NCBI RefSeq assembly: GCF_003555505.1
Contig: NZ_CP032152.1
Span: 2,341,001 to 2,405,000 of the forward strand
DNA length: 64,000 bases
Source of the DNA: Thermosynechococcus sichuanensis E542
GTDB taxonomy: Bacteria > Cyanobacteriota > Cyanobacteriia > Thermosynechococcales > Thermosynechococcaceae
Reading direction: 5' to 3'
The notes below the pieces were generated by a model. That model worked only from the letters and a program-made list of their open reading frames with translations, had not been told where the DNA came from and made no database searches. How positions within the stretch are numbered: the first letter of the stretch is position 1; every line of letters starts with the position of its first letter. This document shows positions 1-64,000 of the stretch, piece after piece. The position numbers and the translations under genes are program-made.

Positions 1-4
1 ATCC

Positions 5-1357
5 ATGACCAGAATTCTTTCAGGGGTCGTCTTTTGGGTGATCTTTTTGCTGGCAGTGGTGGCCTTTTTGGATGCCCTGCGGCTGACGACGGTTTCCCAG
101 CCCCTCAATGCCTTTCTCAATCAAGTTTTTAGTTTTCTGCCAAAATTGGGGGCGGCTATTCTATTGGCGGCGGTGGCTTGGGTCGTGGCTACACTGGCCA
201 AAATCATGGTGGTACAGTCTGCCCGCTCTCTGAATTTGGATCAACCGCTGCAACAGGTATCTGCTGAAGAAGGTTCCCAAGAGGCGACGCCGCCAATCCT
301 CGTCAGCGAAATGCTAGGGAATGCCCTCTACTGGTTTGTCTTTCTCTTTTTCTTGCCCTTGATTTTGGGGGTGCTTGACCTCCAAGGGCCGCTCCAGCCA
401 GTGCAAAATCTCCTCAATGATATTTTGGGGGCGCTGCCTTTTGTGCTGAAGGCGGGGATTATTGCGGTTGTCGGTTGGTTTATTGCCCGCATTGTGCGTG
501 GATTGGTTATCAACCTGATGACGGCCATGGGAATACAGCGTATTGGTCAGCGCTTAGGGATTGGACAAACCAGTTTAGGCCAGTCCTTGGCAACAGTTAT
601 CGGTACGATTGTCTATGTTTTGATTTTGATTCCGACGGCGATCGCCAGCCTCGATGCGTTGCAAATTATGGCGATCACGGCACCCGCCACGGCAATGCTA
701 AACCAAGTGCTGACCGCCCTACCACAGATTTTTACAGCCGTAATTATCTTGATCTTGGCCTATGTGGTAGGTCGTTTTGTGGCTGAAGCTGTGCAGAGCT
801 TCTTGCAAACGATTGGTTTTGATCAGGTATTGGTTTGGTTGGGGATCGAAACTACTCCTGCTGAGCAACCCCAAGACAGTCCCGCTGCAGAGCGTCGCTG
901 GCGGCAGCCTTCGGAAGTCGTGGGAATCGTTGTTTTGGTGGGCATTATCCTCTTTGGAGCGATCGCGGCGGTGGGGGTGCTGAATATCCCTGCTCTCAGT
1001 GCCTTTGTGAGTGCCCTTGTGGTTATTCTCGGTCGAGTCCTCGTCGGTATCCTCATCTTGGCAGTGGGTCTATATTTTGCGAACTTGGTGTTTCGGATTC
1101 TGGCCAGTTCGGGAACGGCTCAAGCCCGTTTTCTAGCCCAAGCAGCACGGATTGCGATTATGACGTTTGTGGGCGCCATGGCACTGCAACACATGGGCAT
1201 TGCCGCTAGTATTGTCAATCTGGCTTTTGGTTTGCTCTTTGGCTCAATTGCGGTGGCGATCGCCCTTGCCTTTGGCTTGGGATGTCAAGCGATCGCCGCA
1301 GACCAAGTCAAGGAGTGGATCGGCTTGCTCAAAGGTAAAAACTCCAACCCACAGTAA
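5..1357 (+). CDS. TM-helix-repeat membrane protein (MscS-related, channel-like)
   Basis: The 450-residue protein is almost entirely hydrophobic. A segment of the pattern LNxhhxxLPxhhxAhhhh recurs near residues 38-54, 137-155 and 233-250. That is the conserved TM-helix repeat found next to mechanosensitive ion channels in bacteria. A fourth, looser copy lies after residue 330. No MscS beta-domain is visible, so a channel or scaffold role in the cytoplasmic membrane is inferred from family context only. The ATG lies four bases from the window edge, so an upstream start or a longer N-terminus cannot be excluded. The gene converges on the metallophosphatase gene across a short intergenic inverted repeat. 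Confidence 0.75.
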   Translation: MTRILSGVVFWVIFLLAVVAFLDALRLTTVSQPLNAFLNQVFSFLPKLGAAILLAAVAWVVATLAKIMVVQSARSLNLDQPLQQVSAEEGSQEATPPILVSEMLGNALYWFVFLFFLPLILGVLDLQGPLQPVQNLLNDILGALPFVLKAGIIAVVGWFIARIVRGLVINLMTAMGIQRIGQRLGIGQTSLGQSLATVIGTIVYVLILIPTAIASLDALQIMAITAPATAMLNQVLTALPQIFTAVIILILAYVVGRFVAEAVQSFLQTIGFDQVLVWLGIETTPAEQPQDSPAAERRWRQPSEVVGIVVLVGIILFGAIAAVGVLNIPALSAFVSALVVILGRVLVGILILAVGLYFANLVFRILASSGTAQARFLAQAARIAIMTFVGAMALQHMGIAASIVNLAFGLLFGSIAVAIALAFGLGCQAIAADQVKEWIGLLKGKNSNPQ

Positions 1358-1372
1358 AATAACACCATTTAA

Positions 1373-1430
1373 CTACAGCCCTTTTCTAAAACCTCCCTAT
1401 GGCGAGTTATTCCCTTGAAGAGGGCTGTAG
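1373..1430. terminator. Long inverted repeat between convergent genes, likely bidirectional terminator
   Basis: The arms CTACAGCCCTTTTC (1373-1386) and GAAGAGGGCTGTAG (1417-1430) pair over 14 bp with one mismatch around a 30-base loop. The structure lies between the stop codons of two convergent genes, where it could end transcription from both sides. There is no strong T-run, so a stabilising or repeat-derived role is an alternative. Confidence 0.5.
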
Positions 1431-1434
1431 GCAA

Positions 1435-2139
1435 TCAATAGCGGATAACACACTGCTTAAGGTAATTACTCCCCGGCTGATAAAGGACGTAACTGGCAAT
1501 GCCCAACTGTCGCCCTACTGAGCCAACACCAATGAGTCGCCGCTGAGGTAGTTCAAAGGCTTGCTGTTCTGTGCCGTCGAGGGTTCTGACTTCAGCGGTT
1601 AAGCCCTCTGCGCTGATCCAGCAGTCAAATAGCTCTCCAGAGCGTCCACAAAACAACTGATTGGCATCAGCTCGAATGAGGCGATCGCACAACAGGGCAG
1701 GCGATGTAGCTGGCGTTAAAACTTCTGAGGCACTGACTGGACTGCCATGAACCAAAAGACAATCTAGCTCATGGAATCCAAAGGGGAGCGATCGCAACCA
1801 CTGCACCGAAGATCGTGAAATAGACTCCCACAACTGGCCAACTGCCGCTTCCCCCTGTTCAGCAATTAACTCTGGTACTTCCCCTGACATTCCTACCCCA
1901 AATAAATTAAAGCACTGCTCCTCCCACCAACCAATGCAAATCTGTGGCTCTAGGGGTTCGAGGTCAGGCATTTGTAAACGTTGCACAACAGCGTCATTTT
2001 GCCCCTTGAGACCAATGATGTCCCCCAGCACGTAAAGCGTTGTAACGGGGGGACGCTGTCGCTGTAAATCCTTAAGCACTGCCTCCAGTGCCCTTAAATT
2101 CCCCTCAATACCGCTGAGAATTGCCCAGTGGGTGATCAT
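1435..2139 (-). CDS. Degenerate calcineurin-like metallophosphatase paralogue
   Basis: This 234-residue protein has the calcineurin-like phosphoesterase layout and aligns end to end with the product of the gene just upstream. The metal-binding motifs are eroded: SGIEGN stands where (D)xHGN is expected, GWWEEQ in place of GNHD, and FCGRSG where the neighbour has FCGHTH. LGDIIG and a GSVG motif remain. Its ATG overlaps the upstream phosphoesterase stop by four bases, so the two are translationally coupled. The likely state is a catalytically weak or inactive paralogue, perhaps a partner subunit of the upstream enzyme. The fold assignment is firm; the loss of activity is inference. Confidence 0.75.
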   Translation of the reverse strand: MITHWAILSGIEGNLRALEAVLKDLQRQRPPVTTLYVLGDIIGLKGQNDAVVQRLQMPDLEPLEPQICIGWWEEQCFNLFGVGMSGEVPELIAEQGEAAVGQLWESISRSSVQWLRSLPFGFHELDCLLVHGSPVSASEVLTPATSPALLCDRLIRADANQLFCGRSGELFDCWISAEGLTAEVRTLDGTEQQAFELPQRRLIGVGSVGRQLGIASYVLYQPGSNYLKQCVIRY

Positions 2140-2936
2140 CGCTGACAGACATGGTGAGGGTCATCAGCGCGTTCCGCAAACTCCATTCCCCGCGCCAACC
2201 GCCATGCAAAAATTGGCGGCAATCCCTGCTCGAGAATGGCAGCACAGGTTTTTTGGTAATCGTAGGGAACTTCCCGTAGGGTTACCTCTTGCGTATCGGT
2301 ATCGTAGATAACGTAGGTGGCGTTGGGACGGCCATGACGCGGTTCGCCGACAGAACCAGCGTTAACGATCATCTTGACACTGGCTTGAAATTCTTGGGGA
2401 TTTGCACTGCTGTGTTGAACGCGAATCTTCCCATCCCGCAGGTGGCGCACATAGGGAATATGGGTGTGGCCACAGAAGAGGACATCGGCTTGGGCGCAGA
2501 GGACGCGCTCTAGGGCAGCAAAGCCATGCATACTGGGCAGCAGGTATTCATGTTGGCTGTTGGGACTGCCATGGACAAAGCATAGGTTCCCTTGACGTAG
2601 CGTCATTGGTAACTGGGCAAGGTATTCGCGAACTTCAGGATGCAGCATGCGATTCGTCCACTCATGGGCACGTCGTCCGCGCTTCTCGGCTAATTGAGAG
2701 GGATAGCTGCATTCACAGGCATTCAACCCCATAACAATATCTTCATCCCAACAGCCCTGACAGGTGGGAATATCGAGGGAGCGAATCATCTCCACCACCG
2801 CATTGGGATAGGGACCATACCCCACGAGGTCACCTAGACAGTAAATTTGATCTACCCGCTGGCGATCAATATCCAACAGGACGGCATTGAGGGCTTCGTA
2901 GTTACCGTGAATACAGGACATCACTGCGTACTTCAT
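2136..2936 (-). CDS. Calcineurin-like metallophosphoesterase
   Basis: The 266-residue protein begins with SCIHGNYEAL (Cys where the usual first metal ligand Asp lies). It then has CLGDLVGYGPYP, GCWDED, VHGSPNS, FCGHTHIPYV and NAGSVGEPRHG, the order of motifs of the YfcE/diadenosine-tetraphosphatase-like family. This is a metal-dependent phosphodiesterase or phosphatase of unknown substrate. It starts three bases after the stop of the CobW-like gene and overlaps the next phosphoesterase gene, so it sits inside a four-gene unit led by a Zur/Fur-type box. The Asp-to-Cys change at the first motif is seen directly; its effect is not known. Confidence 0.85.
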   Translation of the reverse strand: MKYAVMSCIHGNYEALNAVLLDIDRQRVDQIYCLGDLVGYGPYPNAVVEMIRSLDIPTCQGCWDEDIVMGLNACECSYPSQLAEKRGRRAHEWTNRMLHPEVREYLAQLPMTLRQGNLCFVHGSPNSQHEYLLPSMHGFAALERVLCAQADVLFCGHTHIPYVRHLRDGKIRVQHSSANPQEFQASVKMIVNAGSVGEPRHGRPNATYVIYDTDTQEVTLREVPYDYQKTCAAILEQGLPPIFAWRLARGMEFAERADDPHHVCQR

Positions 2937-2939
2937 GAC

Positions 2940-3698
2940 TTAGGCCTCCACTTGTGCACGGTAGTGGGCTTGGTATTGTGCCAAAACGGTATCACTGAGA
3001 ACAGCATCTTCGATAACTTTACGAATGGCTGCTTTATCTAGGGAGTGGCCGATCAGCTCTAGACCACTCCAGCGTTGGGGGCGCCCTTCCAACCACGGTG
3101 GGATATTGAGGTTGGTGTACTCGATTTCCTCAAGACCCACGCAAAAATCAACGGCAAAGGCTTGGCCATCCGGCAATTCCAAAATGCCCTTTAGCCGCTG
3201 TACTTGGCCATAGGCTCCCTGTGTCAGCTCCAGAAGCAGCTCATCTAAACTAGGCGGATCAAACACCTGTCCCGTCAGTTCTACCTGCCATAAATCTGGC
3301 AGAGTTGGCGCGATCGCTGGTAAGGGCACTGGTGCTTCAACAACACAATCAGCCCATTGGATCAGCTCTATATCCGCCGGGGTAGCGATCGCCACCCGCT
3401 GAACTGAGGACATAGGAATCTGCAACTGATGTAAGTCCAAGTGATAGCCCACTTCTAGGAAAAATTGCCCCTGATGCGGTAAAGCATCTCAGCATTCCTC
3501 AAGGGTGACTGTAGGCAGTACCTGTAATCGTGGATAAAGGTACCCCATGCGCACTAAATCCACCCCCATTGCTCCATAACCGGGGCAGGCATAAAAAAGT
3601 GGCTGCTGCCAATTCTGGGCTGCTAATTGCTCCTGAATCCACCGCGTCTTGCCAGCCCCACACCGACCCGCAACGACTATCACTTGACAAACATCCAT
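2940..3698 (-). pseudogene. CobW/COG0523-like P-loop protein interrupted by in-frame TGA
   Basis: Read through the TGA at 3489-3491, one frame gives about 252 codons. The N-terminus has a Walker A motif (GRCGAGKT, residues 11-18), and the C-terminal half resembles a CobW_C domain (VQRLKGILELPDGQAFAVD). The stop follows LEEC and the frame continues DALPHQGQFFLEVGYHL without a shift, so this is a nonsense change and not an indel. The second half could restart at the GTG at 3452. The protein is short for COG0523 and has no CxCC metal motif and no clear NKxD. COG0523 proteins are GTPase metallochaperones, often Zur-regulated, and the adjacent FolE-like fragment and Zur-type box fit that setting. 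A sequencing error, a true pseudogene or readthrough are all possible. Confidence 0.7.
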
Positions 3699-3717
3699 AG
3701 CACTATGGGGACACCCT

Positions 3718-4089
3718 CTAGTGGAACGACGGTTGATGACGAATCAAGTCTAGGAACTCTTGGCGAGTGCGGGCGTCTTCAGCTAAAATCCCTTGCATGG
3801 AACTCGTCACTGTCCAAGATCCGGGCTTTTGGACGCCGCGCATGACCATACACATGTGCGTTGCTTCAATCACCACCGCCACCCCTTGGGGCTGAAGCAG
3901 TCCTTGGAGAGCATCAGCAATTTGCTGGGTCAGTCGCTCTTGGACTTGGAGACGCCGCGCATACATTTCGCAAATGCGGGCAATTTTCGACAATCCTTCC
4001 TCCTGGGAAACACGAGGAGACAGAGCGGTTGGAAGTGCAGCAATAGCAGCATCTACGGACTTCAAGTGAGGAAGAGGAAATTGAGTCAT
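3718..4089 (-). CDS. FolE-like protein: C-terminal half of GTP cyclohydrolase I only
   Basis: Residues from about 32 to the end match the C-terminal half of GTP cyclohydrolase [27 protein letters not shown] aligns with the GLSKINR..QERLT region, and [11 protein letters not shown] carries the family's His/Cys pair. The length is 123 residues against about 190-220 usually. The N-terminal half, with the first zinc-ligand Cys and its catalytic His neighbours, is absent and replaced by about 31 unrelated residues. The upstream DNA holds only a promoter and the ftsH terminator, so the missing part is not nearby. A Zur/Fur-type box lies 13-27 bases before the ATG. The protein is unlikely to be an ordinary cyclohydrolase; it may be a regulatory or decayed remnant. 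Confidence 0.75.
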
Positions 4090-4101
4090 TTTTGGATGTT
4101 T

Positions 4102-4116
4102 TGATAACGATTATCA
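4102..4116 (-). promoter_or_regulatory. Zur/Fur-type box upstream of the folE-like gene
   Basis: TGATAACGATTATCA has perfect 6-bp inverted arms (TGATAA/TTATCA) around CGA. It matches the cyanobacterial Zur and Fur operator style (TGATAAtnATTATCA). On the minus strand it overlaps a plausible -10 (GATAAT) that is 17 bases from TTTTGA, so repressor binding would block the promoter. Because the genes that follow are a FolE relative and a COG0523-like protein, Zur is more likely than Fur; this choice is inference. Confidence 0.75.
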
Positions 4117-4142
4117 TTCTATTTCACGTATATCAAAATGTA

Positions 4143-4173
4143 AAGAAAAGGTGTAGGAAAAATCCCACACCTT
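4143..4173 (-). terminator. Rho-independent terminator after ftsH
   Basis: On the minus strand AAGGTGT-GGG ... CC(T)-ACACCTT forms a 7-bp stem extended across one mismatch, followed by TTTTCTTT. It lies about 40 bases after the ftsH stop and before the promoter of the folE-like gene, separating the two units. Confidence 0.75.
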
Positions 4174-4212
4174 AAACAATGAAATCAATTGAGAAGGAGC
4201 TATCTAGCGCGC

Positions 4213-6108
4213 TTAAAGTTGAGGCACGAACCGCTCCTTGTCAGGAACCACGGTGTACTCAGCAACAATTTGGCGGAACTCTTCGCCATCAATGGTTTCT
4301 TTTTCCACGAGGAGATCCACTAAGCGGTCAATGACCACGCGATTCTCGCGGATGATCTTGATGGCCAGTTCGTAGCTGTGCTGCACCAATTCACGCACTT
4401 GGGCATCAATGCGAGCGGCAATTTCCTCAGAGTATTCCGTTCGAGAGACCAAATCACGCCCCAAGAAAACTTCACCGTTTTGGGTTTCTAAAGACAATGG
4501 GCCAAGGTCAGACATCCCAAAGCGGGTGACCATCTGCCGTGCCATGGCCGTTACCTGTTGCAGGTCATTGCCTGCGCCGGTGGTGACTTCAGCATCACCA
4601 AAGATAACGTATTCCGCCGCACGACCCCCAAGGGCACCAGCCATCCGCGCCATTAGTTGCGATCGCGAGATCAGCCCCGAATCCTCTGAGGGCATAAACC
4701 AAGTCAGGCCACGGGCTTGACCACGGGGCACCAAGGTCACTTTCTGCACCGGATCGTGGTCTTTGAGCAGCGTACCGACAATGGCATGACCCACTTCGTG
4801 GTAAGCGATGAGGCGTTTGCTCTTGCCATCAATGAGGGGTGTGCCCTCCATACCAGCGACAACCCGATCCACGGCATCGTCAATTTCCAGCATCGTGATC
4901 GCGGGCTTACGCCGCCGTGCCGTGAGAATCGCCGCTTCATTGAGGAGGTTGGCCAAATCCGCACCAGTAAAGCCGGGGGTACGGCGAGCAATGGCTTCTA
5001 AAGACACTTCGGGTGCCAGTTTTTTGTTGCGGGCATGCACCTTGAGAATCGCCAAACGACCCTTAATGTCAGGGGCATCGACAATCACTTGACGGTCAAA
5101 GCGACCGGGACGCAACAGCGCCGCATCGAGGACATCGGGACGGTTCGTGGCCGCAATAATAATGATGCCGGTATTTCCCTCAAAGCCATCCATTTCCGTG
5201 AGCAGTTGGTTGAGGGTTTGCTCCCGCTCATCGTTGCCACCGCCAATCCCTGCACCCCGCTGGCGACCCACGGCATCAATTTCATCAATAAAGATCAAGC
5301 AGGGGGCATTTTCCTTGGCTTTACGGAAGAGATCGCGGACGCGGGAAGCGCCGACGCCAACGAACATCTCAACAAATTCTGAACCCGAGATGGAGAAGAA
5401 GGGCACCCCTGCCTCACCGGCGATCGCCTTAGCCAGCATTGTTTTCCCAGTACCGGGAGGTCCCACTAGTAGCACCCCTTTGGGAATGCGAGCACCCACC
5501 GCTGTAAATTTCTCGGGCTTTTTCAGGAAGGTGACCACCTCTTGCAGTTCTTCCTTGGCTTCATCAACACCGGCGACATCATCAAATGTAACGCCCGTTT
5601 TGGCCTCCATTTGGAAGCGGGCACGGGATTTACCAAAGTTCATCGCTTGGCCTGGTCCCCCCGGCACGTTGCTGGAGCGGCGGAAGAGGAAAAAGAGGCC
5701 TCCCAAGAGCAAGACAGGGAAGAGCAAGTTGCCCAAAAGTCCCCACAGGGCGCCATCATTGCGAGCGGGATGGACATCAATTTCTACGTGCTGCTCCCGC
5801 AGTTGACTAATGACTTCTGGAGCCATCCCCGGCATATCTACCCGTACCCGTAGGGGGCGACCATTAATCAGTTCCGGATCAGAGACATCCACAATGGCGG
5901 TGCGACCATTATCGAAAATGTCCACTTTACTAATGCGACCCGCATCTAAGTAGCTGAGGAATCGCCCATAGCTCATGCGCGTGCTGGCGGTATTCAGGGG
6001 AGGCTGACTTTGATTGAGCATAAAGTTGCTCGCCCCCTGCCAGAGGAGAACTCCCATGAGCAGTAGGGGAATAGACCAAAGGAGAACTGTTTTCCAAGAG
6101 ACTTTCAT
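4213..6108 (-). CDS. ftsH: ATP-dependent zinc metalloprotease FtsH (thylakoid FtsH2-type)
   Basis: This 631-residue membrane AAA+ protease has two N-terminal transmembrane segments (about 8-24 and 122-142), Walker A GPPGTGKT (216-223), Walker B IFIDEIDA, the SRH region (ATNRPD..RPGRFDR) and the zinc motif HEVGH. It is full length. The FtsH-ext segment and the linker with [19 protein letters not shown] are very close to what I recall of Synechocystis FtsH2, which with FtsH3 degrades damaged D1 during photosystem II repair. Paralogue assignment is inference from memory. A terminator follows the gene and recG lies upstream on the same strand, 62 bases away. Confidence 0.93.
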
Positions 6109-6169
6109 TGGCGGCGCTTTTTATCAGGTTCTTAACTAAATTTAACATATCCCTCCCAAAGGCGGGGGT

Positions 6170-8557
6170 TCAGTTCATCATGCCCTCAAGAAAGCGATCG
6201 CGCCGTTGTTGAAGAACTGCTTGCAGCAGCGGATAGCCCTGTAACTCAGGATCCTGTGCGATCAGTTCACTGGCCGCCGATCGCGCTGCCTCTAGGCAAT
6301 CTTGATCCGCCACAAGGCTTGCCAAGGCAAAGTCCGGTAATCCCGATTGCCGTGTCCCCAATACCTCCCCCGGACCGCGCAGCCGTAGATCCATCTCGGC
6401 AATGAAGAAACCATCCTGAGACTGTGCCAGCACATTCAGGCGTTGCTTGGCAGCATCATTGCGAGAACTGTTGAGCAGCAGACAATAGGACTGTTGGGCA
6501 CCCCGCCCCACCCGCCCCCGCAGTTGATGCAGTTGGGAAAGACCAAAGCGTTCAGCGTGTTCAATGAGCATTACCGTGGCATTGGGGACATCCACGCCCA
6601 CCTCCACCACTGTGGTCGCCACAAGAATATCCAGTTCCCCCTTGGCAAAGGCTTGAATTGTGGCATCCTTGTCACTCGATGCCATGCGACCGTGGAGCAG
6701 CCCCACCCGAAAATTGGGAAAAACCTCCGTTTGTAATCGCTCGTGCTCGGCAATGGCGGATTTCAGATCCAGTTTTTCCGATTCCTCCACCAAGGGCAGG
6801 ACAATGTAGGCCTGACGCCCTTGAGCCACTTCCCGGCGGATGAGATCATAGGCATGGGGGCGATCGCCCCGGCCCAAGACGGTTGTTTGAATCGGCTGCC
6901 GCCCAGGGGGCAATTCATCAATTTGACTCACATCCAGATCCCCATGGAGCGTCAACGCAAGCGTGCGGGGAATCGGTGTTGCCGTCATGGTGAGCACATG
7001 GGGCAAGAGTCCCTTGGCTTGCAGCTTTGCCCGTTGCGCTACCCCAAAGCGGTGCTGTTCATCAATAACGACTAGACCCAGCCGCTGAAAGGTCACCCCC
7101 TCTTGGATCAGGGCATGGGTACCCACCAGCAGCGGCAATTCTCCCGTTGCCAATTGATCGAGAATCTGGCGGCGCTTGGCCGTGCGTAGCGATCCGGTGA
7201 GCAGTTCTACTGGCACATGGAGGGGGGTGAGCCACTCTAAAAGCTTGCGATAGTGCTGTTCCGCGAGAACTTCTGTGGGCGCCATGAGTGCCCCTTGGTA
7301 ACCGGACTGCACTGCCGCCAATAGGGCAATGACGGCCACAACTGTTTTCCCTGACCCCACATCGCCTTGGACAAGGCGATTCATCGGAATCGGGCGCTCT
7401 AAGTCCGCCAAAATTTCCGCCACCACCCGCTGCTGCGCCCCAGTGAGTTGAAAGGGCAGTCGCTGGTAAAACTGCTCAATGAGTTCCCCTTGGGGATTGA
7501 GGGGGGCACTGGCCTGCTGTTGTTGCTGCCGCCGCCGTTGCAGTAATCCGAGTTGCAAGTAAAAGAATTCATCAAAAATCAGCCGCCGCCGTGCCAAGCT
7601 CAGTTGCGTGTGATCTGGTGGAAAGTGAATGTGCCGCAGCGCCGTGTCTAAGGGAATCAGTTGGTGACGTTGGCGTAGCTCCTGCGGTAGGGGATCAGGA
7701 TAGCCCTGCACCAAGGGCAGAACGCGATCGACCGCACGGCGAATCACATCGGGAGATACCCCCTCTGTTAGGGGATAGACGGGTACAATCCGGCCAATCG
7801 TCAGGGAGTCAATTTCTGCCCCCGCGTGATCCAGGACTTCCAACTGCGGATCCTCAAGGGTAAGGCCGTACTTTGTGAGCTTCACTAGGCCAGAGGCGGC
7901 CACAATCGTCTGTGGAGCATAGAGGCGTTTTTGCTGCTCTTGCCATCCCCGTTGAGCATAGCGGGCACCGGCATAGAAACGACTCAGGCGAATTTGCCCT
8001 GTGGGATCCTGAAGGATAATTTCTAAAATCGTCAGTTTGGCATTGCGGGGACTGGTAAAACAGTTGCAACGGCGGACTTTACCCACAAGGGTGACGGTCT
8101 CCCCAGCTTGGAGTTGCCGAATCGGGACTTGGCGGGCATAGTCAATGTGATCACGGGGGAAGTAGTAGATGAGATCTGCAACTGTATAAAGCCCTAATTT
8201 TTCTAGTTTGGCGGCCGTGCGATCGCCAATCCCATTCACTGTTTTGAGCGCTTGATCAAGGGGACGGGGGCGCGGAGGCGAACTAGTCAGTTGTTTATGG
8301 ACATCGTGGAGCAATTGGCGCGTTTTTACCACGAGGTGCTGCCGTTGGCTGGGGGACAAATCGTTGTAGTGGGCATAGGCTGCCGCCGTTTCCTGCCAGC
8401 GATCGCGCACCTGAAGGGGCAGTTGTTGCAGGGGGGCTTGGGTTAACGCTTCGTGTAAATACTCATTAAACCGATAGGTATTGCCCTGAAGGTTGCAAAA
8501 CCCCCGCTCCGTTTCAATAGCAAGGGCGCGTTGTAGGCGTGGCCAGTCAAGGGACAC
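6170..8557 (-). CDS. recG: ATP-dependent DNA helicase RecG
   Basis: The 795-residue protein has the wedge/OB domain after a long cyanobacterial N-terminal extension with a helix-hairpin-helix-like stretch ([31 protein letters not shown]). The helicase motifs are Walker A GDVGSGKT near residue 400, DEQH near 500, TATPIPRT, and the C-terminal GRVGRG. RecG remodels stalled replication forks and branch-migrates recombination intermediates. It starts 15 bases after the coiled-coil gene and is likely co-transcribed with it. Confidence 0.94.
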
Positions 8558-8572
8558 AGCAGGCCTCCTTTC

Positions 8573-9421
8573 CTATTGCTCACCATCCATTGCCTCGGGG
8601 ACGCTTGCTGTCGCATCTGCGGCTTCATTGGCTTTCCACGTTTGCCACCATGCCCGACTGGCCTTGAGCACTAGATATTGCCGCTGTTTTTTGTGCAGTT
8701 GCTGCTGGAGAGTGGCCAGACGCGCTTCCAGTTGACGAATTTGACTGCGCTGATTGGCGAGGGGGGGGTGCTGAAACTCCAGTTCCTCAAGTTGCAGGTA
8801 AATGGCTGCCATGGGGTGATGGCTGGGGGATTCCCTTAGGGAGTCACTGGTGTTTTGCTCCTCTGCGCCCTCCTCTTGAAGTTTCTGCTCATCCAGCATC
8901 ATGGTCAACAAATGGGGAATCCGCCCCAAGGGACGATTTTCGGCCTTACTGGCAATCTCTAAAATGACTGCGATTGGGGCAGGGGGCAAGATTGTCGCCC
9001 GTTGCAGTAGATGGTTAATCTTGAGCGAACTTTGATAAAGGACTTGGCTCAATTGCGCCGATAGAGAGGGGGGTTCCTGTGCCTTGGTTGAGTCTTCTTC
9101 CCCATTCACCGCCTCTTGCTTTGAACTTGAGTCTTCTTGGCGACGGGGCTGTAGGCCTAAAATCGTGGTTTCCAAGACAGTTGCTAGTTCAACAATCTGA
9201 CGCTGAAGTTCCTGCCGCTCTGGCTCCTCAAGGGTCAAAAATTGCTCTGGAAAGACTTGGGTACACACCTGATAGCTGACGGTGATCAACTGCTGACGGG
9301 CAATGGGGGCGAGCATCTCCAGATAGACATCATAAAGCTGGCGCATTTCCGCCAACGCGGCCAATAGCATTCCCTGTAACCCTAAAATTTCGCGCTCAAC
9401 GGCTTCTAAGTTACCCGACAT
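8573..9421 (-). CDS. Conserved hypothetical coiled-coil protein
   Basis: This 282-residue soluble protein of unknown function is rich in Gln, Glu and Leu. The N-terminal 100 residues look helical, a low-complexity acidic linker (EEDSTKAQEPPS) follows, and the C-terminus contains a strong coiled coil (RSQIRQLEARLATLQQQL). No catalytic motif is visible. It lies 15 bases upstream of recG on the same strand, which hints at a shared transcript and perhaps a DNA-repair link; that link is inference only. Confidence 0.7.
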   Translation of the reverse strand: MSGNLEAVEREILGLQGMLLAALAEMRQLYDVYLEMLAPIARQQLITVSYQVCTQVFPEQFLTLEEPERQELQRQIVELATVLETTILGLQPRRQEDSSSKQEAVNGEEDSTKAQEPPSLSAQLSQVLYQSSLKINHLLQRATILPPAPIAVILEIASKAENRPLGRIPHLLTMMLDEQKLQEEGAEEQNTSDSLRESPSHHPMAAIYLQLEELEFQHPPLANQRSQIRQLEARLATLQQQLHKKQRQYLVLKASRAWWQTWKANEAADATASVPEAMDGEQ

Positions 9422-9583
9422 ACACGCCTAAACTGGCAAAACGGCAAAACAGTGCTGCTGCGTTTGGGAGGACTGCGCCTTTGTAAAGCGCATGTTTCTC
9501 CAATCTATTACAAAATCTTGGCGAGGATAGCCTGTTTACCAACTCATGGCAAGATGGTGGGGTTGCAAAGGTGAGGCAGAAAC

Positions 9584-10405
9584 GTGGATATTATTCTCTG
9601 GCTGCAAGCAATCATCTTGGGCTTAGTGCAGGGTATTACCGAGTTTTTACCGATTAGCAGCACCGCTCACCTGATCCTCTTTAGTGACCTCTTGGGATGG
9701 AAAAGTGTTTGGCACAAAACTGCCCTAGATGCGATGCAGTTTGGTAGTGTCATTGCTGTTTTTGGCTATTTCTGGCAAGATATTCGCCAAATTGGCCAAG
9801 GGGCTTGGCAAGCATGGCAACAGCGGGACTGGCAACGGGAGGAATGGAAACTCTTGGTTGGGATCATGGTGGGCACGATTCCCGCATTAGCGGCTGGACT
9901 AATTCTGAAATTGGCCAAAGTAGAGTTGGATCGGCCTCAGATCATTGCCACGATGGCGATCGCCATGGCGATTCTTTTGGGACTTGCAGAAAAATGGGGT
10001 TCCCGTAAACGCACCTATCAAGACATTGGCATTTTCGATGGCTTCTTAGTCGGTTGTGGTCAGATGATTGCCCTGCTACCGGGGGCTTCGCGGTCAGGCT
10101 CCACACTAACGACAGCTTTATTTTTAGGACTGGAGCGGCAAACAGCGGCACGCTTTTCCTTTCTGTTGGGGATTCCGACACTGACGATCGCCACCCTTGT
10201 CCAAGCCAAAGATGTATTCGATGAGGGGACGCTGTTTATTCCCCTTGTAATTGCCACCCTCTCGAGTATGGTCTTTTCCTATCTGGCGATCGCTTGGCTG
10301 CTGCGATTTCTGCAACGCCATTCCACTTGGGTCTTTATCTGGTATCGCCTTGGCTTGGGAACTGCTCTGTGGGGAGCAATTGCCTTCGGTAGTCTGCGCA
10401 CCTAG
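9584..10405 (+). CDS. uppP: Undecaprenyl-diphosphatase UppP/BacA
   Basis: The 273-residue integral membrane protein carries both family signatures: QGITEFLPISSTAHL near residues 16-30 and PGASRSGSTLT in the second half. About seven or eight hydrophobic segments are present. It recycles undecaprenyl pyrophosphate to the lipid carrier used for peptidoglycan and surface polysaccharides, and its loss causes bacitracin sensitivity in other bacteria. The start is GTG. It is divergent from the recG-side operon across 160 bases that must hold both promoters. Confidence 0.93.
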   Translation: MDIILWLQAIILGLVQGITEFLPISSTAHLILFSDLLGWKSVWHKTALDAMQFGSVIAVFGYFWQDIRQIGQGAWQAWQQRDWQREEWKLLVGIMVGTIPALAAGLILKLAKVELDRPQIIATMAIAMAILLGLAEKWGSRKRTYQDIGIFDGFLVGCGQMIALLPGASRSGSTLTTALFLGLERQTAARFSFLLGIPTLTIATLVQAKDVFDEGTLFIPLVIATLSSMVFSYLAIAWLLRFLQRHSTWVFIWYRLGLGTALWGAIAFGSLRT

Positions 10406-10584
10406 GAAACAACATTTAGCAAAATTTAACCTCATCTGTGGTCGAGATCACAGGGAAATTGCGGATGCCTTGCCATACTTAGGTGTGGGAACGTAAAAAT
10501 AGGCAAACCCATAGACAAACTTGTATTTAGTTCAATGATTCATCCAATAGCTAAAGAAATCCCTGATGTACTTATCTTAAAAAT

Positions 10585-11397
10585 GTGGGGGAATTAACAA
10601 CAGTGTGTTCTATGTTCAGCACGACAGCCAATACAGACCTAAAACATTCCACCCTCTCGCTGTTGCAGGCATACCAAGACAACCCTGCACCGGAATTGCG
10701 GAATCGCCTTGTCGAGTTGAACATGGGACTGGTACGCAAAGAAGCCCATCGCTGGGTACAGTGCAGCCAAGAAAGCTTTGACGACCTCATGCAAGTGGGC
10801 ACCCTCGGCCTCATTCACGCCATTGAACGCTTTGACCCCAGTAAAGGAGTGGCCTTTAGTTCCTTTGCCATTCCCTATATTCGCGGCGAGATTCAACACT
10901 ACCTGCGGGATAAAAGTCCCCAAATTCGCGTCCCCCGCCGTTGGCAAACGCTGCAAAGCCAGGGAAAACGAGTGATGCAGGAGCTACGCCAACAACTGCA
11001 TCGCCCCCCCACCGATAGTGAAATTGCCCAAGCCCTCGATGTCCCCCTTGAAGAATGGCAAGCAGCCAAATTGGCTAACTACCACACCACCCCTGTCAGC
11101 TTAGATGCCCCCACCTTTGAGGGCGAAGAAGACACCGTTTCCCTCGGGGAGATTGTGCCCGATCAGCGGTACCAAAGTTTTCAACTCGCCCAAGAAGATC
11201 GCATTCGTTTGCAGCAGTGCCTGCAAAAACTAGAAGCCCGCACCTGTCAGATTCTGGAATTTGTCTTTTTGCACGATTTGAGTCAAAAAGAAACCGCTGA
11301 ACTCTTGGGTCTCAGTGCGGTCACGGTCTCTCGCCAGATTAAAAAAGGCCTCCAAGCCCTGCAACGGATGATGAGTCACGACGACGCTGAAGCCTGA
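10585..11397 (+). CDS. sigF: RNA polymerase sigma factor SigF (group 3)
   Basis: This sigma-70-family protein lacks region 1.1. Region 2 reads DLMQVGTLGLIHAIERFDPSKGVAFSSFAIPYIRGEI, and region 4 ends with a helix-turn-helix (SQKETAELLGLSAVTVSRQI). The overall sequence matches cyanobacterial SigF, a group 3 factor linked to pilus formation, motility and stress. The frame is open from a GTG at 10585, but the ATG at 10615 (MFSTTANTD) is the likelier start, giving about 260 residues. A 180-base upstream region is AT-rich and should hold its promoter. ldpA follows after 19 bases. Confidence 0.9.
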   Translation: MGELTTVCSMFSTTANTDLKHSTLSLLQAYQDNPAPELRNRLVELNMGLVRKEAHRWVQCSQESFDDLMQVGTLGLIHAIERFDPSKGVAFSSFAIPYIRGEIQHYLRDKSPQIRVPRRWQTLQSQGKRVMQELRQQLHRPPTDSEIAQALDVPLEEWQAAKLANYHTTPVSLDAPTFEGEEDTVSLGEIVPDQRYQSFQLAQEDRIRLQQCLQKLEARTCQILEFVFLHDLSQKETAELLGLSAVTVSRQIKKGLQALQRMMSHDDAEA

Positions 11398-11416
11398 AAA
11401 TGCATAAAATATATCT

Positions 11417-12437
11417 ATGGCTGATTTTGCTGCCCCCCTCGCGGCTTTAGGGGCACATCGTTGGTTCAAACTCATTAATGGCGCCAGTTTCCAAGATGTT
11501 GCCCAAATTTATAACTTAACGTTGGCCTATGCCTTGGCAGGGGCTGATTGTATAGATGTGGCCGCTGACCCCGCCGTGATTTGCGCTGCCAATGAGGCTT
11601 TGACGGTTGCTGAGAGCTTCGGTGCAACTCGTCCTCTGCTCATGGTGAGCATTAATGATGGGGCTGACCCCCATTTTCGTAAAGCGACGTTTGATCCCAG
11701 TTGCTGTCCAGCAGAGTGCGATCGCCCCTGTGAACGCATTTGTCCTGCTGACGCCATTCGCTTTGATGAACCGGTGCAGGGGGTGCTGCGCGATCGCTGT
11801 TATGGTTGTGGCCGCTGTTTACCCCTCTGCCCCTTGGGCTTGATTAGCACCGATGAGCAACCGGCAGTGTTTGAGCAGATCACGCCCCTGATTAGCGCTG
11901 GCACGATCCAAGCCCTCGAAATTCATACGCAACCGCAGCGCTACAGCGCCTTTGATGAGCTTTGGCAGCGAGTCCGTCCTTGGGTGCGCCATTTACAGGT
12001 GCTGGCCATTAGTTGTCCCCAAGGAGAGGGAGTGATTGACTATTTGCGCTGGATCAATGGGCAGATTCAACCGTTGGACTGTGCCCTCATTTGGCAGGCG
12101 GATGGTCGTCCCATGAGCGGCGATATTGGCGATGGCGCAACCCGAGCCACAATCCAATTTGGCCAAGCCATTTTAGGTGCAAATTTACCCGGATTTGTGC
12201 AGTTGGCGGGCGGCACAAATGGCCATACGGTTGCTAAACTCAGGGCAATGGGATTGCTAGATCCACAGGGAATCGCTGGTGTTGCCTATGGTAGTTATGC
12301 TCGCAAACGCCTTGCCCCTTTCCACGCGATCGCCGACCAACCATGGCAAACTGTTCCTGCCGTCCTTGCAGCGGCCGTTGCTGAAGCAGCTACCCTTGTG
12401 TCTCCTTTGAAATCTGTCCCGTCACCCTCTGTACCCT

Positions 12438-12445
<8 letters not shown>
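11417..12445 (+). CDS. ldpA: LdpA, light-dependent period iron-sulfur protein
   Basis: The 342-residue protein has a central ferredoxin-like region with cysteines CCPAECDRPCERICPADAI and CYGCGRCLPLCP, enough for two [4Fe-4S] clusters. The N-terminal RWFKLINGASFQDV and the whole architecture match LdpA, which passes redox and light-input information to the KaiABC circadian clock in Synechococcus elongatus. It sits 19 bases after sigF, and its last eight bases overlap the ycf45 start, so the genes are probably one operon. Confidence 0.9.
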
Positions 12446-14141
<1,696 letters not shown>

Positions 14142-14149
14142 TCAGGCAG

Positions 14150-14241
14150 AGGGAGTCACTAATTCCTGCAAAAAGTGCCCCATGCGGTCAATGGGTAGCA
14201 CTTTGCAACGCTGCGGAATTTTGGCTTCGCGCGCGGTAGGG
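14150..14241 (-). other. Possible fossil C-terminus of an unidentified protein
   Basis: The gap after ycf45 contains a minus-strand frame reading AREAKIPQRCKVLPIDRMG, then HFLQELVTPSA and a TGA. It looks protein-like and continues upstream for only a few codons before a TAG near 14257. No start codon or ribosome site goes with it. I do not recognise the family. It may be a gene remnant or chance. Confidence 0.25.
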
Positions 14242-14254
14242 CAAAGGTATCTGA

Positions 14255-14270
14255 CCCCCTAGGGTATGAT
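14255..14270 (+). promoter_or_regulatory. Shared promoter motif upstream of DUF3782-type gene
   Basis: CCCCCTAGGGTATGAT ends in a good -10 (TATGAT) 46 bases before the ATG. The identical 16-mer occurs before hemE at 14932, and a near copy lies at 49287. Confidence 0.5.
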
Positions 14271-14315
14271 GGTATGGGAAACACCCCAGTCTGTCGGCAA
14301 TCATCAATTACGTAA

Positions 14316-14894
14316 ATGACACAAGCATACACCCCTGAAGATGTTTGGCGGTTATTGGGGGAGCTACTGGAAGCTCAAAAGGAAACAGAACGCCGATTTC
14401 AAGAAACGGAGCGTCGTTTTCAAGAAACGGAGCGTTTACTGCGAGAAGAAGCTCGTCAACTTAACCAACAAATTGGCAAGCTGGGCAATCGTCTTGGGGA
14501 ATTTGTGGAATGGCAGGTACGTCCAGCCGTGCTGCGCTTATTTCAGAGTCGGGGCATTGCCGTTTCTCAACTCTACAGCGATGTGATTCTCCAAGATGGG
14601 AACGAAAGCCTAGAGATTGATCTATTGGTCGTTAACACCGGTGAAGCGTTTCTCGTTGAGGTGAAAACCAAACTCAGCCAAGGTGATGTCGATGAACACC
14701 TAGAGCGGATTGCCAAATTTCGCCGTTTGGCTCATCAGTATCGGGGCACAAAACTCTTGGGAGCAGTGGCGGGGATGATTGTGCCGCCTGAGGTGGCTCG
14801 TTATGCCTATCGGCAGGGTCTATTTGTGTTGGCACAATCGGGGAATGGCGTGGCGATTCTCAATGACCGGCAGTTTCAGCCCCGCGCGTGGTAA
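14316..14894 (+). CDS. DUF3782-type coiled-coil protein with nuclease-like C-terminal domain
   Basis: This 192-residue protein has an N-terminal charged coiled coil built on the repeated unit RRFQETE (about residues 25-50). The C-terminal domain contains EIDLLVVNTGEAFLVEVKTKL, the D...ExK arrangement of the PD-(D/E)xK nuclease fold, as seen in DUF3782 proteins common in cyanobacteria. Nuclease activity has not been shown for this group to my knowledge, and no substrate can be inferred. The gene is single, bounded on both sides by the same CCCCCTAGGGTATGAT motif. Confidence 0.8.
   Translation: MTQAYTPEDVWRLLGELLEAQKETERRFQETERRFQETERLLREEARQLNQQIGKLGNRLGEFVEWQVRPAVLRLFQSRGIAVSQLYSDVILQDGNESLEIDLLVVNTGEAFLVEVKTKLSQGDVDEHLERIAKFRRLAHQYRGTKLLGAVAGMIVPPEVARYAYRQGLFVLAQSGNGVAILNDRQFQPRAW
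14394..14435 (+). repeat. Two tandem 21-bp repeats inside the coiled coil
   Basis: The unit CGxTTTCAAGAAACGGAGCG(T) occurs twice in direct succession with two or fewer differences, encoding RFQETER twice. A diverged third copy lies just before. This is a recent in-frame expansion of the coiled coil. Confidence 0.8.
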
Positions 14895-14931
14895 AGCAAG
14901 GGAATTCTCATCTGAGGTGTGGGAGCGATCG

Positions 14932-14947
14932 CCCCCTAGGGTATGAT
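14932..14947 (+). promoter_or_regulatory. Shared promoter motif upstream of hemE
   Basis: CCCCCTAGGGTATGAT is identical to 14255-14270 and again ends in a -10-like TATGAT, about 105 bases before the preferred hemE start. A HIP1-like GCGATCGC touches its left edge. Confidence 0.5.
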
Positions 14948-15052
14948 TGTAGGGTTAAACTCTGTAAATCGCAGGCAACGCCTGACTGCAATAGGGCTTG
15001 CTGAGCGATGCTTCCAGAGCCATTGAAAACGATTGGAATTACATATTTTAGG

Positions 15053-16084
15053 ATGACCACCCCTTTACTCCTACGTGCTGCCCGTGGTGAAAGCGTTGAG
15101 CGTCCCCCCATTTGGTTGATGCGGCAAGCGGGACGCTACATGAAGGTCTATCGCGACCTGCGCGATCGCTATCCCTCGTTTCGCCAGCGATCGGAAATCC
15201 CTGAACTGGCTATTGAAATTTCACTCCAACCCTTTCGTGCCTTTGCCCCAGACGGTGTGATTCTCTTTTCGGATATTCTCACGCCCCTGCCGGGGATTGG
15301 TATTCCCTTTGACATTGTTGAGAGTAAAGGGCCGATCATTGATCCGCCCATCCGCACCTTTGAGCAGGTGCAACAACTGCATTCCTTGGAACCAGAGGCG
15401 GCCTGTCCTTTTATTCGTCCGATTCTTTCGACGCTGCGCCAAGAGGTGGGCGATCGCGCCACGGTGCTGGGATTTGCTGGTGCCCCTTGGACCCTTGCCG
15501 CCTATGCCATTGAGGGCAAAAGCTCCAAAGACTACATTGAAATCAAAACGATGGCCTACCGTGAGCCAGAGTTACTCCACAAGTTCTTAAACCATTTAGC
15601 CACTGCCATTGCCGACTACCTGTGCTATCAAATTGACTGTGGTGCTCAGGTGGTGCAACTGTTTGATTCGTGGGCGGGTCAACTGAGTCGTCAGGACTAC
15701 GATACCTTTGCCTTCCCTTACCAAAAGCAGGTAGTTCAGCAGGTCAAAGCTGTCTATCCCGATGTACCAATCATCCTCTATATCAATGGCAGTGCGGCAG
15801 TGGTGGATCGCATGGCAGCAACCGGGGCAGATATTGTCAGCCTTGATTGGACAGTGGACATCGGCACCATTCGCCAACAGTTTCCTGCCAGTGTCGGTCT
15901 TCAGGGGAATTTAGACCCGGTCATGCTTTTTGCCCCTCAGCCAGTGCTCAAGGAACGGGCGCTAGGGATTATCGAGGCGGGTCGCAAGGGCAAATATATC
16001 TTTAACTTGGGTCATGGTGTTCTCCAAGGAACCCCTGAAGAGAATGTGGGTTTTCTCTTTGATCTGGTGAAGTCCCTGGGCTAA
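15053..16084 (+). CDS. hemE: Uroporphyrinogen decarboxylase HemE
   Basis: The protein has the signatures [13 protein letters not shown] near the N-terminus and [16 protein letters not shown] in the middle, with the C-terminal NLGHGV. It decarboxylates the four acetates of uroporphyrinogen III to coproporphyrinogen III, feeding haem, chlorophyll and phycobilins. I chose the ATG at 15053 ([13 protein letters not shown]), which gives the family-typical 343 residues. An in-frame ATG at 15008 would add 15 unconserved residues. The stop overlaps the start of the epimerase gene (TAATG). Confidence 0.93.
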
Positions 16085-17037
16085 TGCGCATCTTAATCAC
16101 GGGTGCCAGTGGTTGCATTGGCCAGTACATCGCTGAGGCGCTGATCCAAGAGACGGATCACGAACTCTTTTTGCTGGTGCGGAACCCAGCACGGTTGCAG
16201 ATTGATCCCCATCAAAGAGCCGGGGTGAAGGTGATTCAGGGGGATTTGATCGATTTAACCCCCTTGGAACCGCTACTGCCCACTCTCGATGTTGCCATCC
16301 TAACGGCAACTGCTTGGGGAGGGAACAATGTCTTTGCCATCAACTATGAGCAAACCTGCCATCTTCTCAAGCAACTGGATCCCCAACGCTGCCAGCGGGT
16401 CTTTTATTTTTCAACGGCAAGTATCCTCAATCATCAGATGGAACCGCTGCCGGAAGCAGGCACCTTGGGAACGGATTATATTCGCTCTAAGTACGAGTGT
16501 CTCCACGCCATTGAGCAGTTACCTGTGGGCGATCGCGTGATTGAACTGTTTCCAACAATGGTGTTTGGGGGCGGAGCCGATGGTAAGCGCCCCTCTTTCA
16601 TCACGGAGGGCCTGCGCGAAGTCCTCAAGTGGCTGTGGTTGGCTCGCTTTTTCCGTGCGGATGCCAGTTTTCACTTTGTGCATGCTCGCGATATTGCCCA
16701 AGTCGTTCTTTACCTGTTGCAGCATCCTGAGTATCCGGTACCGCGTCGCGTGGCTCTAGGCAATCCCGCCATTACTGTCAATGAGATGTTGGCGCAGTTG
16801 TGTGCCGCCGCCAAGCTGCCCATTTATGGGCAAATCCCCTTGACCCTGCCTATGATCAACTTCTTTGTGCGGGTATTTCGAGTGCAGATGTCGCCATGGG
16901 ATTACTTTTGCTTGAACTATCGCAACTTCACCTATGAAACGGTGCTCAATCCTCAAGCTTTGGGACTAACCCCCTACTGTGCGACGGTGGCGGATTTGCT
17001 ACGCTGTAGTTTGGGCACGGCAGACCTCTCAACTTAA
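16084..17037 (+). CDS. NAD-dependent epimerase/dehydratase (extended SDR)
   Basis: The 317-residue protein begins with the Rossmann motif ITGASGCIGQYI (GxxGxxG, residues 5-16) and has a YxxxK-type pair in DYIRSKYE near residue 135, preceded by the serine-containing STASIL. It belongs to the extended short-chain dehydrogenase family. The substrate is not evident; nucleotide sugar or porphyrin-linked reductases are options. Its ATG overlaps the hemE stop, so it is co-transcribed with hemE. Confidence 0.85.
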   Translation: MRILITGASGCIGQYIAEALIQETDHELFLLVRNPARLQIDPHQRAGVKVIQGDLIDLTPLEPLLPTLDVAILTATAWGGNNVFAINYEQTCHLLKQLDPQRCQRVFYFSTASILNHQMEPLPEAGTLGTDYIRSKYECLHAIEQLPVGDRVIELFPTMVFGGGADGKRPSFITEGLREVLKWLWLARFFRADASFHFVHARDIAQVVLYLLQHPEYPVPRRVALGNPAITVNEMLAQLCAAAKLPIYGQIPLTLPMINFFVRVFRVQMSPWDYFCLNYRNFTYETVLNPQALGLTPYCATVADLLRCSLGTADLST

Positions 17038-17054
17038 CCATTGCGGAATCTTTG

Positions 17055-17522
17055 ATGGCAGGTATTTGGTTACTGAAGTCGGAGCCAAGCGTCTTTTCTT
17101 GGCAGGATTTGAAGGCAGCTCCACAACAAACCACCTGTTGGGAAGGGGTGCGCAACTACCAAGCCCGCAATTTTATCCGCGATCACATGCAGGTGGGCGA
17201 TCGCGTGCTTTTCTATCACAGCAATGCCAACCCAGCGGCAATCATGGGCATTGCCGAAGTCGTCAAGCCTGCCTATCCCGACCACTTTGCTTGGAACCCT
17301 GAGAGTCGCTACTTTGACCCCAAAAGCACTCCTGAGAATCCCCGCTGGTTTATGGTGGATATTCAGTATCGCCGCGATTTTTCACCGCCAATTACGCTAG
17401 CAGAACTGCGGCAAACGCCCGGCCTAGAGACGATGCTGCTGCTGCAAAAGGGCTGCCGTCTTTCAGTCCAACCCGTTACTGAGTTGGAGTGGCAGATTAT
17501 TCTCGGCCTGCGATCGCCCTAG
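17055..17522 (+). CDS. EVE domain protein
   Basis: The 155-residue protein begins MAGIWLLKSEPSVFSWQDL and contains WEGVRNYQARNF and GDRVLFYHS, the hallmark segments of the EVE (PUA-like) fold. EVE proteins bind modified bases in RNA or DNA. The domain fills the whole protein. It starts 17 bases after the epimerase gene and its stop overlaps the stop of the convergent zinc-ribbon gene by four bases. Confidence 0.9.
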   Translation: MAGIWLLKSEPSVFSWQDLKAAPQQTTCWEGVRNYQARNFIRDHMQVGDRVLFYHSNANPAAIMGIAEVVKPAYPDHFAWNPESRYFDPKSTPENPRWFMVDIQYRRDFSPPITLAELRQTPGLETMLLLQKGCRLSVQPVTELEWQIILGLRSP

Positions 17523-18061
17523 GGTTGGCGAGGCAGACGGCGCAAATAGGGTAAATTTTTCAGGTGGCGATCGCTAGAGTATTGAAAGCCAAAATCTGCA
17601 TATTCTGCGGTATTCACCAGTCGCCGAAAGGCCGATAAGCCAATCCGCCGTTTGCCATCGAGGGTACTCACCTTGGAGTTGGGGTTGTCTGGATTTCCGC
17701 CCAAGAGTCGAAAGGCCTCTTCAGGAGTTAGCCACTCCTTGCTGGGATCACCGGTGGGAATTTTTTCCTCAAGGTGTTTGAGCTTGGTGACGAGGCTTTC
17801 CCAGAGGTTGCGCCGCGGTTGTTGCTGCTGAGAACGAGCGGTTAGCGATCGCCACAGGAGTTGCAGTTGCATCCCCAAATACTGGAAAAAACGCTTGATC
17901 AGCCGCCCGATCTGACTCAAAAGCAGGGGCAATCCCGTGGGTGGCGGTGGGGGCGATCGCTCAATGACCACCGTACTCCAACCGCAGGCACTACACACTT
18001 GACGGCCAGAAGACAGCGGCTTTCCTAAACGGGCAGAACAGCGAGGGCAGGTTTCCAGCAT
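17519..18061 (-). CDS. Zinc-ribbon conserved cyanobacterial hypothetical protein
   Basis: The 180-residue protein opens with CPRCSARLG...VCSACGW, a four-cysteine zinc ribbon (residues 5-27). A Pro-rich linker, a hydrophobic-basic helix and a C-terminal domain (WLTPEEAFRLLGGNPDN) follow. No enzyme motif is visible and I do not recognise a named family. It converges on the EVE gene and lies 49 bases downstream of gcvT on the same strand. Confidence 0.75.
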   Translation of the reverse strand: MLETCPRCSARLGKPLSSGRQVCSACGWSTVVIERSPPPPPTGLPLLLSQIGRLIKRFFQYLGMQLQLLWRSLTARSQQQQPRRNLWESLVTKLKHLEEKIPTGDPSKEWLTPEEAFRLLGGNPDNPNSKVSTLDGKRRIGLSAFRRLVNTAEYADFGFQYSSDRHLKNLPYLRRLPRQP

Positions 18062-18110
18062 TTGTTGCGCGTCACCACTGCTGAATCAAATTTTAGCGGA
18101 ATGGCAGTGG

Positions 18111-19187
18111 CTACCGAGGGCGGCGATAGAAGGGGCGAGGAACCACCACTGCTGGGACTTGGCGATCGCGCACCTGTACCGCCAGTTCACGACCCATATG
18201 GGCAAACTCCGGAAAGACATAGCCAAGGGCGATCGCCTTCCCTAAGGTGGGAGATAAGGTGCCACTCGTAATTTCCCCCACGACCTGTGCTCCCGCATAG
18301 ATTGGGTAGCCATGGCGAGCAATGCCTTTGCCCAGAAGTTCTAAGCCCACCAACTGCCGCTCAATCCCCTGCTGCTTTTGTGCCAAGAGGGCAGCACGAC
18401 CCACAAAATCGGGCTTCTGCCAATCAATTAGCCAATCAAGTCCCGCCTCTAGGGGGGTGGTTTGCTCATCCATGTCTTGGCCGTAGAGGAGCATGGCCGC
18501 CTCCAATCGCAGAGTATCGCGCGCCCCTAGCCCACAGGGAGTCACACCGGATGCCAGCAGGGTTTGCCACAACTGTTGTCCCAATTCTGGTGTGACAAGA
18601 ATTTCCCAACCATCTTCGCCCGTATAACCGGTGCGGGCAATCCAAGCGGGCTGTCCCAGGAGGTTCACCTGAGCATGGCGATAGACCTTGATGTTATCTA
18701 GGGGGCGATCGCCCAGGGGAGTTAAGGTGGCGGTCGCGGCAGGGCCTTGAAGGGCAATCAGCACCTGTGCTGCTGACTCATCAATAAAGTCAATACTGGC
18801 GGGTAAATACGTCTGAAACCATGCCCAGTCCTTGGCAGTGGTGGCGGCATTGACAATACAGCGGACTTGATCATCGCCAATGTAGAGAATGACATCATCA
18901 ACAATACCCCCAGCCTCATTCAGGAGAACGGTGTATTTGGCTTGGCCGGGTTGGAGACGACTGAGGTTGGTGGGCAGCCGCTCTTGCAGTGCCGCGATCG
19001 CCTCAGGGCCGCGGAGCAGAAACTTGCCCATGTGGGAAATATCAAACATCCCCACCCGCTGCCGCACCGCTTGGTGTTCCTGCAAAATGCTGCTGTACTG
19101 GAGGGGCATCTCCCACTCGCCAAAGGGGGTAAACCGTGTCCCTTGATGCAGGGGATAGAGGGGGGTACGACGCAACGCTTCAGCCAT
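18111..19187 (-). CDS. gcvT: Aminomethyltransferase GcvT (glycine cleavage T protein)
   Basis: The 358-residue protein has PLYPLHQGTRFTPFGEWEMP at the N-terminus, MFDISHMGKF, and ARTGYTGEDGWEI in the middle, all typical of GcvT. It transfers the methylene group from the H-protein aminomethyl-lipoyl arm to tetrahydrofolate and releases ammonia, serving photorespiratory glycine breakdown. Its start overlaps the end of the DUF255 gene by eight bases, so the two are coupled. folB, another folate gene, is just upstream in the same run. Confidence 0.95.
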   Translation of the reverse strand: MAEALRRTPLYPLHQGTRFTPFGEWEMPLQYSSILQEHQAVRQRVGMFDISHMGKFLLRGPEAIAALQERLPTNLSRLQPGQAKYTVLLNEAGGIVDDVILYIGDDQVRCIVNAATTAKDWAWFQTYLPASIDFIDESAAQVLIALQGPAATATLTPLGDRPLDNIKVYRHAQVNLLGQPAWIARTGYTGEDGWEILVTPELGQQLWQTLLASGVTPCGLGARDTLRLEAAMLLYGQDMDEQTTPLEAGLDWLIDWQKPDFVGRAALLAQKQQGIERQLVGLELLGKGIARHGYPIYAGAQVVGEITSGTLSPTLGKAIALGYVFPEFAHMGRELAVQVRDRQVPAVVVPRPFYRRPR

Positions 19188-21252
19188 AGGTCACCGATGG
19201 AAACAGCTCATCTAGTTGTTGTTGCAGTTGGGCAGGGGTCAGTGCTGGTTCACGGCAGCGCAAGCCTTCACAGACAAGGGCGACCGGTTCGAGGTCATCG
19301 CGAACCTTGAGGACAGCCGTTGGCAAGGAGCGATCCCAGAGGGTTGCCACCTGATCAGGGCGCACTTGGACACCCACTGGACGCAAATACCACTGCAACG
19401 CCGCCAAAAGGCTGGGACAACTTTGGGGAGACTCCTGCATCAACTGGCTAAAGAAACGCAGTCCCTTTTCCGCCTGTTCGAGGTAGGTGGGATTCTCCGT
19501 AAGCAAAAAGAGTTGCACCAAGTTGGCGATCGCCACCCCATTGGCAGAAGGTGTGGCATTATCGAGACCTTCCCGCTGGCGCACAATCAAATCCGCTCGC
19601 TCGGGTGCATTGTAATAGCCGCCCTCTGTTGCCGCCAATTCCTGATCAAAAAGGGCTTGATACTGAATGGCCCATTCCAGCCACGGCTGTGCCGCCTCTC
19701 CCACCGCTAAACTAGCTTGATGCAGGGCAAGCAGGGCTTGAATCCAGTAGGCATAATCCTCAGCCTGGGCCACTTCGGCCACGGTGCCCCCATAGTTGAG
19801 GCGATAGAGTTTGCCCTGTTGATATTGATGCGCATGGAGCCATTGCGCCGCTTTAGCTGCTCGCTGCCAGTAGGTGCGCTCTCGCCAGACTTGGGCTGCC
19901 GTGGCTAAGCCAGTAATCATCAGGCTATTCCAAGCCAAAATCATTTTTGTATCGGTGACGGGGGGAATCCGTGCTGGCCAAGCCCGCCCTTTTGCAGTTG
20001 CATGATCAGTGGCCACAGGAAAGGGCTGATCCATGGGCGTATCAGCACCATAGCGGCGGGCAAAGAGTTTGCGCAGAATCGGCAGCAGTACCTGAGGATC
20101 CGCTGGGGGGCGCACTTGCTTGAGTACAATCTTGCCCTCAAAGTTGCCATTGGCAGAGATGTCAAAGTGGGCTTGCAGTTGTGCCAATTCCGTTGGGGTT
20201 AGGGTCTGCTCTAGCTCTGCATATTGCCAGCAATAAAAAGCGCCCTCCTCGGGTTCAGAATCATTGGCACTGACAAAGCTATCGGCATCCTGTGCCGCAT
20301 AGAAGTAACCCTCCGGGGCGGTCATTTCGCGATCCAGCCATTGAATGGTTTGGGCAATGGCAGCGGGAATCTGGGGGGAGCGATCGCCTTGGTGCCACAG
20401 CCGCGCCAAATAGGTCACAATTTGGCCATTGTCATAGAGCATTTTTTCAAAGTGGGGCACTGTCCACTGCGGATCCACGGTGTAGCGATGCCAGCCACCA
20501 CCCACATGGTCATAAATGCCCCCCTGCAAGAGGTTGTGTCCCCGCAGGCGGCACAGGTGCAACAGTTCTGAGGGATGGGGACTGAAAGCCAGTCCCTGTA
20601 GCAGCATTTGGGCATAGGGCATCATGGGGAAGCAGGTGCCTTGGGGGCGATCGCGCAAAATCGGCGTCACTTGGCGAATCCCCGTCCTTAGGAGGTCTTC
20701 TGTTAGGGGGACGGCCTCTCCCATTTCAGCGGGGGGGGCGAGATATTGCCAGAGGGTAGCCTGTTGGGCAGCGAGCTTTTCCTTTTCTTGGTCATAGAAG
20801 CGACGCACTGCCTGCAACACCTGCAAAAACCCCGGACGACCATAGCGCGGTTGCACGGGGAAGTAGGTACCGCCATAAAAGGGACGGCGATCCTGAGGGG
20901 TGAGAAAGATATTTAGCGGCCAGCCCCCTTGGCCCGTCATCAGTTGCAAGGCCTGCATATAGATGCTGTCAATATCGGGTCGCTCCTCGCGATCCACCTT
21001 AATCGGCAGGAAATAGGCATTGAGATAGGCAGCAATCTCCAAATCCGAGAAGGCTTCCCCCTCCATCACGGTGCACCAGTGGCAACTGGAATAGCCAATG
21101 GAGAGAAAAATCACCCGATCCTCCGCAGCTGCTTTGGCGAGGGCTTCATCGCACCATGGCCACCAGTCAATGGGGTTTTCGGCGTGCTTGCGCAGATAGA
21201 GGCTTTGGCACTGACTAAGGCGATTCGGCATGGGGGCGTACCATTTCGACAC
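19180..21252 (-). CDS. DUF255 thioredoxin-fold protein with six-hairpin domain (YyaL-like)
   Basis: The 690-residue protein begins with the conserved segment LRKHAENPIDWWPW and SIGYSSCHWCTVMEGEAF, where CHWC is the thioredoxin-type motif near residues 58-61. The rest is an (alpha/alpha)6-barrel-like region with conserved KMILAWNSLMI. The family (YyaL, SPATA20) is widespread and its biochemical role is unsettled. It overlaps folB upstream by 38 bases and gcvT downstream by eight. Confidence 0.88.
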   Translation of the reverse strand: MSKWYAPMPNRLSQCQSLYLRKHAENPIDWWPWCDEALAKAAAEDRVIFLSIGYSSCHWCTVMEGEAFSDLEIAAYLNAYFLPIKVDREERPDIDSIYMQALQLMTGQGGWPLNIFLTPQDRRPFYGGTYFPVQPRYGRPGFLQVLQAVRRFYDQEKEKLAAQQATLWQYLAPPAEMGEAVPLTEDLLRTGIRQVTPILRDRPQGTCFPMMPYAQMLLQGLAFSPHPSELLHLCRLRGHNLLQGGIYDHVGGGWHRYTVDPQWTVPHFEKMLYDNGQIVTYLARLWHQGDRSPQIPAAIAQTIQWLDREMTAPEGYFYAAQDADSFVSANDSEPEEGAFYCWQYAELEQTLTPTELAQLQAHFDISANGNFEGKIVLKQVRPPADPQVLLPILRKLFARRYGADTPMDQPFPVATDHATAKGRAWPARIPPVTDTKMILAWNSLMITGLATAAQVWRERTYWQRAAKAAQWLHAHQYQQGKLYRLNYGGTVAEVAQAEDYAYWIQALLALHQASLAVGEAAQPWLEWAIQYQALFDQELAATEGGYYNAPERADLIVRQREGLDNATPSANGVAIANLVQLFLLTENPTYLEQAEKGLRFFSQLMQESPQSCPSLLAALQWYLRPVGVQVRPDQVATLWDRSLPTAVLKVRDDLEPVALVCEGLRCREPALTPAQLQQQLDELFPSVTYG

Positions 21253-21604
21253 TAATTTGACCTGTAAAGTTGGGCACGGGCGGAGCCAGTTTTGTTACAC
21301 GCACAGCAGCCCGCTGCACTTGGGGCGGGGCAAGGCACAGTTTCAGAATTTCGGCTGCTAGGGTTTCGATTAACTGAAAGCGCTGCTGCTGCATTAACTG
21401 CTCAATGGCCTGCAAAAGAGGGCGATAGTCAACGGTATCCTCAAGGCGATCGCTGGCCGCCGCTTGTGCCATATCAAACCAGAGCTTAATATCAATCTCA
21501 AACCACTGGCCGAGAATTTGTTCCTCTGGTAGGGCGCCCGTATAGCCGTAGTAGCGAATTCCCGAGAGGTGGAGACAGTCAATTGATGATTCGCTCAAGG
21601 GCAT
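21215..21604 (-). CDS. folB: Dihydroneopterin aldolase FolB
   Basis: The 129-residue protein matches FolB in length and signature: LSGIRYYGYTGALPEEQILGQWFEID at the start, DTVDYRP in the middle and the C-terminal KLAPPVPNFTGQISVEMVRP. It converts dihydroneopterin to 6-hydroxymethyl-dihydropterin in folate synthesis. The 38-base overlap with the next gene implies coupled expression. It is divergent from the Ca2+/H+ antiporter gene, with the two start codons only seven bases apart. Confidence 0.93.
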   Translation of the reverse strand: MPLSESSIDCLHLSGIRYYGYTGALPEEQILGQWFEIDIKLWFDMAQAAASDRLEDTVDYRPLLQAIEQLMQQQRFQLIETLAAEILKLCLAPPQVQRAAVRVTKLAPPVPNFTGQISVEMVRPHAESP

Positions 21605-21610
21605 CGATCC

Positions 21611-22681
21611 ATGACAACACAGGAAAAAATTCTGCTGGGCCTACTGATTTTTGTGCCCCTTGCCCTCCTTAACTTTATCGTCAAAATGCCGCCAATGGTG
21701 AGCTTTATCCTCAGTGGTCTCGCCATTGTGCCCCTTGCGGCTTGGATTTCCAATTCCACAGAGGCGATCGCCGCAGTCATTGGCCCTGCCCTTGGGGGAC
21801 TCTTGAATGCCACCTTTGGCAATGTTACCGAGATGATTATTGCCATTGTCGCCCTGCGTCAGGGTCTTGCAGAGGTGGTGAAAGCCAGTCTCAGCGGTGC
21901 CATTATTGCCAATTTGCTTTTGGGATTGGGGCTGGCGATTGTTGTTGGGGGCATCCGATTTCCAGAGCAGCAGTTCTCGGCACCGGTGGCCCGCATGAAT
22001 GCCTCTGCTTTGACCCTATCGGTGATTGTGCTGATGACGCCAACTGCAATTCAGGCGGTGGCGCCCAGTGTGCAGCTTCATTTGATTGATCGCTTTTCCT
22101 ATGCGTCGGCGATTTTGCTGCTGATTTTTTACGGTCTGATGTTGCTGTTTTCCATGAAAACCCATCGTCACCTTTACTTAATGGATGAGACGATCGCTGG
22201 GCAGGAACCTTCCCCCGCCATCAATCTCAAGGTGCCCGTTGCCATTCTGCTAGTGGGTACGATTTTGCTGGTTTTTGTTTCGGACATCCTAGTGGATAGC
22301 TTGCAGGACAGCATTAGTGAAATGGGGCTGACGCAGTTATTTACAGGGGTATTTCTCATTCCCGTTTTCAGCAGTGTGGTTGAGTTCATTACCTGTATCA
22401 AGTTTGCCCTGAATAATCGCATGGAAGGGGCAGTGGCGGTGGCGATTGGGTCTAGCTTGCAAATCATTCTTTTTGTGGCACCGGTGCTTGTGCTGGTGGG
22501 CGGGTTCTTGGGTCAACCAGAGATGAACCTGAGCTTTAATCTCTTTGAACTGTTGGCTGTTGTGGCTGCGGTTGCCATCACCAACTCCATTAGCAACGAT
22601 GGCCGCACAAATTGGCTAGAGGGTGTCTTGCTGATGATCACCTACCTCGTGCTGGCGATCGCCTTCTTTATTCACCCATAG
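21611..22681 (+). CDS. cax: Calcium/proton exchanger (CaCA family)
   Basis: The 356-residue membrane protein has about eleven hydrophobic segments. The two CaCA alpha-repeat motifs are GGLLNATFGNVTEMIIAI near residue 58 and PVFSSVVEFITCIKFALNN near residue 250, with the acidic residues expected to bind Ca2+. It should export Ca2+ in exchange for protons. It ends seven bases before the tRNA-Leu gene, which lies on the opposite strand. Confidence 0.93.
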   Translation: MTTQEKILLGLLIFVPLALLNFIVKMPPMVSFILSGLAIVPLAAWISNSTEAIAAVIGPALGGLLNATFGNVTEMIIAIVALRQGLAEVVKASLSGAIIANLLLGLGLAIVVGGIRFPEQQFSAPVARMNASALTLSVIVLMTPTAIQAVAPSVQLHLIDRFSYASAILLLIFYGLMLLFSMKTHRHLYLMDETIAGQEPSPAINLKVPVAILLVGTILLVFVSDILVDSLQDSISEMGLTQLFTGVFLIPVFSSVVEFITCIKFALNNRMEGAVAVAIGSSLQIILFVAPVLVLVGGFLGQPEMNLSFNLFELLAVVAAVAITNSISNDGRTNWLEGVLLMITYLVLAIAFFIHP

Positions 22682-22687
22682 AGAAAA

Positions 22688-22768
22688 TGCGGATGGCGAG
22701 ACTCGAACTCGCAAGGCAAAGCCACACGCCCCTCAAACGTGCGCGTATACCAATTCCGCCACATCCGC
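22688..22768 (-). tRNA. tRNA-Leu (anticodon GAG)
   Basis: On the minus strand the acceptor arm GCGGATG pairs with CATCCGC before discriminator A. The anticodon stem CACGT/GCGTG encloses the loop TTGAGGG with anticodon GAG. There is a long variable arm typical of a class II tRNA, and GAGTTCGAGTCTC forms the T arm. CCA is not encoded. Confidence 0.95.
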
Positions 22769-22886
22769 GTAGCTTTATGATTATAGCGCAAATGGCTGAA
22801 TTTCTGAAAGTGGTGATCTGGTCTCTGAGTAGCAGAAAATTGAGGATAGCCCCCGCCGCTTTCTTGCTGATCTTGGGAGAACTGCC

Positions 22887-23303
22887 ATGAATGCAGCCGC
22901 CTATCGCATTGGTACCGTTGCCCACAGCAGCGGCCTGCCCGTCAAAACCATTCGCTACTACGAGGAATTGGGGCTGTTGCGAACCGTTGGCAGAACCAGT
23001 GGGGGTTATCGCCTCTTTGCTGAGGATGTCTTTGCGCGCCTGAGTTTTATCAAACGTGCCCAGTCCCTTGGCCTCACCCTGAGCGACATCAAAGCTTTTC
23101 TTGAGGTGTACGATCGCGGTGAGATTCCCTGTGACCACATCAAGGAAAAGTTAGAGGAGAAATTGGTCGCCATTGAAGCCCAAATTCAGCAGTTACAGAT
23201 TCTTAAGCAGGAATTGCAAGGCCTCCTATCCGGCTGGCGATCGCCTACGCAACCCCTTGAGGGCACGATCTGTCCCATCCTTCAGCCTGTGGCGCGCTCC
23301 TAA
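22887..23303 (+). CDS. MerR-family metal-responsive regulator
   Basis: The 138-residue protein has the MerR winged helix (YRIGTVAHSSGLPVKTIRYYEELGLL), a dimerisation helix (residues 85-115), and cysteines at 82 (IPCDHI) and 129 (TICPIL). The first aligns with the dimer-interface Cys of ZntR/CadR-type sensors. That pattern suggests a divalent heavy-metal activator, but the usual pair of C-terminal cysteines is reduced to one. No metal pump gene is next to it. The neighbours are tRNA-Leu and the convergent pxcA, so its target lies elsewhere. Confidence 0.85.
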   Translation: MNAAAYRIGTVAHSSGLPVKTIRYYEELGLLRTVGRTSGGYRLFAEDVFARLSFIKRAQSLGLTLSDIKAFLEVYDRGEIPCDHIKEKLEEKLVAIEAQIQQLQILKQELQGLLSGWRSPTQPLEGTICPILQPVARS

Positions 23304-24698
23304 CTACTCGTTCATATTCTTGTAGGTGGCCACTGCCGAAGGGGAAATCTGGTTGAGATAACGGAAAATCCAATACTTAAACACCGTATCCAACATCACC
23401 GGAAATGTAGCAATAAACATATTGATAAAGTCCTCATTACGAGGAAGGCCAAAGTGCTCCAAAGTATTATTGACGAGCACCTCCCAGCCGTGGGGGGAGT
23501 GGAAGCCAACAAAGACATCCGTAAATAGAATAATGATAAAGGCCTTAGCACTGTCACTGAGGCCATAGACGACTTCATCCAGAAAAGCTTTAACAATCGC
23601 TAGTTGCCGTTGACCCGTAAACACCAACACCAGAAAGACAGTAAAGCCCAAAGCATCGGAGAGAATATTTTTCAGCGGTTCAATGAGTTCCTTTTGGTAT
23701 TCTGTGGATAGCTCGATCGCCTTTTCGCGAATGCGGGCTTGAATCTCCTCTGGGGACACTGGCACATTACTGACAAGGCTTTCAAAACGAATTTTGTTCT
23801 CAAAGCGGGCTAGTTCATCGAGAATGTTATCCTCCAGTTGGGAGTTAATGATGCGTTCAATCTGACCCACAGCCTTAAAGTGGTTAACAAGGGGGCTGAC
23901 AATCAGCGCTTTAGAAATTTGCTGGGTCAACAGGGGCAAAATCACCAGCAGCAGCATAAAGCGAACTGCTAGACGGGTACGCAGCTTTGAGGTACGAAAA
24001 TCGCGAACGACCTCAGCTTCAGTGGTTTCATCGGAATTGAGTTCACGGCGAAAGCGATCGGCGGTACGCAAAATGGAGCGGGGAATAAAGCTGCTGCTGT
24101 CAAGTTTGGAATCGTCGGTGAGGTCGTCATTGATATACTCCGACAAGTAAAGGGAATCATCCTCAATTTGGTCGAGTTTGTCGAGGGCTGCTGCCTGCTG
24201 GCGCTGTTGAGGGTCTTGGCGACTGAGGCTGGGACGGGCAAGGGCATTCAGTTCCTTTTCCCGCTGTCGTTTATAGCGGTTGAGGGTGGCGTCAATGACC
24301 CGCAGCTTTTCATAGACGCTGGGTTCCTCCGTCGTGCTGCTGACGGTAGCCGTCACTGTATAGGTCTCGGTTGGGCTATTGACACTGCCATTAACAGGAG
24401 TGGGGGGCCTTTGGGGGGGCGCAAGGGGCAAGATTTGGCGGCTGGCGCGGAACTCTGTCATCCGCATGCGAATGGTTTTCAGCAGTTGTTTTAGCTCTAT
24501 CTCGAAATAACTGGAAACTTCTCCCACGGGCAAATTGAGGGGGCTAATGGGTTGGCCGTCAAAGTGTTCCAGTTCAATGGCACGAATTTTTAGAGCGGCT
24601 TCATAGGCTTCCTGTAGGGCGCGGTTGGGGGTTGTGAGGTACCACTGTTGTGCACGCTTGATCCAGTCTCTGAGGCGAATAAAGGGATTGCTGGACAT
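23304..24698 (-). CDS. pxcA: Proton extrusion protein PxcA (CemA homologue)
   Basis: The 464-residue protein has a long variable hydrophilic N-terminus and a C-terminal CemA domain with about four membrane helices: FMLLLVILPLLTQQISKALI, the region DALGFTVFLVLVFTGQRQLAIV, and FIIILFTDVFVGFHSPHGWE. PxcA (CotA) is needed for light-induced proton extrusion, inorganic carbon uptake and acid tolerance in Synechocystis. It has no operon partner and is divergent from the AddB-like gene. Confidence 0.92.
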   Translation of the reverse strand: MSSNPFIRLRDWIKRAQQWYLTTPNRALQEAYEAALKIRAIELEHFDGQPISPLNLPVGEVSSYFEIELKQLLKTIRMRMTEFRASRQILPLAPPQRPPTPVNGSVNSPTETYTVTATVSSTTEEPSVYEKLRVIDATLNRYKRQREKELNALARPSLSRQDPQQRQQAAALDKLDQIEDDSLYLSEYINDDLTDDSKLDSSSFIPRSILRTADRFRRELNSDETTEAEVVRDFRTSKLRTRLAVRFMLLLVILPLLTQQISKALIVSPLVNHFKAVGQIERIINSQLEDNILDELARFENKIRFESLVSNVPVSPEEIQARIREKAIELSTEYQKELIEPLKNILSDALGFTVFLVLVFTGQRQLAIVKAFLDEVVYGLSDSAKAFIIILFTDVFVGFHSPHGWEVLVNNTLEHFGLPRNEDFINMFIATFPVMLDTVFKYWIFRYLNQISPSAVATYKNMNE

Positions 24699-24760
24699 TG
24701 TTGTTCTCGACGGCTACCGCAAAAGCAATAAATCGATAGGATAGATAGCATCGTAGCAAA

Positions 24761-26857
24761 TTGACTTTGTGGGCTTTGTTGGCGGTGTTGCAGTGGATTA
24801 GTGGCGGTAGTCGCAGTGGCAAAACCTATGCACTGGTGAGGGCATTTGCTCAGTGGCTCAAGGGGGAGCAGGAGACTTCAGTGATCCCTAAAGAGCGATC
24901 GCTCCTCTTTTTGACGGATACTGTCGAAGGCCGCCAAGCCATCCAAAGGGAAATTGAGGCACAGTTGGGTCATGGCTACGCGCCCTATATCGCTACGCCA
25001 ATAGGCTTTATGCAGGACGAGGTCGAGCTTTTTTGGCCGCTGCTGGTGGAGGCGAAGGCTGTTGATCCCCATCCCCCTTTGCGCCTGAAACCGGAAACGG
25101 AGTTGGTGTGGGCACAACGGCTATGGCAGCCTTGGCTAGCAAACCATACTTTTGCCGCCCTTAGTGAAAATAGCGAACAGCTCCGCTGCGCCGTCGGCGA
25201 TCGCGCCACTCGCCACCTCCTTGATATTTTTCAACTGGCGGCCTTTGCCCGCTTGAGCCTTGATGACCTGCCCCAACTGATTCGTGACCATCAGCTTAAG
25301 ATGCCTTCAGAAACCGTGGAGGCGATCGTCACCGCCTTGAAACAGTGGCAAAGTTGGTGTACTGCCCACAGCCTTCTCACCTACGGCATCACCACGGATT
25401 TATTCGGGCGGGTTCTCCTTGACCATCCCCGATACCAAGCCTCCTTGGGAAAACGGTTTCAGTGTCTCTTGGCTGACAACACCCACAACTATCCAGCGGT
25501 GATGGCAGATTTGATAGAACGCCTTAACCAACAGGGGATCAAGATTGTCCTGACCCACCAACCCATTGGCGCTGTCCGCCTAGGCCTAGGAGCTGATCCC
25601 GATGCGTTTCTCAGCCTGAAAAAACAAGCAACTGTTATTGAGCAACCCCACCCTGCAAAAACAATTTTGGGTGCGATCGATCTCAGGCTGCAAATTCAAG
25701 AGCTGCTCAGTACTCCCCAATCCACACTGCCTGAAAGCATAGCGGCCATTCAAACCACTTCGCGGATGCAACTATTACAGGAAGTGGTTGCGACGATCGC
25801 CACCGCCATTAATCAAGGGATGGTGCAGCCAAGGGAGATTGCCATCCTTGCCCCCGGTTTAGATAGCGTTGCCCGCCATGTCTTTAGCACTGAGCTAAAA
25901 AAACGCGGCATTCCCCTCGTGATTTGGAATGAGCAGCGCCCCCTGATTCAATCCCCCTTTGTGCGTGCCCTCTTGACGCTGTTGCTGTTTGTTTATCCGC
26001 GAACGGGAATGATCCCAGAGGCAACGGCAGTGGCAGAGATGTTGACGGTTTTGCTACCGCGAGAAATTGATCCCGTGCGGGCAGGCCTGCTCTCTTGCTA
26101 TTGTTTTCAGCCGAGCTTGGAAAAAGCTGAACTGCTGAGCACAACCCAGTACAGCCATTGGGATCGCTTTGGCCATCGTGCCACCCAAGCCTATGAGGAG
26201 TTGCGCCATTGGCTCAGTGGTCTTGATCCTGAGAACCCCCCCGTGCATATCCTAGAGGCGGCGATTCAACGCTATCTCTGGCCCCAAAATCTGACAGCTA
26301 GTGAATTGGCTCCCCTGCGATCGCTCCTTGAGGGCACCGCTGCCTACTGGCAAATTTATGATCATCTCCCAGAATACCGAGCCACGCCAACGGCTGAGCG
26401 CCTACGGGAATGGATCGCTCTATTGCGGCGGGGAATTGTAACCGCTGATCCCGCCCCACTCCTGCGGCAGCCCCAAGGGGTCTTACTGGCAACCACGTTT
26501 CAATATCGCAGTGCCCAACTGGCCCATCGCTGGCATTTTTGGCTGGATGTGGGGAGTCCACGTTGGCAGGATGGCGGCTTGCAATGCCTCTGGCAGGCAC
26601 CCATTTTTTTGCGGCAGGGGGCGGCAAGTCCCAGTGCGCGGGTGTGGCAATTGGAGTCAGAACGTCTAGAGCATCTACTGGTGGATCTCTGTTCACGGGT
26701 GAGCGATCGCCTATTCCTTTGCCACAGTGACTTGGCTGCCAATGGCAGTGAGCAAGAAGGTCCCCTGAGTCCTTGGGTGGATTTGGCGGTGGGCGATCGC
26801 CCGCAAGCTGTGACCAATGGCACTATGATAAATAACGCGATTTGCTCGAGCGCCTAG
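24761..26857 (+). CDS. AddB/UvrD-like helicase-fold protein
   Basis: The protein of about 690 residues has a Walker A motif (SGGSRSGKT) near its N-terminus. A segment like the UvrD C-terminal helicase domain (REIAILAPGL...FSTELKKRGIPLVIWNE) and a late arginine-rich motif (ERLEHLLVDLCSRVSDRLFL) are also present. This resembles AddB or RecB helicase halves without a visible nuclease domain or iron-sulfur cysteines. It may serve double-strand-break repair, but this is inference. The start is unclear: no ATG exists and several TTG/GTG codons between 24761 and 24791 are possible. It ends 13 bases before metG. Confidence 0.65.
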   Translation: MTLWALLAVLQWISGGSRSGKTYALVRAFAQWLKGEQETSVIPKERSLLFLTDTVEGRQAIQREIEAQLGHGYAPYIATPIGFMQDEVELFWPLLVEAKAVDPHPPLRLKPETELVWAQRLWQPWLANHTFAALSENSEQLRCAVGDRATRHLLDIFQLAAFARLSLDDLPQLIRDHQLKMPSETVEAIVTALKQWQSWCTAHSLLTYGITTDLFGRVLLDHPRYQASLGKRFQCLLADNTHNYPAVMADLIERLNQQGIKIVLTHQPIGAVRLGLGADPDAFLSLKKQATVIEQPHPAKTILGAIDLRLQIQELLSTPQSTLPESIAAIQTTSRMQLLQEVVATIATAINQGMVQPREIAILAPGLDSVARHVFSTELKKRGIPLVIWNEQRPLIQSPFVRALLTLLLFVYPRTGMIPEATAVAEMLTVLLPREIDPVRAGLLSCYCFQPSLEKAELLSTTQYSHWDRFGHRATQAYEELRHWLSGLDPENPPVHILEAAIQRYLWPQNLTASELAPLRSLLEGTAAYWQIYDHLPEYRATPTAERLREWIALLRRGIVTADPAPLLRQPQGVLLATTFQYRSAQLAHRWHFWLDVGSPRWQDGGLQCLWQAPIFLRQGAASPSARVWQLESERLEHLLVDLCSRVSDRLFLCHSDLAANGSEQEGPLSPWVDLAVGDRPQAVTNGTMINNAICSSA

Positions 26858-26870
26858 GGAGAAACACTGC

Positions 26871-28460
26871 TTGTCACCGCACTTTTCACTCACTACCCCC
26901 CTGTACTACGTCAATGCCCTTCCCCATATTGGCAGTGCCTACACGACCATTGCTGCCGATGTGCTCGCTCGCTTTTATCGTTTGCAGGGCTATCAGGTGC
27001 GGTTCATTACCGGTACCGATGAGCATGGCCAGAAAATTGAGCGCACCGCCCAACAGCGGGGTCTCAGTCCCCAAGCCCACTGCGATGAGATTGCCGCTGG
27101 TTTTCAAGCCCTGTGGCAACAACTGAATATCCACTACGATCGCTTTAGCCGCACCACCAGTCCTCGCCACCAGGCCATTGTCAACGAGTTTTTTCAGCGG
27201 GTATGGGACAACGGCGACATTTATCTCGGTCAACAACAGGGCTGGTACTGTGTCGAGTGCGAGGAATTCAAGGAAGAACGCGAACTGCTTGAGGGTCGGC
27301 GCTGCCCGATCCATGTGAATCGGACGGTGGAATGGCGAGATGAGCGCAACTATTTTTTCCGCCTCTCGAAGTATCAGCAGCCGCTCTTGGACTACTACGC
27401 TGAACATCCTGAGTTTGTCCAGCCCCCCAGCCGTCGCAATGAGGTGCTGAGTTTTATTGAGCGAGGGCTTCAGGACTTTTCCATTTCACGGGTGAATCTG
27501 GCGTGGGGGTTTCCCGTGCCCACGGATCCAGAGCAGACCCTCTATGTCTGGTTTGATGCCCTCTTGGGCTATGTCACGGCGCTTCTAGAACCTGAAGATG
27601 AGCCAACCTTGGCCAATGCCCTCAAAACGTGGTGGCCGATTAACCTGCACATCATCGGTAAGGATATTCTCCGCTTCCATGCCATCTCTTGGCCAGCAAT
27701 GTTGATGTCGGCCGGCTTGCCGCTGCCAGAGCAGATCTTTGTCCATGGCTTTCTCACCAAGGATGGCCAAAAAATGGGCAAAAGTCTGGGGAATACCCTT
27801 GATCCCTTTGCCTTGGTGGCGCAATACGGTGCCGATGCGGTGCGCTACTACTTCATGAAAGAGGTGGAGTTTGGCCGTGATGGTGACTTTAGTGAGACCC
27901 GCTTTGTCAATATCCTCAATGCGGATCTGGCTAACGATCTGGGGAATTTGCTCAATCGCACCCTGAAAATGGCGTGGAAATATACCAATGGGAAAGTGCC
28001 CAATGTTGAAGGGTCAGGGATTTCACGGGAGCACCCCCTGCGGCAACTGGCAGAGCACCTCAGCCAAACCTATGGCCAAGGGTATCGGCAACTGGCCTTC
28101 CATGAGGTGTGTCAACAGGCACTCACACTGGCACGGGCGGGGAATAAGTTCCTCGATGAAGAAGCTCCTTGGAAACGCTATAAGACTGGGGAAACCCAAG
28201 CGGTGGCAGAGATTCTCTACTGTGTATTGGAGTCAGTGCGCCTTGTGGCCTATGTCCTTGCCCCAATTATCCCCCAACTGAGTGAAGCCATCTATGGGCA
28301 GTTGGGCTATAGTGTTGAGTTTAACGGATCAGTTGCCCCAGACCTTTTGGGCGATCGCCAAGCCCAGTGGGGGGTTTTGCCTGCGTCACAACCTCTGGCC
28401 AATCCAGAGCCGATTTTCCAAAAACTGTTGCTGCCTGCAACCGTCACCGATTCCCCTTGA
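26871..28460 (+). CDS. metG: Methionyl-tRNA synthetase
   Basis: The 529-residue class I synthetase has the HIGH-type motif PHIGSAYT near residue 20, a cysteine cluster (WYCVECEEF) in the connective peptide and a KMSKS variant, KMGKS, in DGQKMGKSLGN. It charges tRNA-Met. It is the short form without a C-terminal tRNA-binding domain. The start codon is TTG, fixed by the conserved MSPHFSLTTPLYYVNALPH opening. Confidence 0.95.
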   Translation: MSPHFSLTTPLYYVNALPHIGSAYTTIAADVLARFYRLQGYQVRFITGTDEHGQKIERTAQQRGLSPQAHCDEIAAGFQALWQQLNIHYDRFSRTTSPRHQAIVNEFFQRVWDNGDIYLGQQQGWYCVECEEFKEERELLEGRRCPIHVNRTVEWRDERNYFFRLSKYQQPLLDYYAEHPEFVQPPSRRNEVLSFIERGLQDFSISRVNLAWGFPVPTDPEQTLYVWFDALLGYVTALLEPEDEPTLANALKTWWPINLHIIGKDILRFHAISWPAMLMSAGLPLPEQIFVHGFLTKDGQKMGKSLGNTLDPFALVAQYGADAVRYYFMKEVEFGRDGDFSETRFVNILNADLANDLGNLLNRTLKMAWKYTNGKVPNVEGSGISREHPLRQLAEHLSQTYGQGYRQLAFHEVCQQALTLARAGNKFLDEEAPWKRYKTGETQAVAEILYCVLESVRLVAYVLAPIIPQLSEAIYGQLGYSVEFNGSVAPDLLGDRQAQWGVLPASQPLANPEPIFQKLLLPATVTDSP

Positions 28461-28468
28461 CGCGCGAT

Positions 28469-28484
28469 ACCCTAGAGGTATGAC
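28469..28484 (+). promoter_or_regulatory. Likely promoter of labA-like gene with CCCTAG element
   Basis: ACCCTAGAGGTATGAC carries a -10-like TATGAC (28479-28484), 42 bases before the ATG. It contains the inverted repeat ATACC-CTAGA-GGTAT and resembles the motif found before hemE. Confidence 0.4.
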
Positions 28485-28525
28485 TTCATATTTCGATAAC
28501 ACACTTTTTTTGAGATGATTTCTAC

Positions 28526-29221
28526 ATGGTTACATCGTCGTCTTCAGTTATTTACACGCCAGAACAGGTGTTACAAAATCGCGGGCGCGTTGCCATCTTT
28601 ATTGACGGCTCCAATCTATTCTATGCAGCCCTGCAACTGGGCATTGAAATTGACTATTCAAAACTCCTCTGCTACTTGACCCAAGGTTCCCGTCTCTTTC
28701 GCTCTTTTTTCTACACGGGGGTTGACCCCACCAATGAAAAACAGCAGGGATTTTTGCTGTGGATGCGCCGCAATGGCTATCGTGTTGTAGCCAAGGAACT
28801 CGTTCAGCTCCCCGACGGCTCTAAAAAGGCAAATCTTGACGTGGAAATTGCCGTGGATATGATGGCACTGGTAGGTTGCTATGACACTGCCATCTTGGTC
28901 AGTGGGGATGGGGATTTGGCCTATGCGGTGGATGCGGTGAGTTACCGAGGGGCACGGGTTGAGGTGGTGAGCCTGCGATCAATGACCAGCGATAGTCTGA
29001 TTAACGTTGCCGATCGCTATATTGATCTCGAAAGCATTCGCGAAGAAATCCAAAAGGCGCCCCGTCCGACCTATACCTACCGCCCCGTCACGGGTAGCCT
29101 GACGCCACCCCCGATTGTTCCCCCCCATTGGCAGCAAGATACCGCCGCAAGGAAAGACGAAGCTGCGGGCAATGAGTCACCCGAGACCCTAGAGAACCTA
29201 GACAACAATGCCTCTGCCTAG
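28526..29221 (+). CDS. LabA-like NYN domain protein
   Basis: The 231-residue protein has an NYN/PIN-like domain: VAIFIDGSNLFYAALQLG near residue 20, KKANLDVEIAVDMM near 110, and ILVSGDGDLAYAVDAV near 130. The spaced aspartates suit a metal-dependent RNase fold. The family includes LabA and LalA, involved in circadian output in Synechococcus elongatus. Here the C-terminal tail is Pro-rich. It overlaps the following LptC-like gene by 14 bases. Orthology to LabA itself is uncertain because cyanobacteria carry several paralogues. Confidence 0.85.
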   Translation: MVTSSSSVIYTPEQVLQNRGRVAIFIDGSNLFYAALQLGIEIDYSKLLCYLTQGSRLFRSFFYTGVDPTNEKQQGFLLWMRRNGYRVVAKELVQLPDGSKKANLDVEIAVDMMALVGCYDTAILVSGDGDLAYAVDAVSYRGARVEVVSLRSMTSDSLINVADRYIDLESIREEIQKAPRPTYTYRPVTGSLTPPPIVPPHWQQDTAARKDEAAGNESPETLENLDNNASA

Positions 29222-30437
29222 ACCCTTCCTGCCCCTTTGCCTTGTACTGGCCTTAACAGGCTGCGGCTGGGTGGATCAATGGGTGGGTGAGGAACCATCG
29301 CCAGAACCCGAAATTACAGGTGAGGTGAAGCTGCAAAACCTCACACTGCGGCAAACCAATGAGAAGGGGGAACTCCTCTGGTTACTGCAAGCGGTCGGAG
29401 CACGTTATCGCGATGACGATCGCCAGCAATTGGAAATTCAAAACCTGACAGGTGAGCTAAAAGCAGCGGGCAAAACTGCCTACAAGGTGCAGGCCAAGGC
29501 GGTCAATGTGCGGCAGCGGGATGGGCAACTCTGGATTGAGGGTCGCACCACAGTCACTGATCTCCAGCAAAAGGGAACGATTGTTGCCGATCAATTGGTC
29601 TGGCAGGGCGATCGCGGCGTTCTCATTGCCCAGAAAAACCTGCAAGCCCGCTATCCCCAAGTCAACGTTACTGCCAAGCGCCTCGAAGCCGATAGCCAAC
29701 GCCAAGAACTGCGTGCCCTCAATGCCGTTCAGGTGACTTCACCCGCTAGGGATGCCAAGGATTTGCGACTCAATACGGAGAGTCTGGTGTGGCAGCAGGA
29801 ACCCAATCGCCTGTTGGCCGGGGTGATGGGTCAAGGGGGGGTCACCGTCCTCGGTGTGGCGGGCGATCGCCAAGGGCAGCGGCTGCAAGCCCAAAGAGCC
29901 ATCTGGTCAATTGGTGATCAGGTCGTTACCCTTGAGGGGGGCGTTCAAGTGCAGCTTCCCAACCCTGTCCTACGGATTGAGGGCGAAACGGTGCGCTGGT
30001 TGATTCCGCAGCAGCAATTGATGAGCGATCGCCCTGTGCGGGTGCAGTATCCCACCCAAGGGATTCAAGGGCAGGCCAATCGTGGTGTCTTCCTGATTGC
30101 TGAAAACCGCGCCATTTTTGACAATGCCCAGATCAAGAGTCAACCCCAACAGGCACACCTGCGTGCCCAACGCCTCAATTGGTGGATTCCCCAAGAGCGG
30201 GTAGAAGCCAGTGGTCAAGTGGAAATCCAGCGCCCCAATGTCCATCTGCGCACAGCCCAACTGATTTGGCGGATTCCCCAGCAGGAAGTGGAAGCCCAAG
30301 GGGGAGTCTTTTACCGCCAGAACAATCCCCGCATTCAAGTTCAGGGACAGCGGGCAAAAGGGTGGCTGGATCGCCAAGAGGTGATTGTCAGTGGCAATGT
30401 CCGAAGTGAAGTGCCGGTGCAACTACGCCTTCCCTAA
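29208..30437 (+). CDS. LptC-like outer-membrane lipopolysaccharide transport lipoprotein
   Basis: The 409-residue protein has a lipoprotein signal (LCLVLALTGC, Cys at about residue 19). A long series of beta-strand repeats follows (e.g. LQNLTLRQTNEKGELLW), typical of the LptC/OstA jellyroll. E. coli LptC is about 190 residues, so this is a long cyanobacterial version with added OstA-like repeats. It likely bridges the LptBFG transporter to LptA across the periplasm; lptA, lptB and lptF homologues lie at 60.6-62.9 kb. It overlaps the NYN gene by 14 bases. Confidence 0.85.
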   Translation: MPLPRPFLPLCLVLALTGCGWVDQWVGEEPSPEPEITGEVKLQNLTLRQTNEKGELLWLLQAVGARYRDDDRQQLEIQNLTGELKAAGKTAYKVQAKAVNVRQRDGQLWIEGRTTVTDLQQKGTIVADQLVWQGDRGVLIAQKNLQARYPQVNVTAKRLEADSQRQELRALNAVQVTSPARDAKDLRLNTESLVWQQEPNRLLAGVMGQGGVTVLGVAGDRQGQRLQAQRAIWSIGDQVVTLEGGVQVQLPNPVLRIEGETVRWLIPQQQLMSDRPVRVQYPTQGIQGQANRGVFLIAENRAIFDNAQIKSQPQQAHLRAQRLNWWIPQERVEASGQVEIQRPNVHLRTAQLIWRIPQQEVEAQGGVFYRQNNPRIQVQGQRAKGWLDRQEVIVSGNVRSEVPVQLRLP

Positions 30438-30470
30438 ACCTATGCTAGAGATAGCGACAATCTTTGCCCT

Positions 30471-31064
30471 ATGAGTGCTGCACCGCTGCAAATTCTTGAC
30501 TTGGGGGGTGAGATTCTCCTCTTCCAACATTTGATTCCGGCACAGCAGTGTCAGCAGGTGATTGCTACGGCTGAGAAGGTGGGGTTTGAGGATGCGCAAA
30601 TTCTCATGGGGACAGTGGATCGTTCGGTACGCGGCGGCGGCCTACTGCGCTTTGATCCCCAAGACCCCCAACAGGACATGATGCGGCAGATTCTTCTCCA
30701 AGCCACGCAAACGATTCAAATCGTCCTCTACCAGCACTATGGCATTCGCTTTCCTGAAATTGAGAACTTTTCGATCCTGCGCTATCGCGTGGGTGAGGGC
30801 TATCGCCGCCATGTGGACAATCTATTGCTAGCCAGTCGGCAAATGGAACTGGCGCAAGGTATCCCAACGCGGGATGTGAGTCTGGTGGGCTATCTCAATG
30901 AGGATTTTCAAGGGGGAGAAACCTATTTTGATCGCCAAGGGGTAAAGGTCACGCCACGGACGGGGGATGTGGTGGTCTTTCCTGCCTACTACACCCATCC
31001 CCATACTGCTTTGCCCGTGGTGCAGGGTACGAAATATGCCTTTGCCACTTGGTTATTCTATTGA
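30471..31064 (+). CDS. 2OG-Fe(II) oxygenase (prolyl-4-hydroxylase-like)
   Basis: The 197-residue protein has a double-stranded beta-helix pattern with iron ligands HVD (YRRHVDN, near residue 110) and a distal His in YYTHPHTALPV near 180, followed by a Lys/Arg for 2-oxoglutarate. LNEDFQGGETYFD and GDVVVFPA are diagnostic for the P4Hc/PKHD family. The substrate is unknown. It starts 33 bases after the LptC-like gene and may share its transcript. Confidence 0.9.
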   Translation: MSAAPLQILDLGGEILLFQHLIPAQQCQQVIATAEKVGFEDAQILMGTVDRSVRGGGLLRFDPQDPQQDMMRQILLQATQTIQIVLYQHYGIRFPEIENFSILRYRVGEGYRRHVDNLLLASRQMELAQGIPTRDVSLVGYLNEDFQGGETYFDRQGVKVTPRTGDVVVFPAYYTHPHTALPVVQGTKYAFATWLFY

Positions 31065-31106
31065 TGGACGATGATCAATCCCTTAGGCAATAACTAGGCA
31101 ACGACT

Positions 31107-31637
31107 ATGACTGAACTCTTGCGCTTCAAAACCTCGCCCCTGATTTCTGGAACCCTCATTGCCCTCTATGGCGCCCTCACCCTTCCTCTACCCTTTTTGG
31201 CGGCACAGACGGCAGCTCCCATTTCACCCCTGCTCCTTTGGGGGGCGATCGCCCTCGGGGGCGTGTTGCTCTGGGGGGCGCTGAGTCAGCGGGTAGAACT
31301 GGATGCGCAAGGGATTCGCCTCACCTATCCTGGTTGGGTTCCCCCCTTCCTGCGGCGGCAGTGGCAACTGACTTGGTCAGAGATTCAAGGGCTGCAGCCC
31401 CGCAGTACCAGCCAAGGGGGCTTGGTCTATTATCTGGTGACTGCCACCGGCCAAGGGTATCTGCTGCCGATGCGAGTGGCGGGGTTTGCCCAAATGATGC
31501 GTGCCATTGAAGCCCATACGGGATTGCCCACAGCGGTGATTAAGCCCCTTGCGCAGCCTTGGATGTACGGTATTTTGGCCGTCTTTACGCTGCTACTAGG
31601 CGCTGTTGATCTGTGGATTTTGACCACTGTGGGATAA
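31107..31637 (+). CDS. Small membrane protein with PH-like central region
   Basis: The 176-residue protein has two N-terminal membrane helices, a soluble centre (VELDAQGIRLTYPGWVPPF...LTWSEIQGL) resembling bacterial PH-like domains, and one C-terminal helix (GILAVFTLLLGAVDLWIL). No enzymatic motif is visible and I do not recognise a named family beyond cyanobacterial hypotheticals. It sits in a same-strand run between the oxygenase and an exported protein. Confidence 0.75.
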   Translation: MTELLRFKTSPLISGTLIALYGALTLPLPFLAAQTAAPISPLLLWGAIALGGVLLWGALSQRVELDAQGIRLTYPGWVPPFLRRQWQLTWSEIQGLQPRSTSQGGLVYYLVTATGQGYLLPMRVAGFAQMMRAIEAHTGLPTAVIKPLAQPWMYGILAVFTLLLGAVDLWILTTVG

Positions 31638-31662
31638 TAGGGGCGTGTTGAAGTGCTGAGCA

Positions 31663-32121
31663 ATGACCATGAGTGCGAATCGGTTTGTGGGATATCTGCG
31701 TCGAGGAGTGGTGTGTTTGCTCCTGAGTGTCCTGTGCTGGTCAAGTATCGCCACGCTGCCGGCGATCGCCACGATTCAAGTGCGGCTCTTTGACTTGAGT
31801 TACCACGAATGTCCGCCAGAAATTGGGGAAGGTTCAGTGACCCCCGGCGGCACGACCCTCAAGGCCAACTGCTACCTGATTACTGGCAAAGCAGAGAATA
31901 AATCCGGCAAAACGGTGGTGGATGCCGATGTCTTTGGTCGTATCTACGATGCCAATGGCAATCCAGTATTGCAAAATCGCACACGGGTTGGCACGATCGA
32001 TGTGATTCCACCTGGCATTAGCGATTTTGAGATTCGCATTAGTGTGCCCTACGACCAGCCGACGCCTTTGCAGTTGGAGCAATTTAAGGCCTCTGGCTTT
32101 ACGGCAAAAGTGCGAGGCTAG
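31663..32121 (+). CDS. Exported conserved cyanobacterial protein
   Basis: The 152-residue protein has a signal peptide (hydrophobic VVCLLLSVLCWSSIATLP, cleavage likely after AIA). The mature part is about 110 residues with two cysteines (YHECPPE and KANCYLI) that could form a disulfide, and a beta-rich domain similar in style to FxLYD/DUF3426-like folds (NKSGKTVVDADVFGRIYDANG). Function is unknown. A second ATG at 31669 is an alternative start. A -10-like GATAAT lies about 30 bases upstream. Confidence 0.75.
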   Translation: MTMSANRFVGYLRRGVVCLLLSVLCWSSIATLPAIATIQVRLFDLSYHECPPEIGEGSVTPGGTTLKANCYLITGKAENKSGKTVVDADVFGRIYDANGNPVLQNRTRVGTIDVIPPGISDFEIRISVPYDQPTPLQLEQFKASGFTAKVRG

Positions 32122-32212
32122 AAACAAACCGATCGCCCCCTCAAACCTCGTACTGACGGGCAAAAATTGTGATACCCTAGAACGCTTGATGCTCCCTTTT
32201 CTTAGGGAAGAC

Positions 32213-32240
32213 TATACAGTGTCATGCTTCAAGTGAAGCA
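32213..32240 (+). promoter_or_regulatory. Candidate ftn2 promoter and palindromic operator
   Basis: A -10-like TATACA at 32213 is followed by TGCTTCAAGTGAAGCA (32225-32240), a palindrome with 7-bp arms that would cover the start of transcription. A second inverted repeat TCCCT/AGGGA flanks 32193-32208, just before the -10. The ftn2 GTG start is 75 bases further on. A repressor site is a guess from geometry. Confidence 0.4.
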
Positions 32241-32315
32241 AGGGTTCCCTGTTCTTGCTGTAAAAACAGATATCGTCACCGATGGACAGGTTCATCTATA
32301 GAGGTTTGGGTTCAG

Positions 32316-34328
32316 GTGCGCATTCCCCTCGACTATTACCAGGTGCTGGGTGTGCCAATTCAGGCAACACCGGAGCAAATTGAGCAAGCGTTTCAGGATC
32401 GGCTATTGCAACTGCCCACCCATCAGCACTCCCCCACCACAGTTGCCACCCGTCGTGAACTCATTGAGCAAGCCTATGCGGTTTTGCGAGAACCTGAGCA
32501 GCGCCATGCCTACGATCGCCACTGCCGTACCGTTGATCCCGATGATCTAATTGCCCAGTTGGATTCCGATGCCACCGCTCCCCACCTTGAAATTAGTGAT
32601 CAGCAATTTTCAGGGGCGCTCCTTCTCCTCTATGAACTGGGGAACTATACCCAAGTGGTCAAACTGGGAGAACAATTCCTAAAGGGGGATGCCTTTGATC
32701 TCAACCGCCCCTATACTTCCTCTGCCGCTGTTGCTGACATTACGCTCACTGTGGCTTTGGCCTATCTGGAATTGGGACGCGAGGAATGGCAACGGCAGTC
32801 CTACCAAGCAGCCGCCTCCCACCTAGAAGCTGGGCTAGGGGTACTTCAGCGGGGGAACCTGTTTCCCGACCTGCAAGAGCAGTTTCAGACGGAACTGAAT
32901 CGCCTGCGTCCCTACCGCATTCTGGAGTTACTGGCACGGCCTCTATCCGATAGTGTCAATCGGCAGCGGGGTATTTTATTGCTGCGGGAGATGCTTAGCG
33001 ATCGCGGGGGTATTGAAGGTCGCCATGATGATTACTCTGGCCTAGGGGTTGAGGACTTTCTGAAATTTATTTTGCAACTGCGCAGCCATCTCACTGTGGC
33101 CGAGCAACAGGAACTCTTTGAGCGGGAATCGCGGCGTCCCTCAGCGGTGGCGGCCTATCTGGCGGTTCATGCGCTGGTGGCACGGGGGATGCAGGAACTT
33201 CAGCCTAGCTATATTCGCCGCGCCAAGGATTTACTAGAGCGGCTCTCGCCCAATCAAGACATCTACCTTGAACTGGCCAGTTGTTTACTGCTGTTGGGAC
33301 AACCGGCGGAGGCATTGGCCGCTCTCGATCAATCTCAAGATCAGCAGAGTCTGGCCTTTATCCGCCGTCACTCCAATGACTCTAGCGATCTGCTACCGGG
33401 GCTGTACTACTACACAGAGCAATGGCTACGGGAGGAAATTTATCCTGCCTTTCGAGATCTAGGCGAAGCACCAGTGGCCTTGGATGCCTACTTTGCCGAT
33501 CCCAATATCCAAACCTACCTAGAGGCTCTCAGTGACGACGCTATGACCCCTGAACCAGCGGCGACCACTGCTTCGCCGCTTCCTGAAGTCATTAGACCAA
33601 CGGTGGCCGTGCCGCCTCCTGTCTCCTTCACAGCGGAAACGTTACCTTTGGAGTATCATACTGGGCTAGGTCAAGGCTTTTCGACATCGGCTGCTACTGC
33701 TTCTTCAACTGCAACGGAGACCGACACCCCCCAAACATCCACTCGCAAACGGCGCAGCTCTCCAACTAGGCGCCATAAAAAGCGTCAAGCTTGGTTTTGG
33801 ATGGGTGCAGGGGTTGTCTTGGTTGGTTTAGGGGCCTTGGCAAAACTCTATTGGCCAGCCAAAACGGCTGAAGCCCCCACCCCACCACCGCCGACTCCTG
33901 TAGCAACGCCGACCCCGACTCCACAACCAACGACCTTAGCCACATCCTTGACACCGGAGATGGCGCGCGATCGCCTCCGCACGTGGCAGCAAATTAAGGC
34001 TCAAGCCCTTGGCACGGCATTTGAAATAGACAAACTAGCAACAATTTTGGCGGAGCCAGAACTCAGCCGCTGGCGATCGCGGGCACAGGGCTTAAAGTCC
34101 GAGGGCAGCCATTGGGTTTATACCCTAAAGAACCTAGAGGTAAAGGAAGTGCGTCCCCAAGGGAGCGATCGCGTCGAGGTGTTGGCAGAAGTCAATGAAG
34201 ATGCCCGTTTCTATGAACAGGGCACGCTCCGCAATGACATTTCCTATAACGATCCCTACCGCGTCATCTACACCCTTACCCGTCGCGGCGATCAATGGTT
34301 GATTCAACGCATGCGGGTGATTAGCTAA
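32316..34328 (+). CDS. ftn2: Ftn2/ZipN (ARC6 homologue), divisome protein
   Basis: The 670-residue protein begins with a degenerate J-domain (LDYYQVLGVP...YAVLREPEQRHAYDRH) lacking HPD. A TPR-like helical region follows, then a Thr/Pro-rich linker, a single membrane helix (AWFWMGAGVVLVGLGALAKL, near residue 495) and a C-terminal DUF4101/IMS-like domain (LEVKEVRPQGSDRVEVLAEV). It anchors FtsZ at the cell division site in cyanobacteria and gave rise to plastid ARC6. It has a GTG start. The stop overlaps the convergent sugar permease stop by eight bases. Confidence 0.93.
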   Translation: MRIPLDYYQVLGVPIQATPEQIEQAFQDRLLQLPTHQHSPTTVATRRELIEQAYAVLREPEQRHAYDRHCRTVDPDDLIAQLDSDATAPHLEISDQQFSGALLLLYELGNYTQVVKLGEQFLKGDAFDLNRPYTSSAAVADITLTVALAYLELGREEWQRQSYQAAASHLEAGLGVLQRGNLFPDLQEQFQTELNRLRPYRILELLARPLSDSVNRQRGILLLREMLSDRGGIEGRHDDYSGLGVEDFLKFILQLRSHLTVAEQQELFERESRRPSAVAAYLAVHALVARGMQELQPSYIRRAKDLLERLSPNQDIYLELASCLLLLGQPAEALAALDQSQDQQSLAFIRRHSNDSSDLLPGLYYYTEQWLREEIYPAFRDLGEAPVALDAYFADPNIQTYLEALSDDAMTPEPAATTASPLPEVIRPTVAVPPPVSFTAETLPLEYHTGLGQGFSTSAATASSTATETDTPQTSTRKRRSSPTRRHKKRQAWFWMGAGVVLVGLGALAKLYWPAKTAEAPTPPPPTPVATPTPTPQPTTLATSLTPEMARDRLRTWQQIKAQALGTAFEIDKLATILAEPELSRWRSRAQGLKSEGSHWVYTLKNLEVKEVRPQGSDRVEVLAEVNEDARFYEQGTLRNDISYNDPYRVIYTLTRRGDQWLIQRMRVIS

Positions 34329-35199
34329 GGGGCATTTCCACCTGTCGGCCAAACTTGAGATTCAAGAGGGACAATGACAGGATAAACAGGAATAAAACCA
34401 GTCCCATCGTACAGGCGTAGTTAATCTCTAAGCGCTGAAAGGCATTCTCGTAAATGTAATAAACAATGGTCTTGGAGCTATTGAGGGGGCCTCCTTGGGT
34501 CATGACATAGACCTCTTCAAAGACCTTCGTGGCAGAAATTGCTGAGATAATGCTCACCAAAAACATATAGGGGCGCATCAGCGGTAAGGTAATATCCCAA
34601 TGCTGTTGCCAGCCGTCACTGCCATCGAGCGCCGCCGCTTCGTAGAGTTCACCACTAATCCCCTGAAGGCCTGCCAGATAGATCACCATGTAGTAGCCCA
34701 AGCCTTTCCAGACGGTGACGGCCATCACACTAAAAAGCGCCAATTGGGGGCTAGTGAGCCAAGGAATCGGGGTGTCCCGCAGATGCAGACCCTGTACCAG
34801 TTGATTTAAGAGGCCATTGGGGGCATAGAGCCAGCGCCAGGCAATCCCCGCCACCACCATGGAGATGATCACGGGGCTGTAGTAGGCAGCACGAAACCAG
34901 TGGATGCCCCGCAGGGGTTGATTGACCAGAATCGCCAACAGCAGGGGGGCGATCGCCAGAATTGGCACCACCACCACTAGATAGAGGAAAGTATTGCCCA
35001 AGGTTTTCCAGAAGACACCATCACGCCACAACTGTGCAAAATTGGCCCACCCCACCCACACAGGGGGAGTCAGGAGATCGGTTTCATAGCGGCTGAAACT
35101 GAGGAAAAAAGCCTGTAGCGCTGGCCAGAAAACGGTCAAGGTCAGTAACCCAAGCGCCGGAGCAAGAAAGAGGTAAGGGGTGAGCGATCGCCCTTTCAT
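34321..35199 (-). CDS. Sugar-type ABC transporter permease (MalF/UgpA family)
   Basis: The 292-residue protein has six hydrophobic segments and the permease EAA loop [20 protein letters not shown], which contacts the ATPase. It resembles MalF/LacF/UgpA-type permeases for sugars or glycerol phosphate. No partner permease, binding protein or ATPase gene lies nearby, so it is an orphan here. Its start overlaps the carA stop by four bases, an unusual pairing that makes its expression follow pyrimidine/arginine metabolism. Confidence 0.88.
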
Positions 35200-36344
35200 G
35201 GGTTGCGGGGGTGTTGTTGACGATAGGCACGCATTTGCGCCACAAACTCGCCAAAGAGATAGTCGGCATCGTGGGGGCCAGGGCTGGCCTCAGGGTGATA
35301 CTGCACTGAGAAAATCGGCAGTGTTTGGTGCTTCAGACCGGCAACTGTTTTGTCATTGAGGTTAAAGTGGGTAATCTCAACGGGGGCTTGGGCGAGGGAT
35401 TCTTCAGTAATGGCAAAGCCGTGGTTTTGGCTGGTAATTTCCACTTCCCGCGTCAGGCCAGCGGGCTGGTTCAACCCTCGGTGACCAAACTTGAGCTTGA
35501 AGGTTTCTGCCCCCAGAGAAAGTCCCAACAACTGATGCCCCAGACAAATGCCAAACATAGGACGCTGAGCCGCCAGTAATTTGCGCGCGGTTTCAATGCC
35601 CTCCTGCACTGCCGCAGGGTCGCCAGGGCCATTGGAGAGGAAAATACCATCGGGGTCATAGCTGAGAATCGTTTCCGCTGGTGTATCCGCCGGCACGACA
35701 ATCACACGGCAGCCATAGCTGGCCAACCGACGCAGGATATTGCGCTTCACGCCAAAATCAATGGCCACCACCGTCAAGGGTGGCTCTTCGGTGGCGGTTT
35801 GGGGACGAAATTCCCAAGCGGGAGGCGTCGGCTCTGTCCATTCATAGGGGGTGCGGGTGGTGACCACTTTAGCTAGATTTTGTCCCTGCATACTGGGGGC
35901 GGCAAGGACTTTTTGCAGCAGTTCAACGGGGTCAAGAATTTCCGTGGAGATGCCGCCATTCATGGCACCGACAGTACGAATTTTGCGGGTGAGGGCGCGG
36001 GTGTCAATGCCGTAAATTGCGGGAATGCGATGGGCTTTGAGGTAATCAGGTAAGGATTGTTGCGATCGCCAGTTACTGGGAATGTCACAAATATTGCGAG
36101 CAACCGCACCGCGCACTTGGGGGCGATCGGACTCATCATCTTCGGGTGTGGTTCCCGTATTGCCTAACTCAGGGTAGGTAAATGTCACAATTTGCCCACA
36201 ATAGCTTGGGTCAGTGAGCACCTCTTGATAACCCGTCATGCCTGTATTAAAGACCACCTCGCCAATGGCCGTTCCCGGTGCCCCAAAGGAAAAACCGCGA
36301 AAGACTGAACCATCGGCAAGAACCAGCAAGGCGGGTGTAGGCAT
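35196..36344 (-). CDS. carA: Carbamoyl-phosphate synthase small subunit
   Basis: The 382-residue protein has the CarA N-terminal domain ([33 protein letters not shown]) and a class I glutamine amidotransferase domain with nucleophile Cys in [14 protein letters not shown] and the His in [11 protein letters not shown]. It supplies ammonia to CarB for carbamoyl phosphate used in arginine and pyrimidine synthesis. carB is not in the window. The ABC permease gene is coupled downstream. Confidence 0.96.
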
Positions 36345-36437
36345 TTCAATCTCTCCAACTGGGAAAGCCCAATAGTTTATTGTGCATGATAAAGTCAGCC
36401 GTTGACTGTGCAGGAATTGTTTAATGTTTTGATTTTC

Positions 36438-37496
36438 TTACTTGCGGCGACTCACCTGCTCGGTCAAATAATCTGCCGCTGTGGCCACTAGGGGAATAAT
36501 CCGTGCATAGGGCATCCGCGTCGGTCCGAGAATGCCAATACTACCCACGGGGGAGTCTCCATAGCAATAACAGGAATAGACTAATGTACAGGACTGCATC
36601 GGCGCTAGGGCATTTTCACTGCCAATGCGGATTTGTACCTGCGAGGGGGCTTGGCTATCAGCGCTGATCAGGGGAGCCAGTTGATCCTGTTGATCTTCGA
36701 GAAGATGCAGGAGCATTTGCACCTGCTCCACTTGGGAAAACTCGGGCTGCTGGAGGACATCGGCAAGGCCGCTGATCACAAAGGAAGTGTCTTGGTGGCT
36801 GTAGCGATCGCTCAATTGTTGCAGTAGGCTTTGAAGCTGCTGGCTGTAGGTCTGAAACTCCAAATCTAGTTTTTGCCAGTCAATGGCACTGAGTTCCACC
36901 AGCGATCGCCCCTGCAACTGATGATTGAGGAAATTGGTCAGTACCTGCAATGTGCGTTCCCGCAGCTCAGGGTCTTCTTCCCCTTGACCCAGTTGAATCA
37001 GCGCCGACTGGGTTTCATAGGTATCGAGAACAAGGATCACCATCACCTGCTGCGGATCCAAAGCAACCAATTGAATCACCCGAATCTGCCGCTCCAAGCG
37101 ATTGGGCAGCGTAATCAGCGTAATGTAACCGCTGAGATCCGAGAGCAACTGCGCCGCTTGCCGCAAGATGACCTCAAGGCGTTGTTGTCCCCAAATAAAC
37201 CGCTCACTTAAGAGACTCTCGGCTTTGCGAGCGACATCGGGAATGGGCTGTAGCAATTCGTCCACATAGACGCGATAGCCAGAATCAGAAGGCACCCGCC
37301 CTGCCGAGGTGTGGGGTTGGTAAAGCAGGCCACTTTTTTCAAGGAGTAACATGGTATTGCGCACCGTGGCCGGGCTAACGTTGAGGTTGTATTCTGTGGC
37401 GATCGCCTTTGAGCCGACGGGTTCTGCCGTGGCAATGTAATGGTTAATTGTGGCGCCAAGAATTTGCTTTTGGCGATCGCTAAGTTCAATCGTCAT
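36438..37496 (-). CDS. hrcA: Heat-inducible transcription repressor HrcA
   Basis: The 352-residue protein begins LSDRQKQILGATINHYIATAEPVGSKAIA, a winged helix with VSPATVRNTM, and has the HrcA C-terminal dimerisation domain (SIGILGPTRMPYARIIPLV). HrcA represses groE operons at CIRCE elements. No CIRCE (TTAGCACTC-N9-GAGTGCTAA) is present before this gene, so it does not appear to autoregulate in that way. Confidence 0.95.
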   Translation of the reverse strand: MTIELSDRQKQILGATINHYIATAEPVGSKAIATEYNLNVSPATVRNTMLLLEKSGLLYQPHTSAGRVPSDSGYRVYVDELLQPIPDVARKAESLLSERFIWGQQRLEVILRQAAQLLSDLSGYITLITLPNRLERQIRVIQLVALDPQQVMVILVLDTYETQSALIQLGQGEEDPELRERTLQVLTNFLNHQLQGRSLVELSAIDWQKLDLEFQTYSQQLQSLLQQLSDRYSHQDTSFVISGLADVLQQPEFSQVEQVQMLLHLLEDQQDQLAPLISADSQAPSQVQIRIGSENALAPMQSCTLVYSCYCYGDSPVGSIGILGPTRMPYARIIPLVATAADYLTEQVSRRK

Positions 37497-37537
37497 AACC
37501 CCTTACACCTGCGATTTCTTATTGATGTTTTTTTATT

Positions 37538-37559
37538 TATCTATAAACTATCTATAAAC
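37538..37559 (-). repeat. Tandem 11-bp repeat in the hrcA promoter region
   Basis: TATCTATAAAC occurs twice in perfect succession. On the minus strand this reads GTTTATAGATA twice and gives duplicated TATAGA -10-like boxes about 45-60 bases before the hrcA ATG. It may be a duplicated promoter or a short operator repeat. Confidence 0.5.
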
Positions 37560-37626
37560 TAGCCTTCCCATTTCAGCAATGATGTGCTGCAACGACGGCG
37601 AGCCTAGTCGTACATACTGGAAACGG

Positions 37627-38925
37627 CTAAGAGGCACTGCCAGTCGGCAACTCCCAAATAAATCGCAGATGGACAGACCAGGGCTGTGGGGCGCGGCTGG
37701 TGACCTCTATGGCACGTAAAAACTCCCGTAGATAGAACCGCTGCTCTGCCGCCGAGAGTTGGTACCAAAATTGCGGCTGACCAAGGGTAACCGCCAGTTG
37801 CAACAGATTGCTAGGGGGCAGTTGTGCCTGCTGTGCCTCAATGCGTGCCCGTTCCCCAGCCAGTTTATAGCGGCGCAGTTGCGCCGTTTCTGCATCTAAG
37901 AGGCCTTGGCGTTCTAGTTCAGTGAGTTGTTGCAGTTGCCTGTCAATCGCTTCCATTTGGGTGGTGAGGGTTGGCAACGGTAGGCAAAGTTGGGCGATCG
38001 CCGGCGGTAGGCGTTTGCCAATTTGATCAATGACAGCAGCTAGGGCCGCGTCGTAGGGAATGCTGCGACACTTGGGGGAAAAGGGACAGTGGAGGGGACG
38101 CAAATAGGCATATTGGCTGGGTTGGCGGTAGGGTTGCACCTGAGTCCGGCCAAAGCGTTGCTGACATTCGCCACAAATCACCAATCCCGCCAGAGGATGG
38201 GGGGCACTGGCACTGCGACGGGGTAGAGAGCGTTGGCGCCGCAACAGCCGATCCACCTGAGCTGCTTCATCGGGCGCAATCAGGGGGGCATGGGTGTGGG
38301 GAATCACCGTCTTCCCTTGGTAGTAGAGATGGCCGCGATAGACGGGGTGGGTCAACCAGCGGCGACCAGTCGCCACGCTAATCCGCTTGTGGTGGGTGTC
38401 GGCAATAAAGCGCACTGCTGCACTGAGGGAACCGTAGAGGAGAAAATGCTCAACAAAATCCTTGACAACAACGGCTGCCCCTCGATCAATCACATAGTGC
38501 TCTTTACCCCGGCGATAGCCATAGGGGGCACGCCCCGGCGGCGGACGGCGCTTGAGACGATTGCGGGCATGGCTGTGGCAGAGGGTTTGCTGGTGGAGTT
38601 GTTGCTTTACCTGATCCCAAAGGAATAGGAGTTGATCCCCACTGGGGGGGCGATCGCTAACATAGCCTTCGGCTAGGGCAATCACAGTGATACCCGCTGC
38701 CTCCAGTTGCCGCAGGCGATCGCTCACTTCCACCACCGTTTGACCTAGGGCACTCAACTGCTGCAACAGCCAATACCCGGGCGATAATCGCTGCAACCAG
38801 TACCGCAACTGCGGCCGAGCGGCCTGCACATCCAGCACCCAGTGATCAATCTCCAGCCCCCATGCTTGAGGATCGGGTAGCGGCTGCCAGAGGGGATCAA
38901 TGTACTCGTAGGCAATAATGATCAC
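37627..38925 (-). CDS. Serine-recombinase-like protein (XisF-like) lacking catalytic Ser
   Basis: The 432-residue protein has the overall layout of a large serine recombinase: an N-terminal resolvase-like fold, a recombinase domain (RPPPGRAPYGYRRG...) and a zinc beta-ribbon (VICGECQQRFG, then C-x5-C). The N-terminal motif that should read YxRxS is AYEYID, so the usual Arg and nucleophilic Ser are Tyr and Asp. The chromosome around it shows no element ends. It may be a domesticated DNA-binding protein and not an active recombinase. A longer N-terminus is not available, since the frame has no earlier start with better conservation. Confidence 0.8.
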   Translation of the reverse strand: MIIIAYEYIDPLWQPLPDPQAWGLEIDHWVLDVQAARPQLRYWLQRLSPGYWLLQQLSALGQTVVEVSDRLRQLEAAGITVIALAEGYVSDRPPSGDQLLFLWDQVKQQLHQQTLCHSHARNRLKRRPPPGRAPYGYRRGKEHYVIDRGAAVVVKDFVEHFLLYGSLSAAVRFIADTHHKRISVATGRRWLTHPVYRGHLYYQGKTVIPHTHAPLIAPDEAAQVDRLLRRQRSLPRRSASAPHPLAGLVICGECQQRFGRTQVQPYRQPSQYAYLRPLHCPFSPKCRSIPYDAALAAVIDQIGKRLPPAIAQLCLPLPTLTTQMEAIDRQLQQLTELERQGLLDAETAQLRRYKLAGERARIEAQQAQLPPSNLLQLAVTLGQPQFWYQLSAAEQRFYLREFLRAIEVTSRAPQPWSVHLRFIWELPTGSAS

Positions 38926-38955
38926 GCATTAGATAGTCTTAGATAGTCCCGATGA

Positions 38956-40380
38956 TCAGGTCGTTGCCGGTACCAGCGTTGGACTAGGATTGGGCATCGC
39001 GTCCGGCGGCAACCCATAAATGGAGTTATAGAGGGCATTGTAGGCTCGTGCTGATTTTGTCCAGCTAAAGTCCTCACGCATACCCCGCTGCTGGAGGGTG
39101 TGCCACTCCCGTTTGTAGCGGTACCCTTCCCAAGCCCGCACTAAACAGGTGTAGAAGTCAAGGGGTTCATAGCGGTCAAAGCAGTAGCCCGTTCCAGTTT
39201 GCTGCTCTGGGTCATGGTGAGAGACAGTATCCACAAGACCCCCCGTGCGGCGCACAATTGGTACACAGCCATAGCGCAGGGCAATCATTTGGGCAATGCC
39301 ACAGGGTTCAAATCGGCTCGGCATAATGAAGGCATCGGCACCACCATAGATGCGCCGTGATAGGACATCACTGTAGAGCAACTGGACACTACAGCGCCCC
39401 GGAAACCGTGAGGCAATTTGCCACATTTGGGTTTCGTAGTAGCGATCGCCCGTTCCCAGGAGAACAAACTGGCTATCAGTGTAGGCCAAAAAGCGATCCA
39501 GCACCTGAATCAAGAGATCCAACCCCTTTTGCTCCACCAAGCGGGTGACCATCCCCACCAAGAAAGCACCGGAGTTCACCTCTAGTCCCAGTTCCTCCTG
39601 GAGGGCAATTTTATTGGCCTTACGGCGCTCGAGGGTATCCACCGTATAGTTTTGCACAAGGGCGCGATCGGTACTGGGATCAAAGACCTCGGTATCAATG
39701 CCATTGAGAATCCCGGAGAGCTTGCCGCTAATAAACGACAGCAGCCCCTCCAATTTCTCACCATATTCGGGGGTTTTAATCTGTTCGGCGTAGGTGGGCG
39801 AAACGGTATTGACGCGATCAGCATACTGCACGGCTGCCGCCATTGTGTTGTGCCCCTGCATGTACCACGGACACCAAGTGATTTGCTCGAGGCGCCACCG
39901 CCAAGGCCCTTGGTAGGCCAAGTTATGGATTGTAAACACAGTGGTAATGTCGGGATCTTGGTGCATCCACACTGGGATCATCCCCGTGTGCCAATCGTGG
40001 CAATGGATAATCTGGGGCTTCCAGTAGTTCCAAGCAAATTCTGCTGCCCCATTGGCAAAGAAGGTGAACCGCCAGTCCTCATCCTCACCGTAGTAGATGC
40101 GGCGGGGATTAAAGCAGGGATGGCCAAAAAGGTAAAGGGGAACATCCGACCCCGGCAACACGGTTTCATAGACATGGAACGTCTGAAACATGGCATGGCC
40201 AATCCAGATGGGATCCTTGGGAATCTCCACCTTATCGGGCAAAAAGCCATAGTAGGGCATAAAGATGCGCACATCATGCCCCATGCGGCGTAACACCTTA
40301 GGTAGGGAGCCAACCACATCTCCCATGCCCCCCACTTTCGCAAGCGGTGCTGCCTCAGCAGCAACAAATAGAATTCGCAT
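38956..40380 (-). CDS. glgA: Glycogen synthase (ADP-glucose type) GlgA
   Basis: The 474-residue GT5 glycosyltransferase has the ADP-glucose-binding motif [13 protein letters not shown] (residues 15-27), [11 protein letters not shown], and the C-terminal [18 protein letters not shown]. It elongates glycogen from ADP-glucose. A strong AGGAGG ribosome site lies just before the ATG. It is divergent from proA. Confidence 0.96.
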
Positions 40381-40502
40381 GATCCTCCTGAACCTGCCCT
40401 TTGGCCAATTCTAGGGCAACGCAATTGCCGTTAACCTACCACAAGTGCGGGACAATTTGGCGTACGATCGCCCTTGATACGTCTTTGGAATTGACACCCC
40501 TT

Positions 40503-41798
40503 ATGGCTGATTCTCCCCTCGTGCAACGGGTCAAAGAAGTGCATGAGCAGGCGCGTCTGTTGGCGACGCTGGATGCCGCTGCCCGCAATGATGCCCTAGA
40601 ACAGGTGGCCTGTGCCCTTGAGGAAGCAAGGGGAGAGATTCTGGCGGCCAATGCTGCCGATTGTGAGCAGGCCAAAGCCAATCAGCTCAATCCCTCTCTC
40701 TATGCGCGGTTAGAACTGAGTCCCAGTAAACTGGCGGCGGCGATCGCCGGGGTGCGTCAAGTAGCAGCCCTCCCTGATCCTCTCGGTCAGCGCCAACTCC
40801 ATCGGGAATTGGATACGGGGTTAATTCTCAGTCGCGTTACCTGTCCCCTCGGGGTGCTGGGGGTGATTTTTGAGGCGCGTCCCGATGCCGTTGTGCAGAT
40901 AGCTTCCTTGGCAATTAAATCGGGGAATGGTGCCATTCTTAAAGGAGGACAGGAGGCCAGTCGCTCTTGTCAAGCAATTATGGAGGCCATTCACAGAGGG
41001 CTAGAGAAGTCAGCAGTGCCCGCTGGGGCGATCGCCCTACTGATGCGGCGGGCCGAGATTACGGAATTACTGCAACTGGATCAATGGGTTGATCTCATCA
41101 TTCCGCGGGGATCTAATGAATTTGTGCGGTATATCCAAAACAACACGCGGATTCCTGTGCTGGGGCACGCCGATGGTCTGTGTCACCTCTATGTGGATGC
41201 GGCTGCGGATCTGGAGAAAGCGATCGCGATTACTCTGGACGCCAAAACCCAGTACCCTGCTGCCTGTAATGCCATTGAGACGCTCCTTGTCCATCGGCAG
41301 ATTGCCGAGACTTTTTTACCAAAAGTGGCTGCCGCCCTTGAGAAAGCAGGGGTGGAATTGCGGGGGGACGCGATCGCCTGCCACCTCGTGCCCATGACCC
41401 GTGCCAGTGAAGCTGACTGGGCGACAGAATACTGCGATTTGATCCTCTCCATCAAAGTCGTTCCCGATCTCGATGCCGCACTGGATCACATTGCCACCTA
41501 TGGATCGGGACACACCGAAGCCATTGTTACCGAGGATGCTGCCGCTGCCGCCCGTTTTCTCCAAGAGGTGGATGCCGCTGGCGTTTTTCACAATTGCTCC
41601 ACTCGCTTTGCCGATGGTTTTCGCTATGGCTTTGGCGCTGAAGTCGGTATTAGTACCCACAAATTACCGCCCCGAGGCCCTGTGGGGCTAGAGGGATTAG
41701 TGACCTACAAATACCAACTGGTGGGGAATGGCCACATTGTGGCAACCTATAGCGGCGCCAGTGCCAAACCCTTTACCCATCGTGATTTGGAATCCTAA
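40503..41798 (+). CDS. proA: Glutamate-5-semialdehyde dehydrogenase (gamma-glutamyl phosphate reductase)
   Basis: The 431-residue protein has [16 protein letters not shown], the catalytic Cys in [16 protein letters not shown], and the C-terminal [17 protein letters not shown]. It reduces gamma-glutamyl phosphate to glutamate semialdehyde in proline synthesis. The frame is open upstream to 40401, but the ATG at 40503 ([10 protein letters not shown]) matches family length and start. proB is not in the window. Confidence 0.95.
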
Positions 41799-42137
41799 CG
41801 AATTTAAGGGATTGTTAAGCAACAAACAAAGCCAATTTTTCTGTTTCAGAATGGAGATATAGGGCAATAGTGATTTAACCACCAACCTTGCCTATCAAGT
41901 CTCCGTTGGAAATGTATTGCGTGCTTTACCCAGTCTCCTAGCAAAGGAGCAGCCTGCGTTTATCAACGGACAATTATGACTTGGGAATTGCGTGCAGTTA
42001 GGTGATTCACAGATTCACGATAGCAAAGGGAGCCAAAGACACTCAAAACTTTAACGGCTCAAGTATTGCTGTTGCAACTCTAAAGAGACAGCAAACCGCA
42101 ATTTCATCAATGAAACTCAATGTTTGGGAGCATAACA
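41799..42137 (+). promoter_or_regulatory. Long leader region of ppsA
   Basis: These 339 bases contain no gene I can support. The region has a weak TTGTT-AAGC-AACAA inverted repeat just after proA, a -10-like GATATA near 41855, a short direct repeat GATTCAC, and a GGGAG ribosome site at 42126 before ppsA. The length suggests regulated transcription or an untranslated leader, but no known riboswitch is recognisable. Confidence 0.35.
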
Positions 42138-44576
42138 ATGACTCAATCAATCCCTAGACCAACCAGTGAAATGACCAATCGAGAAACAGCGTTTGTTTTA
42201 GAACTGAATTCCTTAAGCTGCAAAGACCTGCCACTGGTGGGGGGCAAAAACTCTTCCTTGGGGGAAATGCTCCAACAACTTACGCCCAAAGGGATTAATG
42301 TCCCCGATGGTTTTGCGACCACGGCCTATGCCTACCGCTACTTTATCCAAGCGGGAAATCTTGATACCCAACTGCGGCGGCTGCTTGAAGGCCTTGATGT
42401 CGAGGATGTAACAGAACTCCACCGTGTTGGTCAGGCGATTCGTTCACTGATTTTGCACACGCCATTTCCCCAAGAGTTGACCGATGCGATTGCTGCCGCC
42501 TACCAAAAAATGTGCGATCGCTATGGCCCGAATACGGACGTGGCAGTTCGCTCCAGTGCCACCGCTGAAGATTTGCCCGATGCTAGCTTTGCGGGTCAGC
42601 AGGAAACCTACCTTAATGTCCATGGTCTCAAGGGCGTGCTTGATGCCTGTCATCGTTGCTTTGCGTCGCTCTTTACGGATCGGGCCATTTCCTACCGCCA
42701 GATCAAGGGCTTTGACCACTTCAATGTGGCACTGTCGGTGGGGGTGCAAAAAATGGTGCGCTCCGACTTGGCCTGCTCTGGGGTGATGTTCTCCATTGAC
42801 ACGGAAACGGGCTTTAAGGACACGGCGCTGATTACTGCTGCCTATGGTTTGGGTGAAAACGTTGTCCAAGGTGCCGTCAACCCCGATGAATACCTTGTCT
42901 TTAAGCCGACGTTGAAGGCAGGCTACAAGCCTATCCTGAAAAAAGCCCTCGGCACCAAAGAAATCCGCATGGTCTATGACCTCGGGGGGACGAAGCTTAC
43001 CCGCAATGAACCCGTGCCTGAGACACTGCGGAAACAATTTGCCCTCACTGATGAGGAAATTCTCACCCTAGGGCGCTGGGCCTGTCTCATTGAGGAGCAC
43101 TACTCGGCTCTGCGGGGTACCTATACCCCCATGGACATTGAGTGGGCAAAAGATGGCATCACGGGTGAACTCTTTATTGTCCAAGCACGCCCCGAAACCG
43201 TCCAATCCCAAAAAGCGACGAACGTCCTGCGCAGCTACCATCTTGAAGAAAAAGGGACGATCCTCGCCACAGGACGGGCGGTCGGCGAAATGATTGGCCA
43301 AGGCCGTGCCCGCGTTATCCTCAATGTCAGCAATATCGATCAGTTCCAAGCGGGTGAAGTTTTGGTTACCCACCGCACGGATCCCGACTGGGAGCCAATC
43401 ATGAAAAAAGCCAGTGCCATTGTCACTGATCAGGGGGGACGTACCTGCCATGCGGCGATTATTGCCCGTGAGTTGGGCATTCCTGCCATTGTCGGTTGTG
43501 GCGATGCCACCGAAACGATCCCCAATGGGGTTGAGGTCACGGTTTCCTGTGCTGAAGGGGAAGAGGGGCACGTCTATCAAGGATTGCTGCCTTTCCATGT
43601 GGAGGAAGTAGCCCTCGAAAATCTGCCGCGTACCCGCACCCAAATCCTGATGAATGTGGGTAACCCCGAGGAAGCCTTTAGCTTGGCGGCAATTCCCAAT
43701 GATGGGGTCGGGTTGGCACGGATGGAATTTATTATTGCCAACCACATTCAGGCGCACCCCTTGGCGCTGCTCCACTACGATGAGCTAACTGATGAAGCGG
43801 CGAAGCTGAAAATTGCTGAGCTAACCCAAAACTACACCGACAAGGCGGAATACTTTGTCGATAAGTTGGCGCAGGGTATTGGGGCGATCGCTGCCGCCTT
43901 TTATCCCAAGCCGGTGGTTGTGCGCATGTCCGACTTCAAGAGCAATGAGTACGCCAACCTCTTAGGGGGTCGCCAGTTTGAACCCCATGAAGAAAACCCC
44001 ATGATTGGCTGGCGGGGCGCTTCCCGTTACTACGACCCCAACTATGCTGAAGGCTTCGCCCTTGAATGCCGCGCCATGAAGAAAGTGCGCGATGAGATGG
44101 GTCTAACGAACGTGATCCTAATGATTCCCTTCTGTCGCACCCCAGAGGAAGGACGGCGCGTGCTGGCGGAAATGGCTAAGCATGGACTGAAGCAGGGGGA
44201 AAATGGTCTCCAAGTCTATGTGATGTGCGAACTGCCGAGTAACGTGGTGTTGGCGGATGCCTTTGCCGAAGTCTTTGATGGCTTCTCTATTGGCTCCAAT
44301 GACCTGACGCAACTCACCCTTGGGTTGGATCGCGATTCGGCGTTGGTGGCGCACTTGTTTGATGAACGCAATGAAGCGGTCAAACGGATGGTGGCGCAAG
44401 CGATTCAAACGGCGAAGGCCAAGGGGCGTAAAATTGGCATCTGTGGTCAAGCCCCCAGTGACTATCCTGAGTTTGCTCAATTCTTGGTGGCGCAAGGGAT
44501 TGACTCCATTAGCCTCAACCCTGACTCCGTCCTGAAGACCATGCTGCAAATTGCCGAGGCTGAAAAACAAGCCTAG
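42138..44576 (+). CDS. ppsA: Phosphoenolpyruvate synthase (PEP-utilising enzyme)
   Basis: The 812-residue protein has the ATP-grasp N-terminal domain (GGKNSSLGEML, AVRSSATAEDLPDASFAGQQET), the swivelling domain with the catalytic His in GGRTCHAAIIARELGIPAIV, and the PEP-binding barrel ending GSNDLTQLTLGLDRD. It makes PEP from pyruvate and ATP. I chose the ATG at 42138 because GGGAG lies nine bases upstream; an in-frame ATG at 42120 has no such site. A terminator follows at 44609. Confidence 0.95.
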   Translation: MTQSIPRPTSEMTNRETAFVLELNSLSCKDLPLVGGKNSSLGEMLQQLTPKGINVPDGFATTAYAYRYFIQAGNLDTQLRRLLEGLDVEDVTELHRVGQAIRSLILHTPFPQELTDAIAAAYQKMCDRYGPNTDVAVRSSATAEDLPDASFAGQQETYLNVHGLKGVLDACHRCFASLFTDRAISYRQIKGFDHFNVALSVGVQKMVRSDLACSGVMFSIDTETGFKDTALITAAYGLGENVVQGAVNPDEYLVFKPTLKAGYKPILKKALGTKEIRMVYDLGGTKLTRNEPVPETLRKQFALTDEEILTLGRWACLIEEHYSALRGTYTPMDIEWAKDGITGELFIVQARPETVQSQKATNVLRSYHLEEKGTILATGRAVGEMIGQGRARVILNVSNIDQFQAGEVLVTHRTDPDWEPIMKKASAIVTDQGGRTCHAAIIARELGIPAIVGCGDATETIPNGVEVTVSCAEGEEGHVYQGLLPFHVEEVALENLPRTRTQILMNVGNPEEAFSLAAIPNDGVGLARMEFIIANHIQAHPLALLHYDELTDEAAKLKIAELTQNYTDKAEYFVDKLAQGIGAIAAAFYPKPVVVRMSDFKSNEYANLLGGRQFEPHEENPMIGWRGASRYYDPNYAEGFALECRAMKKVRDEMGLTNVILMIPFCRTPEEGRRVLAEMAKHGLKQGENGLQVYVMCELPSNVVLADAFAEVFDGFSIGSNDLTQLTLGLDRDSALVAHLFDERNEAVKRMVAQAIQTAKAKGRKIGICGQAPSDYPEFAQFLVAQGIDSISLNPDSVLKTMLQIAEAEKQA

Positions 44577-44608
44577 AATGCACAACCCAGTAACAACTCC
44601 TAAGTTGA

Positions 44609-44645
44609 GGGCAGGGAGTCGAAGCTGCGATCGCTCTGCCCTTTT
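44609..44645 (+). terminator. Rho-independent terminator of ppsA
   Basis: GGGCAG pairs with CTGCCC, with an inner GAG/CTC extension, and is followed by TTTTCT. It lies 33 bases after the ppsA stop. Confidence 0.7.
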
Positions 44646-44683
44646 CTGTGGGTAACGCCAGCGAGTAGGATCAAAGGAATCAG

Positions 44684-45364
44684 GTGGAGAATATTGGCGT
44701 GGACACAGCGGCAATTCAGGAACTCATTACCTCAGCGGATGTGGGCGATCGCCTGCGGGGCATCAATCAACTGCGCAGCCTTGACCCCAACGATGCCTTT
44801 ACACTGATTCAACCCCTCAGCCAAGATGAAAATGCTCGTGTCCGCTATGCTGCGGTGAGTCAAATTGCTAGCCTCGGGCACGTCAACCTCAATCAAGCCC
44901 ATGATCTGTTGCGCGATCGCCTACTCCATGACAGCGAAACGGATGTCCGTGCTGCCGCAGCGGATGCCATGGCTGCCTTGCAAGTGCCCTTTGCCCTCGA
45001 AGATTTAGAAACGGCCTACCACAGTACCAATGACTGGCTATTGCAGTTTAGTATCATTGCCGCCTTGGGTGCCCTAGGCAATCCTGCTGCTGTTGGCCTG
45101 CTCACGGAAGCCCTCAATAGTCCCCAAGAATTGGTGAAACTGGCAGCCATTGGTTCTTTGGGTGAACTGAAACAGCCAGAAAGCATTGCTCACCTGCGGC
45201 AGTTTGTCCAGTATCCCGATTGGCAAGTCCGCCATCGGCTGGCGATCGCCCTTGGCCAAATTGGCACCCCCGAGGCTCGCCCTCTGCTTGAACAATTGGC
45301 CACTGACTCTGCGGAAGCGGTTGCCGAAGCGGCTCGCACCAGTTTGGCTCAGTTAACTACTTAG
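44684..45364 (+). CDS. HEAT-repeat protein, NblB-like
   Basis: The 226-residue protein consists of about six HEAT/PBS-lyase repeats, e.g. DENARVRYAAVSQIASLG, DSETDVRAAAADAMAAL and YPDWQVRHRLAIALGQIG. Sequence and length resemble NblB, a phycobilisome-degradation factor related to CpcE/CpcF-type lyases. The paralogue assignment is from memory and other HEAT proteins are possible. It starts at GTG and is followed after five bases by cbiD. Confidence 0.8.
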   Translation: MENIGVDTAAIQELITSADVGDRLRGINQLRSLDPNDAFTLIQPLSQDENARVRYAAVSQIASLGHVNLNQAHDLLRDRLLHDSETDVRAAAADAMAALQVPFALEDLETAYHSTNDWLLQFSIIAALGALGNPAAVGLLTEALNSPQELVKLAAIGSLGELKQPESIAHLRQFVQYPDWQVRHRLAIALGQIGTPEARPLLEQLATDSAEAVAEAARTSLAQLTT

Positions 45365-45369
45365 CATCT

Positions 45370-46473
45370 GTGGGTTACACACTACCCGTTTTGGCGGCGG
45401 CGGCGGCGGTGGCGGCATTGCGTTGCCTCACGGAAGGCACCTGTCCTCAGGAAGTCACCCTTGCCCTACTACGCCCCAATCGCTGTGCAACGCTACCCAT
45501 TGCCCAAGGGGCACCCTTAGATGACCAGCAGGCCTTGGCCATTACCTACAGTGAACCCAGTGATGCCCTTGATCTCACCCGCCATACCCCGATCTGGGCT
45601 TGGGTGCGCTGGCAAGACCCCGCGACTTCGCCAAAAATCCACATTGAGGGGGGCTTTGGGGTTGGGCGCGATCGCGCCACAGGTGAGGCAGCTATCTACC
45701 GCTATGCCCGCTTGTTGTTGACCACCAACCTACTGCTCTATTGCCCCAAGGAGCGGGCGATCGCCGTCACTATTATCCTGCCCCAAGGGCGAGATTTAGC
45801 AGAGCGCACCTCCAATGCCGCCTTTGGCATTGTTGAAGGCCTTTCCCTGCTGGGAACCACTGCCCTAGCCCAGCCCCTGACCGCTCCTGAGCAACTGGAG
45901 CGCTATCGCGAGGACTTAGCCGAGAAAGCGACTCAATCCCCAACCCTTGTCTTTTGTATTGGTGAGAATGGCCTCCAAGTAGCCCAGCAACTTCAGATTC
46001 CCCCTTCCCTCTGTGTGAAAACCGCCAATTGGCTAGGCCCAATGCTGGTGGCAGCGGCGCAACACCAAGTTCAACAATTACTTCTCTTGGGCTATCACGG
46101 CAAACTCATTAAATTGGCAGGGGGCATTTTCCATACCCATCACCACCTTGCAGATGCTCGCCAAGAAATTCTCACCGCCTTTTGTGCCCTTGCAGGCTTA
46201 GACCCAGAGATTCTGCATCAGGTGTGGCAAGCACCAACGGTTGAGGCTGCCCTCAAATTTTTAGAAACAATGGCTCCCCAAGCCCTGCCTGAGATTCTTA
46301 GCTACATTGCCAACCGCATTGATCAGCGTGCCATTGCCTATATCCATGCCCACTGTGCCGCTCCCATCGGCCGGTCATTACAAGTAGGCTGTGCCTTGTT
46401 TGGGCGCGATCGCCAAATTGTCACCATCAGCAAGCAAGGAAACACAATTTTGAGAGCAATTAGCATTCAGTAG
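45370..46473 (+). CDS. cbiD: Cobalt-precorrin-5B C1-methyltransferase CbiD
   Basis: The 367-residue protein begins GYTLPVLAAAAAVAALRCLT and contains HIEGGFGVGRDRATGE, LPQGRDLAERTSNAAFGIVEG and LLLGYHGKLIKLAGGIFHTHH, all typical of CbiD. It methylates C1 in the anaerobic cobalamin pathway. The start is GTG, five bases after the HEAT gene, giving an odd two-gene unit. Confidence 0.93.
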   Translation: MGYTLPVLAAAAAVAALRCLTEGTCPQEVTLALLRPNRCATLPIAQGAPLDDQQALAITYSEPSDALDLTRHTPIWAWVRWQDPATSPKIHIEGGFGVGRDRATGEAAIYRYARLLLTTNLLLYCPKERAIAVTIILPQGRDLAERTSNAAFGIVEGLSLLGTTALAQPLTAPEQLERYREDLAEKATQSPTLVFCIGENGLQVAQQLQIPPSLCVKTANWLGPMLVAAAQHQVQQLLLLGYHGKLIKLAGGIFHTHHHLADARQEILTAFCALAGLDPEILHQVWQAPTVEAALKFLETMAPQALPEILSYIANRIDQRAIAYIHAHCAAPIGRSLQVGCALFGRDRQIVTISKQGNTILRAISIQ

Positions 46474-46507
46474 GTTATTTGGATGAGAAGTCAAGGAAAG
46501 TGATTTG

Positions 46508-47215
46508 CTAAGGATTAGGATTTCTAAAGACGGTAAAAGATTGATAGCCGGTATCAATTAAAATATGCTCAAATAGTTCCTCTGCAATCAATTCATCAAT
46601 GACTTGCTTAACGGGTGAGTTATTATTTCCTTCAGAATCATACCAGCCATAGTAGTCGTGCAAAATAAAGTATCCTCCCGGCCGTAAATACCACGGTACA
46701 TAATTGAAGACATCAGCTTTGCAGCCTTCATAGCTGTGATCACCATCAATGAAAATCAGATCAACTAAACCGTCAATGGTGACTTCATCGGAGCGGGCAT
46801 TGATAAACTCAACATAGTTTTCAAGATTTGCTTCAAGAATTAATTCCTCAGCTTCCTTGGTTGGAAATGGATCAATTGAAAGCAGTTGGCGTTTTTTGGG
46901 GGCTTCAAATTCGCTGTAATCAACGTCAGGCCGCTGCTTATGTTGTTGCGGTTCCTGCCAGCCAATATCAATGAATCGTAGGGCACTTGCTAGACAGAGG
47001 GTTGAAAAGCCCTTAAAGCGGCCAATTTCAATGATGCGAGTAGCACGAATACTCACCGCTAGAGAAAAAAGCGTCATCCCCAACCCCAGTTCTGAGCCTC
47101 CAGCAACAAGTGCCTTCCGCATCAAGCCAAAAAAATCACCAAAATAGCCGTCCATCTTATTCTGGTTATGGGCTAAGGCTTCTGTTGTCATTAGATACTC
47201 TGGACTAAAACTCAT
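46508..47215 (-). CDS. Class I SAM-dependent methyltransferase
   Basis: The 235-residue protein has a SAM-binding fold of the Methyltransf_24 type: ATRIIEIGRFKGFSTLCLASAL (motif I) and LVDLIFIDGDHSYEGCKADV. A C-terminal HDYYGW segment is typical of sugar or cephalosporin hydroxylase-like methyltransferases. Substrate is unknown. The gene is clearly more AT-rich than its neighbours and uses more A/T-ending codons, consistent with recent acquisition. It lies next to tRNA-Ser, a common insertion target. Confidence 0.85.
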   Translation of the reverse strand: MSFSPEYLMTTEALAHNQNKMDGYFGDFFGLMRKALVAGGSELGLGMTLFSLAVSIRATRIIEIGRFKGFSTLCLASALRFIDIGWQEPQQHKQRPDVDYSEFEAPKKRQLLSIDPFPTKEAEELILEANLENYVEFINARSDEVTIDGLVDLIFIDGDHSYEGCKADVFNYVPWYLRPGGYFILHDYYGWYDSEGNNNSPVKQVIDELIAEELFEHILIDTGYQSFTVFRNPNP

Positions 47216-47285
47216 GGGAGTATTTCCGGCAGCGACTCTTTGTGGCTCTACCTTATCCTAGCTGAGGTTACAATATGGAATGCTG

Positions 47286-47372
47286 GGAGAGATGGCAGAG
47301 TGGTCGATTGCGCTCGACTTGAAATCGAGTGTGGCAGTGATGTCACCGAGGGTTCGAATCCCTCTCTCTCCG
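47286..47372 (+). tRNA. tRNA-Ser (anticodon TGA)
   Basis: The acceptor arms GGAGAGA/TCTCTCC are followed by discriminator G. The anticodon stem CTCGA/TCGAG encloses CTTGAAA with anticodon TGA. There is a long variable arm, and GGTTCGAATCC forms the T arm. CCA is not encoded. Length 87 nt. Confidence 0.96.
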
Positions 47373-47382
47373 TTCAATCAAC

Positions 47383-47411
47383 AAAAAAGCGGCTAGAACG
47401 TCTCAGCCGCT
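47383..47411 (-). terminator. Rho-independent terminator of prxQ
   Basis: On the minus strand AGCGGCT and AGCCGCT form a perfect 7-bp stem followed by TTTTTT (47388 down to 47383). It lies 28 bases after the peroxiredoxin stop. Confidence 0.85.
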
Positions 47412-47439
47412 GACTCCAAATCACGATTTTTAGAGTGAC

Positions 47440-47877
47440 CTACAAGCCGAGATCCGCCAAAATGTCGGTGGCGTGGGTATCGGTTTTCACGCTGGTATAG
47501 ACATGGGAAATGATGCCATTGCCGTCAATCACGTAGGTCACTCGCTTGGCGTAGCCGCCCCCATCCACGTCGTAGGCTTTGATAATGGACTTATCTACAT
47601 CTGCCAGCAGTGGGAAGGGGAGGTTGAATTTCTCGGTGAATTTTTGGTGCGAGGTTTCGTCATCGGCGCTCACCCCCAGAACCACAATATCTTTGCTCTG
47701 ATAGGCGGCATAGTTGTCACGGAAGCTACAGGCTTCCTTGGTGCAGCCGGGGGTGTCATCCTTGGGGTAAAAGTACAACACCACCGTTTTGCCCGCAAAG
47801 TCACTGAGGGAGACGGTGTTGCCATGGGTATCTTTGGCAGTGAAGGCCGGTGCGGGTGTACCAACGGCTAGAGCCAT
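47440..47877 (-). CDS. prxQ: Peroxiredoxin Q (BCP family, alpha2-type disulfide)
   Basis: The 145-residue protein has FYPKDDTPGCTKEACSFRD with peroxidatic Cys45 and resolving Cys50, five residues apart, the alpha2-type PrxQ arrangement. It reduces peroxides using thioredoxin and is cytosolic (no signal). A strong terminator follows. A second, exported PrxQ of a different disulfide type is at 50188. Confidence 0.95.
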   Translation of the reverse strand: MALAVGTPAPAFTAKDTHGNTVSLSDFAGKTVVLYFYPKDDTPGCTKEACSFRDNYAAYQSKDIVVLGVSADDETSHQKFTEKFNLPFPLLADVDKSIIKAYDVDGGGYAKRVTYVIDGNGIISHVYTSVKTDTHATDILADLGL

Positions 47878-47949
47878 GACGGATAACCTCCTAACGTTAA
47901 GATTTGTTACGTTGCTCCGTTCTTTATTCTATCGGCAGGTGCCAAAAAG

Positions 47950-48975
47950 TTAGTAGTGGATGCGAGGGTCAATCCAGGCATTCAGCAGATCAATGACAAT
48001 ACTGGCGGCGACAACCACCACGGCAAAGAAAACCACAATGCCTTGTACGGTTGGATAGTCCCGCAGGGCGATCGCTTCATAGAGTCGCTGCCCCAGCCCC
48101 GGCCAAGAAAAGGTCACCTCCGTCAAGACAGCTCCCCCCAAGAGACTGGCAAGGGTCAAACCCAAAACGGTGATCACTGGAATCAAGGCGTTCTTGAGGG
48201 CATGGTGAATAAGAATCCGATGCTCAGGAATGCCACGGGCACGGGCGGCTTCCACATAATCTGCCACTAAGGTTTGCTTGAGATTCACCCGCACAATGCG
48301 CTCAAAGATACCACTGAGGACGATCGCCAACGTCACCGCAGGCAGAAGTAAGTAGCTAAAAGCAGTGGCTAATTGGTGGAAATTACCATTCAGGAGCGCA
48401 TCCAGCAGATACAGCCCTGTGGGGCCTTGGGGGGGTGTTTCAGTAATCGGATAGCGGGTGCCCAAGGGAAGCCAACGCAAATTCACCGCAAAGAGCAGTT
48501 GCAAGAGCATCCCCAACCAAAAGAGGGGCAAAGCATAGGTAATAATGCCAAAGAGGCGCCCGCCCACATCCCAAGCGGTGCCAGATTTGACCGCAGCCAA
48601 ACTGCCAATGAGCACACCTAAACCAAAGGCGATCGCCAGACTCGCAAGGCCTAACTCTGCTGTCGCGGGAAAATGCTTGGCAATGATACTGGTGACGGCT
48701 TCCCCTTGACTGGTGAGGGAAGTGCCCAGATCAAATCGCAGGAGTTGTCCCAAATAATTCAGGTATTGCTGCCACAGGGGTTGCGCCAAGCCCAATTGCT
48801 CTCGCAAGGCCTCTTTAACAGCCGCCGGGGCACGGGGGCCTAAAATCGCATCCACGGGATCCCCCGGCGTGGCTCGCAGCAGCAAAAAGACGACGGTGAC
48901 AATCGTCCACAGCATCAGCGGCGCCAGTAAAAGCCGCAGCAGCAGGTACCCCTGCAATGCACGCAGACGAGACAT
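47950..48975 (-). CDS. Peptide-type ABC transporter permease (DppB/OppB family)
   Basis: The 341-residue protein has six membrane segments, the N-terminal TPGDPVDAILGPRAP, and the EAA loop YVEAARARGIPEHRILIHHALKN. It is the DppB/OppB/GsiC-type half of an inner-membrane dipeptide or nickel-type transporter. No partner (DppC, ATPases, binding protein) is adjacent. It ends 72 bases after the prxQ start and is preceded by a small conserved gene. Confidence 0.92.
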   Translation of the reverse strand: MSRLRALQGYLLLRLLLAPLMLWTIVTVVFLLLRATPGDPVDAILGPRAPAAVKEALREQLGLAQPLWQQYLNYLGQLLRFDLGTSLTSQGEAVTSIIAKHFPATAELGLASLAIAFGLGVLIGSLAAVKSGTAWDVGGRLFGIITYALPLFWLGMLLQLLFAVNLRWLPLGTRYPITETPPQGPTGLYLLDALLNGNFHQLATAFSYLLLPAVTLAIVLSGIFERIVRVNLKQTLVADYVEAARARGIPEHRILIHHALKNALIPVITVLGLTLASLLGGAVLTEVTFSWPGLGQRLYEAIALRDYPTVQGIVVFFAVVVVAASIVIDLLNAWIDPRIHY

Positions 48976-48987
48976 GAATCGCTCGAG

Positions 48988-49215
48988 TTATTCTTGGGGT
49001 GGGTTCGCCGCTCGCTGGCGATCGCGCTCAATCGAGGCTAGGAGACGTTTAGGATAGCTATCTGCTGCAATTTGCAGAATTTGATCGAGGGGTGTGTCAT
49101 TCATAAACTTGGTGGCGGCAGCAATGTACTCACGGTTGGGACAGCGATCGCCAAGGACACAGCCATTGACACAGGCCTCTGCACAATTAATGGTTTCTGG
49201 CGTCAGTTCACTCAT
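48988..49215 (-). CDS. Small four-cysteine conserved cyanobacterial protein
   Basis: The 75-residue protein has cysteines in INCAEACVNGCVLGDRCPN, spaced C-x3-C-x3-C-x5-C (residues 11-25), followed by a helical tail. The cluster could bind zinc or an Fe-S centre. It lies 12 bases before the DppB-like gene on the same strand. I do not recognise a named family; the compact conserved look and coding context support it as real. Confidence 0.7.
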   Translation of the reverse strand: MSELTPETINCAEACVNGCVLGDRCPNREYIAAATKFMNDTPLDQILQIAADSYPKRLLASIERDRQRAANPPQE

Positions 49216-49286
49216 GGCAGCTCTCCGAGGAATCCTTCAAATTTTAGCAAGGGGAAGCCACAGGACAATTGGCAATGATTGCCCTA

Positions 49287-49302
49287 CCCCCTAGGCTAGA
49301 AT
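49287..49302 (+). promoter_or_regulatory. Shared promoter motif upstream of TPR gene
   Basis: CCCCCTAGGCTAGAAT matches 13 of 16 bases of the motif before hemE and the DUF3782-type gene, with -10-like TAGAAT, 36 bases before the ATG. Confidence 0.5.
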
Positions 49303-49337
49303 CGTACTGGCAAGGGAAACGTTGAGTAGGAGGCAGA

Positions 49338-50183
49338 ATGCGCAAGAAATGGATCACCCTTTTAGTGTTGGTGTTGGGGATGATTCCCTTCATCGCCATT
49401 TCCTTAATGCCCCTGCTCACCAGTGCCTTTACAGCACCCCAAGCCACCCCTAGCCCTGTGGCCAGCCCTCCCGCTGGGGATAAAGTCGCAGAACTCCAAG
49501 CCCAAGAAAAGGGGTATCAACTGGTGCTGGAGCGTGAACCCAACAATTCCACGGCACTAGAAGGCTTGGTGCTGGCGCGGCTGCAACTCATTCAACTAGG
49601 CAAAGGCGAAATTGCCAGCGTCATTGACCCACTGCGGCGGCTGGCGGCGCAGCGACCGGAACAGACGGACTATGCCATTCTCCTAGGGCAAGCCCAACAA
49701 CAAACGGGCGATCGCGAGGGGGCGGCTCAAACCTTTCAAGGGGTCCTTGCCAAATCTCCGGGGAACCTCAATGCCCTGCGAGCTTTGGTAGATCTCTACC
49801 TCAAGGAAAATCGTCCCCAAGCCGCTATTGGTTTAATTGAAGAGACCCTCCAAGGGGCAGAGCAAGCCAACAAAGTCCAAGCGGGGAGTGTGGATGTCAC
49901 CGCTGTGCAACTCCTCCTTGGGGATGTTTATATGGCTCAAAAACGCTACGATGAGGCGCTGACCCTCTTCCAAAATCTGGGCAAAGAAAACCCCAACGAT
50001 TTTCGCCCCGTTCTTGCCCAAGCGATGGCACTGACGGAACAGGGGAAAAAGACCGAAGCGGCTCCCCTCTATGCCAAAGCGGTGGAATTAGCCCCCGCCA
50101 AGTATAAAGACGCGATTCAGCAGGCCGCACAGCAGGTGCAAAATGAATCGCCAGCAACCCCTGAACCCTCACCGCAGCAATAG
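49338..50183 (+). CDS. TPR-repeat protein with N-terminal membrane anchor
   Basis: The 281-residue protein has an N-terminal membrane segment (ITLLVLVLGMIPFIAISLMP), a Pro/Ala linker and at least four TPR units in a periplasmic or lumenal domain (e.g. QTDYAILLGQAQQQTGDREGA; YMAQKRYDEALTLFQNLG). TPRs mediate assembly; no specific partner is evident. AGGAGG precedes the ATG. It converges tightly (four bases) on the exported peroxiredoxin gene. Confidence 0.85.
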   Translation: MRKKWITLLVLVLGMIPFIAISLMPLLTSAFTAPQATPSPVASPPAGDKVAELQAQEKGYQLVLEREPNNSTALEGLVLARLQLIQLGKGEIASVIDPLRRLAAQRPEQTDYAILLGQAQQQTGDREGAAQTFQGVLAKSPGNLNALRALVDLYLKENRPQAAIGLIEETLQGAEQANKVQAGSVDVTAVQLLLGDVYMAQKRYDEALTLFQNLGKENPNDFRPVLAQAMALTEQGKKTEAAPLYAKAVELAPAKYKDAIQQAAQQVQNESPATPEPSPQQ

Positions 50184-50187
50184 AGCC

Positions 50188-50727
50188 TTAAGTTTCGTGT
50201 TGCAGTTCCTCTAGGCGAGCCAGTACCTCCTGACTGTGGATCGCGGGATTCACTTTCACATAACGCTCCCGCAGGATGCCTTCAGGATCAATGATGAAGC
50301 TGTGGCGCAGTGAGACAAACCCCAACCACGAGCCATAGGCCTTGCTGACTTGGCCATCAGGGTCAGAGAGGAGGGGAAAGGTCAAGCCTTCACTGTCACA
50401 AAAGTCTTCGTGGGAATCTACCGAGTCGGCACTGACACCAATGACTTCCGCATTGTGGGCATGAAATTGCTCAATGTCTCGTTGGAAGCGTTGGGCTTCA
50501 AGGGTGCAGCCAGAGGTAAAGTCCTTGGGGTAAAAGTACAACACCACCCACTTACCGCGATAATCCTTGAGGGAAATGGGCTGGCCATCCACACTGCTGG
50601 GAAGGGAAAAGTCCGGTGCGGGGGCATTGAGGGGCGGCAGTTCACCGCCAAGCGCCCAACTGGGGGCTGAGGGGCTGAGAAACAGAATCAAACTCAAAAG
50701 GGCAACAAGTAATGAGCGCAGAAACAT
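50188..50727 (-). CDS. Exported peroxiredoxin Q (alpha3-type disulfide)
   Basis: The 179-residue protein has a signal peptide (LLVALLSLILFLSPSAPSWA, cleavage near residue 25), so it acts in the periplasm or thylakoid lumen. FYPKDFTSGCTLEAQRF holds peroxidatic Cys74. The position five residues later is not Cys; the second Cys is 110 (EDFCDSEG), 36 residues away, the alpha3-type PrxQ spacing. The rest is a normal BCP fold. Confidence 0.9.
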   Translation of the reverse strand: MFLRSLLVALLSLILFLSPSAPSWALGGELPPLNAPAPDFSLPSSVDGQPISLKDYRGKWVVLYFYPKDFTSGCTLEAQRFQRDIEQFHAHNAEVIGVSADSVDSHEDFCDSEGLTFPLLSDPDGQVSKAYGSWLGFVSLRHSFIIDPEGILRERYVKVNPAIHSQEVLARLEELQHET

Positions 50728-50802
50728 GGTTGAATCGCTAAACTGGCCTTAGGAAAGCATCTAGCTGCACTGTACCCTAGTTTTCACGATTTTTCGAGGT
50801 TA

Positions 50803-53673
50803 ATGCCGTCTCTCTCCGTTGTACAGTTCATGCCCCGTTGGTTGCGCTGGCTCTCTAGCCTAGTGCTGGCGATCGCCCTTGGGGTGGGACTGTGTTGCTT
50901 GATTGCCGAAAGCCTCTGGTTTCATCAACTGGGCTATTTGGCGGTGGTCTGGCAGCGCTGGAGTGTCCAAGCCTTACTGTTTCTCACCGTTGCAGGGGGA
51001 TCGGCGCTGTTCTATGGCTGGCAGCAACACTGGCTCCTGCGGCAACGCACCGTGACTCTCGATCCCACCCTGACGGCACAGAGCACCTATCGGGGACTAG
51101 GACTATGGCGGCTTTTGTTGTGTGCCAGCGGTTTAACTTGGCTGCTAATTGTGGCTACTTATCACATTGGGGCGATCGCCCTGCAACTTTGGCAACAGCG
51201 CTCAGAGATTACGTTTAACAGTCCTCTTTTACCGCAATTGAGTGTTTGGCGGGTGACGGAGCTATCGCTGCAAATCGTGCAGAATCCTTGGCTATTCGTG
51301 CCGAGTTTGGCGGCATTGGTACTGGGGCTGTGGTTGCCGGTGCGCCTCTTTCAGGGGATAGGCATTCTCTTAAGCCTCGCCATGGGGGCGATCGCCAGCC
51401 TTAGTTGGTCAGTTGTCCTCAAAGGACTGTTTGCCGCCAGTGATTCCCATACCGAACCGCTATTTCACCATTCCATTAGCTTTTATCTGTTTCAAATCCC
51501 CCTGTGGGAGCTGTTGCGCCTTTGGTTGGTGAACCTCAGCGTTGTGGGCTTAGGGGGAACGGCTTTGGGTTATCTCCTTGCCAATGAAAGTCTCAGTCAT
51601 GGCAAGTTCCTCGGTTTCGTGCGATCCCAACGGCGGCATTTACAGGGCTTAAGTGCCTTTGTCTTTGCCACAGTGGCCTTTAGCTTCTGGCTAGAGCGCT
51701 ATAAACTTCTTTACTCGACCAATGGAGCGGCCTTTGGCGCAGGCTATACCGATGTCACCGTGCGCTTGCCCCTCTATGGTTGGCTCTCGGCTTCAGCCTT
51801 TGGCGTCGCCTGTTTGTTGGCTTGGTCAGCAATTCGACGGGGCGGCGAAGGGCAGCGGCGGTTAGGTCCCATTGCCCCCGGCCTGTTTGGTTTTACATTG
51901 GGCTATCTGGTGGTCATCCTGATTGCCGATTGGCTCCTACCCACAGCCATTGAAGCAGCGATTGTTCAACCCAACCAACTGCAACGGGAACTGCCCTACA
52001 TTCAACGCACTATTACCCACACCCGCGAAGGCTTTAACCTTGAAAAAATGCGGGTCGAACCCTTTCAGCCGGAAAATAACCTCAACGCCGAGATCATTGC
52101 TGCCAATGCGGCCACCACCCGTAACATCCGCCTTTGGGATACCCGCCCTCTCCTTGAAACTAACCGCCAACTGCAACAATTGCGCTCCTACTATCGGTTT
52201 CCGGCGGCCTTTTTGGATCGCTACTATCTGAAACTGGATCCTGAGCAAGACCAATCAGAAATTCGCCAAGTCCTCATTGCCGCTCGCGAAGTGGACTACA
52301 GTGCCGTGCAGCGGTTTGCCCGTACTTGGATTAATGAGCACCTCGTGTTTACCCACGGCTATGGCTTCACCATGAGTCCCGTGAATACCGCCGAAGCCAA
52401 TGGTCTGCCCAAGTACTTTGTGCGCGATATTGGCGATACGGGTGAGCTACTGGTCAATCCCCCCGAGATTCGCGAGAGTATCCCCTTTTTCTACCCCCGA
52501 ATTTACTACGGTGAACTCACCAATACCTATATCTTTGCCCCTTCTGATGTCCCAGAACTGGATTTTCCCCGCGGTGCCGAGAATGTCTATAACCACTACG
52601 ACGGCACGGGCGGCGTGCCCATTGCCAGTTGGTGGCGACGCTTGGTCTATAGCGTCTATTTTCGGGATTGGCAACTGCTGTTGACCCCCAACTTGCGGCC
52701 AGATTCACGGGTGCTCTTTCGGCGCTTGATTCAGGATCGGGTGCGGGCGATCGCTCCCTTCCTGCGCTTTGACAGTGAACCTTACCTTGTCGTCGCCGAT
52801 CCACGCTCTGAACAGGACATTGCAGCTAGCCCGAGCACGGCGGGGGTCAGCTATCTCTACTGGATTATTGATGCCTATACCGTCAGTCGCTATTATCCCT
52901 ACGGTGATCCGGGGGAGCACTCGTTTAACTACATTCGCAACTCCGTCAAAGTGGTGGTGGACGCCTATAACGGCGATGTCACCTTCTATGTGGTGGAACC
53001 CGACGATGTCATGATTCGCACGTGGCAGCGGATCTTCCCAACCCTCTTTCATCCCTTGAGTGCCATGCCCCACCGCCTCTATCGCCACATTCGCTATCCC
53101 ATTGATTTGATGCAGGTACAGTCAGAACAGCTCCTGAAATACCACATGACAGATCCCGTGGTGTTTTACAACCGCGAAGACCTCTGGCAAATTCCCAAGG
53201 AGATTTACCGCGAAAAACCCCAAGCCGTTGCCCCTTACTACTTGATTACCAAGTTGCCCATTGGCTATACGGAGGAGTTTATTCTCCTTGTCCCCTTTAC
53301 CCCCGTGAATCGTCCCAACCTCATTGGTTGGCTGGCGGCTCGCTCCGATGGTCAAAACTATGGCAAGCTCCTGCTGTACGTCTTTCCCAAGCAGGAACTG
53401 GTCTTTGGTCCGGAACAAATGGAGGCACGCATCAATCAAGACCCCGTCATTTCGCAGCAAATTTCCCTCTGGAATCGCCAAGGGTCAAGATCCGTGCAGG
53501 GCAACCTCCTCATTATCCCCATCGAGCGATCGCTCCTCTACGTCGAACCGATTTACCTCGAAGCCGATCAAAATCAACTGCCCACCTTGGCACGGGTCAT
53601 CGTCATGGATAACCAGCGGATTGTGATGGCACCCACCCTCGAAGAAGCCCTCAAACAGCTCTTTCCCCAATGA
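50803..53673 (+). CDS. UPF0182 family large membrane protein
   Basis: The 956-residue protein has seven or so N-terminal membrane helices and a large soluble C-terminal half. Conserved segments include YSTNGAAFGAGYTDV and GNLLIIPIERSLLYVEPIYL near the end, all hallmarks of UPF0182. The family is found in cyanobacteria and actinobacteria and its function is unknown. An IS630-family relic begins immediately after its stop. Confidence 0.93.
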   Translation: MPSLSVVQFMPRWLRWLSSLVLAIALGVGLCCLIAESLWFHQLGYLAVVWQRWSVQALLFLTVAGGSALFYGWQQHWLLRQRTVTLDPTLTAQSTYRGLGLWRLLLCASGLTWLLIVATYHIGAIALQLWQQRSEITFNSPLLPQLSVWRVTELSLQIVQNPWLFVPSLAALVLGLWLPVRLFQGIGILLSLAMGAIASLSWSVVLKGLFAASDSHTEPLFHHSISFYLFQIPLWELLRLWLVNLSVVGLGGTALGYLLANESLSHGKFLGFVRSQRRHLQGLSAFVFATVAFSFWLERYKLLYSTNGAAFGAGYTDVTVRLPLYGWLSASAFGVACLLAWSAIRRGGEGQRRLGPIAPGLFGFTLGYLVVILIADWLLPTAIEAAIVQPNQLQRELPYIQRTITHTREGFNLEKMRVEPFQPENNLNAEIIAANAATTRNIRLWDTRPLLETNRQLQQLRSYYRFPAAFLDRYYLKLDPEQDQSEIRQVLIAAREVDYSAVQRFARTWINEHLVFTHGYGFTMSPVNTAEANGLPKYFVRDIGDTGELLVNPPEIRESIPFFYPRIYYGELTNTYIFAPSDVPELDFPRGAENVYNHYDGTGGVPIASWWRRLVYSVYFRDWQLLLTPNLRPDSRVLFRRLIQDRVRAIAPFLRFDSEPYLVVADPRSEQDIAASPSTAGVSYLYWIIDAYTVSRYYPYGDPGEHSFNYIRNSVKVVVDAYNGDVTFYVVEPDDVMIRTWQRIFPTLFHPLSAMPHRLYRHIRYPIDLMQVQSEQLLKYHMTDPVVFYNREDLWQIPKEIYREKPQAVAPYYLITKLPIGYTEEFILLVPFTPVNRPNLIGWLAARSDGQNYGKLLLYVFPKQELVFGPEQMEARINQDPVISQQISLWNRQGSRSVQGNLLIIPIERSLLYVEPIYLEADQNQLPTLARVIVMDNQRIVMAPTLEEALKQLFPQ

Positions 53674-54134
53674 AGTCTTTCTGGTGTCTATACTGTCCCG
53701 CCACTCAACTCTCCCTTCTCTTACGCTCCCCAACTCGCTTGCCGTCAATCCGTTGACCTCGCGCTGACTATCCATACTCACACGCCAACCGCGAGTCAAC
53801 CCCCCTCTTATCGATATACACCTCCGTTTTCTCTAACTGGTCATCGGGATGAGCCGCAACATCCGCTGCTAAGGCTGCCCAATCCAGTTTCCAAGGACAG
53901 CGCGGGACAACCGTAGGAGCAAGGTTTTCTCGCTTCAGCCAGCGATGGATGGTGGCACAACTGACTTGAAAGAGTTGAGTGGCCTCACTGATTTTGCCCC
54001 CTTGCCAACCCGCTCTCGTCAGTCCAAGCTGTAGCTCATATTCTTTGACAACGTTTATGGCTCTTTAAGTATAGCCTATCTCTCTTAAAAATATATCACT
54101 CCTTTTTGAAATAGCTAATTTGAAATAGCTATAG
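53674..54134 (-). mobile_element. Decayed IS630-family element (5' half)
   Basis: On the minus strand, a terminus resembling TATAGCTATTTCAAAAAGGAGTGATA (54134 inward, with a small TAGCTATTTCAAA duplication) is followed by an IS630-type transposase N-terminus. The frame 54058-53768 has the helix-turn-helix TQLFQVSCATIHRWLKREN and then VYIDKRGVDSRLACEYG before a TAG. Recognisable IS630 sequence (SARGQRIDGKRVGERKRR) continues past it to the edge of the UPF0182 stop. The start codon is lost and the C-terminal catalytic part is missing. Confidence 0.85.
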
Positions 54135-54356
54135 CTTAAGGCAACCAACAACTATTAAGATTTTATGAGTTCTGTTAATTTATCATCAATTGCTGAAGAA
54201 ACTACACTTAGAGCTTTTCGATCTAACTTAAAATAAGAATTGGTTATAGAGTGACTACTTCTAACATCTTGGTTTGAGGGAAGTAGGTCGGCAACAACAT
54301 TACTCAAACGATAGTGCCGAATACCGTCAGCTTTTTGTACAAGAAGGAGATTATTT
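54135..54356 (+). promoter_or_regulatory. AT-rich leader of the Roadblock-GTPase cassette
   Basis: These 222 AT-rich bases lie between the IS terminus and the first cassette gene. No gene is supported. The cassette promoter should be here; I cannot assign -35/-10 boxes with confidence. A good AAGGAG site sits at 54344 before the ATG. Confidence 0.4.
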
Positions 54357-54752
54357 ATGGCAATTAATGCAGCGAAACTCCAAGCAACATTACAAAAATT
54401 TGTTGCTGATGTTAGTAACGTGCAAGGGGCTGCGCTCGTTTCTCCTGATGGCTTAACCTTAGCAGCGGCACTGCCAGGGGAAATGGATGATGAACGAGTA
54501 TCAGCAATGTCAGCAGCCATGCTCTCTTTGGGTGAACGGATTGGCCGAGAACTGAGTCGGGGTCAAATTGAGCGGATCTTGGTCGAAGGAACAAATGGCT
54601 ATGGCATTCTCACCAGTTGTACAGACGAAGCAGTATTACTGGTATTGGCGGATGCGGCAGCCAAACAGGGGATTATTAACCTTGAAATCAAGAATATCAT
54701 TGGTGAACTGCAACCGCAGTTAACAGCAGGGTTACAATCGGTGGGTGTTTAA
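54357..54752 (+). CDS. Roadblock/LC7 domain protein (MglB-like)
   Basis: The 131-residue protein is a single Roadblock/LC7 domain: VADVSNVQGAALVSPDGLTL, LSLGERIGREL, VEGTNGYGILTSC. In bacteria these proteins are GTPase-activating or nucleotide-exchange partners of MglA-type small GTPases, and a GTPase gene follows after a 36-base gap. It opens the four-gene cassette and has a strong ribosome site. The regulatory role is family knowledge; the specific partner is inferred from adjacency. Confidence 0.9.
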   Translation: MAINAAKLQATLQKFVADVSNVQGAALVSPDGLTLAAALPGEMDDERVSAMSAAMLSLGERIGRELSRGQIERILVEGTNGYGILTSCTDEAVLLVLADAAAKQGIINLEIKNIIGELQPQLTAGLQSVGV

Positions 54753-54788
54753 TTGTCCCTGTCCTTGCAAAAGGAGAAGAGTCGCACC

Positions 54789-55355
54789 ATGGAAATCATG
54801 CGGATTGTTATTACTGGACCGGTGGGGGCAGGAAAGTCTACATTTATTCGCACCATCAGTGAAATTGAACCTGTGGACACAGATCGTAAAGCCACGGATG
54901 ACATCGCCAGTTGGAAAGCAAAAACAACTGTGGCAATGGATTTTGGGCGACTGCAATTTGGTCCCAATGTGGCCTTGCACCTCTACGGTACACCAGGGCA
55001 GGAGCGGTTTGACTTTATGTGGGACATCTTGATTCGTAAGGCTCATGCCTTCATTTTGTTAGTCAGCTCTCACCGTCCCCAAGACTTTCGAGCGGCACGG
55101 CGAATCCTAGCCTTCATGCGTCACCGAGTCAAGATTCCCATGCTGGTTGGTCTGAGTCATGCGGATAATCCAGAAGCTTGGCCGGCAGAGGATATTGCGA
55201 TCGCCCTAGGGTATCGTAGTCACCACAATCGGCCGCCAATGGTTCAGGTCAACGCCCTTGATCAACGCTCTGTGGCAGCAGCGATGGTGAAACTCATTGA
55301 AACCTATGCAAAGTATCAAGCGGATCAACTGAACTGGGATGCTGTCAAGCACTAG
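54789..55355 (+). CDS. MglA/Arf-like small GTPase (COG2229)
   Basis: The 188-residue protein has P-loop TGPVGAGKST near residue 10, a switch II of LYGTPGQERFDFMW (a variant of DxxG found in MglA and COG2229 GTPases), and a weak G4 in VGLSHADNP where NKxD is usual. AAGGAG precedes the ATG at 54789; an in-frame TTG at 54753 is unlikely. With the Roadblock protein it forms a likely GTPase switch. Confidence 0.9.
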   Translation: MEIMRIVITGPVGAGKSTFIRTISEIEPVDTDRKATDDIASWKAKTTVAMDFGRLQFGPNVALHLYGTPGQERFDFMWDILIRKAHAFILLVSSHRPQDFRAARRILAFMRHRVKIPMLVGLSHADNPEAWPAEDIAIALGYRSHHNRPPMVQVNALDQRSVAAAMVKLIETYAKYQADQLNWDAVKH

Positions 55356-55410
55356 TTTTTAGAGTTTGGAGGGGGAGGTAGCTCGAACTTTATCACAAGG
55401 GGGAAAACAA

Positions 55411-56271
55411 ATGAAAATCACGGGCTATTTATCTGAGTTTTCCTTAGGGGAAATCTTCCGCTTCCTAGAACAGGGGCAAAAAACAGGGTGTCTCTCGATT
55501 AAGCCATTGGAAAGTGAAACCCCACTGATGCGCTCTTGCCAAAACTGCTATATTTTCTTTCGTTTCGGCCAAATTGTGGCGGCGACTCGTGAATTAGATC
55601 ACCAAGGACTACAGCAGTTAATCGAGGAGCGTGGCTTTATTCACATCGCCACTATTCAGCGACTGCTCAAACTATATCCTCTCAACCAGCCCTTGGGTCT
55701 GCTGTTGAAAAGCCAAGGGGCTTTAGATAGTCAACAGTTGCAGTTGCTATTTAAGCAGCAGGTTCTCACGCCGATCCCAGAGTTGTTTAGTCTTACTGAA
55801 GGATGGTTCAAGTTTGATGCCAATCACCCGCTGCCGTTGGAAGAAATGACAGGGTTGAGCGCACCGCCGCGAGATGTGGCCTTAGTGGGTCTGCGGCTAC
55901 TGCGAGATTGGACGCCCTTGATGGACAAATTGCCCTTGCCTGATTCCACGATGATTAGCTTGAGTGAGGGACAGCCTCCCTGCCACCTTAGCTCTGTGGA
56001 ATGGCAGGTCTGGGAGTATGTTGACAAAACCGTCACCTTAGAGGGCATTTCCCAAGCCCTCAATTTACCGATTCTAGAGGTACAGAAAATTTGCTTTCGG
56101 TTGATGGTGGCTGGTTTAGTGGAGGAGATCATCAATGTTTCCATGGAACCACCCCCCGATTCGCCACCAGCGACACCTGCATCTTCAGAAGAGATCAGCA
56201 AATCCGTGAGTGACTCATTTCTCAGAGGGGTGTTAGCATTCCTGAAAATTAAAGCCGAGCCAAGGGTATGA
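55411..56271 (+). CDS. DUF4388/PATAN domain protein
   Basis: The 286-residue protein begins ITGYLSEFSLGEIFRFLEQGQKTGCLSI and has CYIFFRFGQIVAATRE, the PATAN/DUF4388 signature used as an output or adaptor module in cyanobacterial signalling. The second half looks like a winged helix (LEGISQALNLPILEVQKICFRLMVAGLVEEI). The C-terminus has a Pro/Ser linker. It probably relays the GTPase state. ATG at 55411 chosen for its AAGGGGGA site; it is 55 bases after the GTPase stop. Confidence 0.85.
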   Translation: MKITGYLSEFSLGEIFRFLEQGQKTGCLSIKPLESETPLMRSCQNCYIFFRFGQIVAATRELDHQGLQQLIEERGFIHIATIQRLLKLYPLNQPLGLLLKSQGALDSQQLQLLFKQQVLTPIPELFSLTEGWFKFDANHPLPLEEMTGLSAPPRDVALVGLRLLRDWTPLMDKLPLPDSTMISLSEGQPPCHLSSVEWQVWEYVDKTVTLEGISQALNLPILEVQKICFRLMVAGLVEEIINVSMEPPPDSPPATPASSEEISKSVSDSFLRGVLAFLKIKAEPRV

Positions 56272-56287
56272 AAGGAGGGTATAGACC

Positions 56288-56764
56288 ATGACGAAAGTGA
56301 CACCTATCGAATGGACAGAAGACTTGAAAACTAGCCATGCTGGTCTTGACGCTCAGCATAAAGAATTGTTAACCATGGTCAATGAGCTAGGGGAGGCCAT
56401 CAACCAAGGGCAGGGAGCTGCAACCATGAAACGCCTCTTTTCCTATGCTTTAGCCTATGCTGATTGGCACTTTCGCTATGAAGAGGAGTTAGCTGCCAAG
56501 TATCAATGTCCAATTGCTGAGCGTAACTTGCGCGAGCACACAGCCTTTCGGCAGCTCATTGCCAAGTTTGAGCAGAAATATAAGGAGGCGCGGGCGGCAG
56601 AACTGGCTGGCAACAGTAACTACGAAATACTAGAGCAACTGGCGGTTACATTTCACCAGCAATTGAATGACTGGATCATGCAGCATATTGCCATCGTGGA
56701 CAAGCAGATTGGTGAGTACGTGACGGCTGTGGAAGCAGCCAAAGCCGAGATAGCGGTCTCTTGA
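56288..56764 (+). CDS. Bacteriohemerythrin with one substituted iron ligand
   Basis: The 158-residue protein has the hemerythrin four-helix pattern: His24 (LDAQHKEL), His61 and Glu65 (HFRYEE), His84 (LREHTAF), and His133 with Asp138 (HIAIVD). The position four residues before His84, normally the first His of HxxxH, is Asn80 (codon AAC), so one of the seven diiron ligands is changed. Hemerythrins bind O2 or sense oxygen/NO. It lies 16 bases after the DUF4388 gene and has a GGAGG site. Confidence 0.9.
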   Translation: MTKVTPIEWTEDLKTSHAGLDAQHKELLTMVNELGEAINQGQGAATMKRLFSYALAYADWHFRYEEELAAKYQCPIAERNLREHTAFRQLIAKFEQKYKEARAAELAGNSNYEILEQLAVTFHQQLNDWIMQHIAIVDKQIGEYVTAVEAAKAEIAVS

Positions 56765-56938
56765 GGTGGAAGAGCAAGCATAGGCCTTAACTTATTTTGA
56801 ATGGATAGATGAGTTGAAAAGGGGCGTGGTCTTTGCATCCCCCCGCGAGCAACTGCCTGATTGCCATTGCTGATAGTGAGTGATAAAACTTTTTGACTGA
56901 CTGACGCCCAAGACATTGTTCAGCCAGTGGGTTGATGC
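56765..56938. other. Cassette downstream region, no gene seen
   Basis: These 174 bases between the hemerythrin stop and the right IS terminus show no supported gene and no clear terminator. Short open frames on the minus strand lack starts or conserved features. Confidence 0.4.
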
Positions 56939-57278
56939 TATAGCTATTTCGAAAGGGAGTGAGATACTTTCAAGCAGCTCGACACATGAGTAGAGAGTCA
57001 CGGCGAGGAAACGGTGGTGTATATCGATGAGACGGGGTTTGACTCTCGGGTAGATAATGCACTGATTCATCCGAAAGGGGTGATTCAGGAAGCGATCAAA
57101 GCAGCGGGTCACGAGGTATTATTTTTAGCGAAATACTCTCCTGATTTGCATCGGATTGAGCAGGACTTTAGTGCGCTGAAGTGAGCGCGGATGTATGCAG
57201 GGTCAAACAGTTCGATTGATGAGGTGATTCGCAATTATTGTGCTGGATAATATCTCACTCTTTATTGGAATAGCTATA
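56939..57278 (+). mobile_element. Internally deleted IS630-family element
   Basis: A terminus TATAGCTATTTCGAAAGG(GAGTGAGATA) at 56939-56966 matches the reverse complement of 57251-57278 at most of 28 positions. Between them, 56990-57250 reads as the C-terminal IS630 transposase: VVYIDETGFDSR, then directly DNALIHPKGVI, and FLAKYSPDLHRIEQDFSALK, a TGA, and a tail SIDEVIRNYC. The middle of the DDE domain is deleted, making a non-autonomous 340-bp element. Confidence 0.85.
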
Positions 57279-57288
57279 TCTCTCTTTG

Positions 57289-57318
57289 TAGTATGCCACT
57301 CTCTTTCGAAAGGGCTAT
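57289..57318. repeat. Extra IS630-type terminus fragment
   Basis: Read on the minus strand, TATAGCCCTTTCGAAAGAGAGTGGCATAC resembles the same terminus a third time, directly outside the right element. It suggests a nested or repeated insertion at this spot. Confidence 0.6.
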
Positions 57319-57357
57319 AAATACTTCCCCGAATGAGTCTTGTTAAAATTGCTACAT

Positions 57358-58215
57358 TTAACAACAATAGGTGACAACCAGCAGCTCACTAATCTTACCG
57401 CGTTTATGGCGATTGGAGTTGATGACACGGCTGGCCTTGAGTTCAATGCAGCGCCAAGATCGATACAGTTGTAGCATCGGTTCAACCCAAGCATTGCTGA
57501 GCATGACGTAGCATCCCCGTTGAGCTAACTCACCCACAACGTTGGCTAGGGCAATCTGTTCTGCCTCGCCAAAGGGCTGATCGGTGTAACTGGTGAAACT
57601 GGCTGTTTTAGAAAGAGGATAGTAAGGCGGATCAAAGTAGATAAAATCCCCCGCCGTTGCCCAAGTTAAGACCTCTTGAAAATCCGCCACACTTAATGTC
57701 ACGTTTTGCAGAGCAATGCTCGCTTGGCGCAGAGTCTCTGGCTCAAAGATCTGGGGATTGCGATAACGACCCATGGGAACGTTGAACTGCCCGTCACGAT
57801 TAACACGATAGAGGCCGTTAAAACAGGTTTTGTTCAGATAAATCAAGCGAGCCGCTCGCGTCAGGGGATCTAGTTGCTGCTGATCTAAGCTACGAATGTG
57901 GTAGTAAAAGGTTTCACTGTGCTGTTGGCGATATTCCGTGAGTTGTTTAATTAAGTCCTCCACGCGATCGCGCACAATTTGGTAGCAATTCATCAGTTCA
58001 GGGTTGCGATCGCTCAACCGCGCCTGCTGAAACTGAAACTGCCCTCGCTGAGCTTGACCAAAGAGATACCAATAGAGCGCTGCACTGCCACAAAATGGCT
58101 CAGCATAACAGCGACATTGAGGGGGTAAATAGGGAGCCATTTGGCTCAACAATTGGGACTTGCCCCCCGCCCACTTCAGAAATGGCTTCGGGCTGAGGAT
58201 CGCTGCTGTCGCCAC
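57358..58215 (-). CDS. dam: DNA adenine methylase, Dam/DpnM family (GATC type)
   Basis: The protein has FLKWAGGKSQLL (motif I) at the N-terminus, EPFCGSAALYWY, and DPPYYPLSKTASFTSY (catalytic DPPY) in the middle. This is the alpha-class N6-adenine methylase pattern of Dam and M.DpnII. GATC is the expected target and forms the core of the HIP1 repeat GCGATCGC. I chose the GTG at 58215 (285 residues) because it overlaps the yggT stop and precedes the conserved start; the frame is open to 58296. No restriction gene is adjacent. Confidence 0.9.
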   Translation of the reverse strand: MATAAILSPKPFLKWAGGKSQLLSQMAPYLPPQCRCYAEPFCGSAALYWYLFGQAQRGQFQFQQARLSDRNPELMNCYQIVRDRVEDLIKQLTEYRQQHSETFYYHIRSLDQQQLDPLTRAARLIYLNKTCFNGLYRVNRDGQFNVPMGRYRNPQIFEPETLRQASIALQNVTLSVADFQEVLTWATAGDFIYFDPPYYPLSKTASFTSYTDQPFGEAEQIALANVVGELAQRGCYVMLSNAWVEPMLQLYRSWRCIELKASRVINSNRHKRGKISELLVVTYCC

Positions 58216-58514
58216 TAGGCCGGTGGAAACAAGATGAACAACAGTCCCTGCTGCCCCACAAGCAATTCCCGGAGGAGGGTGACAATGCCCACCCAAATAA
58301 TGGGACTAATATCCACTCCCCCAAGGGGCGGCACGACGCGGCGAGTTGGTGCCAGCACAGGCTCTGAGAGCCAGTAAATCACTTTCAATGGCCCTTGGGT
58401 GAGGTTGATCTGGGGGTACCAGGTAAGGACAATCCGCACCAGAAAGATGAGGGTAAAAATGGCAAGGATAATGCCTAGCACCCAATTGATGACAACAACA
58501 GCAGACATTGGCAT
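58215..58514 (-). CDS. YggT family membrane protein
   Basis: The 99-residue protein has two membrane helices (VINWVLGIILAIFTLIFLVR and the C-terminal WVGIVTLLRELLVG) and a central VLAPTRRVVPPLGGVDISPI, the YggT signature. In cyanobacteria and plastids (YLMG) the family is linked to membrane or nucleoid organisation. Its stop overlaps the dam start by one base. Confidence 0.92.
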   Translation of the reverse strand: MPMSAVVVINWVLGIILAIFTLIFLVRIVLTWYPQINLTQGPLKVIYWLSEPVLAPTRRVVPPLGGVDISPIIWVGIVTLLRELLVGQQGLLFILFPPA

Positions 58515-58535
58515 TGCTTACGCTACCCCAAACGA

Positions 58536-58859
58536 TTATCCCAAAAAATGATCAAGGGCAGCCTTGAGTTCTGCGAGTTCCTGATCAATGCGTCCCTCTT
58601 GAGCAGCACGAGTCACACATTCATTCAAATGTTCATCGAGAATCAGCCGTGCCACCCGATCCAACGCTCCCCGCACTGCGGCAATTTGAATCAGTACCTC
58701 TGGGCAAGGGCGACTGTCTTGTACCATCGTTTTGATACCACGCACGTGCCCTTCAATGCGCGAGAGCCGATTGACGATCGCCCGCAGCGACTCCTCACTG
58801 TGGTAATGGGGATGGGAATGCAGAGAAGGGGAGGAATGGGAATGGGATTCAGTGCCCAC
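58536..58859 (-). CDS. InrS-like CsoR/RcnR-family metal sensor
   Basis: The 107-residue protein is all-helical with an extended His-rich N-terminus and the CsoR/RcnR fingerprint: His20, Cys52 (SRPCPEV), His77 and Cys81 (LDEHLNEC). This set of ligands and the N-terminal His match InrS, the nickel sensor that derepresses the Ni exporter NrsD in Synechocystis. No exporter is adjacent. The start is GTG at 58859, but the frame stays open upstream through a cysteine-rich stretch. Confidence 0.88.
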   Translation of the reverse strand: MGTESHSHSSPSLHSHPHYHSEESLRAIVNRLSRIEGHVRGIKTMVQDSRPCPEVLIQIAAVRGALDRVARLILDEHLNECVTRAAQEGRIDQELAELKAALDHFLG

Positions 58860-59164
58860 GGCAAACAGTCCTAAACAATCAGTACAACGATTCGCAGACC
58901 ACTCAAGAACGCGACAAATTAAGGCATTGTTGCCCCCTGTTGCAGGTAATTCCGTAGATTGACTAACGGAACAGCAACTAATAGTTGCACAGCAATTGTA
59001 GCAAACTTGCTAGCTGCGCTTAGTTTTGGTCATGAATGTTAGCGCTTGTTTCTCAGTTTTTAAGTGGGCGTTTGCCTTGGGCGTCACTCCCGTAACTGTT
59101 GCCCCTAGGGAAGTCGTGATAGTATCGGGACACATCCCCCGCAGGACTCAGTGGACGAACCGAC
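58860..59164. promoter_or_regulatory. Intergenic control region of the InrS-like gene
   Basis: This 305-base region between the divergent inrS-like and DUF948 genes contains the 15-bp palindrome GCAACTA-A-TAGTTGC (58974-58988) and a TTGCCCCC tract near 58930, of a kind seen in CsoR-family operators. Minus-strand codons 59009-58860 are also open and encode eight cysteines in 50 residues. Confidence 0.4.
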
Positions 59165-59620
59165 GTGACAGAACCAATTTTTTGGTTGGCGGTGTCACTG
59201 GTATTAGTGGCCGTATGCTTGGCAGCCGTTCTGGTTGCTGCCATTCCGGCATTTATGGAGTTGGCACGGGCGGCTCGTAGTGCCGAAAAGCTCTTTGATA
59301 CCTTGGGACGTGAACTGCCGCCTACTCTAGAAGCCATTCGCTTGACGGGTTTAGAGATTAGCGATCTCACCGATGACATTAGCCAAGGGGTAGCAAGTGC
59401 GGGCAATGTGGTTAAGCAGGTGGATCAAGGGATTGCAGCGGCAAAACGCCAAGTTCAAGAGGCAAAAGTGACCACTCGTAGTGTCTTTGCCGGGGTAAAA
59501 GCCGCATGGCAAACGTGGAACCGTCCCAGTCGTAAACCCTCGCGGTTGCCCCCGAGTCAATTGTCAGCGCCACCAGAGCGATCGCCCCAGGAACGCCGTG
59601 AACAGGCCAAGGAAAGCTGA
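59165..59620 (+). CDS. DUF948 membrane-anchored protein
   Basis: The 151-residue protein has one N-terminal membrane helix (WLAVSLVLVAVCLAAVLVAA) and an amphipathic DUF948 helix (GLEISDLTDDISQGV, QVDQGIAAAKRQVQEAK). A basic Pro/Arg-rich tail follows. Function is unknown. The start is GTG. The last 64 bases overlap the end of holA on the opposite strand, so the tails are read in both directions. Confidence 0.85.
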   Translation: MTEPIFWLAVSLVLVAVCLAAVLVAAIPAFMELARAARSAEKLFDTLGRELPPTLEAIRLTGLEISDLTDDISQGVASAGNVVKQVDQGIAAAKRQVQEAKVTTRSVFAGVKAAWQTWNRPSRKPSRLPPSQLSAPPERSPQERREQAKES

Positions 59621-60564
59621 ATCATCCCTTGGCGTAGGGTGGCCACTGGCTCAGCCCCTAGCTTGAGTTGATACTCCGTGGCTAAGAGAATCTGCAAGCA
59701 GGCTTGAAGGGACGGCAAAGCAACAGCGTTCACTTCTTTTTGCAGAAAATAGACCCGTTTCGGATTTCCGACTTCGGCGAGCTTGGCAATGCGTTGATTG
59801 TCGCGCTCATGGCTAAGCAATTTGACCCACAACCACGTGCGAAATTGTTTCGTCAGGGTGGCCAAAAGGCGCAACGGCGGTTCATTTTGTAGCAGCAAGT
59901 CCTCTAGTTGGCTCAGGGCAGTGGCTGTGTCTCCCCGCAAGAGGGTGCTGGCAAGGGTGAGGCTACTTTGTTGGGTGGCATGAACAAGGGTTGTGATGTC
60001 TTCAGCCGTAAGGGGGCGATCGCCGGCAAACAGAGCCAATTTTTCTAATTCGTTGTGGAGTTGGCGGCTGTCATTCCCCACGGCTTCCGCAAGAAGTTGT
60101 ATCGCTTCTGGGGGCAGGTGCAGTTGATAGCGCTGAGCCGCCTCACGGATTTGCTGTTCAATCTCAGCCGTTTTCCAAGCAGCAATCGGACTAAATTCCT
60201 GAATGTTGCCATGCTGTTGCAGCAGTTTGACAGCTTTGCTGCGGCTGTCGGGTTTTTGAGTACTCGTGAGGAGTAAATGACAGTTCGGGGGAATTTGGGG
60301 TAGGGTCAGTTCTAAATCTGCGAGTAGTTCGGCATTACAGCGTTGACCCAGTGTCGTATTCACCAGCCACACCAAGCGATCGCCGCCGCCAAAGGGTGGC
60401 GTCATCACCTGCGCCAACGCGGCTTGAACCGCCTCAGCATCCTCCCCAGCAAATTTCTCGAAGTTGAAACTCTCCCACAGGGGATCAACCACCTGTTGCC
60501 GTAGGTTTTTGACGGCCTGTTCTAACCGAAATTGATCCTCCCCCCAGTAGAAGTAAACGGGCAT
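59557..60564 (-). CDS. holA: DNA polymerase III subunit delta HolA
   Basis: The 335-residue protein begins VYFYWGEDQFRLEQAV, has NCHLLLTSTQKPDSRSKAVKLL, and DRPLTAEDITTLVHATQQSSL, the delta-subunit clamp-loader pattern. It loads the sliding clamp onto DNA as part of the clamp loader. The length is family-typical. It converges on DUF948 with a 64-base overlap and is divergent from the lptA gene. Confidence 0.93.
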   Translation of the reverse strand: MPVYFYWGEDQFRLEQAVKNLRQQVVDPLWESFNFEKFAGEDAEAVQAALAQVMTPPFGGGDRLVWLVNTTLGQRCNAELLADLELTLPQIPPNCHLLLTSTQKPDSRSKAVKLLQQHGNIQEFSPIAAWKTAEIEQQIREAAQRYQLHLPPEAIQLLAEAVGNDSRQLHNELEKLALFAGDRPLTAEDITTLVHATQQSSLTLASTLLRGDTATALSQLEDLLLQNEPPLRLLATLTKQFRTWLWVKLLSHERDNQRIAKLAEVGNPKRVYFLQKEVNAVALPSLQACLQILLATEYQLKLGAEPVATLRQGMIQLSLACSRRSWGDRSGGADN

Positions 60565-60604
60565 GATGCGGAAATTTTCCCTGATCCACTAGGATAAAGA
60601 CATT

Positions 60605-61069
60605 GTGGCGGAAAATAAGAAAATGTTGCGATCTTGTTCCCGATGGCCATCCCGCCTTCTGGCGCTGGGTACACTGGGGGTAGGGTTAGCAATCGCTCCC
60701 CTCGTCTGGCAGCCCGCAGACTCCCAAGAAACCCCTTCCCAAGCTCTCACCATCTTGGCTGATGTGCAGCAGGCGAATGCAATCACAGGGGTGATCACGG
60801 CTCGGGGCAATGTGCAACTGCGTTATCCTGCCCGCCAAATTCAGGCTACGGCAGCACAGGCACAATATTTTAGCCGTGAAGGGCGTATTGTCCTTAGTGG
60901 GAATGTGTACGTTTTGCAACAGGGGAACAGTCTGCGGGCCGATACCATCACATATCTTATTGAGGAAGCAAAATTTGTCGCTCTGCCCGCTCCCAGCCGC
61001 CAAGTTGAATCTATCCTAATGATCCCCGATGACCCTAACCAGCAAATTTTTACACCTGTGCAGCCCTAA
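60605..61069 (+). CDS. lptA: LptA/OstA-like periplasmic protein
   Basis: The 154-residue protein has a signal peptide and an OstA domain: [25 protein letters not shown] and [18 protein letters not shown]. It likely forms the periplasmic bridge for lipopolysaccharide. It starts at GTG; an in-frame ATG at 60623 is an alternative. It overlaps lptB by 41 bases, which ties expression to the transporter. Confidence 0.9.
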
Positions 61070-61817
61070 TGGGCGGTTTGCGCTACCGACCACGCTTCGC
61101 CTAGAGGGGGTATGTAAACGGTATGGCAGTCGTTGGGTAGTGGATCACGTCAGTCTCTCGGTGGCACGGGGAGAAGTGGTGGGTCTGCTGGGGCCCAATG
61201 GTGCAGGGAAAACGACAACCTTCTACATGGCCACGGGGATTGAACGACCGGATTATGGTCGAGTATGGCTGGATGATGAGGATATTACCCATGCGCCCTT
61301 GCATCAGCGGGCACGGTGGGGCATTGGCTATCTGCCCCAAGAACCGAGTATCTTTCGCCAGTTGACGGTTGCTGAAAATATTCTTTTGGTTTTAGAGGAG
61401 ACGGGAGTGCCTCGGCGACAGTGGCGCGATCGCTTGGATCAACTGCTGACGGAATTTCGCTTGACCCACATTGCCCACACCCTTGGTCGGCGAGTCTCAG
61501 GGGGAGAACGACGGCGCACTGAATTAGCCCGTGCTTTGGCGGCAGGGACTCAAGGCCCTAGTTTTTTACTGCTCGATGAACCCTTTGCCGGCGTGGATCC
61601 CATTGCCGTGCATGACTTACAGGACATGATTGCCAAGCTGCGCGATCGCCAGATGGGCATTCTGATCACGGATCACAATGTGCGGGAAACGCTGGAAATT
61701 ATTGACCGCGCCTACATTTTACGGGAAGGCCAGATTTTGGCCGCAGGGAATAGCTGGGAATTGGCACAGGATGCCAAAGTGCGGCAATACTACCTCGGTG
61801 AGGATTTTCGTTTCTAG
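61029..61817 (+). CDS. lptB: LPS transport ATPase LptB
   Basis: The 262-residue ABC ATPase has Walker [14 protein letters not shown], signature [16 protein letters not shown], Walker [17 protein letters not shown] and the H-loop [12 protein letters not shown], very close to LptB. It powers LptFG extraction of LPS. The start at 61029 lies within lptA and adds about 22 residues before [11 protein letters not shown]; no better in-frame start exists. Confidence 0.93.
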
Positions 61818-61819
61818 GC

Positions 61820-62956
61820 ATGATCAGAGCACTGCGGCGGATCTGGCTGCCGACCCTCTCCAAGTTAGATCAGTATCTGCTCTCGCTGCTGCTGCCGGGG
61901 TTTGTTTTTGGCGTTACAATCTTTACCACTTTGGCGCTGACGGTCGGCACGATTTTTGATCTGGTGCGGCAAATTGCCGATGCTCAACTGCCCCTAACGA
62001 TTTTGCTGCAATTGATTGGCTATCAACTGCCGACCGTCTTGGTCTTGGTCTTTCCGATGGCCGTGCTGCTAGCGGTGGTGGGGGCGATGAGTCGGCTCTC
62101 GGAGGAGGGGGAGTGGATTGCCCTGCGCAGTGTGGGCATTTGTCTGCGCCGTGTCCTCGTCCCCGTGATGGTTTTTGCTCTGTTTGTTAGTGGGTTGACC
62201 CTTGCCCTCAATGAAATTGCTGTACCGATCGCCAAGTATGAATCGCAAAAACTCATGCGGGAGTTGCTGCAACAGGAGCGCACCCTCGGCTCAGGCACCG
62301 ATATTTTCTACCCTGAGTACGATCGCGACGGCAATGTGCGGCGGCTCTATTATGGGCATCGCTTTGATGGCAGCCGCATTCAGGGAATCACAGTTTTGGA
62401 CTTTTCGCAACCGCAGGTGACTCAGGTCATTAGCGCTGAATCCGCCGAGTGGAATGTGCGTGAGAGTCGCTGGTTACTCTTGCAGGGGGTCGCCTATTTG
62501 ATCAGCCACACGGGGGTCAGCCGTAATCTGTTGCAATTCGATCAACAGGAGATCCGCTTGCCTCGGCCTGCTCAATCTCAGCAACTGCGGCCAACGGATG
62601 TGGATGATCTGTCAATTACCCAAGCCCGCCGTGCCCTGCAACGTCTCGATCCCGATCAAGACCCGGAACTCGTGCGTGCCCTAGAGGTTCATTTGGCTCA
62701 GGCCTATGCCCAGCCTTTCTTAGCTGTGGTTTTTGCTCTGTTGGGGGTGGGGTTTGGTCTCAGTCCTTCCCAACGACGGGGGCGGCAGGGATTTGGCATC
62801 AGTGTGGCGGTGGTGTTTGGCCAGTATGTGCTCACATTTTTTCTCAGCGCCTTGGGCAAGATTGGTACCCTTTCGCCCCTTGCGGCGGCGTGGTTGCCCC
62901 ATGGTATTGGTTTGGCAGTGGCGATCGCCCTACTGTGGCGCGCGGATCGCAGCTAG
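61820..62956 (+). CDS. lptF: LPS transport permease (LptF/LptG, YjgP/YjgQ family)
   Basis: The 378-residue protein has six membrane helices with a large periplasmic loop: LDQYLLSLLLPGFVFGVTIF, VLVLVFPMAVLLAVV and LALNEIAVPIAKYESQKLM, and C-terminal LGVGFGLSPSQRRGRQGFG. It is the LptF/G-type permease. Only one such gene is present here; a homodimer or a second gene elsewhere would complete it. It starts two bases after lptB. Confidence 0.9.
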   Translation: MIRALRRIWLPTLSKLDQYLLSLLLPGFVFGVTIFTTLALTVGTIFDLVRQIADAQLPLTILLQLIGYQLPTVLVLVFPMAVLLAVVGAMSRLSEEGEWIALRSVGICLRRVLVPVMVFALFVSGLTLALNEIAVPIAKYESQKLMRELLQQERTLGSGTDIFYPEYDRDGNVRRLYYGHRFDGSRIQGITVLDFSQPQVTQVISAESAEWNVRESRWLLLQGVAYLISHTGVSRNLLQFDQQEIRLPRPAQSQQLRPTDVDDLSITQARRALQRLDPDQDPELVRALEVHLAQAYAQPFLAVVFALLGVGFGLSPSQRRGRQGFGISVAVVFGQYVLTFFLSALGKIGTLSPLAAAWLPHGIGLAVAIALLWRADRS

Positions 62957-62991
62957 AGAGTTATGATGAAAAAAGTGCTGATTGCTGATCC

Positions 62992-64000
62992 ATGCCGCAA
63001 ACGTTTGATCTTCACGTTGTTGAGACGCGACCCTTGTTGACGCCTGCTACCCTGCTGGCGGATTTGCCGCTGACGGAATCCCAAGCCACCCTTGTGGCCA
63101 CCACCCGCGATCGCATTCGTGACATTTTCAAGGGGCGCGATCGCCGACTGCTAGTCATTGTAGGCCCTTGTTCTATTCACGATGTTAAGGCGGCTTTGGA
63201 ATATGGCGAAAAGTTGGCTCGGGTGCGCGATCGCCTGCGAGATAGTCTTGAGATCGTGATGCGGGTTTATTTTGAAAAACCACGAACCTCTGTAGGCTGG
63301 AAAGGGCTGATCAACGATCCGCACCTCGATGGTAGCTACGATATCAATACCGGCCTACGCCTTGCACGCAAGCTGCTACTGGATTTGGCCAACTTGGGGA
63401 TACCCGCTGCCACAGAATTGCTCGACCCGATTATTCCCCAGTACATCGCCGACGTTGTGAGTTGGACCGCCATTGGCGCTCGCACGACGGAAAGCCAAAC
63501 CCACCGTCAAATGGCCTCGGGTCTCTCAATGCCCGTAGGCTTCAAAAATGGCACCGACGGTCACTTAGATTCGGCAATTAATGCCATGATTGCCGCACAG
63601 CAATCGCACCATTTTCTGGGAATTAACGCTGAAGGTCGTGCCAGTATTGTTGCCACCACGGGGAATCCCGATACCCATCTTGTACTGCGCGGCGGCAAAG
63701 ATGGCCCCAACTACTCTGCTGCCCACATTGAAATGGCGGCTGCGCTCCTCGAGCGTAAGGGACTCACCCCCCGCCTGATGGTGGATTGTAGCCATGCCAA
63801 CGCTGCCAAAGATGCCCAACGCCAAGTGCTAGTGTGTGAAAACCTCGCCCAGCAGGTACAGCAAGGCTCCCGTTATTTGGCGGGTGTCATGATCGAGAGC
63901 CATCTCAAGGCGGGTAATCAACCGATTCCCAAGGATCTCTCACAGTTGGTCTATGGCCAGAGTATTACCGATCCCTGCGTGGACTTTGCAACAACAGTAA
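62992..64000 (+). CDS. 3-deoxy-7-phosphoheptulonate synthase (DAHP synthase), truncated by window
   Basis: From the ATG at 62992 (MPQTFDLHVVETRPLL) the frame is open to the window end, 336 codons. It contains LLVIVGPCSIHDVKAALEY, MRVYFEKPRTSVGWKGL, GFKNGTDG, and LVLRGGKDGPNY, the type I (AroF/G/H) motifs. It makes the first committed step of the shikimate pathway. Its C-terminal end lies beyond the window. It follows lptF by 35 bases. Confidence 0.93.
   Translation, partial: MPQTFDLHVVETRPLLTPATLLADLPLTESQATLVATTRDRIRDIFKGRDRRLLVIVGPCSIHDVKAALEYGEKLARVRDRLRDSLEIVMRVYFEKPRTSVGWKGLINDPHLDGSYDINTGLRLARKLLLDLANLGIPAATELLDPIIPQYIADVVSWTAIGARTTESQTHRQMASGLSMPVGFKNGTDGHLDSAINAMIAAQQSHHFLGINAEGRASIVATTGNPDTHLVLRGGKDGPNYSAAHIEMAAALLERKGLTPRLMVDCSHANAAKDAQRQVLVCENLAQQVQQGSRYLAGVMIESHLKAGNQPIPKDLSQLVYGQSITDPCVDFATTV

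Follow-up and report, generated by a model that had tools for sequence, protein, structure and literature searches.

A candidate sensor-gated small-GTPase module, carrying a hemerythrin, in Thermosynechococcus and other cyanobacteria

Several described systems resemble parts of the locus considered here. The MglA/MglB switch is known from Myxococcus and Thermus, and the adjacency of MglA/MglB and PATAN genes has already been published (Wuichet and Sogaard-Andersen 2014, PMC4316618). As in those neighborhoods, a Roadblock gene lies here by the gene for an MglA-family GTPase, a PATAN gene is found close by, and the G3 motif of the GTPase is without its Asp. The present locus differs in that it also holds sensor genes, which encode a protoglobin, a V4R-like protein, or a hemerythrin, in that the G4 motif is (S/T)HxD, and, as far as the sequence can be read, apparently in lacking a match to the intrinsic Arg finger. 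In Methylacidiphilum, a heme globin is tied to a Roadblock/LC7 domain in the protein HGbRL, and an MglA-like GTPase is present in the genome (PMC4476040). However, this globin is fused and belongs to a different family from protoglobin, and neither PATAN nor hemerythrin is described for HGbRL.

Hemerythrin serves as a redox or O2 input in the sensors DcrH, Bhr-DGC, and Bhr-HD-GYP (PMC9388753), whereas the hemerythrin of the present operon stands alone, unfused, with Asn in place of one His ligand. The actinobacterial conservons (CvnA-D) are also small operons that combine a Roadblock protein, an MglA-family GTPase, and an input protein, but the cyanobacterial module has neither the histidine kinase CvnA nor CvnC (DUF742). 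Finally, TRAPP and the Asgard Roadblock-TRAPPC3-Rab sets (PMC10933270) bring together a V4R/TRAPPC3 fold, predicted below for a protein termed C6, and a Roadblock with a small GTPase. In contrast to the Asgard sets, the module is cyanobacterial and operon-encoded and uses an MglA-type GTPase; the MK-D1 genes generally lie outside shared operons.

An earlier note on this DNA knew of no pathway that couples a hemerythrin to an MglA/MglB-type switch, and we likewise found none in the open PMC literature. Nor did the open literature yield a paper linking a sensor to the MglA/MglB-PATAN module or a demonstration that gas acts directly on a small-GTPase switch; the globin-Roadblock fusion of Methylacidiphilum comes closest.

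The operon and its core proteins

The window is a 64,000-nucleotide stretch of the Thermosynechococcus sichuanensis E542 genome, which is a single contig of 2.65 Mb. Four genes on the plus strand encode an MglB-like Roadblock/LC7 protein of 131 amino acids (54357-54752; PF03259, E 5e-18), an MglA-family small GTPase of 188 amino acids (54789-55355; Pfam Ras, Roc, Arf, and MMR_HSR1 above cut-off), a DUF4388/PATAN adaptor of 286 amino acids (55411-56271; PF14332, E 5e-27), and a hemerythrin-like protein of 158 amino acids (56288-56764; PF01814 and TIGR02481 above cut-off). From 5' to 3' the intergenic gaps measure 36, 55, and 16 bp, and a purine-rich, Shine-Dalgarno-like stretch can be seen by eye 5' of each of the four starts. 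The arrangement that the earlier note had described, four reading frames on one strand with short gaps, is borne out by the open reading frames and by Pfam and NCBIfam. Two other Thermosynechococcus genomes from the same clade (L063 and L064) and a paralogous copy (L030) have these genes in the identical order, which thus does not reflect chance. Comparison with L063 gives dN/dS values of 0.05 for the Roadblock protein and the GTPase and 0.12 for the PATAN protein and the hemerythrin, which places all four genes under purifying selection. The cassette is genuine and conserved on both counts and, judged from sequence, the four genes form a conserved operon in heat-loving cyanobacteria. Promoter and terminator scans returned matches at chance level only.

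The Roadblock protein scores 65 bits for Robl_LC7 against a cut-off of 23, with CvnB5 3leq and 7f8m among its solved relatives. For the GTPase, the ATG at 54789 is a more likely start than the upstream TTG at 54753, which gives 200 amino acids. Its top-scoring Pfam model is ATP_bind_1, and its profile matches the solved MglA structures 3t12 and 6hjh. The P-loop reads GPVGAGKST, G3 reads GTPGQ, in which the Asp of DxxG is absent, and G4 reads SHAD rather than [NT]KxD. An alignment of 18 homologs shows no variation in the P-loop, in GTPGQ, or in the residues that flank them, and most of 33 aligned homologs have (S/T)HxD at G4. The [NT]KxD form has been reported for MglA Groups 1, 4, and 5, of which Group 5, as published with the standard G4, takes in cyanobacteria. 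In Group 1 the G2 Thr has an intrinsic Arg finger beside it; in the corresponding region here, KTTVAMDFG, no Arg directly precedes the Thr in the sequence alignment. As for the earlier label of an MglA/Arf-like GTPase, G3 without Asp and the coupling to Roadblock (50 of 52 loci, see below) agree with the MglA family, whereas the usual G4 Lys is absent.

The PATAN protein scores 94.8 bits for DUF4388 against a cut-off of 25. Its AF2 model (pLDDT 84.6) has a helical segment at residues 195-240 and a low-confidence tail, and found no confident fold match in the PDB; the C-terminal region gave weak winged-helix-like matches only. Residues ~93-117 form a helical insertion, PLGLLLKSQGALDSQQLQLLFKQQ, that resembles half of a c-di-GMP-binding MshEN motif, although the profile match to MshE 5htl reaches an E value of 0.33 only.

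Conservation and partner proteins in cyanobacteria

A survey of 194 cyanobacterial genomes, which counted clear GTPases and protoglobins over cut-off, found the GTPase in 19, protoglobin in 21, and both in 18 (Fisher p = 2e-21, with kinship between species ignored). A scan of the contigs of named genomes, limited to the 80 closest relatives among the matches, which are cyanobacterial (one MAG is labelled otherwise), gave at least 79 loci. Fifty-two of the listed 79 are well covered, with at least 3.5 kb on each side. Roadblock is found at 50 of these 52 loci and PATAN at 48; protoglobin occurs at 30 and C6 at 32, and one or both at 41, while 10 or 11 modules, about one fifth, have no recognized sensor on the module strand. 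Hemerythrin is present at just 3 of the 52, in addition to the Thermosynechococcus copies. Conservation shows that the core of the module consists of Roadblock, the MglA-family GTPase, and PATAN, and the usual partner of this core, by gene neighborhood, is protoglobin and/or C6 rather than hemerythrin. Of the four-family adjacency that the earlier note put forward for checking in other genomes, the Roadblock and PATAN parts stand, whereas hemerythrin is not a conserved partner.

Despite changes in gene order, C6 (41 of 45) and protoglobin (33 of 39) adjoin Roadblock, either directly or via each other, and sensor-Roadblock pairs are repeated in L119, L149, and L157. Because these genes stay beside Roadblock through rearrangements, the sensor is read as acting on the Roadblock protein.

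The partner protoglobin, from a family of heme gas sensors, is well recognized (PF11563, E 1e-19 to 1e-24; 70-85 bits against a cut-off of 25), and the presumed proximal His and the B10 Tyr, both assigned by motif, are retained in the alignment. That of G089 (L034 6998-7582) is 99% identical to the protein matching the solved globin Tlr1989 (8h17; E 2e-121), and a hemerythrin of BP-1 is listed as tlr1993 (PMC4919030). These two correspondences make tlr1989-tlr1993 the most likely extent of the operon in BP-1, with the intermediate numbers inferred. A literature search for the tags tlr1989-tlr1993 returned just the hemerythrin listing in PMC4919030, and the partner genes of Tlr1989 seem undescribed; the module offers a candidate partner set for both proteins. 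In some genomes a second protoglobin (L074-L078) is encoded apart from the GTPase module, and its surroundings include neither a Roadblock nor a GTPase gene. Hydrogenase maturation (hyp) genes, recognized by eye, are found near the module in two genomes (L049 1101-5891 and L170 14308-15162).

C6 is a conserved, unannotated protein of ~160 amino acids, encoded at about half of the at least 79 cyanobacterial loci and mostly adjoining Roadblock; one example is L040 9185-9673, on the minus strand. Its fold was predicted, since sequence searches of Pfam and the PDB gave no match. The AF2 model (pLDDT 76) matches TRAPPC3/Bet3, the MopR/PoxR aromatic-sensor domains, and a V4R protein (Foldseek E 1e-5, TM up to 0.69), with Nostoc H-NOX lower in the list. 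By predicted fold, C6 is a V4R-superfamily protein and a candidate small-molecule binder, and it would be an example from bacteria of a TRAPPC3-fold protein whose gene accompanies those for a Roadblock and a GTPase. Both C6 and protoglobin are absent from the window copy.

The window genome contains three old paralogous copies of the GTPase, 100, 87, and 78% identical to that of the window, and each has Roadblock before it and PATAN after it. The window copy and L030 carry hemerythrin without protoglobin, and L031 carries protoglobin without hemerythrin. In a concatenated tree the three copies fall into three clades (support 1.0), each common to other genomes of the genus, and the order of the clades is not settled by the tree. 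The window clade, which is old in that other genomes of the genus have it, includes Thermosynechococcus M46_R2017_013 and M98_K2018_005 (support 1.0), both with two hemerythrins in tandem. Second hemerythrins directly after the first lie at L063 2825-3247 and L064 6203-6625 (minus strand); the window has the first only. A five-gene operon of protoglobin, Roadblock, GTPase, PATAN, and hemerythrin makes up the single copies of G179, G213, and G089, copy a of G214, and the copy of G085, which belongs to another family. Three Thermosynechococcus genomes are without any module, which is accordingly dispensable.

The hemerythrin and its ligand set

The window hemerythrin scores 45.7 bits for PF01814 (cut-off 25.3) and 87.1 for TIGR02481 (cut-off 51.75), and falls just below the cut-off for NF033749 (79.8 against 84). 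Its nearest solved relative is the sensor domain of DcrH. The canonical ligands of the family are H-HxxxE-HxxxH-HxxxxD (PMC9388753); the window protein reads H24-H61xxxE65-N80xxxH84-H133xxxxD138 and retains six of the seven diiron ligands, with Asn80 aligning with the DcrH residue that is the first His of HxxxH. The same NxxxH replaces HxxxH in every cassette hemerythrin examined. Stand-alone relatives (G369 L158; L160-L167) carry this Asn too, so the change is a trait of the clade, and a cassette signature was rejected as its explanation. The genome's third hemerythrin, a stand-alone gene (L032 8133-8564), retains the canonical HxxxH.

Characterized bacterial hemerythrin sensors with seven ligands mostly undergo fast autoxidation and redox switching (PMC9388753). 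Given the replacement of one of the seven ligands, the window protein is more likely to be a redox or altered metal sensor than an O2 carrier, and a canonical O2 carrier was rejected as the default assignment. The earlier description of a diiron O2-binding protein survives as far as the hemerythrin family is concerned; with Asn at one canonical position, O2 binding is not secured.

Within the module, hemerythrin has been added behind PATAN in particular lineages. It lies 3' of PATAN at all hemerythrin-bearing named loci (including L095, L100, and L111), at a distance of -17 to 43 bp in Thermosynechococcus and G085, and the reading frames overlap in L033 and L066. Among 386 genomes, six of the seven cassette-like hemerythrins (at least 179 bits) are found inside the module, whereas the weaker hemerythrins all lie outside it. 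In the window copy, hemerythrin is the sole sensor candidate.

A proposed mechanism and its alternatives

The explanation that we favor, at slightly better than even likelihood, is that this genome has three paralogous copies of a sensor-gated small-GTPase module, of which the cassette is one. A gas or redox sensor encoded beside the core would alter the effect of the Roadblock protein on GTP hydrolysis or exchange. This sensor would be a protoglobin and/or a V4R-fold protein in most copies and the hemerythrin in the window copy, where Asn in place of His would probably make it an autoxidising redox/O2 switch or an altered metal site and not a reversible O2 carrier. The GTP-bound GTPase would then engage the PATAN protein; no other effector candidate recurs in the module. 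PATAN in turn may act on some machinery of the cell, for which the type IV pilus motor is the most plausible candidate. In short, the sensors are inferred to bind Roadblock and to set the GTPase according to their ligand or redox state, with PATAN as the effector and pili as the target. The oxygen- or redox-gated GTPase control that the earlier note suggested is thus the preferred reading, and it gains strength from the protoglobin and/or V4R-fold protein beside Roadblock in most relatives of the module. Operons of this kind look like a candidate means by which gas or redox state could control a GTPase in cyanobacteria, and a possible route to aerotaxis or hypoxia behavior in cells that themselves produce oxygen.

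Motility appears the likeliest output, if at somewhat less than even odds, on three observations. In G091 (L170 1084-12192), a full chemotaxis-type operon (PATAN-REC, CheY, CheW, a GAF-rich MCP, and a CheA-type hybrid kinase) lies directly 3' of the module on the same strand. Binding of the pilus motor PilB1 by PATAN-REC proteins of cyanobacteria is cited in PMC9090330, and MglA stimulates pili in Myxococcus (PMC11580455). This lead draws on one locus and on knowledge of the PATAN family. A broader and more doubtful proposal is a modular class of cyanobacterial gas/redox receptors. Their soluble sensors (protoglobin, V4R-fold protein, and His-to-Asn hemerythrin) would be interchangeable and would dock on Roadblock, govern the nucleotide state of the MglA-type GTPase, and steer pilus motility, as a bacterial counterpart of eukaryotic Roadblock/TRAPP-type GTPase control.

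The hemerythrin might instead be a passenger, concerned with oxygen, iron, or peroxide handling, that shares the operon promoter without acting on the GTPase. Its rarity in the module and the existence of solitary close homologs with the same ligand change are what this reading would predict, but it has to contend with the constant position after PATAN in Thermosynechococcus, G085, and Leptolyngbya/Nodosilinea, with the overlapping frames, with the concentration of cassette-like hemerythrins inside the module, and with the other sensor-type proteins that the module otherwise holds; we regard it as unlikely, though worth keeping in mind. About as unlikely, or slightly more so, is a conservon-like signaling complex whose output is transcription or some process other than motility, and in which the C-terminal helical segment of PATAN may bind another partner. 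The resemblance of the Roadblock protein to CvnB5, the NarL-type regulator and HisKA_3 kinase that adjoin several Nostocales copies, and the winged-helix-like matches of PATAN point in this direction. However, the kinase/regulator pair is not conserved beyond some copies, and one copy abuts the chemotaxis-type operon. Outright identity with a conservon was rejected, as neither the window cassette nor the conserved set includes a CvnA or CvnC gene.

It is very improbable that the window copy is a decaying, functionless duplicate. IS630-like remnants, whose transposase nature was judged by eye, bracket the cassette in inverted orientation. One (53789-54136, minus strand; HTH part and terminal repeat) has an 87% inverted repeat with 57005-57049 and further copies in the genome; the other (56939-57319, plus strand; DDE part and terminal repeats) has 11 matches in its own genome and inverted repeats. 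These remnants and the absence of protoglobin and of the second hemerythrin seen in L063 and L064 would suit decay, but the frames are open and under constraint, and the clade is old and common to other genomes of the genus. A recent IS-borne duplication was rejected because of the old clade shared with M46 and M98 and because the coding block itself is free of the remnants. At the DNA level, homology to L063 extends from 54354 to 56749, the coding block only, so the window copy has its own upstream region. A gene for a D12-class adenine DNA methyltransferase (57358-58296, minus strand; PF02086) adjoins the IS remnant.
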